From Boseongicola aestuarii (lineage in GTDB: Bacteria > Pseudomonadota > Alphaproteobacteria > Rhodobacterales > Rhodobacteraceae), in NCBI RefSeq assembly GCF_900184815.1, contig NZ_FXXQ01000001.1, positions 372,001 to 436,000 on the forward strand: DNA of 64,000 nucleotides, given 5' to 3'. Under the pieces are notes generated by a model. The model was given only the letters and a program-made list of their open reading frames with translations, searched no databases and was not told the origin of the DNA. Made by a program: the position numbers and the translations under genes. Each line of letters begins with the position of its first letter. The stretch's first letter is position 1. Of this stretch, positions 1-64,000 are shown piece by piece.

Positions 1-1250
1 TTGATGAAACTGACACGCCCCTCACCATCCAGCCCGATCACACCCGCCGTCACCGACGACAGCACCGAGTCAAACAGCCGTCGCCGTTCCTCGATCTGCT
101 GGTTGGTGCTTAGCAACGCATCGCGCTGGCCTTTCAGTTGCCGGGTCATCTGATTGAACAAACGTCCCACCATGGCGATCTCGTCTTCACCCTTTTCCTC
201 GGGGATCTGAACATCGAGATCCCCTGCACCGACGCGCTGCGCGGCCCCCGCCAATCGCCCGACCGGCTGCGACAATCGCTCGGCAAACCACAGGCCCAGC
301 CAGATTGCCGCCAGGATCAGAATGACCGCAAAACCCAGATACAAAAGACCAAACTCGAACACGACCCGCCCTCGCTCCGCCTCAAGCTGCGTGTAGAGCT
401 GCGCCGTCTCTTCAGCCTCGTCCAGCAATCCCAGAATCCGACCGTCCACGACCCGGCTGACGTACAAGAACCGGTCCGGAAACGCGGTCAGGCGCAAGAG
501 CGCGCGAAACTCGTTGGTGGTGAGGTCTTCGATGATAACCGTCTGACCCTCCAGCGCCGCGGCAATATCGGCCTCGGCGGGTTCTTCGAAATCAAAAAGA
601 TATGATCGCTCGCCGCGCGTGCGGATGTCTCCGGTCCCGTCGATCACGAAGGCTTCGCGCAGACCGCGCTGAATTTGACCCTGACCCTGTCCCAAAAGCT
701 GGCGCAACTCGGCATCGGACACAAAGACCGACCGCGTGCGCGCCGTGTTCAGGAAACGCGCCAGCGTATTCGCGTCTTCGCTGAGATCACGGCGCTGGTC
801 TTCCTGATAGGCTTCGGCGGCCGACAAGGACGCACCGACAACCCCGCGCACCCGCTCCGAAAACCAGCCCTCAAGGCCGATATTGATCGTCAGACCCGCA
901 AAGATCGCCACCGTGACCGTCGGAATAAGCGCGATGACCGCAAAGACCCCGGTCAATCTGAGGTGCAGGCGGGAACCTGCCGATTTCGCGCGCCGCGCGG
1001 CGATCATCGAGGCGATGCGCGCAAATACCAAGGCTGCGACGACCAGCACATAGACAAGATCCGCCAGCAAAACGAGTCGCAGGGAAAGCGCGGAAGACGT
1101 CCGGTCCAATGGCCCCAGCGCTAGGAAAGTCGCCAGTGCCAGAACCGGCCCCAGCAGCACCACACCCAGCGTTGCCGCGTTCTGTACACGGCGTACCCGC
1201 CTCAGACGGTTCAGTTTTTGCCAAGTTAATGCCCGCGCGCGCCCCGCCAC
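1..1250 (-). CDS. ntrY: Nitrogen regulation sensor kinase NtrY, N-terminal part (runs off left edge)
   Basis: The reading frame stays open on the minus strand to the window edge, so only the N-terminal ~416 residues are present. Translation shows membrane segments near the start, a periplasmic sensor stretch, another long membrane helix, a HAMP-like segment and the first strand of a PAS domain; the kinase core lies outside. I chose the GTG at 1250 because GGAGGG sits about 5 nt upstream on the minus strand. It follows ntrC by 98 bp in the order dusB-ntrB-ntrC-ntrY that is conserved in Rhodobacterales, where NtrY pairs with NtrX. An out-of-phase ATG ORF at 1278 is a shadow. Confidence 0.88.
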   Translation of the reverse strand, partial: MAGRARALTWQKLNRLRRVRRVQNAATLGVVLLGPVLALATFLALGPLDRTSSALSLRLVLLADLVYVLVVAALVFARIASMIAARRAKSAGSRLHLRLTGVFAVIALIPTVTVAIFAGLTINIGLEGWFSERVRGVVGASLSAAEAYQEDQRRDLSEDANTLARFLNTARTRSVFVSDAELRQLLGQGQGQIQRGLREAFVIDGTGDIRTRGERSYLFDFEEPAEADIAAALEGQTVIIEDLTTNEFRALLRLTAFPDRFLYVSRVVDGRILGLLDEAEETAQLYTQLEAERGRVVFEFGLLYLGFAVILILAAIWLGLWFAERLSQPVGRLAGAAQRVGAGDLDVQIPEEKGEDEIAMVGRLFNQMTRQLKGQRDALLSTNQQIEERRRLFDSVLSSVTAGVIGLDGEGRVSFI

Positions 1251-1348
1251 CCGGACCCTCCATATGATGTGCCACCAAGAGGTGGCGACCGCTCTATATT
1301 GGCGACACTTTATCCACAGTTACGGATTGGCCACTCTCTGTTGCGGTT

Positions 1349-2719
1349 TTACATCAATTTACGCCTCCGTGTCACGCGGATATCGAGATCGGTGATCTTC
1401 TTTCTGAGCGTATTGCGGTTTATCCCAAGCAAATCGGCGCATTTCGCCTGATTTCCGCCCGTCGCATCCAGTGCGATCTCGATCAACGGCAGCTCAACCT
1501 CGCGCAAGATACGCTGATACAGCCCCGGCGGCGGAAGCTGGCCACCATGCAGGTCGAAATACCGGCGCAGGTGCTTTTCGATCGAGGTCGACAATTTCTC
1601 GCGGTCGCTGCCCCCGGTCAAAGGCTCGATCGCTGGCTGGTTGCCCAGCACCAACTCGACTTCAGCCCGGCTGATCTCTTCTTCTCCGCCGGTGATCGAC
1701 AACCGACGGATCGTGTTTTCCAACTGACGCACGTTGCCCGGCCAGGAATAAGCCCGCACAAGCTCAAGAGCCTGCTGAGCAAACCGACGCATCGGCAGAC
1801 CGTCACGCTCCGAGCGCGCGAAGAAATGCGTGGCAAGCAGCGGAATGTCCTCGACGCGTTCCCGCAACGACGGCACCGCCAGCGTCACCCCGCCAAGCCG
1901 ATAGTAAAGATCCGACCGGAATTTGCCCTGATCCAGCTTCAGCGCCAGATCGGCCTGACTGGTCGCCATGATGCGCGGCGCGTTATCGGTGAAACTGTCC
2001 AGCATCCGAACAATGCGTGCCTGCGCGTCCTCGTCCAGATCGCCGACCTCGTCAAACAACAGCGTTCCGTTGCGCACACGCGAAATAAGCGCTGAAGGCC
2101 CCTCCATCTGCGCAAGATCGCTTCCCGTCGCGACAACAAAAGGTAAAGTCCGGCGATCCGACAGATCGTGAATGGCGCGCGCAATCAGCGACTTTCCTGT
2201 GCCGCTCTCTCCGGTGATCAGAACCGGCAAATCCGCGTTCATCACCCGCGCAACCAGCCGGTAAATCGCTTGCATTCCGGCCGTACGCCCGACCAGAGGC
2301 AAATCCTCTCCTGTATCGCTGTCCGCAGCTTCGGTTCGCGGCGCAGGCGCGCGACGCTTCACTTCCAGCGCACGCGCCGCACGTTTCATCAGGTCCGGCA
2401 AATCAAACGGCTTCGGCAAATAGTCATAGGCGTCCGCTTCGGTCGCCTGAATGGCAGTCATGATCGTGTTTTGCGCCGAAATCACGATCACCGGCAAACC
2501 AGGCCGCTGCTCGGCGATTAAAGGCAATTGGTCCAAGCCATTGCCGTCCGGCATCATCACATCCGAGATCACAAGGTCACCCTTGCCCTCTTCGACCCAA
2601 CGCATCAGCGTCACCAAGGACGATGTCGCATGAACCTTGCAGCCTGCGCGCGTCAGTGCCTGCGTCAGAACGGTTCGGATGGTTCTGTCGTCGTCCGCGA
2701 CAAGAATGGTGCCGTCCAT
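1349..2719 (-). CDS. ntrC: Nitrogen assimilation response regulator NtrC
   Basis: 456 aa. The receiver domain (about 1-118) has the acidic pocket D9-D11, phospho-acceptor D53, S81 and K103. The AAA+ domain (about 140-330) has Walker A GESGTGKS at 170-177 and Walker B LLFDEVGD at 220-227. A Fis-type HTH ends the protein (about 405-445). The GAFTGA loop that normally contacts sigma54 is absent: the stretch between Walker A and Walker B goes straight through residues 194-218 without it. NtrC of Rhodobacter capsulatus likewise lacks GAFTGA and activates sigma70-type promoters, so the same is inferred here. It lies 37 bp after ntrB. Confidence 0.95.
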
Positions 2720-2756
2720 GAAATAATGCCTCCTCGTTATGTTTCCCGGCTACGCG

Positions 2757-3821
2757 TCAGTCGTCTTTCGGCGCAACAGGCAAAGAAATTCTAAAAACAG
2801 TTCGCCCCGGAACACTGTCGACGCTGATCCAGCCGTCGTGGTCCGAAACGATCTTGCTGACCAAGGCCAGTCCAAGCCCGGTGCCGTTCTCGCGCCCCGA
2901 AATGAAGGGATCAAATACGTCCTGAGCAATCTCAGGGGGCAGTCCGGGGCCGTCATCAATGATCTCGACCTGAAGCGGCAATGACCCCGTTCCGTCCTTG
3001 CGGCGCAGGCGCAGCGACATGTCGTAAAACGTCCGGATGCGAATGGTGCCCTTGGTATCGCCAGCGGCCTCGGCCGCGTTCTTCAACAGGTTCAGGAACA
3101 CCTGAAGCATCTGATCGCCATCAACAAATGTCGACGGCAAGGACGGATCGTATTCCTCAAGGATCGACATATGCGCGGCAAAACCGATCATCGCCGATTT
3201 GCGTGCGCGATCCAGAAGGTCATGCACATTCACTGCCTTGCGTTCCGGCGGTCGCAGGTTGCCGAACTGCTCGACCTGTTCAAGAAGTTTCACGATCCGG
3301 CGGCTCTCGCTGACAATCAGGTCGGTCAGTTCAAGATCATCCCCCGAAAGCCCCATGCTCAAAAGCTGCGCCGCGCCCGTGATACCTGCCAGCGGGTTCT
3401 TGATCTCGTGGGCCAGCATCTCGGCCATGCCGATCGCCGACTTCGCCGCCGATTTCACCGACAATGACCGCCCTAACCGGTCCGCCAAGCCGCGCGGCTC
3501 CATCAGCACCAGCACAAACCCCGGCATACCGGTCATGGGCGCAATCTGCACGTTCGCGCGCACAGGCGCACTGTTGCCCGACCCCACATCCACGTTGTTC
3601 ATGAACAACGAGGACTGATCCACGCGCACCCGGCGAAACGCATCGTCAATCGGAGAGTCGATCGCCAGCATGTCGAACACCGGCACCCCACGCACCGAGC
3701 GCACGCTTGCATTGAGAAAACTCTCGGCGGCCGGGTTCACTTCGGCCACGACATCACCCGGATCGATCAGAAACGCAGGGATCGGCAGCGAAAGCCAAAG
3801 CATGTCATGGAACGTATTCAT
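2757..3821 (-). CDS. ntrB: Nitrogen regulation sensor histidine kinase NtrB
   Basis: 354 aa, soluble (no membrane segment), as usual for NtrB/GlnL. A PAS domain fills about residues 10-110. The H-box AHEIKNPL places the phosphorylated His at 138. N-box NLLKNAAEA (about 244-252), G1 DDGPGL (289-294) and G2 GTGLGLAL follow in the expected order of a HATPase_c domain. It phosphorylates NtrC under nitrogen limitation and is normally controlled by PII. The ATG overlaps the dusB stop by 4 nt (ATGA), so the two are translationally coupled. No PII gene is nearby. Confidence 0.95.
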   Translation of the reverse strand: MNTFHDMLWLSLPIPAFLIDPGDVVAEVNPAAESFLNASVRSVRGVPVFDMLAIDSPIDDAFRRVRVDQSSLFMNNVDVGSGNSAPVRANVQIAPMTGMPGFVLVLMEPRGLADRLGRSLSVKSAAKSAIGMAEMLAHEIKNPLAGITGAAQLLSMGLSGDDLELTDLIVSESRRIVKLLEQVEQFGNLRPPERKAVNVHDLLDRARKSAMIGFAAHMSILEEYDPSLPSTFVDGDQMLQVFLNLLKNAAEAAGDTKGTIRIRTFYDMSLRLRRKDGTGSLPLQVEIIDDGPGLPPEIAQDVFDPFISGRENGTGLGLALVSKIVSDHDGWISVDSVPGRTVFRISLPVAPKDD

Positions 3822-4792
3822 GCGACCACCTCGGCGCCCATCGCTTCAGGCAGCAAACGGCGCACCTTATCCACGTCAGACGTCAAAACCGCCTTGCGCA
3901 ATCGCGCTTCAGTACCAGCGTGATCCATGTACCATCCCAGATGCTTGCGCACGACACGCCCGCCAAGCTCAACGCCGTAGAAGGCAATCGTTTCCTCGAA
4001 ATGCGCCCGCACCATATCGACAAAGGCCCGCCCTCGAGGAACTACCGGCGCAGTCCCCCACCCAAGCGCATGGGCAATCTCGGCCAAGCGCCACGGCGCA
4101 CCCTGCGACCCGCGCCCGACCATCATACCATCCGCCCCGGACTGCGAAAGCGCTATCCTCGCCGATGCCACATCAATGATATCTCCGTTCGCAATCACCG
4201 GGATCGTAACTGCGTCCTTCACCTCGCGGATCGCTGCCCAATTCGCGCGCCCTTTGTAGAACTGGCACCGCGTGCGCCCGTGAATGGTCAGCATCTGAAC
4301 ACCCGCCGCCTCGGCCCGCCGCGCAATATCAGGCGCATTCAAACAGTCCTCGTCCCAGCCAAGCCGCATCTTCAGTGTCACCGGCACTGACACGGCCCCC
4401 ACGACAGCCTCGATCAGCGACAAAGCGTGATCGGGCGTCTTCATCAAGGCCGACCCCGACAATCCGCCCGTCACCTTCTTGGCCGGACATCCCATATTGA
4501 TATCGATGATCTTCGCACCATTGCCCTCGACCAGTCGCGCCGCCTCGGCGATCCAATAGGCATCGCGTCCGGCAAGCTGCACCGACGTCGCCTGCTCCCC
4601 AAATCCAAGCTCCGCCTTTTCGCGAACACCCGGCTTTGCCTGCACCATCTCCTGGCTGGCCACCATCTCGCTCACGACCAGCCCCGCCCCAAAGGACGCG
4701 ACCAGACGGCGAAACGGCAAGTCCGTGATTCCGGCCATAGGAGCCAGAAAAACAGGTGGGTCGAGCAAAAGGGAACCAACAGCAATCGTCAT
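3818..4792 (-). CDS. dusB: tRNA-dihydrouridine synthase DusB (NifR3)
   Basis: 324 aa FMN-dependent TIM-barrel enzyme that reduces uridines in the tRNA D-loop. The N-terminal APMAGITDLPFR motif and the NMGCPAKKV motif, with catalytic Cys102, are diagnostic of the Dus family. I chose the ATG at 4792 because AAGGA sits 7 nt before it; an in-frame ATG at 4846 would add 18 residues without a ribosome site. It is the first gene of the ntr operon, the arrangement that gave it the name nifR3 in Rhodobacter. Confidence 0.94.
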   Translation of the reverse strand: MTIAVGSLLLDPPVFLAPMAGITDLPFRRLVASFGAGLVVSEMVASQEMVQAKPGVREKAELGFGEQATSVQLAGRDAYWIAEAARLVEGNGAKIIDINMGCPAKKVTGGLSGSALMKTPDHALSLIEAVVGAVSVPVTLKMRLGWDEDCLNAPDIARRAEAAGVQMLTIHGRTRCQFYKGRANWAAIREVKDAVTIPVIANGDIIDVASARIALSQSGADGMMVGRGSQGAPWRLAEIAHALGWGTAPVVPRGRAFVDMVRAHFEETIAFYGVELGGRVVRKHLGWYMDHAGTEARLRKAVLTSDVDKVRRLLPEAMGAEVVA

Positions 4793-4956
4793 GCTTAATC
4801 CTTGGGCGTTGCCAGCGTACTTAGGCTCTTTGAGGCGTAACCTCAAACTTACTGCGCAATAAAAGCCTCTACATACAGCATATGCCTAAATTTTAATCAG
4901 AAATCTCGATAAATGTGAGCATTGTCACTTACATCGGCATTGCCTAGACGTGGCAC

Positions 4957-6117
4957 ATGAGCGATGCGCACGAAAATCTGGCGGCGGCCGTAATTGTTGC
5001 AGCAGGGCGCGGCACCCGCGCTGGCGGCGATATTGCCAAGCAATGGCAACCACTTGCCGGTCGACGCGTCATCGACTGGACGCTCGCCGCGTTCCGCGCC
5101 TCTCCCCATATTGGGGACATCGTGGTCGTGCTGCACCCCGACGAATGCGACAGGCTCGGATACGACGATGTGACGGTCGTGGCAGGCGGCGACAGCCGCT
5201 CCGCATCGGTGCGTGCTGGGCTTGAGGCGCTGGTCGACAAAGCACCTGATGTCGTCTTGATCCACGACGGCGCGCGCGCTTGCGTGCCGGATCGCATCAT
5301 CACGGACATGACGCGGATGGTCGAACAATTCGACGCCGTCGCGCCCGGTCTGGCAATCAGCGACGCCCTCTGGTCTTCCGAAGGCCATGGGTTTCGCCAG
5401 GTAAACGCCACGGTCGATCGCGCAAATCTGTACCGCGCACAAACTCCTCAAGCGTTTCGCTTTTTCGCCATTCTGAACGCGCACCGCGCATACGAGGGGG
5501 CAGCACTCGATGATGTAGAAGTCGCACGCGCCGCAGGAATGGCCGTCAGGATCGGTCCCGGCCACCCCGACAACATCAAGATCACCACGCCCGAGGACTT
5601 CATCCGGGCGGAACGCATTCTGAAGGAGCGTCAGTTGACGGATATTCGCGTCGGCAACGGATTTGACGTCCACCGCTTCGGCCCCGGAGATCACGTGGTC
5701 CTCTGCGGAGTTCAAATCCCCCACACCCGCGGCCTGCAAGGCCATTCGGACGCGGATGTCGGCCTGCACACCATCACCGACGCGATCTATGGCGCGCTCA
5801 GCGAAGGCGACATCGGCCGCCACTTCCCGCCAAGCGACCCGAAATGGAAGGGCGCGGCCTCCGAGATCTTTCTCGCCCATGCCGCCGACCTCTCCGCCTC
5901 CCGCGGCTTCAGGATATCCAACATCGACTGCACGCTGATCTGCGAATTCCCAAAGATCGGCCCCCACGCCGTCGCCATGCAATCAGAGGTCGCCCGCATC
6001 ACCAGAACCGACGCAGCCCGCGTCAGCGTCAAAGCCACAACGTCCGAGAAACTCGGCTTCACCGGACGCGGAGAAGGGATCGCCTGCATGGCCACCGTCA
6101 CCCTGATTGCCCAATGA
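4957..6117 (+). CDS. ispDF: Bifunctional IspD/IspF of the MEP isoprenoid pathway
   Basis: 386 aa fusion. Residues about 8-225 are 2-C-methyl-D-erythritol 4-phosphate cytidylyltransferase (IspD): [12 protein letters not shown] nucleotide-binding start, IHDGARACV, and AQTPQAF. Residues about 228-386 are 2-C-methyl-D-erythritol 2,4-cyclodiphosphate synthase (IspF): GFDVHRF metal-binding motif, [10 protein letters not shown], and [17 protein letters not shown] at the end. IspDF fusions are common in alphaproteobacteria. It is divergent from dusB across a 164-bp gap and overlaps pgpA by 4 nt (ATGA). Confidence 0.96.
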
Positions 6118-6623
6118 ACCGCCTTATTCTCAGCTTTCTCGGGTCAGGCTACATCCGCCCCGCTCCCGGCACATGGGGATCACTCGCTGCCCTGCCCGCT
6201 GCTTGGGTGGTCTATGTGGCTGCAGGCCCCTTCGCGATCCTGATCGGAGCGGCGATCCTCTATGCCTTGGGTATCTATGCCCTCAATGTCGAACTCAAAG
6301 ATACCGACGACCACGACCCCTCGTGGGTGGTCATCGACGAAGTCGTCGGCCAGTGGATCGCGCTTCTTCCTATTGCCTTCGGTGCTTACAGCGCCGGCGT
6401 CAACCCGCTGCTGCTCTGGCCCGGCATCATCGCCGCCTTCGCCTTTTTCCGCCTCTTCGATATTTGGAAACCCTGGATCATCGGCAAAGTTGATGCGCGC
6501 GGAGACGCCACCGGCGTGATGCTTGATGACGTCCTTGCAGGGGTCTTCTCCGCAATGGTCGTCATCGCTCTGGCCGCCCTCGCCCACAGCGGTATCATCG
6601 GCGAAATACCGGACCAGCAATGA
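6114..6623 (+). CDS. pgpA: Phosphatidylglycerophosphatase A
   Basis: 169 aa integral membrane enzyme that dephosphorylates phosphatidylglycerophosphate. The start [13 protein letters not shown], the acidic motif VVIDEVVGQ and the segment [15 protein letters not shown] match PgpA; several hydrophobic helices lie between. The ATG at 6114 overlaps the ispDF stop (ATGA). The frame is open further upstream inside ispDF, but that sequence does not resemble PgpA. Its own stop overlaps the next start in the same way, indicating one transcript. Confidence 0.93.
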
Positions 6624-7087
6624 CCCCCGCCGAGCTTATCGACCTCGCCCGCAAAAAAGGTGCGATGATCGCCACCGCCGAAAGCTGCACCGGCGGCCTG
6701 ATCGCGGGCGCGATTACCGACATTCCCGGATCTTCGGACGTCTTCGACCGGGGCTTCGTCACCTATTCCAACGCAGCCAAATCCGACATGCTCGGCGTCG
6801 CCCCCTCCACTATCGAAACCTTCGGAGCCGTCAGCGAAGAGGTCGCCCGCGCCATGGCAAACGGTGCCCTCAAGCGATCCGCGGCCAGCATTGCCGTGTC
6901 CGTCACCGGCATCGCCGGCCCCGGCGCTTCCGAACATAAACCCGAAGGTCGTGTCTGTTTCGGACTGGCGCAGAACGGTCACGACACCCTCACGCAAACC
7001 CTGGAATTCGGCGCTATAGGCCGCGCGGACGTCCGTCGCGCCACCGTGGCACACGCGCTTTCATTGATCGCCAACGCGCTTTCATAA
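6620..7087 (+). CDS. CinA-family nicotinamide-nucleotide amidohydrolase (PncC type)
   Basis: 155 aa, the length of a stand-alone CinA C-terminal domain. AESCTGGLIAGAITDIPGSS near residues 20-40 and SVTGIAGPG near 92-100 are the family's signature blocks. The family deamidates NMN to nicotinate mononucleotide in NAD recycling. The N-terminal MoaB-like half found in full CinA is missing, which is normal for this subfamily. It is the third gene of the ispDF-pgpA-cinA unit. Confidence 0.9.
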   Translation: MTPAELIDLARKKGAMIATAESCTGGLIAGAITDIPGSSDVFDRGFVTYSNAAKSDMLGVAPSTIETFGAVSEEVARAMANGALKRSAASIAVSVTGIAGPGASEHKPEGRVCFGLAQNGHDTLTQTLEFGAIGRADVRRATVAHALSLIANALS

Positions 7088-7241
7088 CGCGCCTACTTTT
7101 TAATCACACCGCTCCGAAATACGCACAACTTCGCGCCGATTTGCGTTTCGCACAAGAAATAAGCCGCCCAAATGCCAGTTGCCGCTTTTCCTCGCATCCA
7201 CCACACGGTTCCTGACGAAAACCAAATCGGAGGGACACACC

Positions 7242-8423
7242 ATGAATGGCGCAGACACCGCCTGGATCATCGTCGCCACAGCACTTGTGCTGTTCATGAC
7301 ACTGCCGGGCCTTGCCCTGTTTTACGGCGGCCTTGTACGGGCCAGAAACGTTCTCAGCGTCTTCATGCACTGCTATGCCATAGCCTGCGCGATGTCCGTC
7401 GCATGGCTCGCGTTCGGCTATTCGATCGCCTTCGGCTCAGGCGGCAGCGGCCTCTGGGGTGGCCTCGACAAGATGTTCCTCTCTGGCGTCACCGCCGACA
7501 GCCTGTCCGGAACACTCCCCGAAGTGCTGTTCTTCGCCTTCCAGATGACCTTCGCCATCATCACCCCGGCCCTCATTGTCGGAGCCTACGTCGAACGCGC
7601 GAACTTTGCTTTCGTGCTGACCTTCTCGACCCTTTGGATGCTCTTGTGCTACGCGCCTGTCGTCCACTGGATCTGGGGTGGCGGGATCCTCGCGGATGGC
7701 GGCATCTTCGGTGAAACCGGCGCGCGTGATTTCGCAGGCGGCATCGTTGTCCACGAAACCGCTGGCCTCGCAGCCCTCGTCATCGCCGTCATGCTTGGCG
7801 CACGCCGCAACCAGAAGACACCACCCCATAACCCCGGCTACGTGATGATTGGCGCGGCTATGCTCTGGGTAGGCTGGTTCGGATTCAACGGCGGCTCCCA
7901 ACTCGCCGCCGACGGTGGCGCCGCGATGGCTCTGACCGTTACTCACATCTCGGCCGCCACGGCCTCCCTCTCCTGGGCGCTCTGGGAACGGATCAAATAT
8001 GGTAAATCCTCGCTCGTGGGCCTCGTCACCGGCACCATCGCGGGCCTCGCTTCGATCACACCGGCCAGCGGCTTTGTCGGCCCGGTCGAAGCCCTCCTGA
8101 TCGGCGCAGTCGCCGGCATCCTCTGCCAGGAAGCCGTCAAGGTCATCCGCAACCTCTTGAAGATCGACGACACGCTTGATGTCTTCGCCGTCCACGGCGT
8201 CGGCGGTATCTTCGGCACGATCATGATCGCCGTCTTCGGCCAAGGCACCTTTGCGGCCCAACTCGGCAGCATCGCCATCGTCGGTGTCTTCACTGTCGTC
8301 GTGACAGTCGCCCTCGTCTTCGTGGTCAAATCCATCTTCGCCCTGCGCGTCGATGAAGAAACCGAAACCACCGGCCTCGACCTCGCCCAGCACGGCGAAC
8401 GCGCCTACGACATGTCCTCGTAA
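7242..8423 (+). CDS. amt: Ammonium transporter Amt
   Basis: 393 aa with about eleven hydrophobic helices. The central pore histidines are recognisable in DFAGGIVVHETAG and VFAVHGVGGIFG; the first usually reads VHxNAG, so HET is a mild variant. The C-terminal HGERAYD motif is conserved in Amt. I chose the ATG at 7242 because GGAGGG lies 7 nt upstream; an ATG at 7179 would add a polar 21-aa stretch. No glnK lies beside it, although the ntr operon is 2.5 kb away, so NtrC control is plausible but not shown. A strong terminator follows. Confidence 0.95.
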   Translation: MNGADTAWIIVATALVLFMTLPGLALFYGGLVRARNVLSVFMHCYAIACAMSVAWLAFGYSIAFGSGGSGLWGGLDKMFLSGVTADSLSGTLPEVLFFAFQMTFAIITPALIVGAYVERANFAFVLTFSTLWMLLCYAPVVHWIWGGGILADGGIFGETGARDFAGGIVVHETAGLAALVIAVMLGARRNQKTPPHNPGYVMIGAAMLWVGWFGFNGGSQLAADGGAAMALTVTHISAATASLSWALWERIKYGKSSLVGLVTGTIAGLASITPASGFVGPVEALLIGAVAGILCQEAVKVIRNLLKIDDTLDVFAVHGVGGIFGTIMIAVFGQGTFAAQLGSIAIVGVFTVVVTVALVFVVKSIFALRVDEETETTGLDLAQHGERAYDMSS

Positions 8424-8446
8424 GGCAAATCCATCAAGAACCAAAA

Positions 8447-8474
8447 GGGCGGCTCTGCAAGCCGCCCTTTTTTT
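8447..8474 (+). terminator. Rho-independent terminator of amt
   Basis: An 8-bp perfect stem GGGCGGCT/AGCCGCCC with a 5-nt loop is followed directly by a run of T. It begins 23 nt after the amt stop. Confidence 0.93.
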
Positions 8475-8654
8475 CGTTCAAACCTCAGAACCTTGTCCGC
8501 CTCGGGGCAAATCTGGATTTCATCTCAAACGTCATTGCATCAAATGCTGCATGGGCGACCTCGCAAAAGGTCGAACCCGAAAAACCTGCGACAAACGGAT
8601 TATCACCAGACGTCGGCCGAGCATCGGAGCTGAATGGGCACATAAGCCCCAAGT

Positions 8655-9098
8655 CTAGCCGTAAAGCTCCTGAGCACGCCGCTCGAACGCCCGCACGATC
8701 CGCTGCATCGCATCGTTGAAAAAGAACGTCGCCGTGGACTGCAGAATCTTGCTGCGAAATGCAAAATCCACGTGGAAATGCACGTCGCATCCGCCTTCTG
8801 CATCGCTGAACGACCAATTCGAGATCATGTATTCAAACGGCCCGTCTAGATACTCGGTCTCAATTTCGCGCGCCTCCGGCCAAAGCACCACCCGACTGCC
8901 AAACCGCTCGCGGAAGACCTTGAATGAAATCACCAGGTCCGCCAGCATCACGCGCTTGTCGCCCTGATCCTCCACCGACCGGATCCGGGCCGCCGCCGTC
9001 CAGGGCAGAAACTCGGGATAGCGCGCGACATCCGCCACCAGGTCGTACATCTGTTGCGCCGAATACGGCAGGCGGCGGGTTTCGTCGTGAGTTGGCAT
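8655..9098 (-). CDS. COQ10/RatA-type START-domain protein (ubiquinone-binding family)
   Basis: 147 aa. The start, TRRLPYSAQQMYDLVADVARYPEFLPW, and the end, FNDAMQRIVRAFERRAQELYG, match the polyketide-cyclase/START family containing mitochondrial Coq10 and bacterial RatA. Members bind hydrophobic ligands; Coq10 homologs help ubiquinone function, while RatA was described as blocking 70S assembly. In alphaproteobacteria the Coq10-like role is more likely. It is convergent with amt and divergent from hpt, so it is probably monocistronic. Confidence 0.85.
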   Translation of the reverse strand: MPTHDETRRLPYSAQQMYDLVADVARYPEFLPWTAAARIRSVEDQGDKRVMLADLVISFKVFRERFGSRVVLWPEAREIETEYLDGPFEYMISNWSFSDAEGGCDVHFHVDFAFRSKILQSTATFFFNDAMQRIVRAFERRAQELYG

Positions 9099-9198
9099 AG
9101 CGTTATTCTTTTATTCTTGTCGTCATCGGGCTTCGGGCTGGCTTACGCCCGCCCCTTAAGTGTAGAGACGGTAGCGACAGTCAAGAGGGGATGCCAAG

Positions 9199-9732
9199 GT
9201 GACGCAAGCCTATGTGATCGATGAAATGATCTCTGCCAAGTCAATCGCAGCACGGATCGAAGCCCTTGCCGCCGAGATCTCAACCACTTTCGCCGACACC
9301 GACAAGCTCGTCGTCGTCGGACTGCTGCGCGGCTCGTTCGTCTTTATCGCCGACCTCGTGCGCGAACTGGACCTCAACGTCGAAGTCGATTTTCTCGAAG
9401 CCTCGTCCTACGGCGACGCCATGGAAAGCAGCCGCGAAGTGCGTATCCTCAAGGACCTGCGCGGCGAAATCGGTGGCCGCGACGTTCTGGTGGTGGAAGA
9501 CATCGTCGACACAGGCTTCACGCTCAGCCACGTCATCCAGCTTTTGTCATCGCGCGAACCCAAACGGCTCGAAACCATCGCGTTGCTCGACAAGCCCTCG
9601 CGCCGCGAAACCAACATTCGCGCAACCTGGACGGGTTTCGAAATCCCGGACGAATTCGTCGTCGGCTACGGTATCGACTACGCGCAGCGAAACCGGAACC
9701 TGCCGTATATCGGCAAAGTTCGCTTCAATTAG
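9199..9732 (+). CDS. hpt: Hypoxanthine phosphoribosyltransferase
   Basis: 177 aa purine-salvage enzyme converting hypoxanthine or guanine plus PRPP to nucleotides. The PRPP-binding loop is [14 protein letters not shown], and the catalytic-loop region SSYGD lies about 40 residues earlier, as in bacterial Hpt. The start is GTG at 9199 with GGGG about 10 nt upstream. The length is normal for the family. Confidence 0.93.
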
Positions 9733-9873
9733 GCAAGAAGTCGCCCCTTTTTGCGGCGCATTTGACACAATATTAACGACGTTCGCGGAATCTCCGGCGA
9801 TAGGTCTGACCTCGCAAAGCGACTCACCTTAAGGTCTGTCCTCGGGGGCGCGCTATCGATCAAGGACGCTTAA

Positions 9874-10731
9874 GTGCGATACCCTCTTGCTGCCTTCATT
9901 TTGATTTGCGTTGCTGGCTCTGGCCACGCTGAAGAGCAATCCCTCGTGATCGATGATGCATCCATCAGCCTCGATTTCGCGTCCGTCAGCCGTCTTGCAA
10001 CGGATGCGCCCGAAACCAGCTTTCGCTTCGGCGGCGCTGCGGTCGAGCCGCGCGTCAAGCTTGGCCTCAGTGCCAACGATGATCGCCGGGCGACCTATGC
10101 AAGTGCCGGGTTTGACGCCAGCTTCGGCGAGGTGGGCATCGGCAGGCCGCGCTCGATCCTCGACAATGGCCCCCTGCCCGATGGTGCGCCCGGCGTTCCG
10201 CAAACGCTGCGCCCGCTTGCCGCCGAAGCCGCGCTTGACGAAAGGCTCGGAGCCGGACTGCGGGTTTCCGCGAAATCCGGCCCGGTCAGTTTCGGTACTT
10301 CGTTGCACAGTATTGAACAATCTAACATCTCGGTGCTTGGGTTTGCGGGGCGGTATGACGTGGACAGGGTTCCGGTGATCGACAAGATCGCGGTCTATGG
10401 CGGTGCGGAATCGGACGGGGATGAACAACGATTCCGGCTTGGAACCGAAATGACCCGCGGCATTACCACCGCCGGCGTCGATGTCCTGCGCAGCAACGAA
10501 GACCAAGGTCGCACCCTCAGCCAAGTATACCTCGGGCTTGCCCTCACATCCAGCGTCTCGCTTGGGGTGTCGGGCCTTCGCGACACGCTTGACGCCTCAG
10601 ATACCACCGACACCCGCTTCGGCCTCGGGGCGTCGATTGCAACTGTCGGCGGGGCCTTCATTCGCGGCGGCGTCGATGGCTTCACAAGCGATGATCCGGC
10701 CTTCGGTTTGTCGGTCGGTTTCGAATTCTAG
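9874..10731 (+). CDS. Secreted, probably outer-membrane beta-barrel-like protein of unknown function
   Basis: 285 aa starting with GTG. Residues 1-19 form a signal peptide ending in GHA. The rest alternates short polar turns with strand-like segments and ends with SVGFEF; a C-terminal aromatic residue is typical of outer-membrane barrels. No enzymatic motif is visible and I do not recognise the family. It stands upstream of two cytochrome c genes on the same strand, separated from the first by a repeat-containing gap, so a functional link is only a guess. Confidence 0.6.
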   Translation: MRYPLAAFILICVAGSGHAEEQSLVIDDASISLDFASVSRLATDAPETSFRFGGAAVEPRVKLGLSANDDRRATYASAGFDASFGEVGIGRPRSILDNGPLPDGAPGVPQTLRPLAAEAALDERLGAGLRVSAKSGPVSFGTSLHSIEQSNISVLGFAGRYDVDRVPVIDKIAVYGGAESDGDEQRFRLGTEMTRGITTAGVDVLRSNEDQGRTLSQVYLGLALTSSVSLGVSGLRDTLDASDTTDTRFGLGASIATVGGAFIRGGVDGFTSDDPAFGLSVGFEF

Positions 10732-10822
10732 CCCCGCGCCCCGGTCAACTACCTCTGAACAAGGCATCCAGCGAACTCACTGTGCGCCAATGCGCAAGCC
10801 TTCCGCACTTTTACCGGCTTTG

Positions 10823-10856
10823 CCATTTTGTCGCAGCGCGCTACCATTTTGTCGCA
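10823..10856. promoter_or_regulatory. Pair of 13-bp direct repeats, 21 bp apart, ahead of cytochrome c'
   Basis: CCATTTTGTCGCA occurs at 10823-10835 and again at 10844-10856. The start-to-start distance is 21 bp, two turns of the helix, so a protein could bind both copies on one face. The second copy ends 22 bp before the cytochrome c' ATG. It does not resemble the NnrR/Fnr consensus TTG-N8-CAA. Operator function is inferred. Confidence 0.5.
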
Positions 10857-10878
10857 CCCTTACCGTACGGAGATTTCA

Positions 10879-11346
10879 ATGAAGCTGTTTCTCGTTCTCA
10901 CTCTCTCAGCCATCGTCGCAACGGCCACATCCGTTGTGGCAGGTGGTCACGAAGGTAATCCGGCCGTCAAGGCCCGTCAGGCGCACATGAATCTCTATCA
11001 GCACAACCTTAACATTCTCGGCAACATGGCACGTGGCAACGTCGACTATGACGCGGCCGCAGCTCAGGCCGCTGCCGACAACCTGGTCGCGCTGACAACC
11101 CTGAGCCAGGCCGGCTACTGGGTTCCGGGCACAACCAACGCCGAACTTGGTGATGAAACCCGCCTGCTTCCGGCTGTGTTCGAGGCCGACTCAAAAGCCC
11201 GTCAGATCGGCGGGGAACTTGTAGAAGCCGTCGCGGCACTTGCAGCGGTTGCGGGCACTGGCTCCGAAGCCGTTGGTTCGGCCCTCGGTCCGGTCGGCGC
11301 GTCCTGCACGGCCTGCCACCGCGCCTATCGCGTTTCAAACAACTAA
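10879..11346 (+). CDS. Cytochrome c' (class II c-type cytochrome)
   Basis: 155 aa. A signal peptide covers residues 1-22 (MKLFLVLTLSAIVATATSVV then AGG). The single haem site CTACH (C143, C146, H147) lies near the C-terminus in a four-helix protein, the mark of class II cytochromes. These periplasmic proteins bind NO and CO and protect against nitrosative stress in Rhodobacter. The ATG at 10879 has GGAG about 8 nt upstream and heads the signal peptide; an in-frame ATG at 10828 would place 17 polar residues before it. Confidence 0.88.
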   Translation: MKLFLVLTLSAIVATATSVVAGGHEGNPAVKARQAHMNLYQHNLNILGNMARGNVDYDAAAAQAAADNLVALTTLSQAGYWVPGTTNAELGDETRLLPAVFEADSKARQIGGELVEAVAALAAVAGTGSEAVGSALGPVGASCTACHRAYRVSNN

Positions 11347-11408
11347 TCCGACCTTTCGACCCAAGGCGCGCATGACAGTGCGTCTTGGTCCCTGCTAGGG
11401 TGGCGAGC

Positions 11409-12281
11409 ATGAAACGACTTTTGATCATCTTCGCCTTTGGAACCATCGCAGCCCTTGCGGCGGGCCTTTGGATCACCCGCCCCCTCAGCGTGGACGTCGC
11501 ACAGGTCGCCAGTCTCTCGGGCAGCGCCGAAGACGGCGAATGGGTTTTTCACCTCGGGGCCTGCGCGTCCTGCCACGCCACCCCCGGCGGCGACAAAACC
11601 GTTCTGGCAGGCGGTCGCGAATTCACCACTGGGTTCGGCACCTTCGTGGCTCCCAACATTTCATCCAGCAGAGACCACGGCATCGGCACATGGTCGCAAG
11701 CCGACTTCTTCAACGCCTTGCGCCAAGGCACTTCGCTAAACGGCACGCACTATTTCCCGGCCTTCCCCTACGCCTCCTACGCCCGCATGAGCGACACCGA
11801 CATCGCGAACCTCTGGGCCTATATGGCCACCCTGCCCGCCTCGGACAGACCCTCTGAACCGCACCGACTGACCTTCCCCTTCAACCTGCGCGCCACCGTC
11901 GGCGTCTGGAAGGCGCTTTATCTGCGCACGGCTTTCGTCGGACCCGGCGGAGACACCGAACGCGGCCGTTACCTTGTCGAAGCCATCGGCCACTGCGGCG
12001 AATGCCACACGCCCCGCACAGTGCTGGGCGGTCTGCAAAATAACCGATGGATGGCAGGCGCACCGGACCCCAGCGGCAAAGGCAAAGTGCCGGGCATAAC
12101 CCCGGCACAACTTGATTGGTCAGAAGCGGATATCGCCTATTACCTCGAAACCGGCTTCACACCAGACTTCGACAGCGCGGGCGGCGGGATGGTCGCCGTG
12201 ATCGAAGGAACGTCACTGTTGGCACCCGAAGACCGCGCCGCAATCGCCGCCTACGTCAAAGCCCTGCCTCCAGCCCAATAA
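11409..12281 (+). CDS. Diheme c-type cytochrome, membrane-anchored
   Basis: 290 aa. Residues 4-20 form an uncleaved anchor or signal peptide. Two haem motifs, CASCH (52-56) and CGECH (196-200), define two class I domains. The pattern, with GGREFTTGFGTFVAPN and CGECHTPR, resembles the cytochrome subunits that pass electrons from periplasmic dehydrogenases such as gluconate or alcohol dehydrogenases. No dehydrogenase partner is adjacent, so the donor is unknown. It follows cytochrome c' by 62 bp on the same strand. Confidence 0.85.
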   Translation: MKRLLIIFAFGTIAALAAGLWITRPLSVDVAQVASLSGSAEDGEWVFHLGACASCHATPGGDKTVLAGGREFTTGFGTFVAPNISSSRDHGIGTWSQADFFNALRQGTSLNGTHYFPAFPYASYARMSDTDIANLWAYMATLPASDRPSEPHRLTFPFNLRATVGVWKALYLRTAFVGPGGDTERGRYLVEAIGHCGECHTPRTVLGGLQNNRWMAGAPDPSGKGKVPGITPAQLDWSEADIAYYLETGFTPDFDSAGGGMVAVIEGTSLLAPEDRAAIAAYVKALPPAQ

Positions 12282-12285
12282 GCCT

Positions 12286-13245
12286 TTATACAGCGCCGAG
12301 CTTTTTCAGCCGCGCCTCGCGCAGACGCGCGAAATCATCGCCCGCGTGATAGGACGACCGCGTCAAAGGCGTCGCCGATACCATCAGGAATCCTTTGCCA
12401 TAGGCCGCCTTTTCATAGGCTGCGAATTCCTCGGGCGTCACAAAACGGTCAACCGCATGGTGCTTGGGCGTCGGCTGGAGATACTGACCGATCGTCAGGA
12501 AATCGATGTTGGCCGCGCGCATGTCGTCCATCACCGCATGAACCGCCTGCTTATCCTCACCCAGACCCACCATGATGCCCGACTTGGTGAACATCGTCGG
12601 ATCAAGCTCTTTCACCCGCTGCAAAAGCCGCAGCGAATGGAAGTATCGCGCACCGGGCCGCACTTCCGGGTAAAGGCCAGGAACCGTTTCAAGGTTGTGG
12701 TTAAAAACGTCCGGCTTCGCAGCAACAACCACTTCAAGAACCGCGGGATCGCAGCGGATGAAATCCGGCGTCAGGATTTCGATCGTGGTCGACGGGCTCT
12801 GACGACGAATCGCGCGGATCGTCTGCGCGAAATGCTCAGCACCGCCGTCCTCGACATCGTCACGGTCCACCGAGGTCACAACCACATGGTTCAACCCCAG
12901 CTTCTTCACCGCATCCGCAACCCGGCCCGGCTCGAACACATCAAGATCCTCGGGCGGCTTTCCGGTCGCGATATTGCAGAACGTGCAGGCCCGCGTGCAA
13001 ACCTCGCCCATGATCATCATGGTCGCGTGACCCTGGCTCCAGCATTCACCGACGTTCGGACACCCGGCCTCTTCACACACCGTCACCAGCTTGTGCTCGC
13101 GCATGATATCGCGCGTCTGTTTGTAGCCTTCGCTGACCGGAGCCTTCACACGGATCCAGTCAGGCTTCTTGGGCTGAGCGCTATCGGGACGGCGCTGTTT
13201 CTCAGGATGGCGCAGCGCGGGAATTTTCAGATCTTTTTGGGTCAT
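12286..13245 (-). CDS. lipA: Lipoyl synthase
   Basis: 319 aa radical SAM enzyme that inserts sulfur into octanoyl groups of lipoate-dependent complexes. The auxiliary cluster cysteines are C57, C62 and C68; the radical SAM motif is C83, C87 and C90 (CTRACTFC). The C-terminal RSSY that supplies the auxiliary-cluster serine is intact. I chose the ATG at 13245, preceded by AGGAG; upstream in-frame sequence to 13338 is arginine-rich and not LipA-like. It ends 4 bp from the convergent diheme cytochrome. Confidence 0.96.
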
Positions 13246-13346
13246 CTCGGCTCCTCTTGTCACCGATGTAACGCCCCTGCACGCCCAAGTCCAACTCTCG
13301 AAAGGTCGCACATGGCGGCTATGCGCCACATGCAACAAAGTCCCCT

Positions 13347-14432
13347 TTAACCAATCAGCGGCGACCAGTTCCCCGACGCCTCGCTATAGTGCTTCTTCAG
13401 CCGGACCAATGCGATACGCAAAACGATCTTACCCGAGCGCGCGGACCATCCCATTCGCTGTTCCGTCGCCTCAATCCCCTCCAGAAAGCAGCAACAACGC
13501 AAGACGACATCGCCAAGTCCCGGCCCCAGATCGCTCAAAGCATTCGCTACACGCTTACGCGCAGCCTCCGAACCTCCAGCCGCACCGCCGGACGTCGCAA
13601 AATCGGGCTTGCCGCTGGCGGTCAGGAACCGGTCCCAGTTTTGCGCCACCCGAGGCCCTAGCTGCGCCAGTTCGAAATCCTCCCGTAGCCGCTCGCCCGC
13701 CGCCACCAGTTCGGGTGCCAGGAACGGCTCGCCGGACTTGTCGCGACGCCGGGCCAGCGACAAAAGCGGGCCTTCGGTCGCATTATAACGCACCCGACGC
13801 CGCTTGCCGCGCGCGTCGCGGTCCATGCGCATGCCGTGCTCGCCGTGCTGCGCGGAGAACGGGTTCGTCTCGTCAGTCAGCCCCGCGCGCGCAGCCTCGC
13901 CTTCTGCCAGAAACCGCTTCAGCGCATGGCGGCCCGCCGTCGTAATGCGGTATCGCTTGATCCGCCCGTCGCTGTGCAGCGCCACCCAGTCTTTCAACGC
14001 CAAAGCCTCGGCCAAAGGCCGTTCGATCACCGCGGTCCGCAACGTTTGACCGCTGGCGTCCTCGCGCACGATCACCGCCTTTTCCATGTCCTCGGCAATT
14101 GCCAGACACGCCCCCGGCTCATTGAGACGGCGCAGCACGCGCGGCGCCTCAGTGCGGATTTCAGCCTCATCGGGCATCACAACTTCATTGATCTCTACAG
14201 ATAAGGTCATCGTATCTTCGTCCTCGACATCACAAAAGGCCGCAAGATCCGTCGACTGCGCCGCGCCCAATCGGGTCAGCGCACGGTCTACAAGAAAATC
14301 ATCGCGGCGGGTTTCATACCGGCGCACCTGCCGCAGGATGGTCGAAGCATGACACCCCGCTTCCCGCGCCAGTGACCGGATCGACTGACCCTGCTCGGTA
14401 TGCGCGAGATAATGCCTCACCTCCTGTGGCAC
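13347..14432 (-). CDS. HTH + DUF6456 regulatory protein, candidate GafA-type gene transfer agent activator
   Basis: 361 aa. The N-terminus (about 1-45) is a helix-turn-helix: [22 protein letters not shown]. The middle is charged, and residues about 200-345 look like the Rhodobacterales DUF6456 domain ([21 protein letters not shown]... up to [12 protein letters not shown]). From memory, GafA, the direct activator of the R. capsulatus gene transfer agent, belongs to this protein group; that identity was not checked. The GTG at 14432 is the only usable in-frame start and lacks a ribosome site. A short ORF with a strong one overlaps it out of frame (see 14417-14479). A DUF6477 gene is divergent. 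Confidence 0.72.
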
Positions 14433-14479
14433 CCATGCGGGGACACAGACCGTGTTTCTCTCTCGTTCAGACGTTGCAT
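14417..14479 (-). CDS. 20-codon leader ORF overlapping the DUF6456 gene start
   Basis: ATG at 14479 is preceded by GGAGG with 5-nt spacing, the best ribosome site in the region. The ORF reads [20 protein letters not shown] and stops at 14417, overlapping the GTG of the DUF6456 gene by 16 nt in another frame. A -1 shift around the CCCC run (about 14441-14444) would fuse it to the main frame, which continues with [13 protein letters not shown]. It may be a coupled leader peptide, the true N-terminus reached by frameshift, or a one-base sequence error. Confidence 0.4.
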   Translation of the reverse strand: MQRLNERETRSVSPHGCHRR

Positions 14480-14720
14480 GACAGCCTCCAAATCATCGGA
14501 TTCTCGAAAACGAAGCGTCCGGAACAAGACGCCCGACCACCTTAACAAGAAACAACCCTTAGTTGCAATTGCTTCCAGATCGTTAACAAAACCGATATGG
14601 ACCGCCTGAACAGCCGATTCTAAACAACTGTAAACTCAGCCGAACGGTATTTCCGTCAATACGGCAACACACGCGTAGGTTGTATTATGCCGATTTCAGA
14701 TGAAGCAAAGGAATCACATT

Positions 14721-15020
14721 ATGGCCGATCCAATGACCCACATCGCAACACTGCGCCGCCCGCGCCTTTTGATCCGAGCCGCCCGCCACGGGCAGGCAAA
14801 CTACAGCCGCGAGCGCACCCTCGCCCGCGTTCTGACACAGCCACAGACCTCCGCCGATGATGTTTTGAACGACCTCATGCAGACTGAAGCCCGGATCGAA
14901 GCAACCCGCACCAACGGTGACATCGCCTACTCGGTCGCACGCCATATCGAAGTGCTCATAGCCCTGATGGGCGAAGCCGCGCTGATGCTTCAGCGCAACC
15001 GCACGCCAGAAGGCATCTGA
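14721..15020 (+). CDS. DUF6477 family protein
   Basis: 99 aa, small and soluble. The segment HIATLRRPRLLIRAARHG and the end, YSVARHIEVLIALMGEAALML, match the conserved blocks I recall for DUF6477 in Rhodobacteraceae; the function is unknown. The ATG at 14721 has AAGGA 8 nt upstream; the ATG at 14700 has none. It is divergent from the DUF6456 regulator across a 288-bp gap containing two TTAACAA half-sites but no full CtrA box. Confidence 0.75.
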   Translation: MADPMTHIATLRRPRLLIRAARHGQANYSRERTLARVLTQPQTSADDVLNDLMQTEARIEATRTNGDIAYSVARHIEVLIALMGEAALMLQRNRTPEGI

Positions 15021-15026
15021 CGCGCC

Positions 15027-16571
15027 TTAACCGAACGCGTCGGGCTCCGACGCTTTCTTGTTGTCTACATACGCCATCAGGGCCTCGCGCGTCGCCGGCT
15101 CCATCGGCGGCGCCTGATAGTCCCGCAACAGCTTCTCGACACGTGCGCCGGCCAGGGCGACGGTGTCGCGCTCGCCTTCTTCGGCCCATGTCTCGAACGG
15201 CTTGTAATCAAACAAATCCGTCCGCCAGAAGGCCTCTTTGAAATTCGCCTGTGTATGGGCGCACCCAAGGAAATGACCGCCCGGTCCGACCTCGCGCAAA
15301 GCATCCATTGCCTGCGCGCCTACCGTCACATCGACCCCACGCGCAATATGATGCAACGTCCCAAGCTGATCGGCATCCATTACGAACTTCTCGAAACTCG
15401 CCACAAGCCCGCCCTCCAGCCAGCCCGCGGCATGAAGCATGAAATTCACACCAGACAACAACCCGACATTCAGCGAATTCGATGTCTCATACGCGGCTTG
15501 CGCATCCGGCAGCTTCGAGCCACAAAACGACCCCGCCGAGCGATACGGCAAACCCAGCCGACGCACGATTTGCCCCATGCCATAAGTGATATGCGCCGCC
15601 TCCGGCGTGCCGAACGTCGGCGCGCCCGAATTCATGTCGATCGACGTCACGAACGCCCCCGCAATCACCGGAGCACCAGGGCGCACCAACTGCGAATAGG
15701 CCACGCCCGCCAGAATCTCGGCTGTCACCTGCGTCAAGGTGCCTGCGACACTGACCGGTGCCATCGCCCCCCCGACGATAAAGGGCGAAATAATCGACGC
15801 CTGATTGTTGGCCGCAAAGACTTCCAGCGCGCCCATCATCGTCGAATCAAACGTCAGCGGAGAGTTGATGTTGATCAGCGAGGTCATCACCGTGTTCTCG
15901 GCGACGAACTCCGCTCCGAACAGGATCTTGCACATGTCCACCGAATCCTGCGCCCGGCGCGGCTCCGTCACCGACCCCATGAAGGGTTTGTCCGACAGCG
16001 TCATGTGGGCCAACAGCATATCCAGATGCCGCTTGTTTACCGCCACATCGGTCGGCTCGCACACCGTGCCACCCGAATGATGCAACCACTTCGACATATA
16101 CGTCAGCTTCACGAACTTCTGGAAATCCGCGATCGTCGCATAGCGCCGTCCGCCCGCGGCATCGCGCACGAACGGCGGGCCATAGACCGGCGCCAATACC
16201 AGAGTCCGCCCACCGATCTCGACATTGCGTGCCGGGTTCCTCGCGTGCTGCACATAAGACGACGGCGCGGTGGCGCACAGCTTGCGCGCCAGTCCCTTGG
16301 GCAAACGCACCCGCTCGCCCTGCACATCCGCGCCCGCGTCCTTCCAAAGCTTCAATGCCGCCGGATTGTCCACAAACGCGACGCCAATCTCCTCCAGCAC
16401 CGTCTCGGCATTGGCCTCGATGATCTGCAAAGCCTCCTCGTTCAGAACCTCGAAATTCGGAATGTTGCGCTCGATAAATCTGGCAACTTCGATCCGAACC
16501 GCCGTGCGTTCCGCCCGTCGGGCTGCTCCGCCACCACCACGCGCTCTGCGCCGGCCACCATCTTCTGACAT
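15027..16571 (-). CDS. Trimethylamine methyltransferase (MttB) superfamily protein
   Basis: 514 aa, the full MttB length. Blocks such as TVLEEIGV, SDKPFMGSVT, and AGAFVTSIDMNSGAPTFGTPE match the superfamily. The frame contains no internal TAG, so this is a non-pyrrolysine member; characterised relatives demethylate glycine betaine or other quaternary amines and hand the methyl to a corrinoid protein. No corrinoid protein or its methyltransferase partner lies nearby. The N-terminal 25 residues are Arg/Gly-rich. The ATG at 16571 has GGAG 7 nt upstream. It is convergent with DUF6477, 6 bp apart. Confidence 0.88.
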   Translation of the reverse strand: MSEDGGRRRARGGGGAARRAERTAVRIEVARFIERNIPNFEVLNEEALQIIEANAETVLEEIGVAFVDNPAALKLWKDAGADVQGERVRLPKGLARKLCATAPSSYVQHARNPARNVEIGGRTLVLAPVYGPPFVRDAAGGRRYATIADFQKFVKLTYMSKWLHHSGGTVCEPTDVAVNKRHLDMLLAHMTLSDKPFMGSVTEPRRAQDSVDMCKILFGAEFVAENTVMTSLININSPLTFDSTMMGALEVFAANNQASIISPFIVGGAMAPVSVAGTLTQVTAEILAGVAYSQLVRPGAPVIAGAFVTSIDMNSGAPTFGTPEAAHITYGMGQIVRRLGLPYRSAGSFCGSKLPDAQAAYETSNSLNVGLLSGVNFMLHAAGWLEGGLVASFEKFVMDADQLGTLHHIARGVDVTVGAQAMDALREVGPGGHFLGCAHTQANFKEAFWRTDLFDYKPFETWAEEGERDTVALAGARVEKLLRDYQAPPMEPATREALMAYVDNKKASEPDAFG

Positions 16572-16801
16572 GTTCAAGCTCCAAACTTCAGGTTAGCTTC
16601 TGATACACCAGCCCCGCGCCCCTCAGCGCCAGTTTGCGCCCTCTCGATTGCGAAAACGACATACCGCCTTCTTCTGTTCAAAAATATCCACAATCCGACC
16701 CGTGACGCCCCACCCGCGCGCCCGGCATGATCGCACCCCCAAAGCCGCGCGGATCCCGAAACCACCTTGCACAAAACGCCCCTCCCGCCTAATCAACGCC
16801 C

Positions 16802-18376
16802 ATGACAGATCAAGCCCACGACCGCCTCCTCATCATCGACTTCGGCAGCCAGGTGACCCAGCTCATCGCGCGCCGCCTGCGCGAGTTGAACGTCTATTGC
16901 GAAATCCATCCGTTCCAGACCGTGACGGACGCCTTTCTCGACGACTTCGCGCCCAAAGCCGTGATCCTCTCCGGCGGCCCGGCCAGCGTTGTCCATGACG
17001 GCTCGCCCCGCCCACCCGCCAGCGTCTTCACGCGCGGTGTGCCGGTCCTTGGCATCTGCTATGGCCAGCAAGTCATGATGCAGATGCTCGGCGGCCGCGT
17101 CGAAGGGGGCAAAATCTCCGGCGGCGGCGGCACAGCAGAATTCGGCCGCGCCTATGTCATGCCGACAAGCCAGACCCCGCTTCTTGACGGCTGGTTCGAC
17201 ACAGGCCGCGAACAGGTCTGGATGAGCCACGGCGACCACGTCGCCGAACTCGCACCCGGCTTCGAAGTCTACGGCACCTCGCCGAACGCACCCTTCGCCA
17301 TTACCGCCGACCCAAGTCGCAACTTCTTCGCCGTGCAATTCCACCCCGAAGTCCACCACACACCCAAAGGTGCGAAACTCTACGAGAATTTCGTCCGTCT
17401 TGCGGGCTTCACGGGTGACTGGACGATGGGCGCCTACCGCGAAGAAGCGATCCGCAAAATCCGCGAAACCGTGGGCGACAAAAAGGTCATCTGCGGCCTC
17501 TCGGGCGGCGTCGATTCCTCCGTAGCTGCCGTCCTCATCCACGAGGCCATCGGAGACCAACTCACTTGCGTTTTCGTTGACCACGGTCTGCTGCGCCTCA
17601 ACGAGGCCGACGAAGTCGTCAAGATGTTCCGCGACAACTACAACATCCCGCTGATCCACGCAGACGAAAGCGAGCTGTTCCTCGGAGAACTCGACGGTCA
17701 GTCCGACCCCGAAACCAAACGCAAGATCATCGGCCGCCTGTTCATTGACGTCTTCCAGAAATACGCCAACCAGATCGAAGGCGCCGAATTCCTCGCCCAG
17801 GGCACGCTCTACCCGGATGTCATCGAAAGCGTCAGCTTCTCTGGCGGACCTTCCGTGACGATCAAAAGCCACCATAACGTCGGCGGTCTGCCCGAGAAGA
17901 TGGGCCTGAAACTCGTCGAACCACTGCGCGAACTTTTCAAAGACGAAGTGCGGGCGCTGGGCCGCGAACTGGGCCTGCCCGCCAGCTTCATCGGCCGTCA
18001 CCCCTTTCCGGGGCCAGGCCTCGCCATCCGCTGCCCCGGCGAGATCACCCGCGAAAAACTCGAAATCCTGCGCCGCGCCGATGCCGTCTACATCGACCAG
18101 ATCCGCAAACACGGTCTTTACGATGAAATCTGGCAAGCCTTCGCCGCCATTCTACCGGTGCGCACCGTCGGCGTGATGGGCGACGGGCGCACCTACGATT
18201 ACGCCTGCGCCCTGCGCGCAGTGACCTCCGTCGATGGTATGACGGCGGATTATTACCCCTTCGATCATGACTTCATAGGCGAAACCGTTACCCGCATCAT
18301 CAATGAAGTCCCGGGCATCAACCGCGTCTTTTACGACGTCACTTCCAAGCCTCCGGGCACGATTGAAATGGAATAA
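16802..18376 (+). CDS. guaA: GMP synthase (glutamine-hydrolysing)
   Basis: 524 aa. The class I glutamine amidotransferase domain has the triad C86 (GICYGQQ), H181 and E183 (FHPEVHHT). The ATP-pyrophosphatase domain has the PP-loop SGGVDSS at 234-240, and the C-terminal dimerisation domain ends KPPGTIEME as in other GuaA. It converts XMP to GMP. A long antisense ORF on the opposite strand is a codon-bias shadow. Confidence 0.97.
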
Positions 18377-18966
18377 TCTGCGCGTTCTGACTTTCTGAAG
18401 CTTAGATAAATATTTCCAGATCGCGACGAAGCCTCTGAACCCGTCTTGCTGTTGCACACTGCGATTGGTTCAGATCGTCAGAGAGATGCGTTGGGCCGCA
18501 GCGACATTCCAGACACGACGTGAATGGGCGGAGTCAGGAGCGATCGCAGTGTCTGATGAGAAGATCTTGGACAAGCTCAGCACTTGCTCAAACGACAATC
18601 AGTGACGAAAAATGGGGCGTATTGAAGTCGTCGCAGCCCATTCAGATCATTCCAATGCGGACCAAGAGGACTTTTTGGCCAAAGGGCCGAATAAATAAGG
18701 CAAGCGTAAAGAGCGCAAAAAATATTGCCCAAAATCAAATATGGCGACGTCCTTGCTTCGATTTGGCGGAAAATAAAACGCAGCAAATTTTCCGTTAAGC
18801 GAAACAATTTAGCAACTTGCGCCACATTACCCGCCTTTTCGCCACAGTATCGGTCCGCTTTAACCCGAATTTGGCCGCGAGCTTGGGCAATAAGCGTGCA
18901 TCAGTTAACACTTCCCAAATGGCACAGGAACGGCCATTATTCGGGTGAAAACAAACAGGTATAATC
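18377..18966. other. 590-bp AT-richer gap without a recognisable gene
   Basis: Short ORFs here (for example 18520-18798 plus, 18577-18825 minus) lack ribosome sites and do not use the local C/G-ending codons. Composition shifts to A/T-rich from about 18600 to 18960. I see no tRNA, terminator or known RNA fold. It may hold the promoter of the YdcF gene, decayed DNA or an unknown RNA. Confidence 0.5.
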
Positions 18967-19602
18967 ATGACACTCATTCGCTGGATATTTGCGATCGCCG
19001 TTTTGTCGATCTGGTGCGCATTGATCGGAACAGGTCTTTACGTCGCCATGTACGAAGCAAAAGAGGATCTCCCCGAAGCCGAAGCGATCGTCGTCATCTC
19101 CGGCAACGCAGGGCAGGATGGCAGCCTGTTGGGCGAAACGCAGTTACGGATGGACCGCGCTGTGGCGCTCTATGATGCGGGGCTCGCGCCACGCCTCGTC
19201 GTGTCCGGCGGCTCGTCGACGGGCGAAGCCGTGGCCGAAACCATGAAAGCCGCCGCCATCGCGGCAGGTGTTCCCGAAAGCGCGATCACCGTCGAAAGCA
19301 ATGCGCTTTCCACACTGCAAAACGCGCTCTTCATCGCAGACATCGAAGACATCAACAAAGCCGCACCGATCCTTCTGGTAACCCATCGATACCACCTTCC
19401 CCGCGCCAACGCCTCGTTCCGGTGGGCAGGCTTCAGCGATATCACCAACGTCGCAGCCGACCCCGACGCCGGCCTGCAAATCACGCCGAGCTTGCTCTGG
19501 GAAAGTGTGAAATGGCCGCTGAACATCCTGCGCGCCGCCGCCGCAAGTGCCGCTCAGGCCGGTAACGTGCCACGCGAAGACTACATCAAGTACCTCGAAT
19601 GA
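18967..19602 (+). CDS. YdcF-family (DUF218) membrane-anchored protein
   Basis: 211 aa. One N-terminal membrane helix (about 5-28) is followed by a DUF218 domain: AEAIVVISGN, RMDRAVALYDAGLAPRLVVSGG, and LLVTHRYHLPRANASF. Related SanA/ElyC proteins influence envelope integrity and peptidoglycan or lipid-carrier handling, but the biochemistry is unsettled. Its stop overlaps the next gene's start (ATGA), so it is cotranscribed with a DMT exporter. Confidence 0.85.
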   Translation: MTLIRWIFAIAVLSIWCALIGTGLYVAMYEAKEDLPEAEAIVVISGNAGQDGSLLGETQLRMDRAVALYDAGLAPRLVVSGGSSTGEAVAETMKAAAIAAGVPESAITVESNALSTLQNALFIADIEDINKAAPILLVTHRYHLPRANASFRWAGFSDITNVAADPDAGLQITPSLLWESVKWPLNILRAAAASAAQAGNVPREDYIKYLE

Positions 19603-20477
19603 CCGAAGGGTCGCGGCCTTTGCTGGCCGCGGCCTGGATGACAGGGGCCATCTTCAGCTTTTCGTCCATGGCCGTCGCAGGCCGGGCCATAAACCACGAA
19701 CTCGATACCTTCGAGATGATGATGTACCGGTCGTTCATCGGCCTCGCCATCGTGCTTGCAATCGGGTTTTCCACCGGCAAGATCCGCGAAGTCCGCACCG
19801 ACCGCCTCGGCCTCCACCTGATACGCAACCTGTCGCATTTTGCTGGCCAGAACCTATGGTTCTACGCGCTTGGAGTGATCTCTCTGGCACAGGTCTTTGC
19901 GCTCGAATTCACTTCGCCGATCTGGATTATGATCCTGGCCACCTTCCTTTTGGGCGAACGCCTCACCCGACCCCGCCTCTTCGCGCTGGCGTTTGGCTTT
20001 GCCGGCGCGCTGATCGTCGCGCGCCCGGGCGCAGGCGGAGACCCCACGGGCCTCATGATCGCCGCTCTTGCCGCGGTCGGCTTTGCGGGCTCGATCGTTT
20101 GCACCAAGATGCTCACGCGCACAGAAACCATCCTCGGCATCCTGTTCTGGCTCACTGCCATGCAGGCCGTGTTCGGCATTATCGCCGCAGGCTATGATGG
20201 AGACGTCGTGTGGCCCTCCGCCGAAACCTGGCCCTGGGTCGGAATGATCGCCATCGCGGGCCTTCTGGCGCACACCTGCCTGACCAACGCGCTCTCCGTC
20301 GCGCCCGCCACGGTGGTCACGCCGATGGATTTCATCCGCCTGCCCGCCATCGCCGTCGTCGGCATGGTTTTTTATGGCGAGGCACTCGATCCCCTCGTCT
20401 TTCTCGGAGCCGCCCTGATTTTCGCCGGCAACTACCTCAACATCTGGTACGAATCGAAACGATCCCGCTTTGTGTGA
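19599..20477 (+). CDS. DMT-superfamily (EamA) transporter
   Basis: 292 aa with about ten hydrophobic helices in two EamA repeats (about 10-140 and 150-285). The ends LGAALIFAGNYLNIWYE and MDFIRLPAIAVVGMVFYGE resemble RhaT/YedA-like exporters of metabolites or amino acids. The substrate cannot be read from sequence. It is translationally coupled to the YdcF gene. Confidence 0.88.
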   Translation: MTEGSRPLLAAAWMTGAIFSFSSMAVAGRAINHELDTFEMMMYRSFIGLAIVLAIGFSTGKIREVRTDRLGLHLIRNLSHFAGQNLWFYALGVISLAQVFALEFTSPIWIMILATFLLGERLTRPRLFALAFGFAGALIVARPGAGGDPTGLMIAALAAVGFAGSIVCTKMLTRTETILGILFWLTAMQAVFGIIAAGYDGDVVWPSAETWPWVGMIAIAGLLAHTCLTNALSVAPATVVTPMDFIRLPAIAVVGMVFYGEALDPLVFLGAALIFAGNYLNIWYESKRSRFV

Positions 20478-20595
20478 TGCTTTTGTGACGCAGGGACCAT
20501 GCGCGACAATGTGACGTGGCGTCCTAATTGACCAAAAAGCAGGCAGTTTCTAAACGGCGCGTCAGATGAAAAAACGACCGGGGGGATTCTGGGTC

Positions 20596-21672
20596 ATGAG
20601 AAGAACAATTATGGCGGCAGCCGCACTTGGAGTGGGCGCAACAGCCGTCAATGCAGGCGGACTTGAGCGCACACCACAATCGATGGCGATCCTTTTCGAG
20701 GAAGGTCGCACTTTCGAGTTGAGCTTTGGCTATGTCTCGCCCGACGTCAGCGGAACGCTCGGCGCTGATTCCGGCGACATGCTTGCAAGCTTCTCAAACC
20801 TTGGCCTCGCCTACAAAGCCGACCTGAATGACACTCTTTCCTATGCGATCATTTTCGATCAGCCATACGGAGCCGACACGGCATACCCAACCGGCACGGG
20901 AAACCCCTTCGCGGGATCGACCGCAAGAGTGAGAAGCAATGCACTCTCGGGCGTCCTGCAGTACAATATGGGCAACGGAGCCAGTGTCTATGGCGGTTTG
21001 CGCGCACAATCCCTGCAGGCCGAAGCCGTCCTTCTGCCTGCAACGCTCAACTACACGATCAACAGCGACACAGATTATGAACTCGGATATCTTGTCGGTG
21101 CCGCTTATGAGCGTCCGGAAATCGCATTGCGTGTCGCCCTGACCTATCATTCCGAGACAAGCCACGATCTCAGCTTGACCGAAGCCTCCAACCTCGACGC
21201 AACACAGACGAACTCGGAACCGGTCAACCTGCCACAGGCGCTTAACCTCGAATTCCAAAGCGGCGTGGCAGAAGACACACTGGTTTTTGGTTCAGTTAGA
21301 TGGGCTGAATGGTCTGAAACCGAAATCGATCCAAGTCTTTACAACACGCGTTTTCCTGGCTTCCCGCCAATCGTGTTTTTCACAGACGACCGGATCACCT
21401 ACACGCTTGGCGTTGGCCGTCGCCTAAACGAGACATGGTCGATCCTTGGCTCGCTCAGCCACGAAGAAACGACAGGCAGCGCCACAGGAAACCTCGGTCC
21501 TACCGACGGCTTCACGTCGGTCTCGCTCGGCGCAGTCTACACAAAAGACAATATGAAGATCACGGGCGGTCTGCGTTACGTGGATATCGGCGACGCTATG
21601 TCTTTCTCAGGCGCAGATTTCCAAGACAACTCGGCAATTGCGGCGGGCGTCCGCGTTGGCTGGTCCTTCTAA
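20596..21672 (+). CDS. FadL/OmpP1-family outer-membrane porin
   Basis: 358 aa. Residues 1-20 form a signal peptide (MRRTIMAAAALGVGATAVNA, then GG). The body is strand-rich with repeated SLGAVYTKDNMKITGGLRY-type hairpins and ends with VGWSF, the aromatic C-terminus used for BAM insertion. The family takes up hydrophobic compounds such as long-chain fatty acids. It is shorter than E. coli FadL (about 420-450 aa). I chose the ATG at 20596, preceded by GGGGGA; one at 20566 would lengthen the signal region with charged residues. A terminator follows. Confidence 0.86.
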   Translation: MRRTIMAAAALGVGATAVNAGGLERTPQSMAILFEEGRTFELSFGYVSPDVSGTLGADSGDMLASFSNLGLAYKADLNDTLSYAIIFDQPYGADTAYPTGTGNPFAGSTARVRSNALSGVLQYNMGNGASVYGGLRAQSLQAEAVLLPATLNYTINSDTDYELGYLVGAAYERPEIALRVALTYHSETSHDLSLTEASNLDATQTNSEPVNLPQALNLEFQSGVAEDTLVFGSVRWAEWSETEIDPSLYNTRFPGFPPIVFFTDDRITYTLGVGRRLNETWSILGSLSHEETTGSATGNLGPTDGFTSVSLGAVYTKDNMKITGGLRYVDIGDAMSFSGADFQDNSAIAAGVRVGWSF

Positions 21673-21700
21673 AAAAACCAATGAACCACTCACGGTTTGA

Positions 21701-21731
21701 AAAGCCCCGCCCAAGCGCGGGGCTTTTCTTT
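21701..21731 (+). terminator. Rho-independent terminator after the FadL-type gene
   Basis: AAAGCCCCGC pairs with GCGGGGCTTT around a 6-nt loop, followed by TTTTCTTTT. It begins 29 nt after the stop. Confidence 0.92.
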
Positions 21732-21782
21732 TGTCGCAACTTTCGGGTCGCCAGTGCCGCACGACCCTCCTAAACCAGCCGC

Positions 21783-22696
21783 ATGAACACCACCACCATG
21801 TCCGCCTCCACCTGGGGCCTGCTCATCACCCTCGGCACCATCTGGGGCGCTTCCTTCCTTGGTATGCGCATCATGCTGGACGAAATCACCGTCTTTCAAA
21901 CCGTCGTTCACCGCGTCTTCTGGGGTGCCGCGGCGCTCTGGATCGTCATCGCCATTCGCCGTCCAAACTTGCCCCGCGACCCAAAAACCTGGCCGCGCTC
22001 CTCGTCATGGGCCTCCTCAACAATGTCATTCCCTTCTCCCTGCTCAGCTTTGGCCAACTCACCGTCGAAACCGGCCTCACAGGTATCCTGAATGCCGCAA
22101 CAGCCATCTGGGGTGTGCTGATCGCCGCTCTCGTGTTCAAAGACGAGCGGCACACACCCCGACGCATCGCAGGCGTCACCATCGGCTTTTTCGGGGTCGC
22201 CACGGCCATCGGCCTGACCTCCGTCCTCACCTTCGATCCACGCTCCATAGCGCAACTCGCCATTATCGCCGCAACCGTCAGCTACGGTTGCGCCGGCAGC
22301 TGGGCGCGCGCAACTTTAAACGGAGTCAGCCCGCTCGTCTCCTCGGCCGGAATGCTCACAGGCTCGACCCTCATCATGCTCCCGCTGACATACGCAATCG
22401 ACGGCGCCATCCCGCTCGACCTCGAACCGCGCACCTGGGCCGCCATCGCCTATGTCTCGCTCCTGTCCACGGCGCTGGCCTACCTTCTCTACTACCGCAT
22501 TCTCGCACGCGCCGGGGCCGGCAACCTCCTCCTCGTCACGCTCCTTGTGGCACCCGTCGCCATCGCCCTCGGAGCCACAATCCGGGGTGAAGCGCTCGGC
22601 CCGTCCGCCTACGCCGGCTTCGCCCTTCTCGCCCTCGGCCTCATCATCCTTGACGGGCGCGCAGGCCACGCGTTCGCAAAAAGCCTCATGCGCTGA
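21783..22696 (+). pseudogene. DMT-superfamily (EamA) transporter with a one-base frameshift
   Basis: Translation from the ATG at 21783 gives a good EamA N-terminus (WGLLITLGTIWGASFLGMRIML) up to PRDPKTW at about 21992. From there the homologous sequence continues in the next frame (AALLVMGLLNNVIPFSLLS) to the stop at 22696. Adding one G at the TGGCCGCG site restores ACC TGG GCC GCG and one frame of about 304 aa. Both halves have clean coding bias, so the change is either recent or a sequencing error. Function, if restored: metabolite export, substrate unknown. Confidence 0.83.
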
Positions 22697-22755
22697 TTGA
22701 CCGCACACCGCCCCGCGCCTATCGACGGTTTCAAAGACCTGAAACGAGGCCGACA

Positions 22756-23610
22756 ATGCTCTACAAAAGCGCCACCGACTGGCGAGATGCCCCCGAAAAG
22801 AGGATCATGCTTTTCGGCATGTCGGGCTTGGGCAAAACCTATGTCTCCAATCTCCTGCGCGAAGGCGGCGGCTGGTTCCACTACTCGGTCGACTACCGCA
22901 TCGGCACCCGCTACATGGGCGAACACATCGCCGACAACTTCAAACGCGAAGCGATGAAAGTCCCGCTCCTGGCCGAACTCCTGCGCTCTGACAGCGTCTA
23001 TATCGCGTCGAACATCACCTTCGACAACCTCGCCCCGCTGTCGACCTACCTCGGCAAGCCGGGTGACCCCGCCAAAGGCGGCCTGCCCTTTGGCGAATAC
23101 CTGCACCGCCAGGAGCTCCACCGCGCCGCCGAAGCCGCCGCCATGCTCGACACCGCGCATTTCATCGACCGCGCCCAGTCCTTGTACGGCTATGACAACT
23201 TCGTCTGCGATACCTCCGGTTCGATCTGCGAAATCGTCGACCCATCCGATAAAACCGACCCGGTCCTGTCGTCCCTCGCCGAAAACGTGCTGATGATCTG
23301 GATCGAAGGCTCCGACGCCCACACAAGCGAACTCGTCCGCCGCTTCGACCGCGCCCCGAAACCCATGTGTTACAACGCTGGCTTCCTCACAGACGCATGG
23401 GCCAGCTACCTCTTAGAAACCGACCTTCCCGAAGACAAGGTCGACCCCGACGCCTTCGTGCGCTGGACCTACGCACGCGCACTCGCCCACCGCCAACCGC
23501 GCTACCGCGCCATGGCCGAAAACTGGGGCATCACCCTCAAGGCTGACGACATCGCCCGCGTCAAAACCGAAACCGACTTCACCGACCTCGTCGCAAAGGC
23601 ACTCCCCTGA
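22756..23610 (+). CDS. P-loop ATPase-like protein of unknown function
   Basis: 284 aa. The Walker A motif GMSGLGKT is at 21-28, directly after a hydrophobic strand (RIMLF). The next conserved-looking block, HYSVDYRIGTRYMGEHI, suggests a kinase-like or nucleotide-handling fold, and VLMIWIEGSDAHTSELVRRF could be a later strand and lid. I cannot assign a reaction. It lies 123 bp ahead of metA on the same strand, with a repeat hairpin between them, so cotranscription is uncertain. Confidence 0.72.
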   Translation: MLYKSATDWRDAPEKRIMLFGMSGLGKTYVSNLLREGGGWFHYSVDYRIGTRYMGEHIADNFKREAMKVPLLAELLRSDSVYIASNITFDNLAPLSTYLGKPGDPAKGGLPFGEYLHRQELHRAAEAAAMLDTAHFIDRAQSLYGYDNFVCDTSGSICEIVDPSDKTDPVLSSLAENVLMIWIEGSDAHTSELVRRFDRAPKPMCYNAGFLTDAWASYLLETDLPEDKVDPDAFVRWTYARALAHRQPRYRAMAENWGITLKADDIARVKTETDFTDLVAKALP

Positions 23611-23669
23611 CCCCTTCACCCTTTCTCAAATACCACGGGGGAGGCCGCAAGGCCGGGGGCAGAGCCCCC
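23611..23669 (+). repeat. Intergenic hairpin repeat, copy A
   Basis: It begins right after the stop of the P-loop gene: CCCCTTCACCCTTTCTCAAA, then TACCACGGGG, an inner GGCC-GCAA-GGCC hairpin and GGGGGCAGAGCCCCC. The first 30 bases recur with one mismatch at 32827 (copy B). The element can fold into nested stems and may act as a terminator or mRNA stabiliser. Confidence 0.72.
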
Positions 23670-23733
23670 TTGTTCTCAAAAACCCAAACGACTATCTGCC
23701 CAACGTCCACAGACCACAGAAACGACCGAAAAA

Positions 23734-24672
23734 ATGCCGATCAAACTGCCATCCAACCTCCCCGCCTATGACGTGCTGACACGCGAGGGTGTGATGGTCA
23801 TGCCAGCCGATGCGGCCGAAAAGCAGGACATCCGCCCGATGAAAATCGGTCTGTTGAACCTGATGCCGAAAAAAATTCAGACCGAAAACCAGTTCGCCCG
23901 CCTGATCGGCGCGACACCGCTGCAGATCGAACTGCAATTGATCCGCATGTCCGAACACCAGACCAGAAACACCGCCGCCGAACACATGGAAGAATTCTAT
24001 CTGCCCTTTCAGGAGGTGAAGGACCAGAAGTTCGACGGCCTCATCATCACCGGCGCACCCATCGAACACATGCCCTTCGAGGACGTCACCTATTGGGACG
24101 AACTGAAAGAAGTCATGGACTGGACACAAACCAACGTCCACATGACCTTCGGCGTCTGCTGGGGCGGCATGGCGATGATCAATCACTTCCACGGCGTGAA
24201 CAAACACATTCTCGACGCCAAGGCCTTCGGCTGCTTTCGGCACATGAACCTCGCCCCGCAAAGCCCATATCTCAGAGGGTTTTCCGACGAATTCGTGATC
24301 CCCGTCAGCCGCTGGACCGAGATGAAACAAGCCGAAATCGACGCCGCACCGGGGCTCAAGACCCTCCTCGGCTCGACCGAGGCCGGCCCTTGCCTGGTCG
24401 AAGATCCCGACCACCGCGCGCTCTATATCTTCAACCATTTCGAGTATGACAGCGGCACCCTCAAAGAGGAATATGACCGCGACGTCGAGGCCGGAACGCC
24501 GATCAATGTCCCGATGAACTACTACCCCGGCGACGATCCCGCAAAACAGCCGCAAAACCGCTGGCGCAGCCACGCGCACCTGCTCTATGGCAACTGGATC
24601 AGCGAAATGTACCTGACCACGCCCTACGATATGGAACAGATCGGGCGATCAATCACGGACTTGCGCAAATGA
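23734..24672 (+). CDS. metA: Homoserine O-acetyltransferase, MetA type
   Basis: 312 aa. Catalytic residues fall at the canonical numbers: C142 (GVCWGG), H235 and E237 (NHFEYD). Residue 111 is Glu ([10 protein letters not shown]); in this family Glu111 selects acetyl-CoA and Gly111 succinyl-CoA, so acetyltransferase activity is predicted despite the common label succinyltransferase. It catalyses the first committed step of methionine synthesis. The 5' region is only about 64 nt beyond the repeat, shows no SAM-II-like fold, and has no clear ribosome site. Confidence 0.94.
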
Positions 24673-24739
24673 CGCCACTGGTCGAAGGCGACGTAACTTC
24701 TAGGTTAGCACCTATGAAGCATGCCGCACAGACCCGCCA

Positions 24740-25717
24740 ATGCCACGCCCCGTGCTGACCGGCTTTCTCATAGCGTCGGCGATCATTATCGCTTTCGCCA
24801 TTTGCACCGACCGGCGCGCCGACCTGCGCGAGGCCGAGATCGAGGCCCGTTACCCGCCGACCGGCCAGATGGTCAAGGTCGATGGCCGCATGGTCCACGT
24901 TATCGTGCGCGGCGCCGGCCCCGACCTCGTGCTAATCCACGGGGCCGGTTCCAACGCCCGCGACATGGCCCTTGCCCTCGCGGACTGCCTCGAAGACCGA
25001 TATCGCCTCTTCATCCCCGACCGCCCCGGCCACGGCTGGACCGACCGCGAACCCGCTCTGAAAGGCGCTTTCAACACGCAGGCCGAAAGCCCCGCCGACC
25101 AGGCCGCGCTGCTTGCCGCTGCGGTTAAGCAACTCGGCGCCACAAACCCCATCGTCGCGGGCCACTCCTTCGGCGGCGCGGTGGCCATGGCCTGGGCGCT
25201 CGACCACCCCCATGCGGCGACCGTCATCATCTCCGGCGTGACTCTGCCCTGGCCGGGGGAAGTGAATGTCACCTACAGACTGCTCGGCTCCTCCGTCGGC
25301 AGCGCCATTATCGCGCCCGTCGCAACGGCTTTCATCACAAAAGACTACGTCCGATCCGCCGCCAATGGCACATTCACTCCCCAATCCGCACCCGAAACCT
25401 ATTACGAAACCGCCGGCATCCCACTGGCCATCCGCACCGCCTCGCTGCGCGCGAACAATCAGCAGGTGAACACCCTGCGGCCCTATATCGTCGAACAATC
25501 CAAGCGCTACGACACCATCACCACACCCATTGAGATCGTGCACGGCACCAACGACACCACCGTCTTCGCCTCGATTCACGCCGAACCCCTTGCCGCAAGG
25601 ATGGACAACGTCCATTTCACGCCCCTTCCCGGCCTCGGCCACATGCCGCACTACGTGGTGCCTGATGGCGTCACCGCCGCAATAGATCGCGCCGCCGCAC
25701 GTGCCGGATTGCGCTAA
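24740..25717 (+). CDS. Alpha/beta hydrolase, membrane-anchored or secreted
   Basis: 325 aa. Residues 5-22 form a hydrophobic signal or anchor. The hydrolase core has the oxyanion strand [12 protein letters not shown], the nucleophile elbow GHSFGG, and a C-terminal GHMPHY supplying the catalytic His; the acid is probably in HGTNDTTV. The substrate is unknown. It follows metA by 67 bp on the same strand. Confidence 0.85.
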
Positions 25718-25761
25718 GCGCTTCGCCTGCTTACGTTCAGATCAAAGTAAAGGCGGATAAC

Positions 25762-26625
25762 ATGTCACTTCCCTTCGACGGCGCGATCAGCGCGTTCTTT
25801 GAAAGCCAAGCCCCGGGTGCCATCCAGAAGGCCATCGAAAACGGTGGCAAGAAAGACGTGCTCTCGGAAAGCTACCCTTACGAAAAAGCCATGGACAAGG
25901 ACGCCTACGAGGCTGAAATCGAAGCCCTGCAGCTTGAACTCGTCCGCTTCCAGAACGACGTCAAGGCAACCGGCAAACGCGTCGTCGTCGTTTTCGAAGG
26001 CCGCGACGCCGCCGGAAAAGGCGGCACGATCAAACGCTTCCGCGAAAACCTCAATCCCCGTGTCGCGCGAACCGTGGCGCTCTCCAAACCGTCTGACCGC
26101 GAAGCCGGCGAGTGGTATTTCCAACGCTACATCGACCACCTGCCCACTGCAGGCGAAATCGTGCTTTTTGACCGCTCATGGTATAACCGCGCCGTCGTCG
26201 AGCATGTCTTTGAATTCTGCACCCCCGCGCAGCGCGAAAAATTCTTCGCCCAGGTCACCGACTTCGAGAAAATGCTGGTCGACGAGGGTATCACCTTACG
26301 CAAACTCTGGCTCAACGTCGGTCGCGCCGAACAACTCCGCCGCTTCCTCAAGCGCGAAAAAGACCCTCTGAAACAGTGGAAACTCAGCTGGATCGACGTC
26401 GAAGGACTGAAACGCTGGGATGCCTACACGAACGCCATACAGGAAACCTTCGACCGCTCGCACACCGACCACGCCCCCTGGACCATCGTGCGCTCGGACG
26501 ACAAGAAGCGCGCCCGCCTCGCCGCCATCCGCGCCGTCCTGCACGACCTCGACTATACCGGCAAAGGCCTGATCGCCGCGCCGGATGCTAAAATCTGCGG
26601 CGGACCGGACGTCTGGGATGCCTAA
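25762..26625 (+). CDS. ppk2: Polyphosphate kinase 2
   Basis: 287 aa single-domain PPK2. Walker A is GRDAAGKGG (80-88), and the lid/Walker B region is [13 protein letters not shown] (135-147), both diagnostic. It interconverts polyphosphate and nucleoside di/triphosphates, probably favouring NTP synthesis. The start ATG at 25762 has GGCGGA upstream. Its last 8 bases overlap the TetR gene start. Confidence 0.94.
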
Positions 26626-27235
26626 ACGCGGCTACCACCACGGCAATCTGCGCCAGGCCCTTGTCGATGCCGCCCTCGAACTGATCGAGGAAAAAGGCCC
26701 GACCGGCTTCACCCTGTCCGAAGCCGCCAAACAGGCCGGCGTCACCCCCGCCGCCGTCTACCGCCACTTCGAAGGGCGCGAAGACCTCATCGCCGAATGC
26801 GCCCAGCAGGGCTACGAAATTTTCGCCGATCTCATGGAATACGCCTACGACACCGGCCAGCCCTCGGACCTCGCCTCGTTCGAGGCGACGGGTCGCGCCT
26901 ATCTCGCCTTCGCCCGTCGTCATCCGGGCCACTACGTTTCGATGTTCGAAAGCGGCATTTCCATCAACCGCACGCCGGAACTGGCCCATGTCGCGCGCCG
27001 CGCATTCGCGGTCCTCGAAAAAGCGGCCGACAAACTCGCCGAACACATCCCCGAAGACAAACGCCCGCCAAAACAGATGGTATCGGCCCACATATGGGCC
27101 ATGAGCCACGGCGTCGTCGAACTGTTCGCCCGCGGCTCGCCCGGCACCAAATCGCCCTTCCCGCCCGAAGACCTCCTCGAAAGCGGCATCGGCATCTATC
27201 TGCGCGGGCTTGGCCTTATCCCACCGGATTCCTAG
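26618..27235 (+). CDS. TetR/AcrR-family transcriptional regulator
   Basis: 205 aa. The N-terminal HTH spans about 8-55 ([20 protein letters not shown] ... [20 protein letters not shown]). The C-terminal half is helical and would bind a ligand or dimerise. The ATG at 26618 overlaps the ppk2 stop (ATGCCTAA), so the pair is coupled; an in-frame ATG at 26585 lies inside ppk2 and would add non-homologous residues. Whether it controls ppk2 is unknown. Confidence 0.9.
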
Positions 27236-27246
27236 AGATCAGGCTC

Positions 27247-27588
27247 TCAGTTCTGTCTGTGAACCTGATGCAACTGTGAGCGAAACAAATTCACGAACTC
27301 GCTCTTGGTGGTGCTCTTCTTGTCACGAGGCTGCCGCTCCTTCAGCATTTCCAAATCAGCCGGATCAAAAACCCGCGACGCTCCGGAATCCCCGAAAATC
27401 GCGTTCGAACCGTTGTTTTTCTTGAAGGAGCCAGACAATTTCTGGCGGAAAAATGAGATATCCAAGTCGCATTCCTCGTCTACACAACAAACTAGAAGGC
27501 GCTTATGAGGTATAAATGTGGCGATTTTATGGCGTTGTCTCCGCCGCGCCCTCCCTTTGCCCGACCGAGCACGAAACAGGGGGCGCAA
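27247..27588 (-). CDS. Uncharacterised small ORF, doubtful
   Basis: The frame could encode up to 113 aa from a TTG. The C-terminal 75 residues (from about VCCVDEECDLD) have a believable composition, rich in K, E, D and F, without the Arg/Pro excess of shadow frames. No ribosome site or ATG was found, and the first 20 residues are Arg-rich. It is downstream of phoX on the same strand and fills most of the 398-bp gap 27236-27633. I do not recognise it. Confidence 0.28.
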   Translation of the reverse strand: MRPLFRARSGKGRARRRQRHKIATFIPHKRLLVCCVDEECDLDISFFRQKLSGSFKKNNGSNAIFGDSGASRVFDPADLEMLKERQPRDKKSTTKSEFVNLFRSQLHQVHRQN

Positions 27589-27633
27589 CCGGTGACCCGA
27601 TCACGCCCCAATAACCCCCTACTCACAAGCTTC

Positions 27634-29481
27634 TCACCCGACAGTCTGACCGTCATCCCTCCAGACCGAAATCACAGCCGAACGCGGCTTGCCCGCGCCG
27701 TCCGGCCAGCTTCCGCCCGGATGCTGCACACCGACAAAGGCCACTTTGCGATCTGACGACCATGTCAGACCTGTCACTTCCGAACCATTCGGCGCCGTCA
27801 TGAACCGGACGATCTCGCCCGTTTCGGCATTGCCGACAAGCATCTGGTTGTTGCCCATACCGGCAAAGTATTCGGCATTGTCGTCATCACCGTCGGTCTG
27901 GATCCAAAGCATGCCCTTGCTGTCGAACGCCATCCCGTCGGGCGAATTGAACATGTTGCCTGCGTTGATGTTTGCCGAACCACCGTATTCGTTGGTGTAG
28001 ACCTCGGGGTTGCCAGCCATGACATAAAGATCCCACTGGAAATCCGTCGCGCCATGATCGCCGCCGGCAGGCGTCCAGCGAACAATCTGACCATAATGGT
28101 TCGTCTCGCGCGGGTTCGGCCCGTTTACAGAGGTATCATCGCCGCCCGCATTGGGCTTCACCCCTCGGTTGCGGTTGTTGGTCAGCGCGCAATAGCCCTC
28201 GGCCTTCAGAGGATTGCAGGCAATCCACTCTGGCCGGTCCATCGTCGTCGCCCAGACCCGGCTACCCGCCATCCGCGAGAAGATCAGGATGTCCTCGATC
28301 GACATACCCGTGGTTTGCGGCGTCAAAGCCAACCACTCGCCGGTCATGTTCTCATAGAACTTGGCGACATACAGCGTGCCGTTCGAGAGCAACCCATTGG
28401 TCCGTTGCCCCTCTGACCAGCTTGCATCCGAAACGTACTTGTAGATGAACTCGCCGCGCTCGTCGTCGCCCATATAGACCACGATCCGACCGTCCGCGGC
28501 CTGAACCATCTCGGCGTTTTCATGTTTGAATCGCCCCAAAGCGGTGTGCTTCACCGGCGCAGACGTCGGGTCGGACGGGTCAATCTCGGTCACCCAACCA
28601 TGACGATGCGGCTCGTTCGGTTCGGCAGAAATGTCATACCGCGGATCGAACTTCTCATAGGCATACCGCCCCTCGCCGCCGATCCCATACCGCGTATATC
28701 CTGCCTCAAGCGATGCTTCGGTCGCACCCGTGGCCCCGAAATAGCCGTTGAAATTTTCCTCGCAGGTCAGATACGTGCCCCAAAGCGTGGTCCCCGACCC
28801 GCAGTTGTTCATCGTGCCCAGGGGCGACATGCCCGCCGGACCGTCCATCGTCATCTGCGTTTCATGGGTGATCCGCCGGTTATACGGGCTGTCGACGACA
28901 ACCTCGTACCCATTGCCCTGATCCGCCACTTCCAGCACCGTCACACCCTGAAGGTTCTTCAGCAAGGTGACCTCGTCCGCTGATTGCGGCACACCGTCCG
29001 ACGCCGCTGGCAGGTTTATCTTCGGGTTCACATATTCCGAGTTGATCGCCAGAATCTCGCGCCCGTCGATGTTGAACAACTCCATGCCGTCGGTATTCTC
29101 TCCGAACACCTTGTCCGACATTTCAACCGAGACACCGTTTTCCGCCGAGTACGCGCCTTTGGCTTCGGAAAACAACGGATCCCCCCAGCGCACCAGTGGC
29201 TTCCATGAATATCCCTCTGGCACATGCACCTCGAAATCCGTGGCAATCCCGATCGGCGTGAATGGAAACGCGTGTGCGGCAGCCGAAGCCGTCCCCGCCG
29301 AGCCAAAAAGTCCCGAACCAAAAACCGTCGCCCCCGAGCCGAACGCCAGAACGCCCCCCAAAAACCCGCGCCGAGAGATCGCAGCATCCACAACGGCGTC
29401 AAAATCATTCGCCGGCGAACGCGGATCACGCGCCTCATCGAAATCGTCCCAGGACAAATCGCTTAATGTCTTATCAACCAT
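27634..29481 (-). CDS. phoX: PhoX-family alkaline phosphatase (Tat-exported)
   Basis: 615 aa. A twin-arginine signal, SRRGFLGG, starts at residue 36 and is followed by a long Ala/Gly hydrophobic stretch to about residue 70. The DUF839 core includes the block NCGSGTTLWGTYLTCEENFN, which carries the metal-cluster cysteine and glutamates of Ca/Fe-dependent PhoX. It releases phosphate from organic esters in the periplasm and is the main alkaline phosphatase of many marine roseobacters. A candidate Pho box lies about 95 bp upstream. Confidence 0.93.
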   Translation of the reverse strand: MVDKTLSDLSWDDFDEARDPRSPANDFDAVVDAAISRRGFLGGVLAFGSGATVFGSGLFGSAGTASAAAHAFPFTPIGIATDFEVHVPEGYSWKPLVRWGDPLFSEAKGAYSAENGVSVEMSDKVFGENTDGMELFNIDGREILAINSEYVNPKINLPAASDGVPQSADEVTLLKNLQGVTVLEVADQGNGYEVVVDSPYNRRITHETQMTMDGPAGMSPLGTMNNCGSGTTLWGTYLTCEENFNGYFGATGATEASLEAGYTRYGIGGEGRYAYEKFDPRYDISAEPNEPHRHGWVTEIDPSDPTSAPVKHTALGRFKHENAEMVQAADGRIVVYMGDDERGEFIYKYVSDASWSEGQRTNGLLSNGTLYVAKFYENMTGEWLALTPQTTGMSIEDILIFSRMAGSRVWATTMDRPEWIACNPLKAEGYCALTNNRNRGVKPNAGGDDTSVNGPNPRETNHYGQIVRWTPAGGDHGATDFQWDLYVMAGNPEVYTNEYGGSANINAGNMFNSPDGMAFDSKGMLWIQTDGDDDNAEYFAGMGNNQMLVGNAETGEIVRFMTAPNGSEVTGLTWSSDRKVAFVGVQHPGGSWPDGAGKPRSAVISVWRDDGQTVG

Positions 29482-29576
29482 GTTCGTATCCCTGATGTTG
29501 AACCCAATGCATCGCCCCGGCAGTCAGGGGCGCGCATCACATGAAGGAGACGCTAATTTGGCAGTATTAAATCGGT

Positions 29577-29605
29577 GTGACGGTTGTGTAGACCTTTCGT
29601 GACAC
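29577..29605 (-). promoter_or_regulatory. Candidate Pho box (PhoB site) of phoX
   Basis: Read on the minus strand, three 7-mers are spaced exactly 11 bp apart: GTGTCAC (29605-29599), GGTCTAC (29594-29588) and CCGTCAC (29583-29577). The consensus is CTGTCAT with 4-nt spacers; the middle copy is weak. A TTTAATACT sequence at 29571-29563 could serve as the -10. Confidence 0.6.
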
Positions 29606-29620
29606 GCGAGGCCCGCAACG

Positions 29621-29647
29621 AAAAAGGCCGCCCCAACCGGAGCGGCC
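29621..29647 (-). terminator. Rho-independent terminator of rplM-rpsI
   Basis: On the minus strand GGCCGCTCC pairs with GGGGCGGCC (one wobble) across a 4-nt loop and is followed by TTTTT. It lies 27 nt after the rpsI stop. Confidence 0.88.
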
Positions 29648-29673
29648 CTTTCCAAACTTTCGTGTCGAAAAAC

Positions 29674-30177
29674 TTAGCGCTTCGAGAACTGGAAGCTCTT
29701 ACGCGCTTTCGCTTTACCGTACTTCTTACGCTCAACCACACGGCTGTCGCGTGTCAGGAAGCCAGCAGCTTTCAAGGCCCCGCGAAGCGATGGATCATAA
29801 AGCTGAAGTGCCTTCGAAATCCCGTGCTTCACCGCACCGGCCTGACCGGAAAGACCACCGCCCTTGACCGTCGCCATCACGTCGAACTGGCCCTCGACGC
29901 CAGCAATCGTGAACGGCTGGCGCAGGATCATCTGCAAAACGGGGCGTGCGAAATACACGGCCATTTCACGTCCATTGACCACGACCTTGCCCGAACCCGG
30001 CTTGATCCAGACGCGTGCGACCGCGTCCTTGCGCTTGCCTGTTGCATAGGACCGGCCAAGTTCGTCGCGAACTGGCTCGTATGTGATCTGCGTTTCGGTG
30101 ACAGCCTTGGGAGCCTCTGCAGCGCCTTCAGCCACGACGTCCTTCAGGTCGTCCAGCGTTTTGATATCTTCTGCCAT
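29674..30177 (-). CDS. rpsI: 30S ribosomal protein S9
   Basis: 167 aa. The S9 core begins at about residue 43 ([20 protein letters not shown]) and ends with the basic tail [16 protein letters not shown] that reaches the P-site tRNA. The acidic 40-residue N-terminal extension is typical of Rhodobacterales S9. It is 4 bp downstream of rplM, the usual rplM-rpsI pair. Confidence 0.97.
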
Positions 30178-30181
30178 GGAC

Positions 30182-30640
30182 TTAGCTCCGGGTGTTCTTG
30201 CTGTTCATGGACTTCACATCCAGAACTTCAGGTGACTGTGCTTCATGCGGATGCTCGGCACCTGCATAAACGCGAAGGTTGGTCATGACGCTGCGGCTCA
30301 GCTTGTTGCCGGGCAGCATCCGCTTGACGGCCTGCATGACAACACGCTCAGGATGCGCGCCTTCGAGGATTTGACCGGTGGTGCGGGACTTGATGCCGCC
30401 CGGAAAACCAGTGTGCCAATAGTTCGGCTTGTCGCGCTTGTTGCCCGTCAGCTGAATCTTGTCGGCATTGATCACGATCACGTTGTCGCCCATATCCATG
30501 TGCGGTGTGAACGTCGCCTTGTGTTTACCACGCAGGCGCATGGCGATAATCGAGGCAAGACGGCCCAGAACAACGCCCTCGGCGTCGATCAGGATCCAGC
30601 TTTTCTCGATATCAGCCGGTGTTGCTGTGAATGTCTTCAT
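30182..30640 (-). CDS. rplM: 50S ribosomal protein L13
   Basis: 152 aa. [34 protein letters not shown] and [10 protein letters not shown] are L13 signature blocks. First gene of the rplM-rpsI operon, with a near-consensus sigma70 promoter about 30 nt upstream. Confidence 0.97.
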
Positions 30641-30676
30641 CGTGTCTACCCTTCGGGGGTTGAATTGGATGAGCGG

Positions 30677-30704
30677 TATCTAAAGGTTTTCCACCCACAG
30701 TCAA
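30677..30704 (-). promoter_or_regulatory. Sigma70-type promoter of rplM-rpsI
   Basis: On the minus strand TTGACT (30704-30699) and TAGATA (30682-30677) are separated by 16 bp. The predicted 5' leader is about 30 nt. An AT-rich tract (30708-30770) lies just upstream, like an UP element. This explains part of the 260-bp stretch 30641-30900; I see nothing else there. Confidence 0.68.
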
Positions 30705-30900
30705 CACCGATATATTCTAATAAATCAATCAAAAACAGTTGCTTACAAATTAGGTATAATAATACCCCATGATTTGAGCCGCCAAGTTTCCATATCGGAA
30801 ACGCTCCGTTCCCACAAACTGATCCCCGCTTCCTTGCTTTGGCCACTTTCGACACGCATTTTAAAGGAATTGTTTGTTTGATAAGTATCCGGAGTACCCG

Positions 30901-30969
30901 ATGACCCAGTACATCTTTCTCTTCACCGTCGCCCTCGGAATGTGTCTCGGAGCCTATGCGCTGACCTGA
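30901..30969 (+). CDS. 22-aa hydrophobic small protein
   Basis: ATG at 30901 is preceded by GGAG with 6-nt spacing. The product, MTQYIFLFTVALGMCLGAYA plus LT, is a single predicted membrane helix. Codons are those favoured locally (GCC, CTC, ATC, ACC). It lies alone between rplM (divergent) and the ABC-F gene (convergent, 15 bp away). No homolog is known to me. Confidence 0.45.
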   Translation: MTQYIFLFTVALGMCLGAYALT

Positions 30970-30983
30970 GCACCCCGGCAGGC

Positions 30984-32789
30984 CTACCCGCCCGCCTTTT
31001 CTTCCAGCATCAGCCATTCGTCCTCGGCTTGCGATAACTTCTCATGCCGCTCGACCAGGGCATCGCTGGCCTTGGCGAATTTCGCAGGCTCGCGCGTGAA
31101 CAAATCCGCGTCCGACAAAAGCCCTTCCAGCTTGGCAATCTCTGCCTGAAGCCGTTCGATGACACCCGGCAGTTCGTCCAGACGGTGCCGCTCGGTGAAG
31201 CTCAACCCCCCCGACGACCCCTTCGAGCGCGCGCCCGTCTTGCCCGCCTTTACAGGCCCCGCCGTCACCGACACCTCGGCCAGTTCCCGCTTGGGCGCAT
31301 AATCTGACCAGCCCCCCGCATGCACGACGACACGCCCGTTGCCTTCCATCGCGACAGTCGTCGTCGCGACCCGATCCAGAAAATCCCGGTCGTGGCTGAC
31401 CAGCAAAACCGTGCCGTCATAGTCGCCCAGAATTTCCTGAAGCAAATCCAGCGTCTCGATATCCAGATCATTTGTCGGCTCGTCCAGAACCAGAACATTT
31501 GACGGCTTCGCCATGATCCGCGCCAGCAACAACCGCGCCTTCTCGCCACCCGACAAAGACCGCACGGGTGCCCGCGCCTGCGCCTCATCGAACAGGAATT
31601 CCTTCAGATATCCCACCACATGCTTCGGCGTGCCGCGCACCATCACCTGATCGGCGCGCCCCGAAACCCGCATCTCGCGATCACCGATAAGACTCTCCCA
31701 AAGCGTCGCATCCGGGTCCAAGGCCTCGCGGCGCTGATCGAACACCGCCATCTCGATATTCGTTCCCAGGGTCACGGTCCCCACATCCGGCTGGGCCTGC
31801 CCGGTCAGCACATTGATCAACGAGGTCTTGCCGACCCCGTTCGGTCCCACAAATGCTACCCGATCCCCCCGCGCCACCCGCAGCGAGAAGTCTTTCACGA
31901 TGGTCTTACCGCCCAACTCCAGCGACACGCCCTTCGCCTCGATGACCCGCTTTCCCGACTTCGCCCCGGCCTCAATCTCCATCGCCGCCGTGCCCTGCCG
32001 CCGGATCTGAGACGCCCGCTCCTCGCGCAATTCCTGCAATGCGCGCACGCGTCCCTGATTACGCTTCCTGCGCGCTGAAATCCCCTCAACCGCCCATCGC
32101 GCTTCCGCCTTGATCTTGCGGTTCAGCTTGTGGCGCGCAATGTCTTCTTCTTCCCAGGTCTTGTCACGCCAGGCTTCAAAGGCATCGAACCCCTGCTCCT
32201 GCCGACGCACCTCGCCGCGATCGATCCACAAGGTCGCCCGCGTCAACGCGCGCAAAAACGCCCGGTCGTGCGAAATGACAATGAAGGCGGACTTGGTCGA
32301 CGCCAAATGGCTCTCCAACCAGGAAATCGCCTCGATATCGAGATGGTTCGTCGGCTCGTCCAGACACATCAGGTCCGGCGCTTCCGCGATCAACTTCGCC
32401 AAAGCCGCCCGCCGCCGCTCGCCGCCCGAAGCCGCCTCGACTTTCGTGTCGGGATCGAACTTCAACTTCTCGGCCACCGCTTCCACACGCCACAAATCCG
32501 ACGGATCCATATCGCGCAACGCATAATCCCCAAGCGTCGCACAGCCCCGCATCTCGGGCTCCTGCGCCATATAGCCAACCGAATTGCCCGGAGCCACGAC
32601 TCGCGTGCCGCTGTCCGGCTCAACCAACCCGGCCATGACCTTCATCAAGGTCGACTTGCCCGAGCCATTCCGACCCACCAAAGCCAGACGATCGCCAGCA
32701 TGAACCGTCAGGGACATGTCGTCGAAAACCGGATCGCCGCCGAAGGTCAGCGAAATCTCGGAAAGCTGTAAAAGAGGTGCGCGCGCCAT
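30984..32789 (-). CDS. ABC-F family ATPase (Uup-like)
   Basis: 601 aa soluble protein with two ABC cassettes and no membrane segment. Cassette 1 has Walker A GRNGSGKST, signature SGGERRR and Walker B LMCLDEPTNHLD; cassette 2 has GPNGVGKTS, SGGEKAR and VLVLDEPTNDLD. The linker (about 200-255) is highly charged, and the last 70 residues form a coiled coil as in Uup. ABC-F proteins act on ribosomes; Uup also affects branched DNA and precise transposon excision. Confidence 0.92.
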   Translation of the reverse strand: MARAPLLQLSEISLTFGGDPVFDDMSLTVHAGDRLALVGRNGSGKSTLMKVMAGLVEPDSGTRVVAPGNSVGYMAQEPEMRGCATLGDYALRDMDPSDLWRVEAVAEKLKFDPDTKVEAASGGERRRAALAKLIAEAPDLMCLDEPTNHLDIEAISWLESHLASTKSAFIVISHDRAFLRALTRATLWIDRGEVRRQEQGFDAFEAWRDKTWEEEDIARHKLNRKIKAEARWAVEGISARRKRNQGRVRALQELREERASQIRRQGTAAMEIEAGAKSGKRVIEAKGVSLELGGKTIVKDFSLRVARGDRVAFVGPNGVGKTSLINVLTGQAQPDVGTVTLGTNIEMAVFDQRREALDPDATLWESLIGDREMRVSGRADQVMVRGTPKHVVGYLKEFLFDEAQARAPVRSLSGGEKARLLLARIMAKPSNVLVLDEPTNDLDIETLDLLQEILGDYDGTVLLVSHDRDFLDRVATTTVAMEGNGRVVVHAGGWSDYAPKRELAEVSVTAGPVKAGKTGARSKGSSGGLSFTERHRLDELPGVIERLQAEIAKLEGLLSDADLFTREPAKFAKASDALVERHEKLSQAEDEWLMLEEKAGG

Positions 32790-32826
32790 GCGCCTCCGCT
32801 ATCCACGATCGTAAGCGCCGTCAACG

Positions 32827-32881
32827 CCCCTTCACCCTTTCCCAAATACCACGGGGTGAGCGCAGCGAGGGGCAGAGCCCC
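32827..32881. repeat. Intergenic hairpin repeat, copy B
   Basis: The first 30 bases (CCCCTTCACCCTTTC, C/T, CAAATACCACGGGG) match copy A at 23611 with one mismatch. The inner part differs (AGCGCAGCG), and the end is GGGGCAGAGCCCC. It sits between the ABC-F start and the olsB stop. Confidence 0.7.
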
Positions 32882-32923
32882 AAATACGCCAGCCGCCCCC
32901 GCACAGGAACGCGAACCACCGCC

Positions 32924-33688
32924 TCAAACCGCGCCGGCCGCCGCCCTGATCGCCCGCGCCCGTGCTTCCGGTATCGCCGCGATCTCCAGCCCGGTAAACA
33001 CATGCATCGTGCCCAGATCGGGGTCCACTACCGCATGATCGCTGACCCAGCCGCCCATCGTCAGATACGACCGCAACAACGGCGGCATGACCTTCAGGGC
33101 CCGCACCCGATCCAGCCCATCCGGCACATCCCTGTCGAACCGGACGATATCCGGCGCCCGCCTGCCCGGCGCCCAGTCGACCGGCGCCAGAAACTGCGCC
33201 CGCAGCAACGCCAGAGCATCGAAATACTGCGCAGGCTCTGTCCCCGAAAACGACGCGCACCCGAACAACATCTGCACGTCATCCTCATCGACCAGACGCG
33301 CCATCCCGCCCCACGCCGCGCGCAAAATGTCCGGATCACTCACATCCGGCGAAATGCAGAACCGCCCCAACTCCATCATCGCAAAAGGATAGGCCTGCAA
33401 TGCCGCAAGGTCATAGGACTGCGCGGCATAACTCCGCGCGATCTCGGCCCCCGAACCCAGCGACAAAAGTCGAAAAGTCGCAACGACTTCTCCGTCCGCA
33501 AGGCGCACGATCACCATATGCCGGCAAAGCACGTCAAAGGCGTCCCGGTCCGACCCGCCGCCGCGAAACACCCGCCCCCGAAGCGCCAAGGCCGCCTCGA
33601 AATCGTCCTCGCTGTCGACAAATCGAACCTTGTAGCGCGTCGGGTAACGCGCTTGTGTGCGCAAAGGCGAGACGCTCTCATGTGCCAC
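32924..33688 (-). CDS. olsB: L-ornithine N-alpha-acyltransferase OlsB (ornithine-lipid synthesis)
   Basis: About 254 aa GNAT-fold acyltransferase. YKVRFVDSEDDFEAALALRGRVFRG, the HMVIVRLADGEVVATFRLL strands, ELGRFCISPD and the late block PPLLRSYLTMGGWV match the OlsB/hemolysin-like family that transfers a hydroxy-acyl chain from ACP to ornithine. The start is uncertain: GTG at 33688 or TTG at 33700 (AGGGG about 10 nt upstream). The frame is open further, but the extra sequence is antisense to msrB. No olsA is adjacent. Confidence 0.82.
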   Translation of the reverse strand: MAHESVSPLRTQARYPTRYKVRFVDSEDDFEAALALRGRVFRGGGSDRDAFDVLCRHMVIVRLADGEVVATFRLLSLGSGAEIARSYAAQSYDLAALQAYPFAMMELGRFCISPDVSDPDILRAAWGGMARLVDEDDVQMLFGCASFSGTEPAQYFDALALLRAQFLAPVDWAPGRRAPDIVRFDRDVPDGLDRVRALKVMPPLLRSYLTMGGWVSDHAVVDPDLGTMHVFTGLEIAAIPEARARAIRAAAGAV

Positions 33689-33781
33689 CAGTTGGTTCAA
33701 CCGCCCATCGCCCCTAGATAATGATCCAGACAACACTGGCACAGAATGCGTGACGGTGAAACGACACGAAGGGCAAAAGAC

Positions 33782-34186
33782 ATGGAAAAAGTCATCAAAT
33801 CGGACGCAGAATGGCGGAACCAACTCGACGATCTCGAATTCAAGGTCCTCAGGAAGCACGGCACCGAACGGGCGTTCTCCAACGACGACTTCCCCAAAGA
33901 CCCCGGCACCTACACCTGCAAGGGCTGTGGCGCGCCGCTTTTCGATCAGGCCCACAAGTTTGACAGCGGCACGGGCTGGCCTTCGTTTTATCAGCCCATG
34001 GATGACGAAATGGTCGGTGAAAGCGAAGACAACGGATTTTTCATGCGCCGCACCGAAGTCCACTGCAACCGCTGCGACGGCCACCTCGGCCACGTCTTCC
34101 CCGATGGCCCGGCACCGACTGGCTTGCGCTACTGCATCAATGGAGTGTCGCTCGACTTTCAGCCGGACGAGGCGTCCGATACCTAG
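33782..34186 (+). CDS. msrB: Peptide-methionine (R)-S-oxide reductase
   Basis: 134 aa. Zinc ligands C46, C49, C95 and C98 are all present, and the catalytic cysteine is C118 (RYCINGVSLDF). GTGWPSFYQP is the substrate-binding signature. The ATG at 33782 has GAAGGG upstream. Its last four bases overlap the convergent bamE stop. Confidence 0.96.
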   Translation: MEKVIKSDAEWRNQLDDLEFKVLRKHGTERAFSNDDFPKDPGTYTCKGCGAPLFDQAHKFDSGTGWPSFYQPMDDEMVGESEDNGFFMRRTEVHCNRCDGHLGHVFPDGPAPTGLRYCINGVSLDFQPDEASDT

Positions 34187-34638
34187 TTTTCGTTGATCAA
34201 TGTCGCCGGATCGAAATTCCCAAGGTTACCGAACAACTGCCGCAGGAAACTGATCCCTTGCGTATTGGCGTCGGTCACACGACGGTTGAGGGCCACGACC
34301 CGGCCCTCTTCCAGACCGAACCGCTCGATGTTGCGCACCACACCCGCCTCGTCGAATGTGATCGCCACAACCTGACGGTCGACCTCAACCGGCGCGCGCC
34401 ACAGAAACCGTTCGTAATCCGAGCGCACATAATACCAGCCCAGATCATCAACGATCCCGCGCGTTCCGGGCTGGCCCAAAGTCAAACCGATGATGTCCTT
34501 GGTGTCGCGCCCGACCACGACACCTTCCAGCGCCGACGGCTCCGGCACATAACCATGCCCGCTTTCAAGCCGCGCGCAGGCCGTCGTCGTCAGAACCAAC
34601 GCACCAAGAATGACTGCTTTTGCAATAAACCGACCCAC
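34183..34638 (-). CDS. bamE: Outer-membrane assembly lipoprotein BamE
   Basis: 151 aa. The lipobox LTTTAC puts the acylated cysteine at residue 21. VVVGRDTKDIIGLTLGQPGTRG and WYYVRSDYERFLW belong to the SmpA/OmlA (BamE) fold. It is part of the BAM complex that inserts beta-barrels. The yceD gene is divergent 78 bp away. Confidence 0.9.
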   Translation of the reverse strand: MGRFIAKAVILGALVLTTTACARLESGHGYVPEPSALEGVVVGRDTKDIIGLTLGQPGTRGIVDDLGWYYVRSDYERFLWRAPVEVDRQVVAITFDEAGVVRNIERFGLEEGRVVALNRRVTDANTQGISFLRQLFGNLGNFDPATLINEN

Positions 34639-34716
34639 GTCCCACCTCTTGTCAACCGGCCTCGCGCCGCCTAATCGGCATAACCACCTATCGACACCGG
34701 ATCAAGGAGCGACCCG

Positions 34717-35259
34717 ATGACGGCTCAAACCCTACGCCTCGGCGATTTGAAACGCAAAACCGAGTTCGACCTCAAACCAAATGCCACCGAACGTGATGCA
34801 ATCGCCAAACGGCTGGGAATCACCGGGGTGAAGAAACTGACCTTCACAGGCAGCTTGTCGCCCTTGGGCAAATCGGACTGGGAACTTCACGCGCGTCTCG
34901 GGGCGACCGTGGTGCAGCCCTGCGTCGTCACGCTTGACCCCGTGACCACCCGCATCGACGAAGACACCAGCCGCCGCTACCTCGCCGACATGCCCGAAGC
35001 CCCCGATGCCGCCGAATTCGAAATGCCCGAAGACGACACCGCCGAAGCCCTGCCCGAAACTCTCGATCTTGCGGCGGTCATGGAAGAAGCGCTTGCTCTT
35101 GCGCTGCCCGCATGGCCGCGCGCACCCGGTATTGAACCCGTGGAAATCGCTGTCACAGAACCCGGTCAGACCCCGATGACCGACGACGATGCCAAACCCT
35201 TCGCGGCCCTCAAATCGTTGCAGCAAAAGCTCAATAACGACGACCCGGACAGCGCATGA
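34717..35259 (+). CDS. yceD: YceD/DUF177 family protein
   Basis: 180 aa. The VVQPCVVTLDPVTTRIDED segment carries the conserved cysteine of DUF177, followed by the acidic C-terminal half with DLAAVMEEALALALPAWPRA. YceD homologs are linked to 23S rRNA accumulation and nearly always precede rpmF, as here. The ATG has AAGGAG 8 nt upstream. Confidence 0.88.
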   Translation: MTAQTLRLGDLKRKTEFDLKPNATERDAIAKRLGITGVKKLTFTGSLSPLGKSDWELHARLGATVVQPCVVTLDPVTTRIDEDTSRRYLADMPEAPDAAEFEMPEDDTAEALPETLDLAAVMEEALALALPAWPRAPGIEPVEIAVTEPGQTPMTDDDAKPFAALKSLQQKLNNDDPDSA

Positions 35260-35404
35260 AAACTCCCTTGCGTTCCAACGGAATCACAGTATGTTCCCGG
35301 CCTCGCTCGTAGATTTACGTTGGACAGGGCAGACGCAGTTGCGTATGACCACCCAAACCGTTGAAACCCGTGGGCCTTGCGCCCTGCTAACTTGAGGATG
35401 TGAC

Positions 35405-35611
35405 ATGGCTGTCCCTCAGAATAAGATCACCAAGTCGCGCCGGAACATGCGCCGTGCACACGACTCACTCGTACCCGGCAACCCTGCCGAGTGTCCAAAC
35501 TGCGGAGAGCTGAAGCGCCCTCACCACGTCTGTGGTGCATGTGGCCACTATGCCGACCGCGAAGTTGTTGCTCAGGCCGACGAAATCGACCTGGACGACG
35601 ACGCGGCGTAA
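35405..35611 (+). CDS. rpmF: 50S ribosomal protein L32
   Basis: 68 aa. [20 protein letters not shown] is the L32 start. C30, C33, C43 and C46 form a zinc ribbon, so this is the zinc-binding C+ form. It lies between yceD and plsX, the classical order. Confidence 0.97.
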
Positions 35612-35638
35612 GCGCCCCGTGCGCGCGCGCCCTTCGCG

Positions 35639-36745
35639 ATGACGGCTGGTTCCGATCAAAGCAATTCCGGCGCGCGTAAGCGCACAATCATCTCTGTGGA
35701 TGCAATGGGCGGCGACCAAGGGCCGCCCGCTGTCGTTTCCGGCATCGCCAAGAGTGCCGAAAAGAACCCCGATATCGGGTTCATCGTGCATGGCCGCGCC
35801 TCCGAAATCGAACCCCTGATCCAAAAAGCGGGCCTCGCCGGGCGTTGCGAAATCCGCGACATGCCCGAAGTCGTGACGATGGATGCCAAGCCCTCGATCG
35901 TCATGCGCAATGGCAAGAACACGTCGATGTGGTCGGCCGTAGACGCCGTAAAGAACGGCGAAGCCGGAGCGGTCGTCTCCTGCGGCAATACCGGCGCGCT
36001 CATGGCGGTATCGATGCTGCGCCTGCGCAAAATCCCCGGCGTCGACCGCCCCGCTATCGCTTGCCTCTGGCCGTCGCGCAACAAGGGCGGCTTCAACATC
36101 ATGCTGGACGTCGGCGCAGACATCCGCGCTGACGAAAAAGACTTGCTGCAATACGCACTCATGGGCGGTTCTTACGCGCGCAACGGCCTCGATATCAAAC
36201 GCCCGCGCATCGGCCTTTTGAACGTCGGCACGGAAGAACACAAAGGTCGCGCCGAAATCAAGGCAGCGCACGACCTCATCGCACAGGCCGCCCCTGCTGC
36301 CGAACTAGACTTCGTCGGCTTCGTCGAAGGCGGCGACATCCCGTCGAACCGCGTCGACGTCATCGTCACCGACGGCTTCACCGGCAATGTCGCGCTGAAA
36401 ACCGGCGAAGGCACCGCAAGCCTCATCCGTGAACTCCTGCGCGAAGCCTTCAACGCCACGCCGCTGTCGAAATTCGCCGCCCTTCTCGCGCTTGGCAGCC
36501 TCAAACGCCTGACCAAACGCATTGATCCGCGCCGCGTCAACGGCGGCGTGTTCCTCGGCCTGAACGGCACCGTCGTCAAATCCCACGGCTCTGCCGACGC
36601 CACCGGCGTCTCCTCCGCGATCAAACTCGCGTTCCGCCTCGCCGAAAGCGGCTTCACCGAACGGCTTGCCGCGCGGGTTGCATCCTCCGGGATTGCGGTT
36701 CAGGATGACGCAAGCGTAACAAATAAAAACGAGCAGAACGCATGA
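35639..36745 (+). CDS. plsX: Phosphate acyltransferase PlsX
   Basis: 368 aa. ISVDAMGGDQGP at 19-30 is the family signature; GNTGALMAVSMLRLRKIPGVDRPA and GFTGNVALKTGEG follow. PlsX makes acyl-phosphate from acyl-ACP for glycerol-3-phosphate acylation. Its stop overlaps the fabH start (ATGA). Confidence 0.96.
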   Translation: MTAGSDQSNSGARKRTIISVDAMGGDQGPPAVVSGIAKSAEKNPDIGFIVHGRASEIEPLIQKAGLAGRCEIRDMPEVVTMDAKPSIVMRNGKNTSMWSAVDAVKNGEAGAVVSCGNTGALMAVSMLRLRKIPGVDRPAIACLWPSRNKGGFNIMLDVGADIRADEKDLLQYALMGGSYARNGLDIKRPRIGLLNVGTEEHKGRAEIKAAHDLIAQAAPAAELDFVGFVEGGDIPSNRVDVIVTDGFTGNVALKTGEGTASLIRELLREAFNATPLSKFAALLALGSLKRLTKRIDPRRVNGGVFLGLNGTVVKSHGSADATGVSSAIKLAFRLAESGFTERLAARVASSGIAVQDDASVTNKNEQNA

Positions 36746-37713
36746 CAATACGCGCCCAGGTCCGCGGCGTCGGGCACTATCTGCCCAAACGGGTGGTGCC
36801 AAATAGCGAATTCGAAACGACCGTCGATACTTCGGATGAGTGGATTCGCTCGCGCTCGGGTATCGAACGCCGCCACTTCGCTGCCGACGACGAAACCACC
36901 TCCGACATGGCCACCGCCGCTGCCACGCGCGCGCTCGACATGGCTGGTCTGACAGCGGACGACATCGACGCGATCATCGTCGCAACTTCGACGCCCGACC
37001 TTACATTCCCGTCCGTCGCCACCATGGTTCAGGCCAAACTCGGCATGACCAAGGGCTTCGCCTTCGACGTGCAAGCCGTCTGCGCAGGCTTCGTCTTCGC
37101 AATGGCCAACGCCAACGCACTGATCATCTCGGGTCAGGCAAAGCGCGTCATCGTCATCGGGGCCGAAACCTTCAGCCGCATCATGGACTGGTCCGACCGC
37201 ACCACAAGCGTTCTCTTCGGCGACGGCGCAGGCGCACTGATCCTCGAAGCCGCCACCGGCGACGGCACGACCAAAGATCGCGGCATCCTGTCCACGGACC
37301 TGAACTCCGACGGACGCCACAAGGACATCCTCTATGTCGACGGCGGCGTGTCCACGCAATCCACCGGCCATTTGCGCATGCAGGGCAAAGAGGTCTTCCG
37401 CCACGCCGTCGAAAAGCTCGCCTCCACCGCCCATACCGCACTAGAAAAGGTCGGGCTTGGCAGCGATGACATCGACTGGATCGTCCCGCACCAGGCCAAC
37501 CTGCGCATCATCAAATCCACAGCGCAAAAGATGGGCGTGGAGCTTGATCGCGTCGTTCTGACCGTGCAGGACCACGGCAACACCTCGGCGGCATCGATTC
37601 CCCTTGCGCTCTCCGTCAGCGTCGAGCGCGGTCAGATTAAACCCGGCAATCTCATCGTCACCGAGGCCATCGGCGGCGGATTGGCGTGGGGAGCAGTGGT
37701 TCTGCGCTGGTAA
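36742..37713 (+). CDS. fabH: Beta-ketoacyl-ACP synthase III
   Basis: 323 aa. The catalytic triad is C114 (VQAVCAGF), H250 (VPHQANLRI) and N280 (HGNTSAAS). It condenses acetyl-CoA with malonyl-ACP to start fatty acid synthesis. Coupled to plsX; ihfA follows 90 bp later. Confidence 0.97.
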   Translation: MTIRAQVRGVGHYLPKRVVPNSEFETTVDTSDEWIRSRSGIERRHFAADDETTSDMATAAATRALDMAGLTADDIDAIIVATSTPDLTFPSVATMVQAKLGMTKGFAFDVQAVCAGFVFAMANANALIISGQAKRVIVIGAETFSRIMDWSDRTTSVLFGDGAGALILEAATGDGTTKDRGILSTDLNSDGRHKDILYVDGGVSTQSTGHLRMQGKEVFRHAVEKLASTAHTALEKVGLGSDDIDWIVPHQANLRIIKSTAQKMGVELDRVVLTVQDHGNTSAASIPLALSVSVERGQIKPGNLIVTEAIGGGLAWGAVVLRW

Positions 37714-37803
37714 TCGCTCTTTAACGCCTTTTCTCAAGGCCTTGATATTGACTCGGAAATTCCCCCGGACCATTCTCGTGCGGAACGAAACGAGGGGAAA
37801 AGT

Positions 37804-38106
37804 ATGAGCGAAAAGACTGTGACACGCATGGATCTCAGCGAAGCGGTGTTCCGCGAAGTTGGTCTCAGCCGTAACGAATCTGCCCAATTGGTAGAAGGCG
37901 TTCTCGCCCATATGTCTGACGCACTTGCCGCTGGCGATCAGGTGAAAATCTCCTCTTTTGGCACCTTCTCGGTCCGCGACAAAGCAGCCCGCGTCGGTCG
38001 TAACCCCAAAACCGGCCAGGAAGTCCCGATCCATCCGCGCCGCGTCCTGACATTCCGTCCGTCGCACCTGATGAAAGATCGCGTCGCAGCCGGCAACAAG
38101 AGCTAA
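37804..38106 (+). CDS. ihfA: Integration host factor alpha subunit
   Basis: 100 aa. The DNA-bending arm carries [12 protein letters not shown] with the intercalating proline; [14 protein letters not shown] precedes it. IHF alpha pairs with IHF beta, which is not in the window. AGGGGA lies about 5 nt upstream of the ATG. Confidence 0.95.
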
Positions 38107-38115
38107 CCCAGCTCC

Positions 38116-38877
38116 ATGGAAAAATCGCCTGACGCCTTCCGCACCATCTCGGAAGTGGCCGAGTGGCTCGATATCCCGACCCACGTCTTGCGCTTTTGGG
38201 AAAGCCGGTTTGCGCAAATCAAACCGGTCAAACGCGCGGGTGGCCGTCGCTACTATCGCCCCTCGGACATGCGCCTGATCGGCGGCGTGAAAACGCTGCT
38301 GCACGATCGGGGCATGACCATCCGTGGTGTGCAAAAAATTCTTCGGGAACATGGCGTTAAGCACGTTTCTTCATTTTCGCAGTCGCTCGATACAGAACTT
38401 GAAGACACCGTGGATGAGACGATCATCGACCACGCCCCGACGTCGTCTCAGCCGGCACCCGCCGCGCGCGAAACCTACGCCGCCGAACCCGCCCCGGACC
38501 CAGTGCCGGAAGAGGCGGACGAGGAAGAAAACGACCAGATCCAACCCGACATGTTCCCGTCCGCGGACGACCACGACGACCCTGTCCCCATGCCCAGCTT
38601 CGTGCCGTCGCGCACGCGGTCCGCGCCCACCCCCGAACCGAAGCCCGAACCAGACGCACCCGCAGCCGCGGCACCACCCGAGCCCGCCAAGCCGCGGATC
38701 CCGGCCACTCCGGATGTCTCCGACACCGACCCCGCCGATGACGATCCGTCATTCCCGGCCAACCCCGGCATCGCGGCGCGCCTGGCAACCCTGCCCACCG
38801 CACAACTCGCCGCACAAAAAGACACCCTGAAAGCCGCCCGAGACCGACTGCGCGCACTGCGCGACGCCGGCTCCTGA
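38116..38877 (+). CDS. MerR-family regulator with long Pro/acidic tail
   Basis: 253 aa. Residues 8-80 are a MerR winged helix ([25 protein letters not shown] and [20 protein letters not shown]). Residues about 105-215 are a low-complexity Pro/Ala/Asp/Glu-rich region, probably disordered. The last 30 residues ([20 protein letters not shown]) look like a coiled coil. No ligand-binding cysteine pattern is present. It is 9 bp after ihfA, the usual Rhodobacterales neighbour; the target is unknown. Confidence 0.9.
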
Positions 38878-38955
38878 CGTCCCACCGCACACCCTGACCC
38901 GGAAACCAAAACCACCCTTGCAGACGCCCGCCTTTTCGGTCAAACCCCCCCCAGT

Positions 38956-39032
38956 CGGGCTATGGCGCAGCCTGGTAGCGCGTCCGTCTGGGGGACGGAA
39001 GGTCGCAGGTTCAAGTCCTGCTAGCCCGACCA
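38956..39032 (+). tRNA. tRNA-Pro (anticodon GGG), CCA encoded
   Basis: 77 nt cloverleaf. The acceptor stem CGGGCTA/TAGCCCG is perfect, with discriminator A and genomic CCA. The anticodon stem TCCGT/ACGGA closes the loop CTGGGGG, giving anticodon GGG. The T-arm GCAGG-TTCAAGT-CCTGC is intact. Confidence 0.96.
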
Positions 39033-39081
39033 ACACACCACAGCTCGCCCCCTCCGGCGGCACAAAACGACCCGAGGCACG

Positions 39082-40158
39082 ATGAAACAGGGCGTTCTCA
39101 CCGACACCGAAATCGCCGGAATGATCGAAAGCGGTAATATCGCCGCCGACCGCCCCTTCCAGCCCGGACAAATCCAGCCAGCCTCGCTCGATCTGCGCCT
39201 CGGCGCGCGAGCCTATCGCGTCCGCGCGTCTTTCCTCACCGGCAAAGACCGCACCGTCGCCGACCGGCTCTCCGATTTCACAATGCACAAGATCGACCTT
39301 TCGTCAGGCGCCGTGCTGGAAAAGGGTTGCGTCTACGTCGTGCCCCTCCTCGAAAGCCTCGCGCTGCCAGACGGCACATCCGGTGCGGCCTCCGCCAAAT
39401 CCTCCATTGGCCGCCTCGATCTCCTCACCCGCATCATCACCGACCACGGCCATGAATTCGACCGCGTCCCCGACGGCTACACCGGTCCGCTCTACGTCGA
39501 AATTTGCCCCCAAAGCTTCTCGGTCATCGCCAAGACCGGCCAGATGCTGAACCAGATCATCTTCCGTCGCGGACAAACCGTCATAAGTGACAAGGACTTG
39601 AGCGACCTCCACGCCAAATCCCCCATTGTCTCGGGTGATGCGGTGATCTCAGGGGGCCTCGGCTTCTCTGTCGACCTCAAACCCGAAAACGGCACCCTTG
39701 TCGGATACCGCGCCAAACCCCACGCAGGCGTTATCGACCTCGAAAAACTCAACCACTATGATGCGTCCGACTACTGGGAAGAAGTGCGTACCGACACCGG
39801 CTGGATCATTCTCGACCCCGGCGCCTTTTATATCCTCGTCAGCCGCGAAGCCATTGTCATCCCCCCCGACCACGCTGCCGAAATGGCCCCCTACATTGCC
39901 ATGGTCGGTGAATTCCGCGTCCACTACGCGGGCTTCTTCGACCCCGGCTTCGGATGGGCGGAAGCAGGCGGCACCGGCTCGCGCGGCGTGCTTGAGGTCC
40001 GCTGCCACGAAGCGCCTTTCGTCCTTGAACACGGCCAAATCGTCGGTCGTCTCGTCTACGAAAAAATGACCGAAGCCCCCAAGACGCTTTACGGCCGCGA
40101 GATCAAATCCAACTACCAGGGCCAGGGCCTCAAACTCTCAAAACACTTCAAAAGCTGA
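39082..40158 (+). CDS. dcd: dCTP deaminase, double-domain alphaproteobacterial type
   Basis: 358 aa, nearly twice the E. coli enzyme. The first half has the signatures IQPASLDLRLG and SAKSSIGRLDLLTRIITDHG, with GPLYVEICPQSFSVIAKTGQ supplying the active-site glutamate region. The second half (about 200-350) repeats the dUTPase-like fold (FRVHYAGFFDPGFGW, HGQIVGRLVYEKM). It deaminates dCTP to dUTP for thymidylate synthesis. A repeat-like hairpin follows the stop. Confidence 0.9.
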   Translation: MKQGVLTDTEIAGMIESGNIAADRPFQPGQIQPASLDLRLGARAYRVRASFLTGKDRTVADRLSDFTMHKIDLSSGAVLEKGCVYVVPLLESLALPDGTSGAASAKSSIGRLDLLTRIITDHGHEFDRVPDGYTGPLYVEICPQSFSVIAKTGQMLNQIIFRRGQTVISDKDLSDLHAKSPIVSGDAVISGGLGFSVDLKPENGTLVGYRAKPHAGVIDLEKLNHYDASDYWEEVRTDTGWIILDPGAFYILVSREAIVIPPDHAAEMAPYIAMVGEFRVHYAGFFDPGFGWAEAGGTGSRGVLEVRCHEAPFVLEHGQIVGRLVYEKMTEAPKTLYGREIKSNYQGQGLKLSKHFKS

Positions 40159-40211
40159 TTTTTGGGTCCAAAAAATCCCCGGAGAGCGCCAGCGGCAGCA
40201 GAGTCCCCAAA
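40159..40211 (+). repeat. Degenerate hairpin repeat, copy C, after dcd
   Basis: TTTTTGGGTCCAAAAA is followed by CCCCGGAGAGCGCCAGCGGC, AGCAGA and GTCCCC. The layout resembles copies A and B (G/C block, GCGC-AGCG core, CAGAG-CCCC end) but with many changes. It starts at the stop codon and may terminate dcd. Confidence 0.4.
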
Positions 40212-40567
40212 ACGCGCTCCCCTGACAATTGACCTCCAGCAACAGCCACTTCCGTCGATCACGGCCTGCCTCTTCGATCCGTGCAAAGTCGGAGCCGAAT
40301 ACGTCGCCTGCGCCATGTAAATCATGTCCCTCAGCGGGGCATCGCGCCTCCCGTTCGGACGCGCATCCGACATGGTTACAGACATCCCGGCCGAAGGTTT
40401 GAACCGTTTCCCCCCGTCTCTGGTATCGGAGCTTTTTGCGCAAAGGGTCCGGGCACATCTTTCCTGTCGCGACGCCCCTAGGGGCTATGTCGCAGACATC
40501 ATCGCTGGCAGCGACATTCTCGATCAGCCAGCCAAGTATCTGGAATAAACGCCACGCCCGGAGCGCC
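40212..40567. other. Gap with one doubtful ORF
   Basis: A frame at 40324-40548 (plus) could encode 74 aa (core DIPAEGLNRFPPSLVSELFA), but no ribosome site precedes it and it has mixed codon use. I see no RNA fold or other signal. Confidence 0.35.
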
Positions 40568-40732
40568 TCAGAACCGGCCCGCCATCCGACCAAATCGCCG
40601 GGCAAGCTTCATCGTTTGCCCCGCTTTCTTCGCCCCCGGTGTCGGCGCCATACCCTTGTCTTTCATAGCCTTGCGCGCGCCCTGCATCACAAACCGCTGC
40701 AGCACCATTCGAATAAGTCTTTCAATATTCAT
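40568..40732 (-). CDS. 54-aa basic small protein in the scp operon
   Basis: ATG at 40732 lies 5 nt after the scpB stop, with GAGGA about 9 nt upstream. The product starts MNIERLIRMVLQRFVMQGAR and ends KLARRFGRMAGRF. It is strongly basic (about 14 Lys/Arg, 2 acidic residues) with amphipathic helices at both ends, suggesting nucleic-acid or membrane contact. The position as last gene of argS-SPOR-nagZ-scpA-scpB supports a real gene. Function unknown. Confidence 0.68.
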   Translation of the reverse strand: MNIERLIRMVLQRFVMQGARKAMKDKGMAPTPGAKKAGQTMKLARRFGRMAGRF

Positions 40733-40737
40733 CGGCT

Positions 40738-41391
40738 TCAATCCTCGTCCTCAAACATCTCGGCCTGATTCTCATCGTGCTCTTCATCCTCGCCCGGCAA
40801 AGGCTCACCCGGCGGCGGTCGGCTCTCCAACAATCCGGCGGCTCTGAGTTCCTTCACACCCGGCAGATCGCGCGCACTTTCCAGCCCGAAATGATCCAGA
40901 AAATCCTGCGTCACCACATAAGTCACCGGACGCCCCGGCGTCATCCGCCGACGTCCGAACCGGATCCACTCCAACTCCAACAACTGATCCACCGTCCCCC
41001 GAGACACCGAAACACCGCGGATTTCCTCGATCTCGGCCCGCGTGACAGGCTGGTGATAGGCGATGATCGCCAAAGTCTCGATAGCAGCACGGCTCAGTTT
41101 GCGCGTCTCGACCGTCTCCTTGCGCATCAGGAACCCAAGGTCCGGCGCCGTGCGCATCGCAAAGGCATCACCCACCTTTACCACCTGAACCCCGCGCCCC
41201 TCATAGCGTTTCTTCAGCATTTCAACGGCTTGCGCCCCGTCCGCCCCATGCGGCATTCGCGCGTTCATTTCCGAGATCGTCACAGGCTCGGCCGTTGCAA
41301 ACAAGATCGCTTCGACCATCCGCTCCTGCTCGGCCAATGGCGGCGCTTCAAACAGGCTCTCGCCCGCGTCAACTTCGATCTCGTCAGACAC
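40738..41391 (-). CDS. scpB: Segregation and condensation protein ScpB
   Basis: 217 aa. Two winged-helix domains: MVEAILFATAEPVTISEMNA at the start and AAIETLAIIAYHQPVTRAEIEEIRGVS in the middle. ScpB bridges ScpA to the SMC head in chromosome condensation. The GTG at 41391 overlaps the scpA stop by 8 nt. The acidic tail (EDEEHDENQAEMFEDED) is typical for the group. Confidence 0.94.
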   Translation of the reverse strand: MSDEIEVDAGESLFEAPPLAEQERMVEAILFATAEPVTISEMNARMPHGADGAQAVEMLKKRYEGRGVQVVKVGDAFAMRTAPDLGFLMRKETVETRKLSRAAIETLAIIAYHQPVTRAEIEEIRGVSVSRGTVDQLLELEWIRFGRRRMTPGRPVTYVVTQDFLDHFGLESARDLPGVKELRAAGLLESRPPPGEPLPGEDEEHDENQAEMFEDED

Positions 41392-42166
41392 GCGCCATCG
41401 CCTTGATCTGAATAGGGGCAAATGTCTCCGACTGCCGGATCTGAATGGCCCCCGCTTTCGCCAGTTCCAGCGATGCCGCAAAATGCGATGCCGTCGCCGA
41501 GCGCCGCCGCACCGGATCCGTCTCCCATCCTTCAGGCAACCACGACAGCAAATCCGTCCACTCGCCCGCAAACCCGATTAGCCCGCGCATGCGATCCAGC
41601 GCCTGTTCCAGCGTCATCACGTTGGCACGGTCCATCGCGTAGGGGCGAAACTCATCCTTCGTGCGGATTCGCGCATAGCCCTGCATCAGGTCCAACAGCG
41701 TCGCCGTATAACGCACCTTGCGAACCCGTGTCACATCCTCCGGCACGCCGCGCACAAAGAAATCGCGCCCCTTCTGATCCCGCGCCATCAGCTTGGCCGC
41801 CGCCTCGCGCATCGCCGACAAACGCTCCAGCTGAAACGCCAGATGCGCGGCCAGTTCCTCGCCCGAAGGTCCCTCATCGGCAGGGTCAGGTGGCAACAAC
41901 AGGCGCGACTTCAAAAACGCCAGCCAGGCCGCCATCACCAGATAATCTGCCGCCAGTTCAATCCGCAGCGACTTCGCCTGATCGATAAACGCCAGATATT
42001 GCTCGGCCAATGCCAGAACCGAAATTTTACGCAGATCAACCTTTTGCGTGCGACTCAGCATCAACAAAAGGTCCAGCGGGCCTTCATAGCCATCGACGTC
42101 GACGATCAAAGCCTCTGCCGCAAGGCGGGCTTCGACGTCGTCAAAATCGGTGTCGCCGTCCGGCAT
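41384..42166 (-). CDS. scpA: Segregation and condensation protein ScpA
   Basis: 260 aa kleisin. DGYEGPLDLLLMLSRTQKVDLRKISVLALAEQYL is the N-terminal signature, and ADYLVMAAWLAFLKSRLLLP follows. It links the SMC dimer heads. It begins 1 nt after the nagZ stop and overlaps scpB. Confidence 0.95.
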   Translation of the reverse strand: MPDGDTDFDDVEARLAAEALIVDVDGYEGPLDLLLMLSRTQKVDLRKISVLALAEQYLAFIDQAKSLRIELAADYLVMAAWLAFLKSRLLLPPDPADEGPSGEELAAHLAFQLERLSAMREAAAKLMARDQKGRDFFVRGVPEDVTRVRKVRYTATLLDLMQGYARIRTKDEFRPYAMDRANVMTLEQALDRMRGLIGFAGEWTDLLSWLPEGWETDPVRRRSATASHFAASLELAKAGAIQIRQSETFAPIQIKAMARV

Positions 42167-42167
42167 A

Positions 42168-43172
42168 TCAGGCTCCTTGCATCAGGGCCTCAAACTCAGC
42201 CTCAAGGGCCGGAATGTCAATATCCCTTGTGGTTCGACGCGCCGCCAACGCTATATCTGCGCGTTTTGCCGCCTCCGGCCCCATCCGCCCCAAGCCCGCG
42301 GCAATCGCCTCCATCTCACCGGCTTCACCATTGCAATGCAGCACCAGATCGCAGCCCGCCGCCAAAGCCGCCTGCCCACGCGTCACCACGTCCCCGGCAA
42401 GAGCGTTCATCGACACGTCATCGCTCATCAACAGCCCTGTCATCCCAAGTTGCTGCCGCAAATACGAAATCCCCGCCGCCGACTGCGTAATCGGCGCGGT
42501 CCCGTCAATCTCAGGTACCACGATATGCGCTGTCATCGCCATGCCCGTGTCCGCCAAAGCGCGGAAGGGCGCGAAATCCGTCGCCTTCAGTTCCGCCAAC
42601 GGCACCTCGATCGTCGGCAAATCCTTGTGACTGTCCACCTGCGCCCGCCCATGCCCTGGCGCGTGCTTCAACACGGTCAAACAGCCGGCGTCCATCAGCC
42701 CCTCCGCACACGCCCGCGCCATCACGATCACCGTCTGCGCATCCCGCCCGTAGCAGCGGTTCCGCAAAAAGGCGTGCGTCTGCGGATACGCAATATCCCC
42801 GGACGGCGCACAATTCACATCGACCCCATGCGCCACCAACTCGGCGCCTATCAACGCTCCGCGCAAATACATCGCACGCACGCCCCGGCCCGGATCCTCA
42901 AACGCCTCGACCTGATCCAAAGGCGGCATCCATTCCCGCCAATGAGGCCCGCGCATCCGCTGCACACGCCCGCCTTCCTGATCGATCAGGATCGGCGCGT
43001 GCCAGCCCACGGCCTCCCGCAAGTCCCCCGTCAGACGACGAAGTTGCTCCGGTGTCTCACAATTGCGTTGAAAAAGGATGAACCCCCAGGGGTCGCCCTC
43101 ACGAAAAAAGGTCGCCTCGTCCGGGGTCAGAAAAGGCCCGAGGGGCGCGAAAGTAAACGCGCCCCGGCTCAC
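42168..43172 (-). CDS. nagZ: Beta-N-acetylhexosaminidase NagZ
   Basis: 334 aa glycoside hydrolase family 3. LIDQEGGRVQRMR binds substrate; KHAPGHGRAQVDSHKDLP contains the His of the catalytic Asp-His pair (the mobile loop), and MSDDVSM carries the nucleophile Asp. It removes GlcNAc from anhydro-muropeptides in cytosolic peptidoglycan recycling. The start is GTG at 43172, 1 nt after the SPOR gene stop; the frame upstream of it is antiphase to that gene. Confidence 0.93.
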   Translation of the reverse strand: MSRGAFTFAPLGPFLTPDEATFFREGDPWGFILFQRNCETPEQLRRLTGDLREAVGWHAPILIDQEGGRVQRMRGPHWREWMPPLDQVEAFEDPGRGVRAMYLRGALIGAELVAHGVDVNCAPSGDIAYPQTHAFLRNRCYGRDAQTVIVMARACAEGLMDAGCLTVLKHAPGHGRAQVDSHKDLPTIEVPLAELKATDFAPFRALADTGMAMTAHIVVPEIDGTAPITQSAAGISYLRQQLGMTGLLMSDDVSMNALAGDVVTRGQAALAAGCDLVLHCNGEAGEMEAIAAGLGRMGPEAAKRADIALAARRTTRDIDIPALEAEFEALMQGA

Positions 43173-43173
43173 G

Positions 43174-44085
43174 TCATTCCTGTACGACAGGGATGCAATT
43201 CGCCCCGTCAGACACCAGCACGGCACAGAACCTACGCGCGTCCGACAGGTCTTCGAACCCCAGCGCACGCAGGCGCCAGAAGATCCGTCCACCTGTTTCC
43301 GCCTGCTGCACGACGCGCTCTTTGCCGACCATGTAGTCGCCGAAATTCGCCAACGCATTGGCCCATTCGGCCTTTGCCACGTCCTCACTGCCATAGGCAC
43401 CAAGCTGCACCAGCCGCGTCCCCGGCGGAATTGTCGCCGGATCGATTGCACCCGTCACGTCGTTCATCACGTTCAGCGATGCCACCCGACGCCCTTCCGG
43501 CCGCTCCAATGGTCGCGGCGTCGCAGCCGGAGCCCCCGATCCCGCGCCCACAAGACTGACCGGTTGCGCCTCAAACAACGCCCCGGCATCCGCCAAAGCC
43601 GCGGCAACGGCCATGTCCGTCGCCGAGGGTTCGTTCATAACGGGTACCGTCTCGGCCAGAGTTTCGGCCTGCACTCCGTCATCGAAATCCGCCGCAGGCG
43701 CAACCTCGACCACCGATAAGACCTCCTCGACCGCCGGAGCCAACTCCGCCATCGCCAGGTCTTCATCTTCGTCAAACGTCGCCGGCGCAGGTGCCAGAAC
43801 CACACGGTCGGTCACCTCCGACACGCGCTCCTCTGCAATCCGATTGACTGCCAAGCCTTGGAAATCATTCGCCAATCCGCCCGGCTCGGCCGGTGTGATC
43901 CGCATCGGCCCTTCCAGTGCGCGCACCACAGGTATCCCCGTCACGTCGCGCTGCCAAAGCTTCCAGCCCCAGGTTGCAAGCCCCACAATCAGCAAAATCG
44001 ACAGGAAAGCGCCCGCCCAATTGATGATCGCTGTAAGCGAGCCGCCATCGCGGTCGCTTATCTCATTGAAATTGATAGCCGCCAT
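43174..44085 (-). CDS. SPOR-domain protein, single-pass inner membrane
   Basis: 303 aa. One membrane helix at about 20-42 (IINWAGAFLSILLIVGLATW). The linker (about 60-215) is Ala/Glu/Pro-rich and probably disordered in the periplasm. The SPOR domain (about 222-300) contains TRLVQLGAYGSEDVAKAEW. SPOR domains bind denuded septal glycan, so a division or cell-wall role is likely. It lies between argS and nagZ, as in other Rhodobacterales. Confidence 0.88.
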   Translation of the reverse strand: MAAINFNEISDRDGGSLTAIINWAGAFLSILLIVGLATWGWKLWQRDVTGIPVVRALEGPMRITPAEPGGLANDFQGLAVNRIAEERVSEVTDRVVLAPAPATFDEDEDLAMAELAPAVEEVLSVVEVAPAADFDDGVQAETLAETVPVMNEPSATDMAVAAALADAGALFEAQPVSLVGAGSGAPAATPRPLERPEGRRVASLNVMNDVTGAIDPATIPPGTRLVQLGAYGSEDVAKAEWANALANFGDYMVGKERVVQQAETGGRIFWRLRALGFEDLSDARRFCAVLVSDGANCIPVVQE

Positions 44086-44166
44086 TCTCTATGCCTCACT
44101 GTAGCCGCCGGTTGGTCCGACGTGCTTCAAACTGCTCTCGAAACTCGCAGCCGCGGCGCGCCTTTA

Positions 44167-45891
44167 TCAGCGCATCTCTTCGACAGGAGTTACACCCAGA
44201 ATACCCAATCCTGTTGAAATAACAACGGCTACGGCACGTGGTAGGGCGATTTTCGCCGCCGTGGCCGCACTGTCGCCCTCGTGAAGGAAGCGAAGCTGGG
44301 GTTTATCATTGCCCAGGTTCCAAAGCGCATGGAAATCCTGCGCCAGTTCATAAAGGTAAAACGCCACCCTGTGTGGTTCGTGATTGCGCGCCGCAATTTC
44401 CACCAGACGCGGCCATTCGGCGATCTTCATCGCCACGCGGAACTCGGCCTCGTCCTCCAACTTGGCGTTGTCGGAGTACTCCAAACCCATTTCTTCCGCT
44501 TTACGCATCACCGACCGGATCCGCGCATGTGCGTACTGCACATAAAACACCGGGTTCTCTTTCGACTGCTCAACGGCCTTGGCGAAATCGAAATCCAGAG
44601 GCGCGTCATTCTTGCGCGTCAGCATCACGAACCGCGCCACATCCGGGCCGACCTGCTCGACCACATCGCGCAACGTCACGAACGTACCCGCGCGCTTGGA
44701 CATCTTGAACGGCTCGCCATCTTTATACAGCTTCACCAACTGCGTCAGCTTCACGTCCAAAGGCACCCGACCGTCCGACAAAGCCGAAACCGCTGCGTTC
44801 ATCCGCTTCACGTAACCACCATGATCCGCGCCGAAAATGTCTATAAGCTCATCGAACCCGCGGTGTATCTTGTCCCAGTGATACGCAATGTCCGGCGCAA
44901 AATACGTCCACGCGCCATCCGACTTCATGATCGGGCGATCCACATCATCCCCATGCGCGGTCGAACGGAACAACGTCTGCTCGCGCGGCTCCCAATCCTC
45001 GGGCATCTTGCCCTTCGGCGGCTCCAGCACGCCCCTGTAAATCAGACCCTTGCTTTTCAGATCGTTGATCGCCTTTTCAATCAGCCCCGAACCGTAAAGC
45101 GACTTTTCACTGAAGAAATGGTCCATCTTGACGCCCAATGACGCCAAATCCGTGCGGATCAAATCCATCATCGCATCGGTCGCGAAATCGCGCACTTTCT
45201 CCAGCCAGACCTCTTCCGGCTTGTCCAGAAACTGATCCCCAAACTCGGCCTTCAACGCTTCGCCCACCGGCACCAGATAGTCGCCCGGATATAAACCCTC
45301 GGCGATCTCGGGGCTCAGCCCATGCGCCTCGCGATACCGCTCATAAGCCGAGCGCGCCAAGACATCGACCTGCGCACCACCATCGTTGATGTAATACTCG
45401 CGCGTCACATCATAGCCCGCGAAATCCAGCAGAGACGCCAAAGCATCCCCAAACACCGCCCCCCGCGTATGACCCACATGCAAAGGCCCCGTTGGGTTGG
45501 CGCTCACGTATTCGACGTTCACCTTCACACCCGCGCCCATGCCCGAATGACCGAACACCTTTCCGGAATCGATCGCTTCGGCCACAACGTCATGCCAGAC
45601 ATCCGGGTGCAGCCGCAGGTTCAGAAACCCCGGCCCCGCCACTTCGGCTACCGCAATCCGCCCATCCGTCGTCAGCCGCTCAGCCAGGATTTCGGCAATC
45701 GCGCGCGGCGGCTTCCCCGCTCCTTTGGCCAGAACCATCGCCGCATTCGTCGCCATATCTCCGTGCGAAGCATCGCGCGGAGGCTCCACTGCCACGTTCC
45801 CCCATGACAAGCCCGACGGAAGGTCTCCGTCAGCCACCATGGCATCCAGTGTTTCGATCACAGACGTGCGGATTTCAGCGAAAATGTTCAT
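44167..45891 (-). CDS. argS: Arginyl-tRNA synthetase
   Basis: 574 aa class I synthetase. The HIGH motif appears as HVGH in [14 protein letters not shown] and the KMSKS-like motif as FKMSKRAG. The N-terminal Add1 and C-terminal DALR anticodon domains are present. The ATG at 45891 has AAGG upstream; a possible start at 45927 would add 12 residues. First gene of the run down to scpB. Confidence 0.96.
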
Positions 45892-45994
45892 GTGCTTGCC
45901 TTTGGAATACGCTTTGCGGTTTACCACCTAGAAAAGGCGCGTCAACGCTGCGCAATTGTTTGACTTGGCCCGGCGCAATCGCCACGATCTCACC

Positions 45995-46498
45995 ATGACA
46001 CACCGCCTCGAATTTGTCGAAGCCATCCCCGACGGTTACCGCGACATTCTGATCGCCTATCTGACCGCGATTCTGCCTACATTCGAAGCCGTAAGCGGTA
46101 TCAAAATCGACGCGGTCAAGATGGCGGACGAAACTCTCGCGAACCCGTCCTATCTCCTGCCACCCGCAAACCGCCTGCTCGTCGCCTACGACGACACCGA
46201 CACACTGGTCGGCTGCGGCAGCCTAAGGCGCATCCGCCCGGACGCGGGCGAAATGAAGCGCATGTTCGTAGCAGCGTCCGCACGCGGCACCGGCCTTGGC
46301 CGCGCCATATTCGAAGAACGCATCGCCGAAGCCCGCCGCATGGGCCTCAAATGGCTCTACGCGGACACGGTCAAAGGCAACCGGCCCATGATCAATCTCT
46401 ATGAAAAGGCAGGTTTCGACTACATCGACCGCTACCCCGAAAACGCCAACCCACCCGAGTTTGCGCCGCACCTCGTTTTCCTGCGCTGCGCGCTTTAA
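45995..46498 (+). CDS. GNAT-family N-acetyltransferase
   Basis: 167 aa. The acetyl-CoA loop is ARGTGLGRAIFEERIAEAR, preceded by the strand MKRMFVAAS; PMINLYEKAGF is the usual last conserved block. The substrate is unknown. I chose the ATG at 45995; a TTG at 45956 would add 13 residues. Divergent from argS. Confidence 0.87.
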   Translation: MTHRLEFVEAIPDGYRDILIAYLTAILPTFEAVSGIKIDAVKMADETLANPSYLLPPANRLLVAYDDTDTLVGCGSLRRIRPDAGEMKRMFVAASARGTGLGRAIFEERIAEARRMGLKWLYADTVKGNRPMINLYEKAGFDYIDRYPENANPPEFAPHLVFLRCAL

Positions 46499-46509
46499 GA
46501 CGCCCGACC

Positions 46510-47649
46510 CTATTTCCCGACAAACCGCTCATGGCACTGGATCGCGAAACGGTCCGTCATGCCGGCGATGTAGTCTGAAACCAGCCGCGCCAACTCCACC
46601 TCGCCCCGTGCCTCCTCGACGTCCTTGCGCCACTGCTTCGGCAACTTGTCAGGGTGCGCCATGAAAAACGGAAACAACTCCTCCACGACCTTCGTCACCT
46701 CCACCCGCATCGCCACCACAGACGGCGCGCGATACATCCGCTCAAACAGAAACGCCCTGATTACCTTTAGATCCTCGAAAATCTCCGGCGAAAACCGAAT
46801 AATCTGAAACCCCGCCCGCCGGATATCTTCCGCCGACTTCGGCCCGATCTCCAACAAAGATTGCCGCGCCACCGCGATCACATCTTCCACCAAAATCCCG
46901 AAAAACCGCCGCAGGGCCTCATGCCGCCGCCTGTAATAATTCAACCCCGGATAGGCCGCATCCACCACGGCAAAACACCGGTCCAAAATCGGCAACTCCG
47001 CCAACTCATCCGTCGAAAACAACTCCGCGCGCAAACCGTCATGCAAATCATGATGGTTATAGGCCACATCGTCCGAAATCGCCGCCACCTGCGCCTCGGC
47101 ACTGGCATAAGTGCCCAACTCCAAATCCCAATTCGCCTGACAGGCCGCCAAAGCCCAGGGTATGTCCCCCTCGACCGGCCCGTTGTGCTTGGCAATCCCC
47201 TCAAGCGTCTCCCACGTCAGGTTCAGCCCATCGAAATCCGCATAATGCCGCTCCAGATGCGTGATGATCCGAATGGCCTGCGCATTGTGATCAAACCCGC
47301 CATAAGGCGCCATCAAGGCCCCCAACGCATCCTCGCCCGTATGCCCGAAAGGCGTGTGCCCCAGATCATGCGCCAAAGCCACAGCCTCGGTCAGCTCCGC
47401 GTTCAGCCCCAAAGCCCCCGCGATTGTGCGCGCCACCTGCGCCACCTCGATCGAATGCGTCAGCCGCGTGCGGAAATAATCCCCCTCATGCTCAATGAAC
47501 ACCTGGGTCTTGTGCTTCAGCCGCCGAAACGCGCTGGCATGGATGATCCGGTCCCGGTCGCGCTGAAAACACGACCGGAATGCGCTTTCCTCTTCCACGA
47601 AAAGCCGCCCCCGACTGTCCTCGGGGTTTGATGCATAGGGCGCTCGCAT
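46510..47649 (-). CDS. dgt: dGTP triphosphohydrolase-like protein (Dgt)
   Basis: 379 aa HD-domain enzyme. The metal ligands are in RTRLTHSIEVAQVAR and LAHDLGHTPFGHTGE (HD pair). Residues 35-46 (DRDRIIHASAFR) match the Dgt nucleotide region. It hydrolyses dNTPs to nucleosides and triphosphate; this shorter alphaproteobacterial type may act on several dNTPs. Divergent from erpA. Confidence 0.92.
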   Translation of the reverse strand: MRAPYASNPEDSRGRLFVEEESAFRSCFQRDRDRIIHASAFRRLKHKTQVFIEHEGDYFRTRLTHSIEVAQVARTIAGALGLNAELTEAVALAHDLGHTPFGHTGEDALGALMAPYGGFDHNAQAIRIITHLERHYADFDGLNLTWETLEGIAKHNGPVEGDIPWALAACQANWDLELGTYASAEAQVAAISDDVAYNHHDLHDGLRAELFSTDELAELPILDRCFAVVDAAYPGLNYYRRRHEALRRFFGILVEDVIAVARQSLLEIGPKSAEDIRRAGFQIIRFSPEIFEDLKVIRAFLFERMYRAPSVVAMRVEVTKVVEELFPFFMAHPDKLPKQWRKDVEEARGEVELARLVSDYIAGMTDRFAIQCHERFVGK

Positions 47650-47721
47650 ATTCTGCCTGCGTCTTGTCCGCCTCTGTTGTCCCCCTTATATTCATGTTGA
47701 AGCACAGAAAGAAACCGGCAC

Positions 47722-48054
47722 ATGGATCTGAACATCCCACCCCGCGTGACACCCCGCGCCTTTGAACGCCTCGCCGAGATCAACGCGAACGCCGAGGCCC
47801 CCAAAGCCCTGCGCATCGCCGTCGAAGGCGGCGGATGCTCCGGTTTTCAATACAACATCGACCTCGACACACCGGCCGAAGGCGACACCATTCTCGAAGC
47901 CAACGGCCAAAAGGTCGTCGTCGACGAGGTCTCGCTGCCCTTCCTCGCCAACGCGGTGATAGATTTCTCCGAAGAACTCATCGGTGCGCGCTTCACCATC
48001 GAAAACCCCAATGCTTCCAGCTCTTGCGGCTGCGGGATCAGCTTCTCGATGTAA
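47722..48054 (+). CDS. erpA: Iron-sulfur cluster insertion protein ErpA-type (A-type carrier)
   Basis: 110 aa. The three ligands are C39 (GGGCSGFQY), C102 and C104 (SCGCG). A-type carriers deliver [4Fe-4S] clusters to apoproteins. No isc or suf genes are adjacent, which fits ErpA better than IscA or SufA. The ATG at 47722 lies 72 bp from divergent dgt. Confidence 0.9.
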   Translation: MDLNIPPRVTPRAFERLAEINANAEAPKALRIAVEGGGCSGFQYNIDLDTPAEGDTILEANGQKVVVDEVSLPFLANAVIDFSEELIGARFTIENPNASSSCGCGISFSM

Positions 48055-48096
48055 AACACGACCCGGCGCACCTCTCCCGAAGCGAAAGGAAAGCCC

Positions 48097-48468
48097 ATGT
48101 TTACCCTCGACTGCGACGCAGGCGGCTTCGTGCGCCTCAACATTGGCGGCAAAATCGACGAAGCCGAAATGAAAGCTGGCCTCGAGGAATTCCTTAAAAT
48201 CGTCCAAGCCGCCGACAAGACGGACTTCCTCTACACCATCAAGGATTTCGAATTTCCCGCCCTGCAAGCCATCGCAGTCGAATTCGGCTACCTCCCCCGC
48301 CTTTTCGCAAGCCTGCCCAAAATCGGCAAAGTCGCCGTCGTCGCCGATCAGGTGTGGCTGCGCAAAGCCGCCGATATCGAAGGCATGCTGATCCCCGGCC
48401 TCACCATCGAGACCTTTCCACCCGACGCCGAAGATGACGCGAAAGCGTGGCTTACCGGGACCGCCTGA
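48097..48468 (+). CDS. SpoIIAA-like (STAS-fold) protein
   Basis: 123 aa. The alternating strand/helix pattern, with a GKIDEAEMKAGLEEFLKIV helix and KVAVVADQVWLRKAADI, matches the SpoIIAA-like family also called DUF3478. The role is unknown. It is 42 bp after erpA with GAAAGGAAA before the ATG. Confidence 0.72.
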   Translation: MFTLDCDAGGFVRLNIGGKIDEAEMKAGLEEFLKIVQAADKTDFLYTIKDFEFPALQAIAVEFGYLPRLFASLPKIGKVAVVADQVWLRKAADIEGMLIPGLTIETFPPDAEDDAKAWLTGTA

Positions 48469-48574
48469 GGCGGCCGCCGATTCTAAACACAGATGGCTGG
48501 CCTGCCGGACGAAGCAGCCGTTCAAACGAACTCACCATTCTTAATTCGGACCGCGTGGCGATCTCAAGTGCCGC

Positions 48575-49174
48575 TTACTTTTGCGCCGGGCGTAACATCG
48601 GGAACCGGGGCGGTGCGGAGCCAACCCGAACCTCTGCCAACAGTTTGAAACCGAAACGTTCATAAAGAGACATGTTCGCAGAATTCGTCGATTCCAAGTA
48701 GGCTGGCATCCCATCACGATCGACGAAAGTCAGACAGTGCTCCATGAGCTTTGCTCCAAGCCCGCGTCCCCGATATGCGGGGTCCACTGCTATCAGTCCA
48801 AGGTACCAGTGCGGCTCGCTTGGACAATAGGCTGCGCTTTGAGAGATCAGGGCTGGGAATTCGGCAGGAAAACTGTGACCGGAACCTTCGGACGGAGGTG
48901 CTGCCAGCGCAATCTCTTCAGAACGGTCGGTCTTTTTTGTGCCGGGCGGAAGCCAAACCGCAGCCCCCGCAAAATCACCAATTACATAGATCGTGCCCGC
49001 ATTAAAAGCCTGGGAATACGCGCGCCTTGGATGCTTTGGGCTGTCCTGCAGGAAGTCCACTGACTTTGGCATCAACCAACGAACGAACGGGTCGGCTGAG
49101 AATGAGACTGACAGCAATGCGCCGAGAAGTTCCTCATCCTCCCATCCCCCTTGTCTGATCGTCGTTTCTTCCAA
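48575..49174 (-). CDS. GNAT-family N-acetyltransferase, possibly acquired
   Basis: About 199 aa. The acetyl-CoA motif is YRGRGLGAKLMEHCL, followed by NMSLYERFGFKLL. I favour the TTG at 49174, which has GGAGGT 4 nt upstream; an ATG at 49204 has no ribosome site and would add 10 residues. Codon use is less G/C-ended than in neighbours (more TTG, CCT, AAT), suggesting transfer. Substrate unknown. Confidence 0.8.
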   Translation of the reverse strand: MEETTIRQGGWEDEELLGALLSVSFSADPFVRWLMPKSVDFLQDSPKHPRRAYSQAFNAGTIYVIGDFAGAAVWLPPGTKKTDRSEEIALAAPPSEGSGHSFPAEFPALISQSAAYCPSEPHWYLGLIAVDPAYRGRGLGAKLMEHCLTFVDRDGMPAYLESTNSANMSLYERFGFKLLAEVRVGSAPPRFPMLRPAQK

Positions 49175-49468
49175 AGTGACCTCCAAAGAACGATATACGA
49201 TCATGATACTTGTTGCCCTGAATACTCAAGCGATTGTTCTGCGATCCAAACGCACAAATGGGCTCAAACCAGCCATTCGCCGCACCTTGCCCGGCAACGC
49301 TCGACAAAGCACCGCGTCACCCAAACCCCACGCATCACGACACACCCCCCTTGCCCCAAACGCCCGCTTGCGCCAAATTCGAACCCGCATGCAGGACATC
49401 CGTCCCTTCGCCGCACCGCACAAATCCTGCCATCGGCGCAAACCCCATGCACCTTGAAGGATCGTGTC

Positions 49469-50284
49469 ATGACATCCAACACCACCGGCTCCCCACCCCC
49501 AAATATCCCGACGCCGCCAGAACCCGCGGTCAAGATCAACACCGTCACCGCCGAGGATATCAAAGCCGCCCTCAAGGCGGGCTTCGCCGACTTCCTCGCA
49601 CGCCCCGTCTTGAGCGGGTTTTTCGGCCTCTTTTACGCAGGGTTCGGGATCCTTTTCGTCTGGATCCTCGTCTCGCTCGGCCAGCTTTGGATGATCATCC
49701 CCGCCATCGTCGGCTTTCCCCTCGTCGCCCCCTTTGCCGCCGCCGGGCTCTACGAAATGTCGCGCCGCCTGCAAAAAGACGAGGCTTTCACATGGTCCGA
49801 CATCCTCACGGTCATGGCCAACCAACGAAAGCGCGAAATGGGCTGGATGGCCTTTGTCACCCTCTTCGTCTTCTGGGTCTGGAGCTATCAGGTCCGGCTC
49901 TGGCTCGCGATCATCCTGCAAGATACGTCTTTCTCGGACTTCGGTGGCTTTCTCTCCATCGTCTTCTTCACCCCCGAAGGCTGGACCTTCCTCGCCATCG
50001 GCACAATCGCCGGCGCTGTCCTATCTGCCATCCTGTTCTCCCTCACGGTCGTCGCCATGCCCATGCTGCTTGAACGCGAGACAAACTTCGTCACCGCCAT
50101 GGTCACCTCCGTGCGAGTCGTCACAGAAAACCCGCGCGTCATGCTGATCTGGGCCGCCATCATCTCGGTCACCATGCTTTTATCGCTGGTCCCCGCCTTT
50201 CTTGGCCTGATATTCACCCTGCCCATCCTCGGTCACACCACATGGCACCTCTACCAACGCGCCGTGCCCCCAGAGCCAGCCTGA
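49469..50284 (+). CDS. DUF2189 integral membrane protein
   Basis: 271 aa. Residues 1-30 are Pro-rich and polar, followed by about six membrane helices. FPLVAPFAAAGLYEMSRRLQ and NPRVMLIWAAIISVTMLLSL are typical DUF2189 blocks. Function unknown. The ATG at 49469 follows AAGGAT; the open frame upstream to 49151 is not protein-like. Confidence 0.83.
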   Translation: MTSNTTGSPPPNIPTPPEPAVKINTVTAEDIKAALKAGFADFLARPVLSGFFGLFYAGFGILFVWILVSLGQLWMIIPAIVGFPLVAPFAAAGLYEMSRRLQKDEAFTWSDILTVMANQRKREMGWMAFVTLFVFWVWSYQVRLWLAIILQDTSFSDFGGFLSIVFFTPEGWTFLAIGTIAGAVLSAILFSLTVVAMPMLLERETNFVTAMVTSVRVVTENPRVMLIWAAIISVTMLLSLVPAFLGLIFTLPILGHTTWHLYQRAVPPEPA

Positions 50285-50622
50285 TCGCGCCACGCCGCGG
50301 CAGACCGGCACGAAATAATCCCACCCCTGCCCCATTCCCGCCATGTTCAATGGCATAGAATAAGCCATACTGTTTCTCAATCGGGACCAACGGCCTGAAC
50401 CACCGCCCGATAAGATAGACAAGATAACCGATTTCCCTCGGTGCGCGCCGGTCTCTTTTCCTTCCCTCAAAGAGTCTGGCGCGCCAACCTCCCTCCCAAC
50501 ATCGTCCTAACCCTGCGCACGGTCGCACCGACGCAATACCGACGTAATACCGACGTCATACCGATACGCCCTTGAACCGCTCTGAAAACTCCCTCAAAAC
50601 CAAAGGAACCCGGGGGAATTCC
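50285..50622. other. 338-bp gap with short tandem repeats
   Basis: No gene recognised. The only structure I see is the 11-bp repeat at 50528-50568, just ahead of xth. Short frames here are Arg/Pro-rich shadows. Confidence 0.5.
50528..50568. repeat. Three to four 11-bp tandem repeats ahead of xth
   Basis: ATACCGACGTA (50536-50546), ATACCGACGTC (50547-50557) and ATACCGATACG (50558-50568) follow a partial unit ACCGACGCA. The 11-bp period equals one helical turn. They end 54 bp before the xth start. Confidence 0.65.
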
Positions 50623-51405
50623 ATGCGCATCGCGACCTTCAACATCAACGGCATCAAGGCCCGCATCGGCGCGCTTACAGACTGGCTGAACGAGCAAAAA
50701 CCCGATGTCGCCTTCTTGCAGGAAATCAAATCCATCGATGAAAATTTTCCCCGCGAGCATTTCGAAGATCTCGGCTATACCGTTGAAACGCATGGACAAA
50801 AATCTTTCAACGGCGTCGCCATCCTCTCGCGCCTGCCGCTGGAAGATATCACCCGGGGCCTGCCGGGAGACGACACCGACGATCAGGCCCGCTGGATTGA
50901 AGCCACGGTGATCGGCGAAAAGAAACCCGTGCGCATCTGCGGCCTCTACCTGCCGAACGGCAACCCCGCACCTGGCCCGAAATACGATTACAAGCTCGCC
51001 TGGATGAGCCGCATGAAGATCCGCGCCCAAGCCCTTCTTAACACAGAAGAACCCGGCATCATGTGCGGCGACTACAACGTCATCCCCCAAGACGAAGACG
51101 CCGCCCGCCCCGACGCCTGGCGCGAAGATGCCCTCGCCCGCCCCGAAACCCGCGCCGCCTACCGCGAAATCCTCAATCTTGGCTTTACCGAAGCCTTCCG
51201 CGCTCGCACCCAAGGCCCCGATCACTACTCATTCTGGGACTACCAGGCAGGGGCCTGGAACCGCAACGACGGCATCCGCATCGACCACCACCTCCTCACC
51301 CCCCAAGCCGCTGATCTGCTTGAAAATTGCTGGATCGAAAGCGCCGTCCGGGGCCGGGAGAAACCCTCCGACCACGTCCCCGTCTGGCTCGAACTCGACG
51401 CTTGA
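50623..51405 (+). CDS. xth: Exodeoxyribonuclease III
   Basis: 260 aa AP endonuclease/3'-exonuclease. MRIATFNINGIKAR, the metal-binding E34 (FLQEIKS), CGLYLPNGN, GDYNVIP and the late SDHVPVWL are all in place. It repairs abasic sites. The ATG at 50623 has GGGGGA upstream; an earlier in-frame start at 50572 adds polar residues unlike the family. Confidence 0.95.
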   Translation: MRIATFNINGIKARIGALTDWLNEQKPDVAFLQEIKSIDENFPREHFEDLGYTVETHGQKSFNGVAILSRLPLEDITRGLPGDDTDDQARWIEATVIGEKKPVRICGLYLPNGNPAPGPKYDYKLAWMSRMKIRAQALLNTEEPGIMCGDYNVIPQDEDAARPDAWREDALARPETRAAYREILNLGFTEAFRARTQGPDHYSFWDYQAGAWNRNDGIRIDHHLLTPQAADLLENCWIESAVRGREKPSDHVPVWLELDA

Positions 51406-51466
51406 TGCCCTGCCACATTTTCGCCCGGACCCAATGATAACCATTTGAAAACCTCGGAGACGCAAA

Positions 51467-51895
51467 ATGAAACGCATCATCACCGCCCTTAACGCTCTCG
51501 CGCTTCTCGCTGCCCCGACACAAGCACTCGCTGCCGGAAAAAACGACAAAAACTGCCCGCCCGGCCTCGCCAAGAAAACCCCGGCCTGCGTTCCGCCCGG
51601 CCTCGCCAAAAAAGGCGTCACCGCCGAGGATCGTGGCTACGAGATCGGCGACCGGATCGTTGATCCTGACTACATCATCCTGCAAACCGGCGACCGCGTC
51701 ATTTTCGACGGGCGCGAATACATTGTCGTCAGCACATCAAACGACACCATCCTGCGGCGCGGCGATGATATCTATCGGCTTCCACGCGATGCTCGCTCGG
51801 ACTATGTCCGCATCGGCGACAACTTCATCAAGGTCAACCGCGAGACGAAAGAGATCATCGACCTCATCCGCCTCGCCGACCTGATCCTCGGCTAA
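51467..51895 (+). CDS. Small secreted protein with tandem C-PPGLAKK motifs (RcnB-like)
   Basis: 142 aa. Residues 1-23 form a signal peptide (ends LAA). Two units follow, C30-PPGLAKK and C41-VPPGLAKK. The rest (about 55-140) is strand-rich with YIILQTGDRVIFDGREYIV. The architecture resembles periplasmic RcnB-like proteins. It is convergent with uvrA; homologs in this spot have, as I recall, been mislabelled as excinuclease subunits. Function unknown. Confidence 0.72.
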   Translation: MKRIITALNALALLAAPTQALAAGKNDKNCPPGLAKKTPACVPPGLAKKGVTAEDRGYEIGDRIVDPDYIILQTGDRVIFDGREYIVVSTSNDTILRRGDDIYRLPRDARSDYVRIGDNFIKVNRETKEIIDLIRLADLILG

Positions 51896-51967
51896 CTTAC
51901 TGTTATTTCCGGCATAAATATCCGAAGTGGTTTGGGAAACGCGTCCCCATCCGGCCGGAATATCACG

Positions 51968-54829
51968 TCACTCGGCCGCCACCCGCGCCACACCCAGCAT
52001 CTGCGCAAGATAATGCCCGGTGTGCGAAGCCTTGACCAAGGCCACCTCTTCGGGCGTTCCGACCGCCACGATCTCACCGCCGCCATCGCCGCCTTCAGGC
52101 CCGATATCGATGATCCAGTCGGCGGTCTTGATCACATCCAGATTATGCTCGATGACCACCACCGAATTCCCCTGTTCCACCAACTCATGCAGCACTTCCA
52201 ATAGCTTGCGCACATCTTCAAAATGCAGACCCGTCGTCGGCTCATCCAGAATGTACAGAGTCCGACCAGTCGAGCGCTTCGCCAGCTCCTTTGACAGCTT
52301 CACCCGCTGCGCCTCACCGCCCGAAAGCGTCGTCGCCTGCTGCCCGACCTTGATATAGCCAAGCCCCACGCGCATCAGCGCATCCATCTTTTCGCGGATC
52401 GAGGGTACCGCTTTGAAAAACGTCTGAGCATCCTCGACCGTCATATCCAGAACGTCTGCGATGGACTTGCCCTTGAACCGGATTTCCAGCGTCTCGCGGT
52501 TGTATCGCGCGCCCTTGCAGGTCTCGCAGGTCACGTAAACATCCGGCAAAAAGTGCATCTCGATCTTGATGACACCATCCCCCTGACACGCCTCGCAGCG
52601 CCCACCCTTCACGTTGAACGAGAACCGCCCGGGCTTGTACCCTCGCGCTTTGGACTCTGGCAGGCCTGCGAACCAGTCCCGAATCGGCGTGAATGCGCCC
52701 GTATAGGTCGCGGGGTTCGACCGCGGCGTGCGGCCAATGGGTCGTTGATCGATATCGATGACTTTATCGAGGAATTCCAAGCCCTTGATCGTCTCACAAG
52801 GCGCCGGCGTCTGGCGCGCACCGTTCAAGCGCATCGAAGCCGTCTTGAACAGCGTTTCAATTGTCAGCGTCGACTTGCCGCCGCCGGACACGCCAGTCAC
52901 GCAAACGAACTTGGCCAGTGGAAACTCTGCCGTCACGTCCTTGAGGTTGTTCCCCGTCGCCTTCACAACCGTTACCGATTTCTTGTTCCCCGCGCGCCGC
53001 TCGGTCGGAACCGCGATTTTTCGACGCCCCGCAAGATAGTCACCCGTCACGCTTTTCTTGTTCGTGATGATCTTCGCAGGCGTGCCATGTGCGACGACTT
53101 CGCCGCCGTGGACACCCGCACCTGGTCCAATGTCGAACACGTAGTCGGCCTCGCGTATGGCCTCTTCGTCATGCTCGACCACAATCACCGTATTGCCCTG
53201 ATCACGCAGGTTTTTCAGCGTCAGCAGCAGCCGATCATTGTCCCGCTGGTGCAGACCGATCGATGGTTCGTCCAGCACGTAGAGCACCCCCGTCAGCCCG
53301 GATCCAATCTGACTGGCCAGCCGGATGCGCTGGCTTTCTCCGCCAGACAAAGTCCCGGCATTGCGCGCCAGCGTCAGATACTCCAGACCGACGTTGTTGA
53401 GGAACCCAAGCCGTTCGCGAATCTCCTTCAAGATCGCGCGAGCGATCTCGTTCTTCTGCTTGCTCAGCACCTCGGGTGCGGCTTCGATCCACGTCAGCGC
53501 CTCGCGAATCGACATCTGCACGACCTCGCCCACATGCAGCCCACCGATCTTAACCGCCAACGCCTCCGGCCTCAGACGGAAACCGCCACATGTCCCGCAA
53601 GAGCGATTGTTCTGAAACCGTTCAAACTCCTCTCTGATCCAGTTCGAATCCGTCTCGCGATAGCGCCGTTCCATATTCGGAATGACACCTTCAAACGGGC
53701 GCGACACCTGATATACCCGCCCGCCTTCATCATAACGGAACTTGATCTCCTCCTCGCCCGATCCGTACAAGAACACCTGTTGCACTTTCTCAGGCAAATC
53801 TTTCCATTTGGTGTTTTTGTCGAAATCATAATGCTTCGAAATTGATTCAATTGTTTGCAGGAAATACGGGGACTTGCCTTTCCGCCACGGCGCAAGGGCC
53901 CCATCATAGATCTTCAAATTCTGGTCCGGCACCACAAGGCGTTCGTCAAAAAACAGCTCGACCCCAAGCCCATCACATGACGGACAGGCCCCAAATGGCG
54001 CATTGAACGAAAACAGGCGCGGCTCGATCTCGGGGATGGTGAACCCACTGACAGGACAGGCAAATTTCTCCGAAAACGTGAAACGCTCGGCCTCTTCATC
54101 CTCTTTCACTGCCGTCTCAAGGATCGCAATCCCATCCGCAAGGTCCAGCGCCGTGCGGAACGAATCCGCCAGCCGTGTCTCAAGCCCTTCGCGCACCACG
54201 ATGCGATCCACAACCACATCGATGTCGTGGCGAAACTTCTTGTCCAAGGTCGGCGGCTCGTCCAATTCATAGAATTGTCCGTCTGCCTTTACCCGCTGAA
54301 AGCCTTGTTTACGAAGTTCTAAGAACTCCTTGCGATACTCCCCTTTACGGTCGCGCACGATGGGGGCCAGAAGAAACGCGCGGGTTCCCTCCTCCATCGC
54401 CATCACGCGATCCACCATGTCCTGGACCTGCTGCGCTTCAATCGGCAGACCCGTGGCCGGAGAATAAGGAGTGCCCGCCCGCGCAAATAAAAGGCGCATG
54501 TAATCGTATATCTCGGTCACCGTTCCAACGGTCGATCGTGGATTCTTCGACGTGGTTTTCTGCTCGATCGAAATAGCCGGTGAAAGCCCCGAGATATGAT
54601 CAACGTCCGGTTTTTCCATCATATCAAGGAATTGCCGCGCATAAGCCGAAAGGCTTTCAACGTACCGCCGCTGTCCTTCGGCATAAATCGTGTCAAAGGC
54701 CAAGGACGACTTGCCCGACCCCGACAGTCCGGTGATCACCACCAGCTTGTCGCGCGGAATATCCACGTCGATATTCTTCAGATTGTGTTCGCGCGCGCCC
54801 CGCACTTCGATATTCTTCAATTCGGCCAT
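51968..54829 (-). CDS. uvrA: UvrABC excinuclease subunit A
   Basis: 953 aa with two ABC modules: Walker [15 protein letters not shown] and [14 protein letters not shown], signatures [12 protein letters not shown] and [11 protein letters not shown]. The C-terminal zinc finger CEAC...CETC is complete. The first zinc module reads CPVSG...CPSC, so one of the four usual cysteines is Ser; I recall this in other alphaproteobacteria. It recognises bulky DNA lesions. The ATG at 54829 has GAGGTGA upstream; an SOS box lies 63 bp before it. Confidence 0.97.
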
Positions 54830-54891
54830 TCGCTCACCTCTCGCCACAACGACAGATAGCGGTCCACCCGCAAACCTCAATGGCGCAATCG

Positions 54892-54906
54892 GAACATTAC
54901 AGGAAC
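54892..54906 (-). promoter_or_regulatory. LexA (SOS) box of uvrA
   Basis: On the minus strand it reads GTTC-CTGTAAT-GTTC, a perfect match to the alphaproteobacterial LexA consensus GTTC-N7-GTTC. It is centred about 70 bp upstream of the uvrA ATG. It also lies near the 3' end of the MFS gene at 54919. Confidence 0.85.
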
Positions 54907-54918
54907 ATTAACAATGCG

Positions 54919-56037
54919 TCACGCGGATTTCGCAATCTTTCTGTGGATAAACCAAACGAACGCGAAACCGATCAACGAAACCGCGATTGCGACCGCTGCC
55001 AGTCCCTTAAATCCAAAGACGACTGCGGCAGCGAACAACGGTGTCGATGCTGCGGTTCCGATGTTGCCAAGTTGCGCGATCGCCCCGTTCGCCCGCGCCT
55101 GATCCGCCGGGTCCGCGTTCAACGCAGGCACATTGGCAAAGGACGCGCCCGGCACCAGACCAATGGCGACAAACACCGCCATCACCACCCAAACCTGAAA
55201 GGACGCCGAAGCGATCAGCGCAATGGCCAACCCGGCGACCGTCAGGGTATACCCAACAAGCAGCACGGTTTTCGGCGCAATCCACCGTGCCAGCCAGCCC
55301 GCGCCGAACGTGCCGGCCAAAGCCAAGAGTGGCAACAGCGGCCCTGTCCATTCCCCCAAGACGCCCGGCAGAAAAGTGAGCAATCCCAGAAATATGATCG
55401 TATGCCACAAGAACCCGAGGGCCGGCGCAAGCAGACGTGAATTGGTGTAGATCGCCACATGTCGTGCGATGATATCTCCCTGCCAATGGCCTCGCACTGC
55501 ACCACGCGGCAGCAACGACCAAAGGGCTGCAAACAATGCCAAGCCAAAGGCTCCGTGTGCGACATAGACCTGCGAAGGCCCGTCAAGAAGCGGGATCACC
55601 GCAGCCGACCCGGCAAAACCCACGCCGAAAAACGTGCCCCACAGCCCCATCGAAACCGACACGTCTCGTGGGCTGGAAAGGGCCGCCATCAGCGTCGGCG
55701 CGGCCACGACGATGGCCAGGTGACTGAACCCTTCGACCAGTCGCAATGCCATAAACAGCTGAAACGAAGGTAAAAATGCCTGCGATATCGACAGGATCGA
55801 CGCCACCAGAAGCGCACTCAAAAGCACATTTCGCGGCCCGAACTGCGCGACGATCATCCCTGCCGTCACACCAAAAACGATCCCGGCCACCGACACGGCC
55901 GACACGGCAAACGGCAAAGCCGCGCCGTCATAGATCGCGCCCAAATCCTGCAAGGTCAGCGCGATTTTCGCAAACTGCGCAGCGGCAAAAAGCCCCGCCA
56001 AAAAAAGTAGTCCGATCAATCGCCAGTCTGTGCGCAT
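54919..56037 (-). CDS. MFS transporter
   Basis: 372 aa with about twelve hydrophobic helices. The loop between helices 2 and 3 (GMIVAQFGPRNVLLSALL) is a degenerate MFS motif A, and RLVEGFSHLAIVVAAPTLMA lies in the helix-4/5 region. The substrate is unknown. I chose the ATG at 56037. It precedes uvrA on the same strand with an 89-bp gap containing the SOS box. Confidence 0.87.
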   Translation of the reverse strand: MRTDWRLIGLLFLAGLFAAAQFAKIALTLQDLGAIYDGAALPFAVSAVSVAGIVFGVTAGMIVAQFGPRNVLLSALLVASILSISQAFLPSFQLFMALRLVEGFSHLAIVVAAPTLMAALSSPRDVSVSMGLWGTFFGVGFAGSAAVIPLLDGPSQVYVAHGAFGLALFAALWSLLPRGAVRGHWQGDIIARHVAIYTNSRLLAPALGFLWHTIIFLGLLTFLPGVLGEWTGPLLPLLALAGTFGAGWLARWIAPKTVLLVGYTLTVAGLAIALIASASFQVWVVMAVFVAIGLVPGASFANVPALNADPADQARANGAIAQLGNIGTAASTPLFAAAVVFGFKGLAAVAIAVSLIGFAFVWFIHRKIAKSA

Positions 56038-56067
56038 GGGCCGCTTGTCGCAGACCACAAAACCGGG

Positions 56068-56325
56068 TCAAGCCTTATCGCGCAGTCCGAAACACGGGTG
56101 CGACAGAGAAAAGAAGTTCGTCAAAGGACGCAGAGCGACAACAATCTGCCCGACCCAAACCGGCAAGTTCAGAAGGGCGGCTCCCACGGCTCGGAAGCTC
56201 AATGGCAAGTCGACGAAGATCAATGGCAATGCCGCAAAGGGCTCGGGGTTCATACCGAAAAGATCCTCCGCACCGGCATGAGCAAAAACCAAAGCGGCCA
56301 GATAAATGAAAAACGCCGATCCCAA
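56068..56325 (-). CDS. Small membrane protein of unknown function
   Basis: About 85 aa from a TTG. Hydrophobic segments AFFIYLAALVFAHA and VGAALLNLPVWVGQIVVAL suggest two membrane helices, and the composition is protein-like. No ATG or good ribosome site is visible, and the frame stays open upstream to the lpd end, so the start is uncertain. It lies 40 bp after lpd on the same strand. Confidence 0.48.
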   Translation of the reverse strand: MGSAFFIYLAALVFAHAGAEDLFGMNPEPFAALPLIFVDLPLSFRAVGAALLNLPVWVGQIVVALRPLTNFFSLSHPCFGLRDKA

Positions 56326-56365
56326 AAAGGAACCGGCGTATCCAACTGCTGAAATGACGCACCAC

Positions 56366-57763
56366 TTAGATGTGGATCACACGGTCATAAGCATCCAGCA
56401 CACTCTCGTGCATCATTTCCGACAAGGTCGGATGCGGGAAGACCGTATGCATCAGGTCTTCTTCCGTCGTCTCCAACTGGCGCCCCACCACATAGCCCTG
56501 GATCAACTCGGTTACTTCCGCGCCAATCATATGGGCGCCCAAAAGCTCGCCGGTTTTCTCGTCGAACACGGTTTTCACCATGCCCTCGGCCTCTCCCAAG
56601 GCGATCGCCTTGCCGTTGCCGATGAACGGGAAACGACCCACTTTGATCTTGTAGCCAAGCTCTTTCGCCTTGGCTTCGGTATAACCCACGCTCGCAACCT
56701 GCGGATGACAATATGTACAGCCGGCAATCGCTTCGGGCTTGACCGGATGGACCTTGTTCTTGCCCGCAATCAGCTCGGCAACCATCGTGCCTTCGTGGCT
56801 TGCCTTGTGCGCCAGCCAGGGCGCTCCCGCGATGTCACCAATGGCGTAAAGCCCGTCGACACCTGTGCGGCAATACTCATCCGTCACAACATGTGTTCGG
56901 TCGATCTTCACACCCAGCTCTTCCAGCCCAAGCCCTTCGACATTACCGACAATCCCCACAGCCGAGATCACGGTATCGAACTCCATCTTCTCGACCTTGC
57001 CGCCCGCTTCGATGTGCGCCACGACCTTGCCCTTGCCGCGATCAAGTTGCTTGACCATGGATTTCTCCATGATTTTCATACCTTGCTTAGTGAAGGACTT
57101 CTTGGCGAAAGCGGAAATCTCTGCGTCTTCCACCGGCAAGACACGGTCCATCACCTCGACCACGGTCGTATCGGCCCCAAGCGTGTTGTAGAAACTCGCG
57201 AATTCGATGCCGATCGCACCCGAGCCGATGACCAGCAATTTCTTCGGCATCCGCGGCGGCTGCAACGCGTGTTTGTACGTCCAAACCAGATCGCCGTCGG
57301 CCTCTAGGCCCGGCAATTCGCGCGCCCGCGCGCCCGTCGCCAGAATGATGTTCTTGGCCTCAAGCTCCTCAGTGCCCTTGTCGGTCTTGACCGACACCTT
57401 GCCCTTGGCAGGCAAGGTCGCCGCGCCCATGAAGACCTCGACCTTGTTCTTCTTCATCAGATGCCCGACGCCACCGTTCAGCTGCTTGGCGACAGCGCGC
57501 GAGCGTTTGACGACGGCATCGAGATCATAGCCGATCCCATCCGCCTTTAGACCAAACTCCTTTGCGCGGTGCATCAGATGGAAAACCTCGGACGAGCGCA
57601 GCATCGCCTTGGTCGGAATACAGCCCCAGTTCAGGCAAATGCCGCCCATATGCTCGCGTTCCACGATCGCGACCTTCAGGCCCAATTGGCTGGCGCGAAT
57701 CGCAGCGACATACCCACCGGGACCGGCCCCGATCACCACCACGTCAAAAGTCTTAGCAGCCAT
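56366..57763 (-). CDS. lpd: Dihydrolipoyl dehydrogenase
   Basis: 465 aa FAD disulfide oxidoreductase. The FAD site is VVVIGAGPGGYVAA, the redox pair is C43/C48 (GGICLNWGCIPTKAML), and the C-terminal active-site His is in HTVFPHPTLSEMMHE. It reoxidises dihydrolipoamide of pyruvate, 2-oxoglutarate or glycine complexes; no E1/E2 genes are adjacent, so the partner complex is not indicated. Confidence 0.96.
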   Translation of the reverse strand: MAAKTFDVVVIGAGPGGYVAAIRASQLGLKVAIVEREHMGGICLNWGCIPTKAMLRSSEVFHLMHRAKEFGLKADGIGYDLDAVVKRSRAVAKQLNGGVGHLMKKNKVEVFMGAATLPAKGKVSVKTDKGTEELEAKNIILATGARARELPGLEADGDLVWTYKHALQPPRMPKKLLVIGSGAIGIEFASFYNTLGADTTVVEVMDRVLPVEDAEISAFAKKSFTKQGMKIMEKSMVKQLDRGKGKVVAHIEAGGKVEKMEFDTVISAVGIVGNVEGLGLEELGVKIDRTHVVTDEYCRTGVDGLYAIGDIAGAPWLAHKASHEGTMVAELIAGKNKVHPVKPEAIAGCTYCHPQVASVGYTEAKAKELGYKIKVGRFPFIGNGKAIALGEAEGMVKTVFDEKTGELLGAHMIGAEVTELIQGYVVGRQLETTEEDLMHTVFPHPTLSEMMHESVLDAYDRVIHI

Positions 57764-57891
57764 TGGTTTCCTCCTGCGGCGAGATTGTTCTACGTTAAAC
57801 TATCTGCCACAAACCGAAGGCGTTGTCACCCGCGAGGCGATGCCGCAGCGGAAGTCCCGCTACCCAGTCCGTGCAATGCTCATGCTGCGTT

Positions 57892-58479
57892 TTAGGCGGC
57901 CTCGGCGGCCTTCATGGCCTCGACCGTCGCGCCGTAACCGCCTTCCTCAAGAAACACCGCTTCGGCCGCGGGCGTTTCACGCGCCAACGCGGCATTGCGG
58001 TTTGGAAAACGCCCGAACTTGCGCACGACTTCGCGGTGGGCCTTGGCATGTAGCAAGGTGCCATCGCCGGTTTGGGGCATGCGGGTCATGATCAAACGCA
58101 CGGCACGGTCCTGATCGCTCAGACACTCGGAATGAACCAGTGGCATGTAAAAGAACTGCCGCGCAGGTTCGTCGATCTTCAGGTCCCAACCACGCGAAAT
58201 CGCCGCCTTCGCAGCCGCGCGCGCCAGACCATCGGTCGCAAACGCCTTTGGCGTATCGCGGAACATATTCCGCGAGAACTGATCCAGCAGGATGATATAG
58301 GCCAAAGTCCCGGTCGGATATGTAAGCCAAAGCGACAAAGCGCCCTCGCAGGCACGATTGTAAAGGTCTTCGAACTCGTCCCGGATTTCCTGATCAAGAG
58401 CGTCGCCGCCCATATACCAGCCTTCGGGGCCTTTTTCGTCCAGCCAAAAGGCAAGAATGTCTTCAGGATTGGTCATCAT
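57892..58479 (-). CDS. DUF924 family protein
   Basis: 195 aa, helical and soluble. DILAFWLDEKGPEGWY, YIILLDQFSRNMFRDTPKAFATD and FFYMPLVHSE are the DUF924 signature blocks. Function unknown (TPR-like fold). The tandem ATGs at 58479 and 58476 follow GAGG; I used the first. Confidence 0.86.
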   Translation of the reverse strand: MMTNPEDILAFWLDEKGPEGWYMGGDALDQEIRDEFEDLYNRACEGALSLWLTYPTGTLAYIILLDQFSRNMFRDTPKAFATDGLARAAAKAAISRGWDLKIDEPARQFFYMPLVHSECLSDQDRAVRLIMTRMPQTGDGTLLHAKAHREVVRKFGRFPNRNAALARETPAAEAVFLEEGGYGATVEAMKAAEAA

Positions 58480-58535
58480 CACACGCCTCGTTCCACCCAA
58501 AAAAAGTCCCCCGTCATGAAACCGTTACCGAAAGA

Positions 58536-59837
58536 TCATTTCGAATCAAGGGGGGCAGGTTCATTTGCCTTGCCTTCGTCAATACTTTCGACATTTTCGG
58601 CATAGTAACCCTGCGCCGCTTCCACCGCCACGATGGTTCCGGTCGGCATCATCGGTGCATAGCTCACCGCATCATAGTCTTCCGCTTCCTCGCTGTAGAC
58701 CGAAGGTCGCTGGGTCATCCGCCATCCGACGAAGGCCGCCAGAATGAACATGAAGAACGCCAGATAAGCCCAAAAGCCTTCCGGCCCCATCGCCGTCAGC
58801 ATCCAGCCGGTGATAACCGGGCCCAAAACAGCTCCAAGCCCGTTGATGAACAGCAGCCCTCCCGAGGCCGCCGCCATGTCCTCGACCTGAAGATAGTCGT
58901 TCGTATAGGCGATCAGCAGCGCATAAAGCGGGTTGGACATGCCGCCCATGATGAAGGCCGCAAACACCGCCACCTCGAACGATCCTCCGAAGGCCAGACC
59001 CAACAACCCTGCAATCCCGCCGACGACAGCCGCTGCCAGAATGACCAGACGCCGGTCCATCCGGTCGGAAACCCAGCCAAACGGGTATTGAAATAACATC
59101 CCGCCGATAAAGATCGCAGACACGAAAATCGAGATCTCGGCCACGCTGAAGCCCGCGCGCGTGCCATAGATCGAAGCCATGCCGAACTGCGCAGCAAAGA
59201 CAGCCCCCATCAGGAACATGCCGACGCAGCCCAGAGGCGAAATTGTATAAATCTGCTTCAGCGTCATGGGCTTCGTCGTGTCGAATTTCGGCGATTCCGC
59301 TGCCGACAAAAGGATCGGCGCGAACGACAGCGAAACCAGAACCGACGGAATGACGAAAAGGATGAATCCGGCCGGATCTGCAACGTTCAAAAGCGCCTGG
59401 CTCGAAACAATCCCGACCATCTGCGCCATCACATAAAGCGACAACGACTGCCCGCGTGTCTCGTTCGTCGAGGCGTTGTTGAGCCAGCTTTCCGCCGTCA
59501 CGTAAACGCCCGAAAACGAAAACCCGAAGATCACCCGAAGCACGATCCATGCCCAAGGGTCGGTGATCGTCGGATAAAGGATCAACACCGCCGAAATGAA
59601 CGAACCCAGCGCCGCAAAGACCCGAACATGACCGACGCGTCGTATCATTTCAGGCGCCATGCGCGATCCGATCAGGAAGCCCGCGAAATAGGCCGAGGTG
59701 ATGACCGACAACTCGGTCGTCGAAAAGTTCTCGATTGCGCCGCGTATACCGATCAGCGATCCCTGAAGACCGTTGCCGACCATCAACAGAAGGATACCCA
59801 AAAGCAGGGCCCAGGTGCTGCCGAGAACTTTAAGCAT
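58536..59837 (-). CDS. MFS transporter, YcaD-like
   Basis: 433 aa with about twelve helices. GMFLMGAVFAAQFGMASIYGTRAG and FPFGWVSDRMDRRLVIL-like motif A (about residues 255-275) place it in the MFS; the layout recalls YcaD-type permeases. The last 50 residues are polar and acidic. The ATG at 59837 has GGAG 8 nt upstream. Substrate unknown. Confidence 0.87.
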   Translation of the reverse strand: MLKVLGSTWALLLGILLLMVGNGLQGSLIGIRGAIENFSTTELSVITSAYFAGFLIGSRMAPEMIRRVGHVRVFAALGSFISAVLILYPTITDPWAWIVLRVIFGFSFSGVYVTAESWLNNASTNETRGQSLSLYVMAQMVGIVSSQALLNVADPAGFILFVIPSVLVSLSFAPILLSAAESPKFDTTKPMTLKQIYTISPLGCVGMFLMGAVFAAQFGMASIYGTRAGFSVAEISIFVSAIFIGGMLFQYPFGWVSDRMDRRLVILAAAVVGGIAGLLGLAFGGSFEVAVFAAFIMGGMSNPLYALLIAYTNDYLQVEDMAAASGGLLFINGLGAVLGPVITGWMLTAMGPEGFWAYLAFFMFILAAFVGWRMTQRPSVYSEEAEDYDAVSYAPMMPTGTIVAVEAAQGYYAENVESIDEGKANEPAPLDSK

Positions 59838-59922
59838 TACGAGACTCCAAACGCGCGTAGTGCTCAAATGCGCCCGATACGACGCCCATACGCGCTTCCC
59901 TGCGACCTCTTACGGGTCAATT

Positions 59923-60978
59923 TCACCCCTTTGGCAGCAAAAGCGACGCGTCGCCATAGGAAAAGAACCGAAATTCACGCGAAATCGCATAGGCGTAAAT
60001 GCTGCGAATGCGGTCGGATCCCATGAACGCCGAAACCAGCATCATCAGCGTGGACTTGGGCAGGTGAAAATTGGTCATCAACCCATCCGCGATCTTGAAG
60101 CGATACCCCGGCGTGATGAAGATATCCGTGGCCCCCTCCCACGCCGACAATGTTCCGTCTTCGCCCGCCGCCGTTTCGATCAGACGCATCGCCGTTGTGC
60201 CGACAGGCACGATCCGCCCGCCATGCGCGCGCGTTGCGTTGATTTCGCTGGCAGCCTTTGCATTGATCGAACCGCGCTCGGAATGCATCTTGTGATCGGC
60301 GATATCGTCCACCTTCACTGGCAGGAACGTGCCTGCGCCCACATGCAACGTCACATAACTGACCTCAATGCCGCGCGATGCCAGCGCCTCCATCAGCGCC
60401 GCGTCGAAATGCAAAGACGCCGTCGGAGCCGCCACCGCGCCGGTCCTTTTCGCCCAGATCGTCTGATAGTCCACCCTGTCCTGATCGTCCGATTTGCGCA
60501 GCGCCTCGATATAGGGCGGCAAAGGCATGGCCCCGCTGGCATTCAGCGCCGCGTCGAAGTCGTCTCCGGTTAGATTGAACTTCAGCGCGGCGGTCCCTTC
60601 CGCGCGGCCCACGACTTCCGCCGACAACGCATCCGAAAACCGGATGACCTCGCCGTCGCGCACCTTGCGCAACGGTTTCAGCAACGCCATCCAGTTTCCG
60701 TCCGGCAAAGGGTCCAACAAGGTCGCCTCGATCCGCGCCTCGGTCACACCGGCCTCGCCGCTGCGCGTCCGCACACCCGACAGCCGCGCCGGAATGACTT
60801 TGGTGTCATTCAGAACCAGACGATCACCGGGGTTCAGAAACGACGGCAGGTCAATCGCATGGGCCTCGTCGATTGCATCTGCGCGCGCCACCAGAAGGCG
60901 CGACGCGGACCTCGGGCGCGCGGGTCGCGTTGCAATCAGCCCCTCGGGCAGGTCGAAATCGAAATCGGAAAGTTTCAT
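59923..60978 (-). CDS. queA: tRNA preQ1(34) S-adenosylmethionine ribosyltransferase-isomerase
   Basis: 351 aa. [43 protein letters not shown] and [31 protein letters not shown] are QueA signatures. It builds epoxyqueuosine in tRNA anticodons. The ATG at 60978 lies 4 nt after the upstream gene's stop, implying cotranscription. Confidence 0.95.
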
Positions 60979-60984
60979 GGTCAC

Positions 60985-63900
60985 TCAATTCGTCGGCGGC
61001 GGGCGGCGGAAAATCTCGCGGAACAGTCCGGGCGTCAGAATGGACAGGGGATTGACGCCCACCGTCGGCCCATTGGCGGGCCCCGTGACACGATAATTGA
61101 AGCCAAACAACCCCTCACCCCGCCGACTGACGATCGCGCCCACGGAATTCAGAAAAAAGAAAGGAGACACAACGCCCTGCATGTCGATCTCCTTTGCACC
61201 AAAGTCATAAAGCCCCGCCGCCGAGATCCCAAGCGAGCCACCGACGGCCGCCGATTCCTCCAAAACCAAAGCATTCGGCGTCAGCCTGAAACGACCATCC
61301 ACCGTCGCAAACCGGATGCCCTTCCCCGAAAGCTGATCGATCAACCCGACACCGCTGATCGTGTCCAGCAAAGCCGCCATCACGGGCGCGTTCTGAATAC
61401 GGATATCCTCGATCAGAAATTCGCCGCGATAAGACCCCGCAGCGGCGGTCACATCCGGCGTCAGGACAATATCAAGCGTGCCGCCCGCCGCGTTGTCCGT
61501 CAGCCCCATCGCGCTGATGACCCCGCCCGCATCGCTCGCCTGAAGACGTATCGCGGTACCGCCGTTTGCGGGCGCAAGCGTGCCGCGCACCGGCGTGCGG
61601 CCATTCACGCGCGCCTCGAATTGCCCCGAAAGACCGGCCCGCCCTGAATCGATCTGGCCTTCCATGGGGGCGAATGAGACCGTGTCCGACAGCACAAAAC
61701 TGTCAAGCGCGACCGACATCGGCGCACGCTCTCCACCTCCATCCGAGATCGCACCACGCGGGAAGGCACGGAAATCCAGCGTTCCACCCTCGATCGAAAT
61801 CGCCGGAGCCTGCCCCGGCCCTCGCGGCGTAAGCCGAGCCCGCGCGTCCAGCCATCCGCCGACCCGGACCTGATCGAAAATCGCCGCCGTCAGACGTCCA
61901 TCCGCCGCAAGCGACAACCGTCCGTCCATGGCCAGTCCCGGCGCTGATAGAGCAAGACTTTCGACCTCCGGTGTGTCGCCAAGCCGGGCCAGCATTTCAA
62001 ACCCACCCGGCGCACCTGGCGCCTTTTCCCAGTTCAGTGCATCAATGCGCATCCCCAACCCCTGCAAATCCGAGGTCAGCGACAGGACCAGCGGTGCATC
62101 GGGCTTGACCTCAAGCACATAATCGGCGCGCGTCTGCCCGCGCAATAGCCCGTCGGGCAATGCCAGACCGAACGCCTCCGCCGTCTCCGGTCCAAGTGCG
62201 ACACGCCCGGTGATACGACTGCCCGCCGCGCGCGCGCCTTCGCCCAAAGGCTGGCGCCAATCCGCCGTAAGCCCGACGCCGTCAAGCGCGACAGGCCCCG
62301 TCAGGCGAACCTCATCTTCCGAGGCCAACAGCGCCAGCGCGCGCGATGTCAATCTGCGCCCCGGCACGATCACGTCGGATGCCACGTCGCTGAACTGCCC
62401 AGTTACACCGTAAGCCACCTCGTCGGCGTCAATTCCGTCCTTCAGCGGCAGCGTCACCCGCGCCGTCACATCGCCAAACCCGTCGGCCAGATCGATGCCG
62501 CGCCCCGCGCGCTCCATCAGCCGCAAAGGGCGGTTGTTGGTCACCGACAAAAGCGCCGGAACCCGACCGCGCGCACGGATTTCGATCTCACCCATCGCCG
62601 GGCGTTGCTCGATATCGGGCACCCGGAACGCCGACCCCGCGATGTCGACGAAATCACCCGTGCGCGCCGTCACTCCACCGCCGGTCATCAAAAGATCGAA
62701 TACCTTGCCCTGAAGCACGCCCCGCCCGGACGCGTTTTCGATCCGGGGCATATCGCGCAAGAACTGAACTTCGCCTCCAGTGAAGTCAAAGGTCAGCCCC
62801 AGTTCCAGTTTCTCGCCGGGTGCCTTTCGCACCGCCGCCGTGACATCGTTCAAAAGCCCGGCTTTGACATTGGACTTCAGCCAGCTGCGCGTGACAGGCG
62901 CCTCGATGACAGGCCAGAACTCCAGCACCGTCGCCGTCGCGATGCTTTCGGTTCTGGCATCAAGCGAAACCGACCACCCCGCCTCACCCGCCGCAACGAA
63001 ACCGCGCGCCCGGATCGTTGCCGCGTCGCCCGCCAATGCGATCTGCGCAAGGTCAACAGCGAACGGCTCCAGCCGAAGCCGCAAATCCACCTTCGCATCC
63101 GGAAGCGAAACTGGCGCCTCAAAGACATCCGGGCGGTTCATTGCTACGTCCGAGACAAGAAACTGCCCGACAAAAGCCTCGGGCCAGCCCCCGGCGATCT
63201 CGGTCAGATAGGCGTGCCCCGTCGCCTTCGCAGCCAATGTCTCGGACGAGACCGCGATCTCGTTGAATTCGATCCGCTGGCGGGTCGGGTCAAAGTCGAA
63301 ATACGCGCGCGCCGTCTCAAAGCCGATCGGCTCGGTGCCCCCCTCGGGACTGAGCGATCCACCGGCAATCTCCAAGGCCCCCGACAACCGCGCCAAACCA
63401 TCGGTCCCGTCATATTCCGCCCGCACGGCCCCCGAAATCGGCGCATCCAGAATCCCGAGCCAGGACAGGATCGGCGACTGATCGGCAATGTCTGCGGCCG
63501 GAACATCAACAAGGCGCATCCCGACCCCGATATCCCGGCTGGGATCGTCGAACGAGAACGACAATTGCACGCCCGCCACATCGTCGGTGCCATTAAAGAC
63601 GTCCGAGGACACCGAAAGCGTCAGACCGCTCTCAAGACGGCGCAACCGCAATGAAGCATTCGTGGCCTGCCAGATCCGCCCACTGCGCGCATCTTCCAGC
63701 GTAAGCACCACGCGCTCGGCCGACACGCTCTGGATCAACCCCAACGGCCCTGCGTTCAGGGTCGCATCAAGCGCTGACACGATATCGGGCAGGCTCAATG
63801 TCTCGCCACTGGCACCTCCCGCGGCGCGAAACGCAAAGGTGCCGTCCGTCGCGCGACGCACCGTCACTTGCGCACCGACCAGATCAAGCTCCTCGGCTGC

Positions 63901-64000
63901 AAGCCGCCCCCGCAACAACGCACCCATCGACAAACTGGCCGAGACTCGGTTCAGCACCGCCACGCCACCACCGCCCGTGTCCCCGACCGACACGTTCGTC
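60985..64000 (-). CDS. AsmA/YhdP-like large periplasmic protein, 5' end beyond right edge
   Basis: At least 1004 residues; the frame is still open at the window end, so the N-terminus and its membrane anchor are missing. The body is a long run of beta-strand repeats (for example LSGALEIAGGSLSPEGGTEP and ITGRVALGPETAEAFGLALP). The C-terminal 180 residues (GVISAMGLTDNAAGGTLDIVL ... LFGFNYRVTGPANGPTVGVNPLSILTPGLFREIF) match the AsmA-like C-terminal domain. Related proteins bridge the envelope and move phospholipids to the outer membrane. Confidence 0.85.
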   Translation of the reverse strand, partial: TNVSVGDTGGGGVAVLNRVSASLSMGALLRGRLAAEELDLVGAQVTVRRATDGTFAFRAAGGASGETLSLPDIVSALDATLNAGPLGLIQSVSAERVVLTLEDARSGRIWQATNASLRLRRLESGLTLSVSSDVFNGTDDVAGVQLSFSFDDPSRDIGVGMRLVDVPAADIADQSPILSWLGILDAPISGAVRAEYDGTDGLARLSGALEIAGGSLSPEGGTEPIGFETARAYFDFDPTRQRIEFNEIAVSSETLAAKATGHAYLTEIAGGWPEAFVGQFLVSDVAMNRPDVFEAPVSLPDAKVDLRLRLEPFAVDLAQIALAGDAATIRARGFVAAGEAGWSVSLDARTESIATATVLEFWPVIEAPVTRSWLKSNVKAGLLNDVTAAVRKAPGEKLELGLTFDFTGGEVQFLRDMPRIENASGRGVLQGKVFDLLMTGGGVTARTGDFVDIAGSAFRVPDIEQRPAMGEIEIRARGRVPALLSVTNNRPLRLMERAGRGIDLADGFGDVTARVTLPLKDGIDADEVAYGVTGQFSDVASDVIVPGRRLTSRALALLASEDEVRLTGPVALDGVGLTADWRQPLGEGARAAGSRITGRVALGPETAEAFGLALPDGLLRGQTRADYVLEVKPDAPLVLSLTSDLQGLGMRIDALNWEKAPGAPGGFEMLARLGDTPEVESLALSAPGLAMDGRLSLAADGRLTAAIFDQVRVGGWLDARARLTPRGPGQAPAISIEGGTLDFRAFPRGAISDGGGERAPMSVALDSFVLSDTVSFAPMEGQIDSGRAGLSGQFEARVNGRTPVRGTLAPANGGTAIRLQASDAGGVISAMGLTDNAAGGTLDIVLTPDVTAAAGSYRGEFLIEDIRIQNAPVMAALLDTISGVGLIDQLSGKGIRFATVDGRFRLTPNALVLEESAAVGGSLGISAAGLYDFGAKEIDMQGVVSPFFFLNSVGAIVSRRGEGLFGFNYRVTGPANGPTVGVNPLSILTPGLFREIFRRPPPTN

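Follow-up and report, generated by a model that had tools for sequence, protein, structure and literature searches.

The window, a 64-kb stretch of the Boseongicola aestuarii genome (G000; other G numbers denote compared genomes), contains a 361-aa open reading frame, gafA, that adjoins lipA on one side and a divergent DUF6477 gene on the other, with guaA located beyond an mttB gene. The features of this locus and the domains of the encoded protein are as follows.

12286..13338, minus strand: lipA (lipoyl synthase), downstream flank of gafA
13347..14432, minus strand: gafA, 361-aa open reading frame whose only in-frame starts are GTG 14432 and GTG 14420
14417..14479, minus strand: frameshifted gafA leader
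14480..14699, no strand assigned: gafA/DUF6477 divergent promoter region
14700..15020, plus strand: DUF6477 gene, divergent from gafA
15027..16577, minus strand: mttB-like methyltransferase, inserted between DUF6477 and guaA, likewise in the Boseongicola sisters
16802..18376, plus strand: guaA (GMP synthase), upstream flank of the gafA block
GafA residues 1-65 (approximate): N-terminal HTH
GafA residues 88-190 (approximate): central winged-helix-like domain
GafA C-terminus: DUF6456 with a sigma-region-4-like HTH (HTH about residues 282-356)

The window encodes a GafA orthologue next to its usual partner

In Pfam, the 361-aa open reading frame matches DUF6456 (PF20057) over residues 214-350 (E 1.1e-60, 204 bits, cut-off 26.3), and its N-terminus gives HTH_38 and HTH_28 matches just under the cut-offs. 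These results agree with the preliminary description of the protein, which joined an N-terminal HTH to a C-terminal DUF6456 region. In the structure model, helices are predicted with confidence for residues 3-44, residues 88-190 are modelled as a PadR/MarR-like winged helix (Z about 6.5), and residues 282-356 superpose on region 4 of SigL and SigD4 (Z 8.8 and 8.6 over ~75 residues). The latter scores are moderate; sigma factors top the list of structure matches, and the match was foreseen from the literature. A Foldseek search of the model against the PDB returned nothing at E<=0.001.

GafA of R. capsulatus (rcc01865) likewise combines an HTH with DUF6456, is flanked by lipA and guaA and has a small divergent neighbour (PMC6363796), and the window model is in line with its published sigma-like C-terminus (PMC9638019). 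In R. capsulatus, the N-terminal HTH is DnaA-like and the central part binds RNA polymerase omega; the window protein has the sub-threshold HTH_38/HTH_28 matches and a predicted winged helix at residues 88-190. The G000 locus also differs in having mttB between the block and guaA, a broken gafA start frame and a deleted head-tail cluster. In Caulobacter crescentus, the N- and C-terminal parts of GafA have their homologues in two separate genes, GafY and GafZ (PMC9632790, PMC11150451), as opposed to the one gafA of G000; Caulobacter is the only control genome with a DUF6456 match.

Based on the DUF6456 match, the synteny of lipA, gafA, the divergent DUF6477 gene and guaA, and the sigma-4-like C-terminus, the window gene is a gafA orthologue and a true member of the GafA family, as had been proposed from the sequence. 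It is present in a single copy in G000. All 36 related genomes have gafA and 35 of the 36 have a DUF6477-like gene beside it, so the pairing is far above chance. That gene (PF20083, E 7e-32) probably starts at the conserved ATG 14721, which is preceded by an AAGGAA sequence resembling a ribosome-binding site. By position only, it may be equated with rcc01866, the divergent gafA neighbour of R. capsulatus, mutants of which make immature particles (PMC9638019). Phages carry only a few remote GafA-like matches, with 34% identity in one freshwater phage and weak similarity in RDJL phages, and DUF6477 has no match.

Two other genes of the window were observed in passing. The MttB-family gene at 15027-16577, which separates guaA from the gafA block across Boseongicola, scores far under the trimethylamine-specific cut-off. 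An ihfA-like gene, read from the sequence only, is located at 37804-38106 after plsX and fabH, probably its ordinary place; in Caulobacter, IHF co-activates the gene transfer agent (GTA) (PMC11150451).

The conserved gafA start is out of frame

The gafA start of relatives lies about 16 codons before the conserved ...WVP, with which the ATG of G061 and G062 is in frame. Relative to these two genomes, a 1-nt deletion behind the start codon places ATG 14479 of G000 out of frame. This ATG, with its SD sequence GGAGG, opens a 20-codon reading frame that ends at TGA 14417-14419; in the sequence GTGA, this stop shares bases with GTG 14420, a codon in the gafA frame. It is possible that the overlap would allow coupled reinitiation of gafA. 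With the in-frame conserved start lost, 361 aa is not the natural gafA length, and an intact GafA reading frame from its own start is absent from G000. This absence concerns the function of the copy and not its ancestry. Within Boseongicola, pairwise gafA dN/dS values of 0.07-0.085 reflect purifying selection and the G000 branch shows no acceleration; given these two results, the G000 gene may still work.

In the promoter region, GTTGCAATT (14562-14570; AATTGCA(A/C)C on the gafA strand) is shared with the region upstream of the g1-fusion in Boseongicola. A GafA operator shared across the family was considered and rejected: the motif was not found outside the genus and shows no excess over chance. 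No full CtrA site was found upstream of gafA at <=1 mismatch in four Boseongicola regions.

The GTA cluster is reduced to a TerL::gp15 scar

L003:16597-19100 (G000, contig C28): TerL-N::gp15-C fusion scar, standing in place of the GTA head-tail cluster

The sole gp15 of G000 lies on contig C28, downstream of fabF, mltG and g1. At this site, TerL reaches the Walker B Asp-Glu and is followed directly by gp15, from the Gly-Cys past the shared Glu codon (...RGPQFDGAWVDE then IGCAALDKATNQPN). The retained portion of gp15 is its C-terminal half, to which TerL is joined in register; in intact relatives, the two junction points are about 11 kb apart. The locus resembles the RcGTA cluster (g1-g15) in following fabF-mltG and in keeping g1, TerL-N and the gp15 C-terminal half. 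Unlike RcGTA, it has no sequence between the TerL Walker B and the centre of the gp15 TIM barrel, and has thereby lost the portal, protease, capsid and tail genes. The fused reading frame is itself frameshifted by a single nucleotide inside the TerL part. Both 1-nt frameshifts of G000, in gafA and in the fusion, could be sequencing errors, and the deletion is known from assemblies alone.

A combined portal and capsid query found no GTA portal or capsid in G000, a 99.96% complete genome, or in any genome with the same fusion. Three of the fused genomes contain only distant prophage-type capsids (28-36% identity), and intact control genomes match the query at E about 1e-197 or better. The capsid family PF05065 was not found in five Boseongicola genomes.

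These results bear on the idea that gafA controls the production of functional particles encoded at another site in the genome. True family membership and synteny speak for it, as does the presence of gafA in 97% of relatives with intact gp15. However, RcGTA-like portal, capsid and tail genes were not found in G000, the only gp15 copy is truncated and fused, and the gafA start is out of frame; this explanation is almost certainly wrong. The preliminary description had expected the locus to control phage-like DNA transfer and had advised a search for a head-tail cluster elsewhere; only fabF-mltG-g1 and the ~11-kb scar were found. Of its interpretation, the family assignment stands and GTA control in this organism is unsupported. 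It had also named two findings that would count against it, a genome that lacks a GTA cluster and a separate, clear gafA: the former describes G000, and the latter does not, gafA being single-copy.

The same junction recurs in at least 14 genera

In a survey of 295 Rhodobacteraceae with one genome per genus, gp15 is found in 259 genomes and gafA in 269. An identical, codon-exact, in-frame TerL::gp15 junction is read in 14 of the 295, each from another genus (G000, G043, G055, G082, G091, G104, G116, G149, G151, G152, G156, G229, G253 and G256). For G032 and G170, the junction coincides exactly with the start of a contig. The junction is in frame in every unbroken copy, and the fused reading frame is about 830 aa long with few indels. 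Across 11 intact fusions (849 aligned columns), the Walker A GGRGAGKT and the Walker B Asp-Glu are invariant. The fusion of G116 is highly diverged, with a closest IMG/VR match of 50%, yet it remains open. The fused junction itself has no match in IMG/VR; this is unsurprising, since a scar lacking head genes would not be classified as viral. No published report of a TerL::gp15 fusion was found in the literature searched, with subscription papers outside its coverage.

If the TerL-N::gp15-C protein were useful and its expression from the GTA promoter still depended on GafA, one would expect what is seen in the 14 genera, namely a single junction codon, in-frame joining wherever the copy is unbroken and invariant Walker residues. 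Only this junction would then persist among varied deletions, and gafA would be kept along with it. The divergent but open fusion of G116 and the conservation of the GTA promoter region in Boseongicola are consistent with such selection, whereas the AlphaFold model, for which only 11 sequences were available, shows no confident fold around the junction.

In the gp15C tree, the fused genomes are ungrouped and at least seven changes are forced by well-supported branches. Monophyly of the fused genomes, as a single origin would give, is rejected in this tree (AU p 0.0005). The tree of the flanking fabF and mltG genes also gives mixed pairs: for instance, fused G043 with intact G038 and fused G116 with intact G026 are paired in both trees. 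Since fused genomes are mixed with intact ones in both trees, repeated independent loss with the same end points is the simplest reading.

This scatter also fits a targeted deletion, in which a recombination or repair route acting at two sites removes the cluster repeatedly and recently and leaves a functionless fusion. However, the two junction sites in intact clusters share just 2-7 nt of exact identity, a value equalled by thousands to millions of other pairs within the cluster, and no conserved recombination sequence is seen. A DNA repeat as the cause of the deletion is therefore not supported, such homology being unremarkable.

The loss in G000 is recent and intact forms may coexist

An environmental contig (L246; IMGVR_UViG_3300045684_000051) extends from the capsid gene through a full, unfused gp15 beyond the junction. 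Downstream of the junction, and right up to it, this gp15 is identical to that of G000 at 274 of 276 nt (99.3%). Judged by this identity, the contig appears to be an intact, conspecific-like relative of G000; because it is near-identical from the junction onward, the loss in G000 is recent on the species scale. For G055, G116 and G104, IMG/VR contains no near-identical intact cluster. Fused lineages show no higher rate of gp15C evolution than intact ones (p=0.84), and the pairwise dN/dS of gp15C in Boseongicola is 0.10-0.13. The low dN/dS values of gp15C and gafA were considered as proof of post-loss selection, and this argument is undone by the near-identical intact contig. The equal rates and the close intact relative also weigh against a useful chimera, in that most fusions may be young.

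In three assemblies (L122/L123, L151 and L185), contigs start exactly at the TerL/gp15 junction codon. In G063, the contig starting at the junction and the fused contig share an overlap of 141 nt, equal to the assembler k-mer. This suggests that a second, unfused form joins at the junction in that sample and that the two forms coexist. Overlapping partner contigs for G032 and G170 were not found among their neighbours. The apparent second form and the very recent event in G000 are in agreement with a targeted deletion; weighed with the scant homology of its two sites, this mechanism is nonetheless unlikely.

Alternatively, one ancient deletion allele could spread between species as a non-producing cheater and persist next to the intact allele, with recombination homogenising its flanks. 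This scenario accounts for the identical junction and for coexistence with near-identical intact forms. On the other hand, the gp15C tree follows the flanking genes, and no signal of a common donor is seen near the junction in protein or synonymous sites, although this test is weak because the synonymous sites are saturated. Likewise, there was no signal of a short conversion tract from a fused donor, again with saturated synonymous sites. A spreading allele is improbable.

Finally, codon-exact recurrence with little homology, a random spread over the trees and an unchanged gp15C rate could be produced by an artefact of assembly or data handling, in which case the fusions would be absent from living genomes. 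However, both isolate genomes assembled into 1-3 contigs and MAGs from several projects contain the fusions, the G063 contigs overlap across the junction by exactly one k-mer, and the scar has decayed in G064 and is frameshifted in G000 and G055. Such an origin is highly improbable.

gafA tends to persist with the fusion and to decay with it

All 14 fused genomes keep gafA, compared with 17 of the 36 genomes without any gp15 (Fisher p=3e-4). In another Boseongicola (G064), gafA, the DUF6477 gene and the scar are all frameshifted; at L128 of this genome, gafA and DUF6477 are pseudogenes, and lipA, mttB and guaA around them are intact. In G055, gafA is interrupted by a nonsense codon, and the fused reading frame is frameshifted. 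The two genes are thus damaged together in G000, G055 and G064 and intact together in nine other genomes; in sister species, both are intact. Joint damage fits either a remaining functional link or an order of decay in which the cluster is lost first and the regulator later. The retention statistic and the joint damage favour a GafA-driven chimera, but older total losses would explain the former equally well. With the recent losses and the lack of a confident fold also counted, a selected chimera is a tenable but doubtful explanation.

Two further observations concern gafA. The stop in the G055 gene (L090) separates the N-terminal HTH from the remainder and is closely followed by an ATG, an arrangement that resembles the GafY/GafZ division. 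In G088, G135, G153, G215, G252 and G261, gafA occurs without any match to a GTA portal, capsid or gp15, and is thus fully orphaned in further genera.

Discussion

The gafA gene of G000 is very probably an orthologue that was recently orphaned by an ~11-kb deletion within the GTA cluster, and is now probably a failing regulator in a cell that makes no particles. As proposed here, GafA is a GTA activator in which an N-terminal HTH is followed by a winged-helix-like central domain and a DUF6456 region resembling sigma region 4, and its gene is divergent from that of its usual partner. Through this deletion, the part of TerL that ends with the Walker B Asp-Glu would have become fused in frame to the gp15 C-terminal half. 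By taking the portal, protease, capsid and tail genes, it would have made particles impossible and removed the main known target of GafA. With the single-nucleotide frameshifts in gafA and the fused reading frame, translation of GafA would be weak at most, perhaps through coupled reinitiation at the GTGA overlap, and gafA is probably being lost. The gene identity, the absence of head genes, the scar, the frameshifts, the recurrence and the close intact relative are read directly from the sequences; we infer the loss of gafA function, the order of events and the forces behind the recurrence.

The recurrence of one codon could be due to selection, to a deletion mechanism, to a spreading allele or, less likely, to an artefact. 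On balance, we lean towards the view that Rhodobacteraceae lose their GTA repeatedly through one codon-exact fusion of the TerL ATPase half to the gp15 hub half, by way of either a GafA-controlled, selected chimera or a dedicated deletion mechanism.

As a consequence, gafA, gp15 fragments or a terminase match in a genome are not evidence of a capacity to make GTAs. The recurrent deletion shows how a GTA is lost, what remains and how fast the regulator follows. Whether GTAs are selected or are costly relics is a standing question, and a dated, recurrent loss whose intact and deleted forms apparently coexist in nature makes this question testable.
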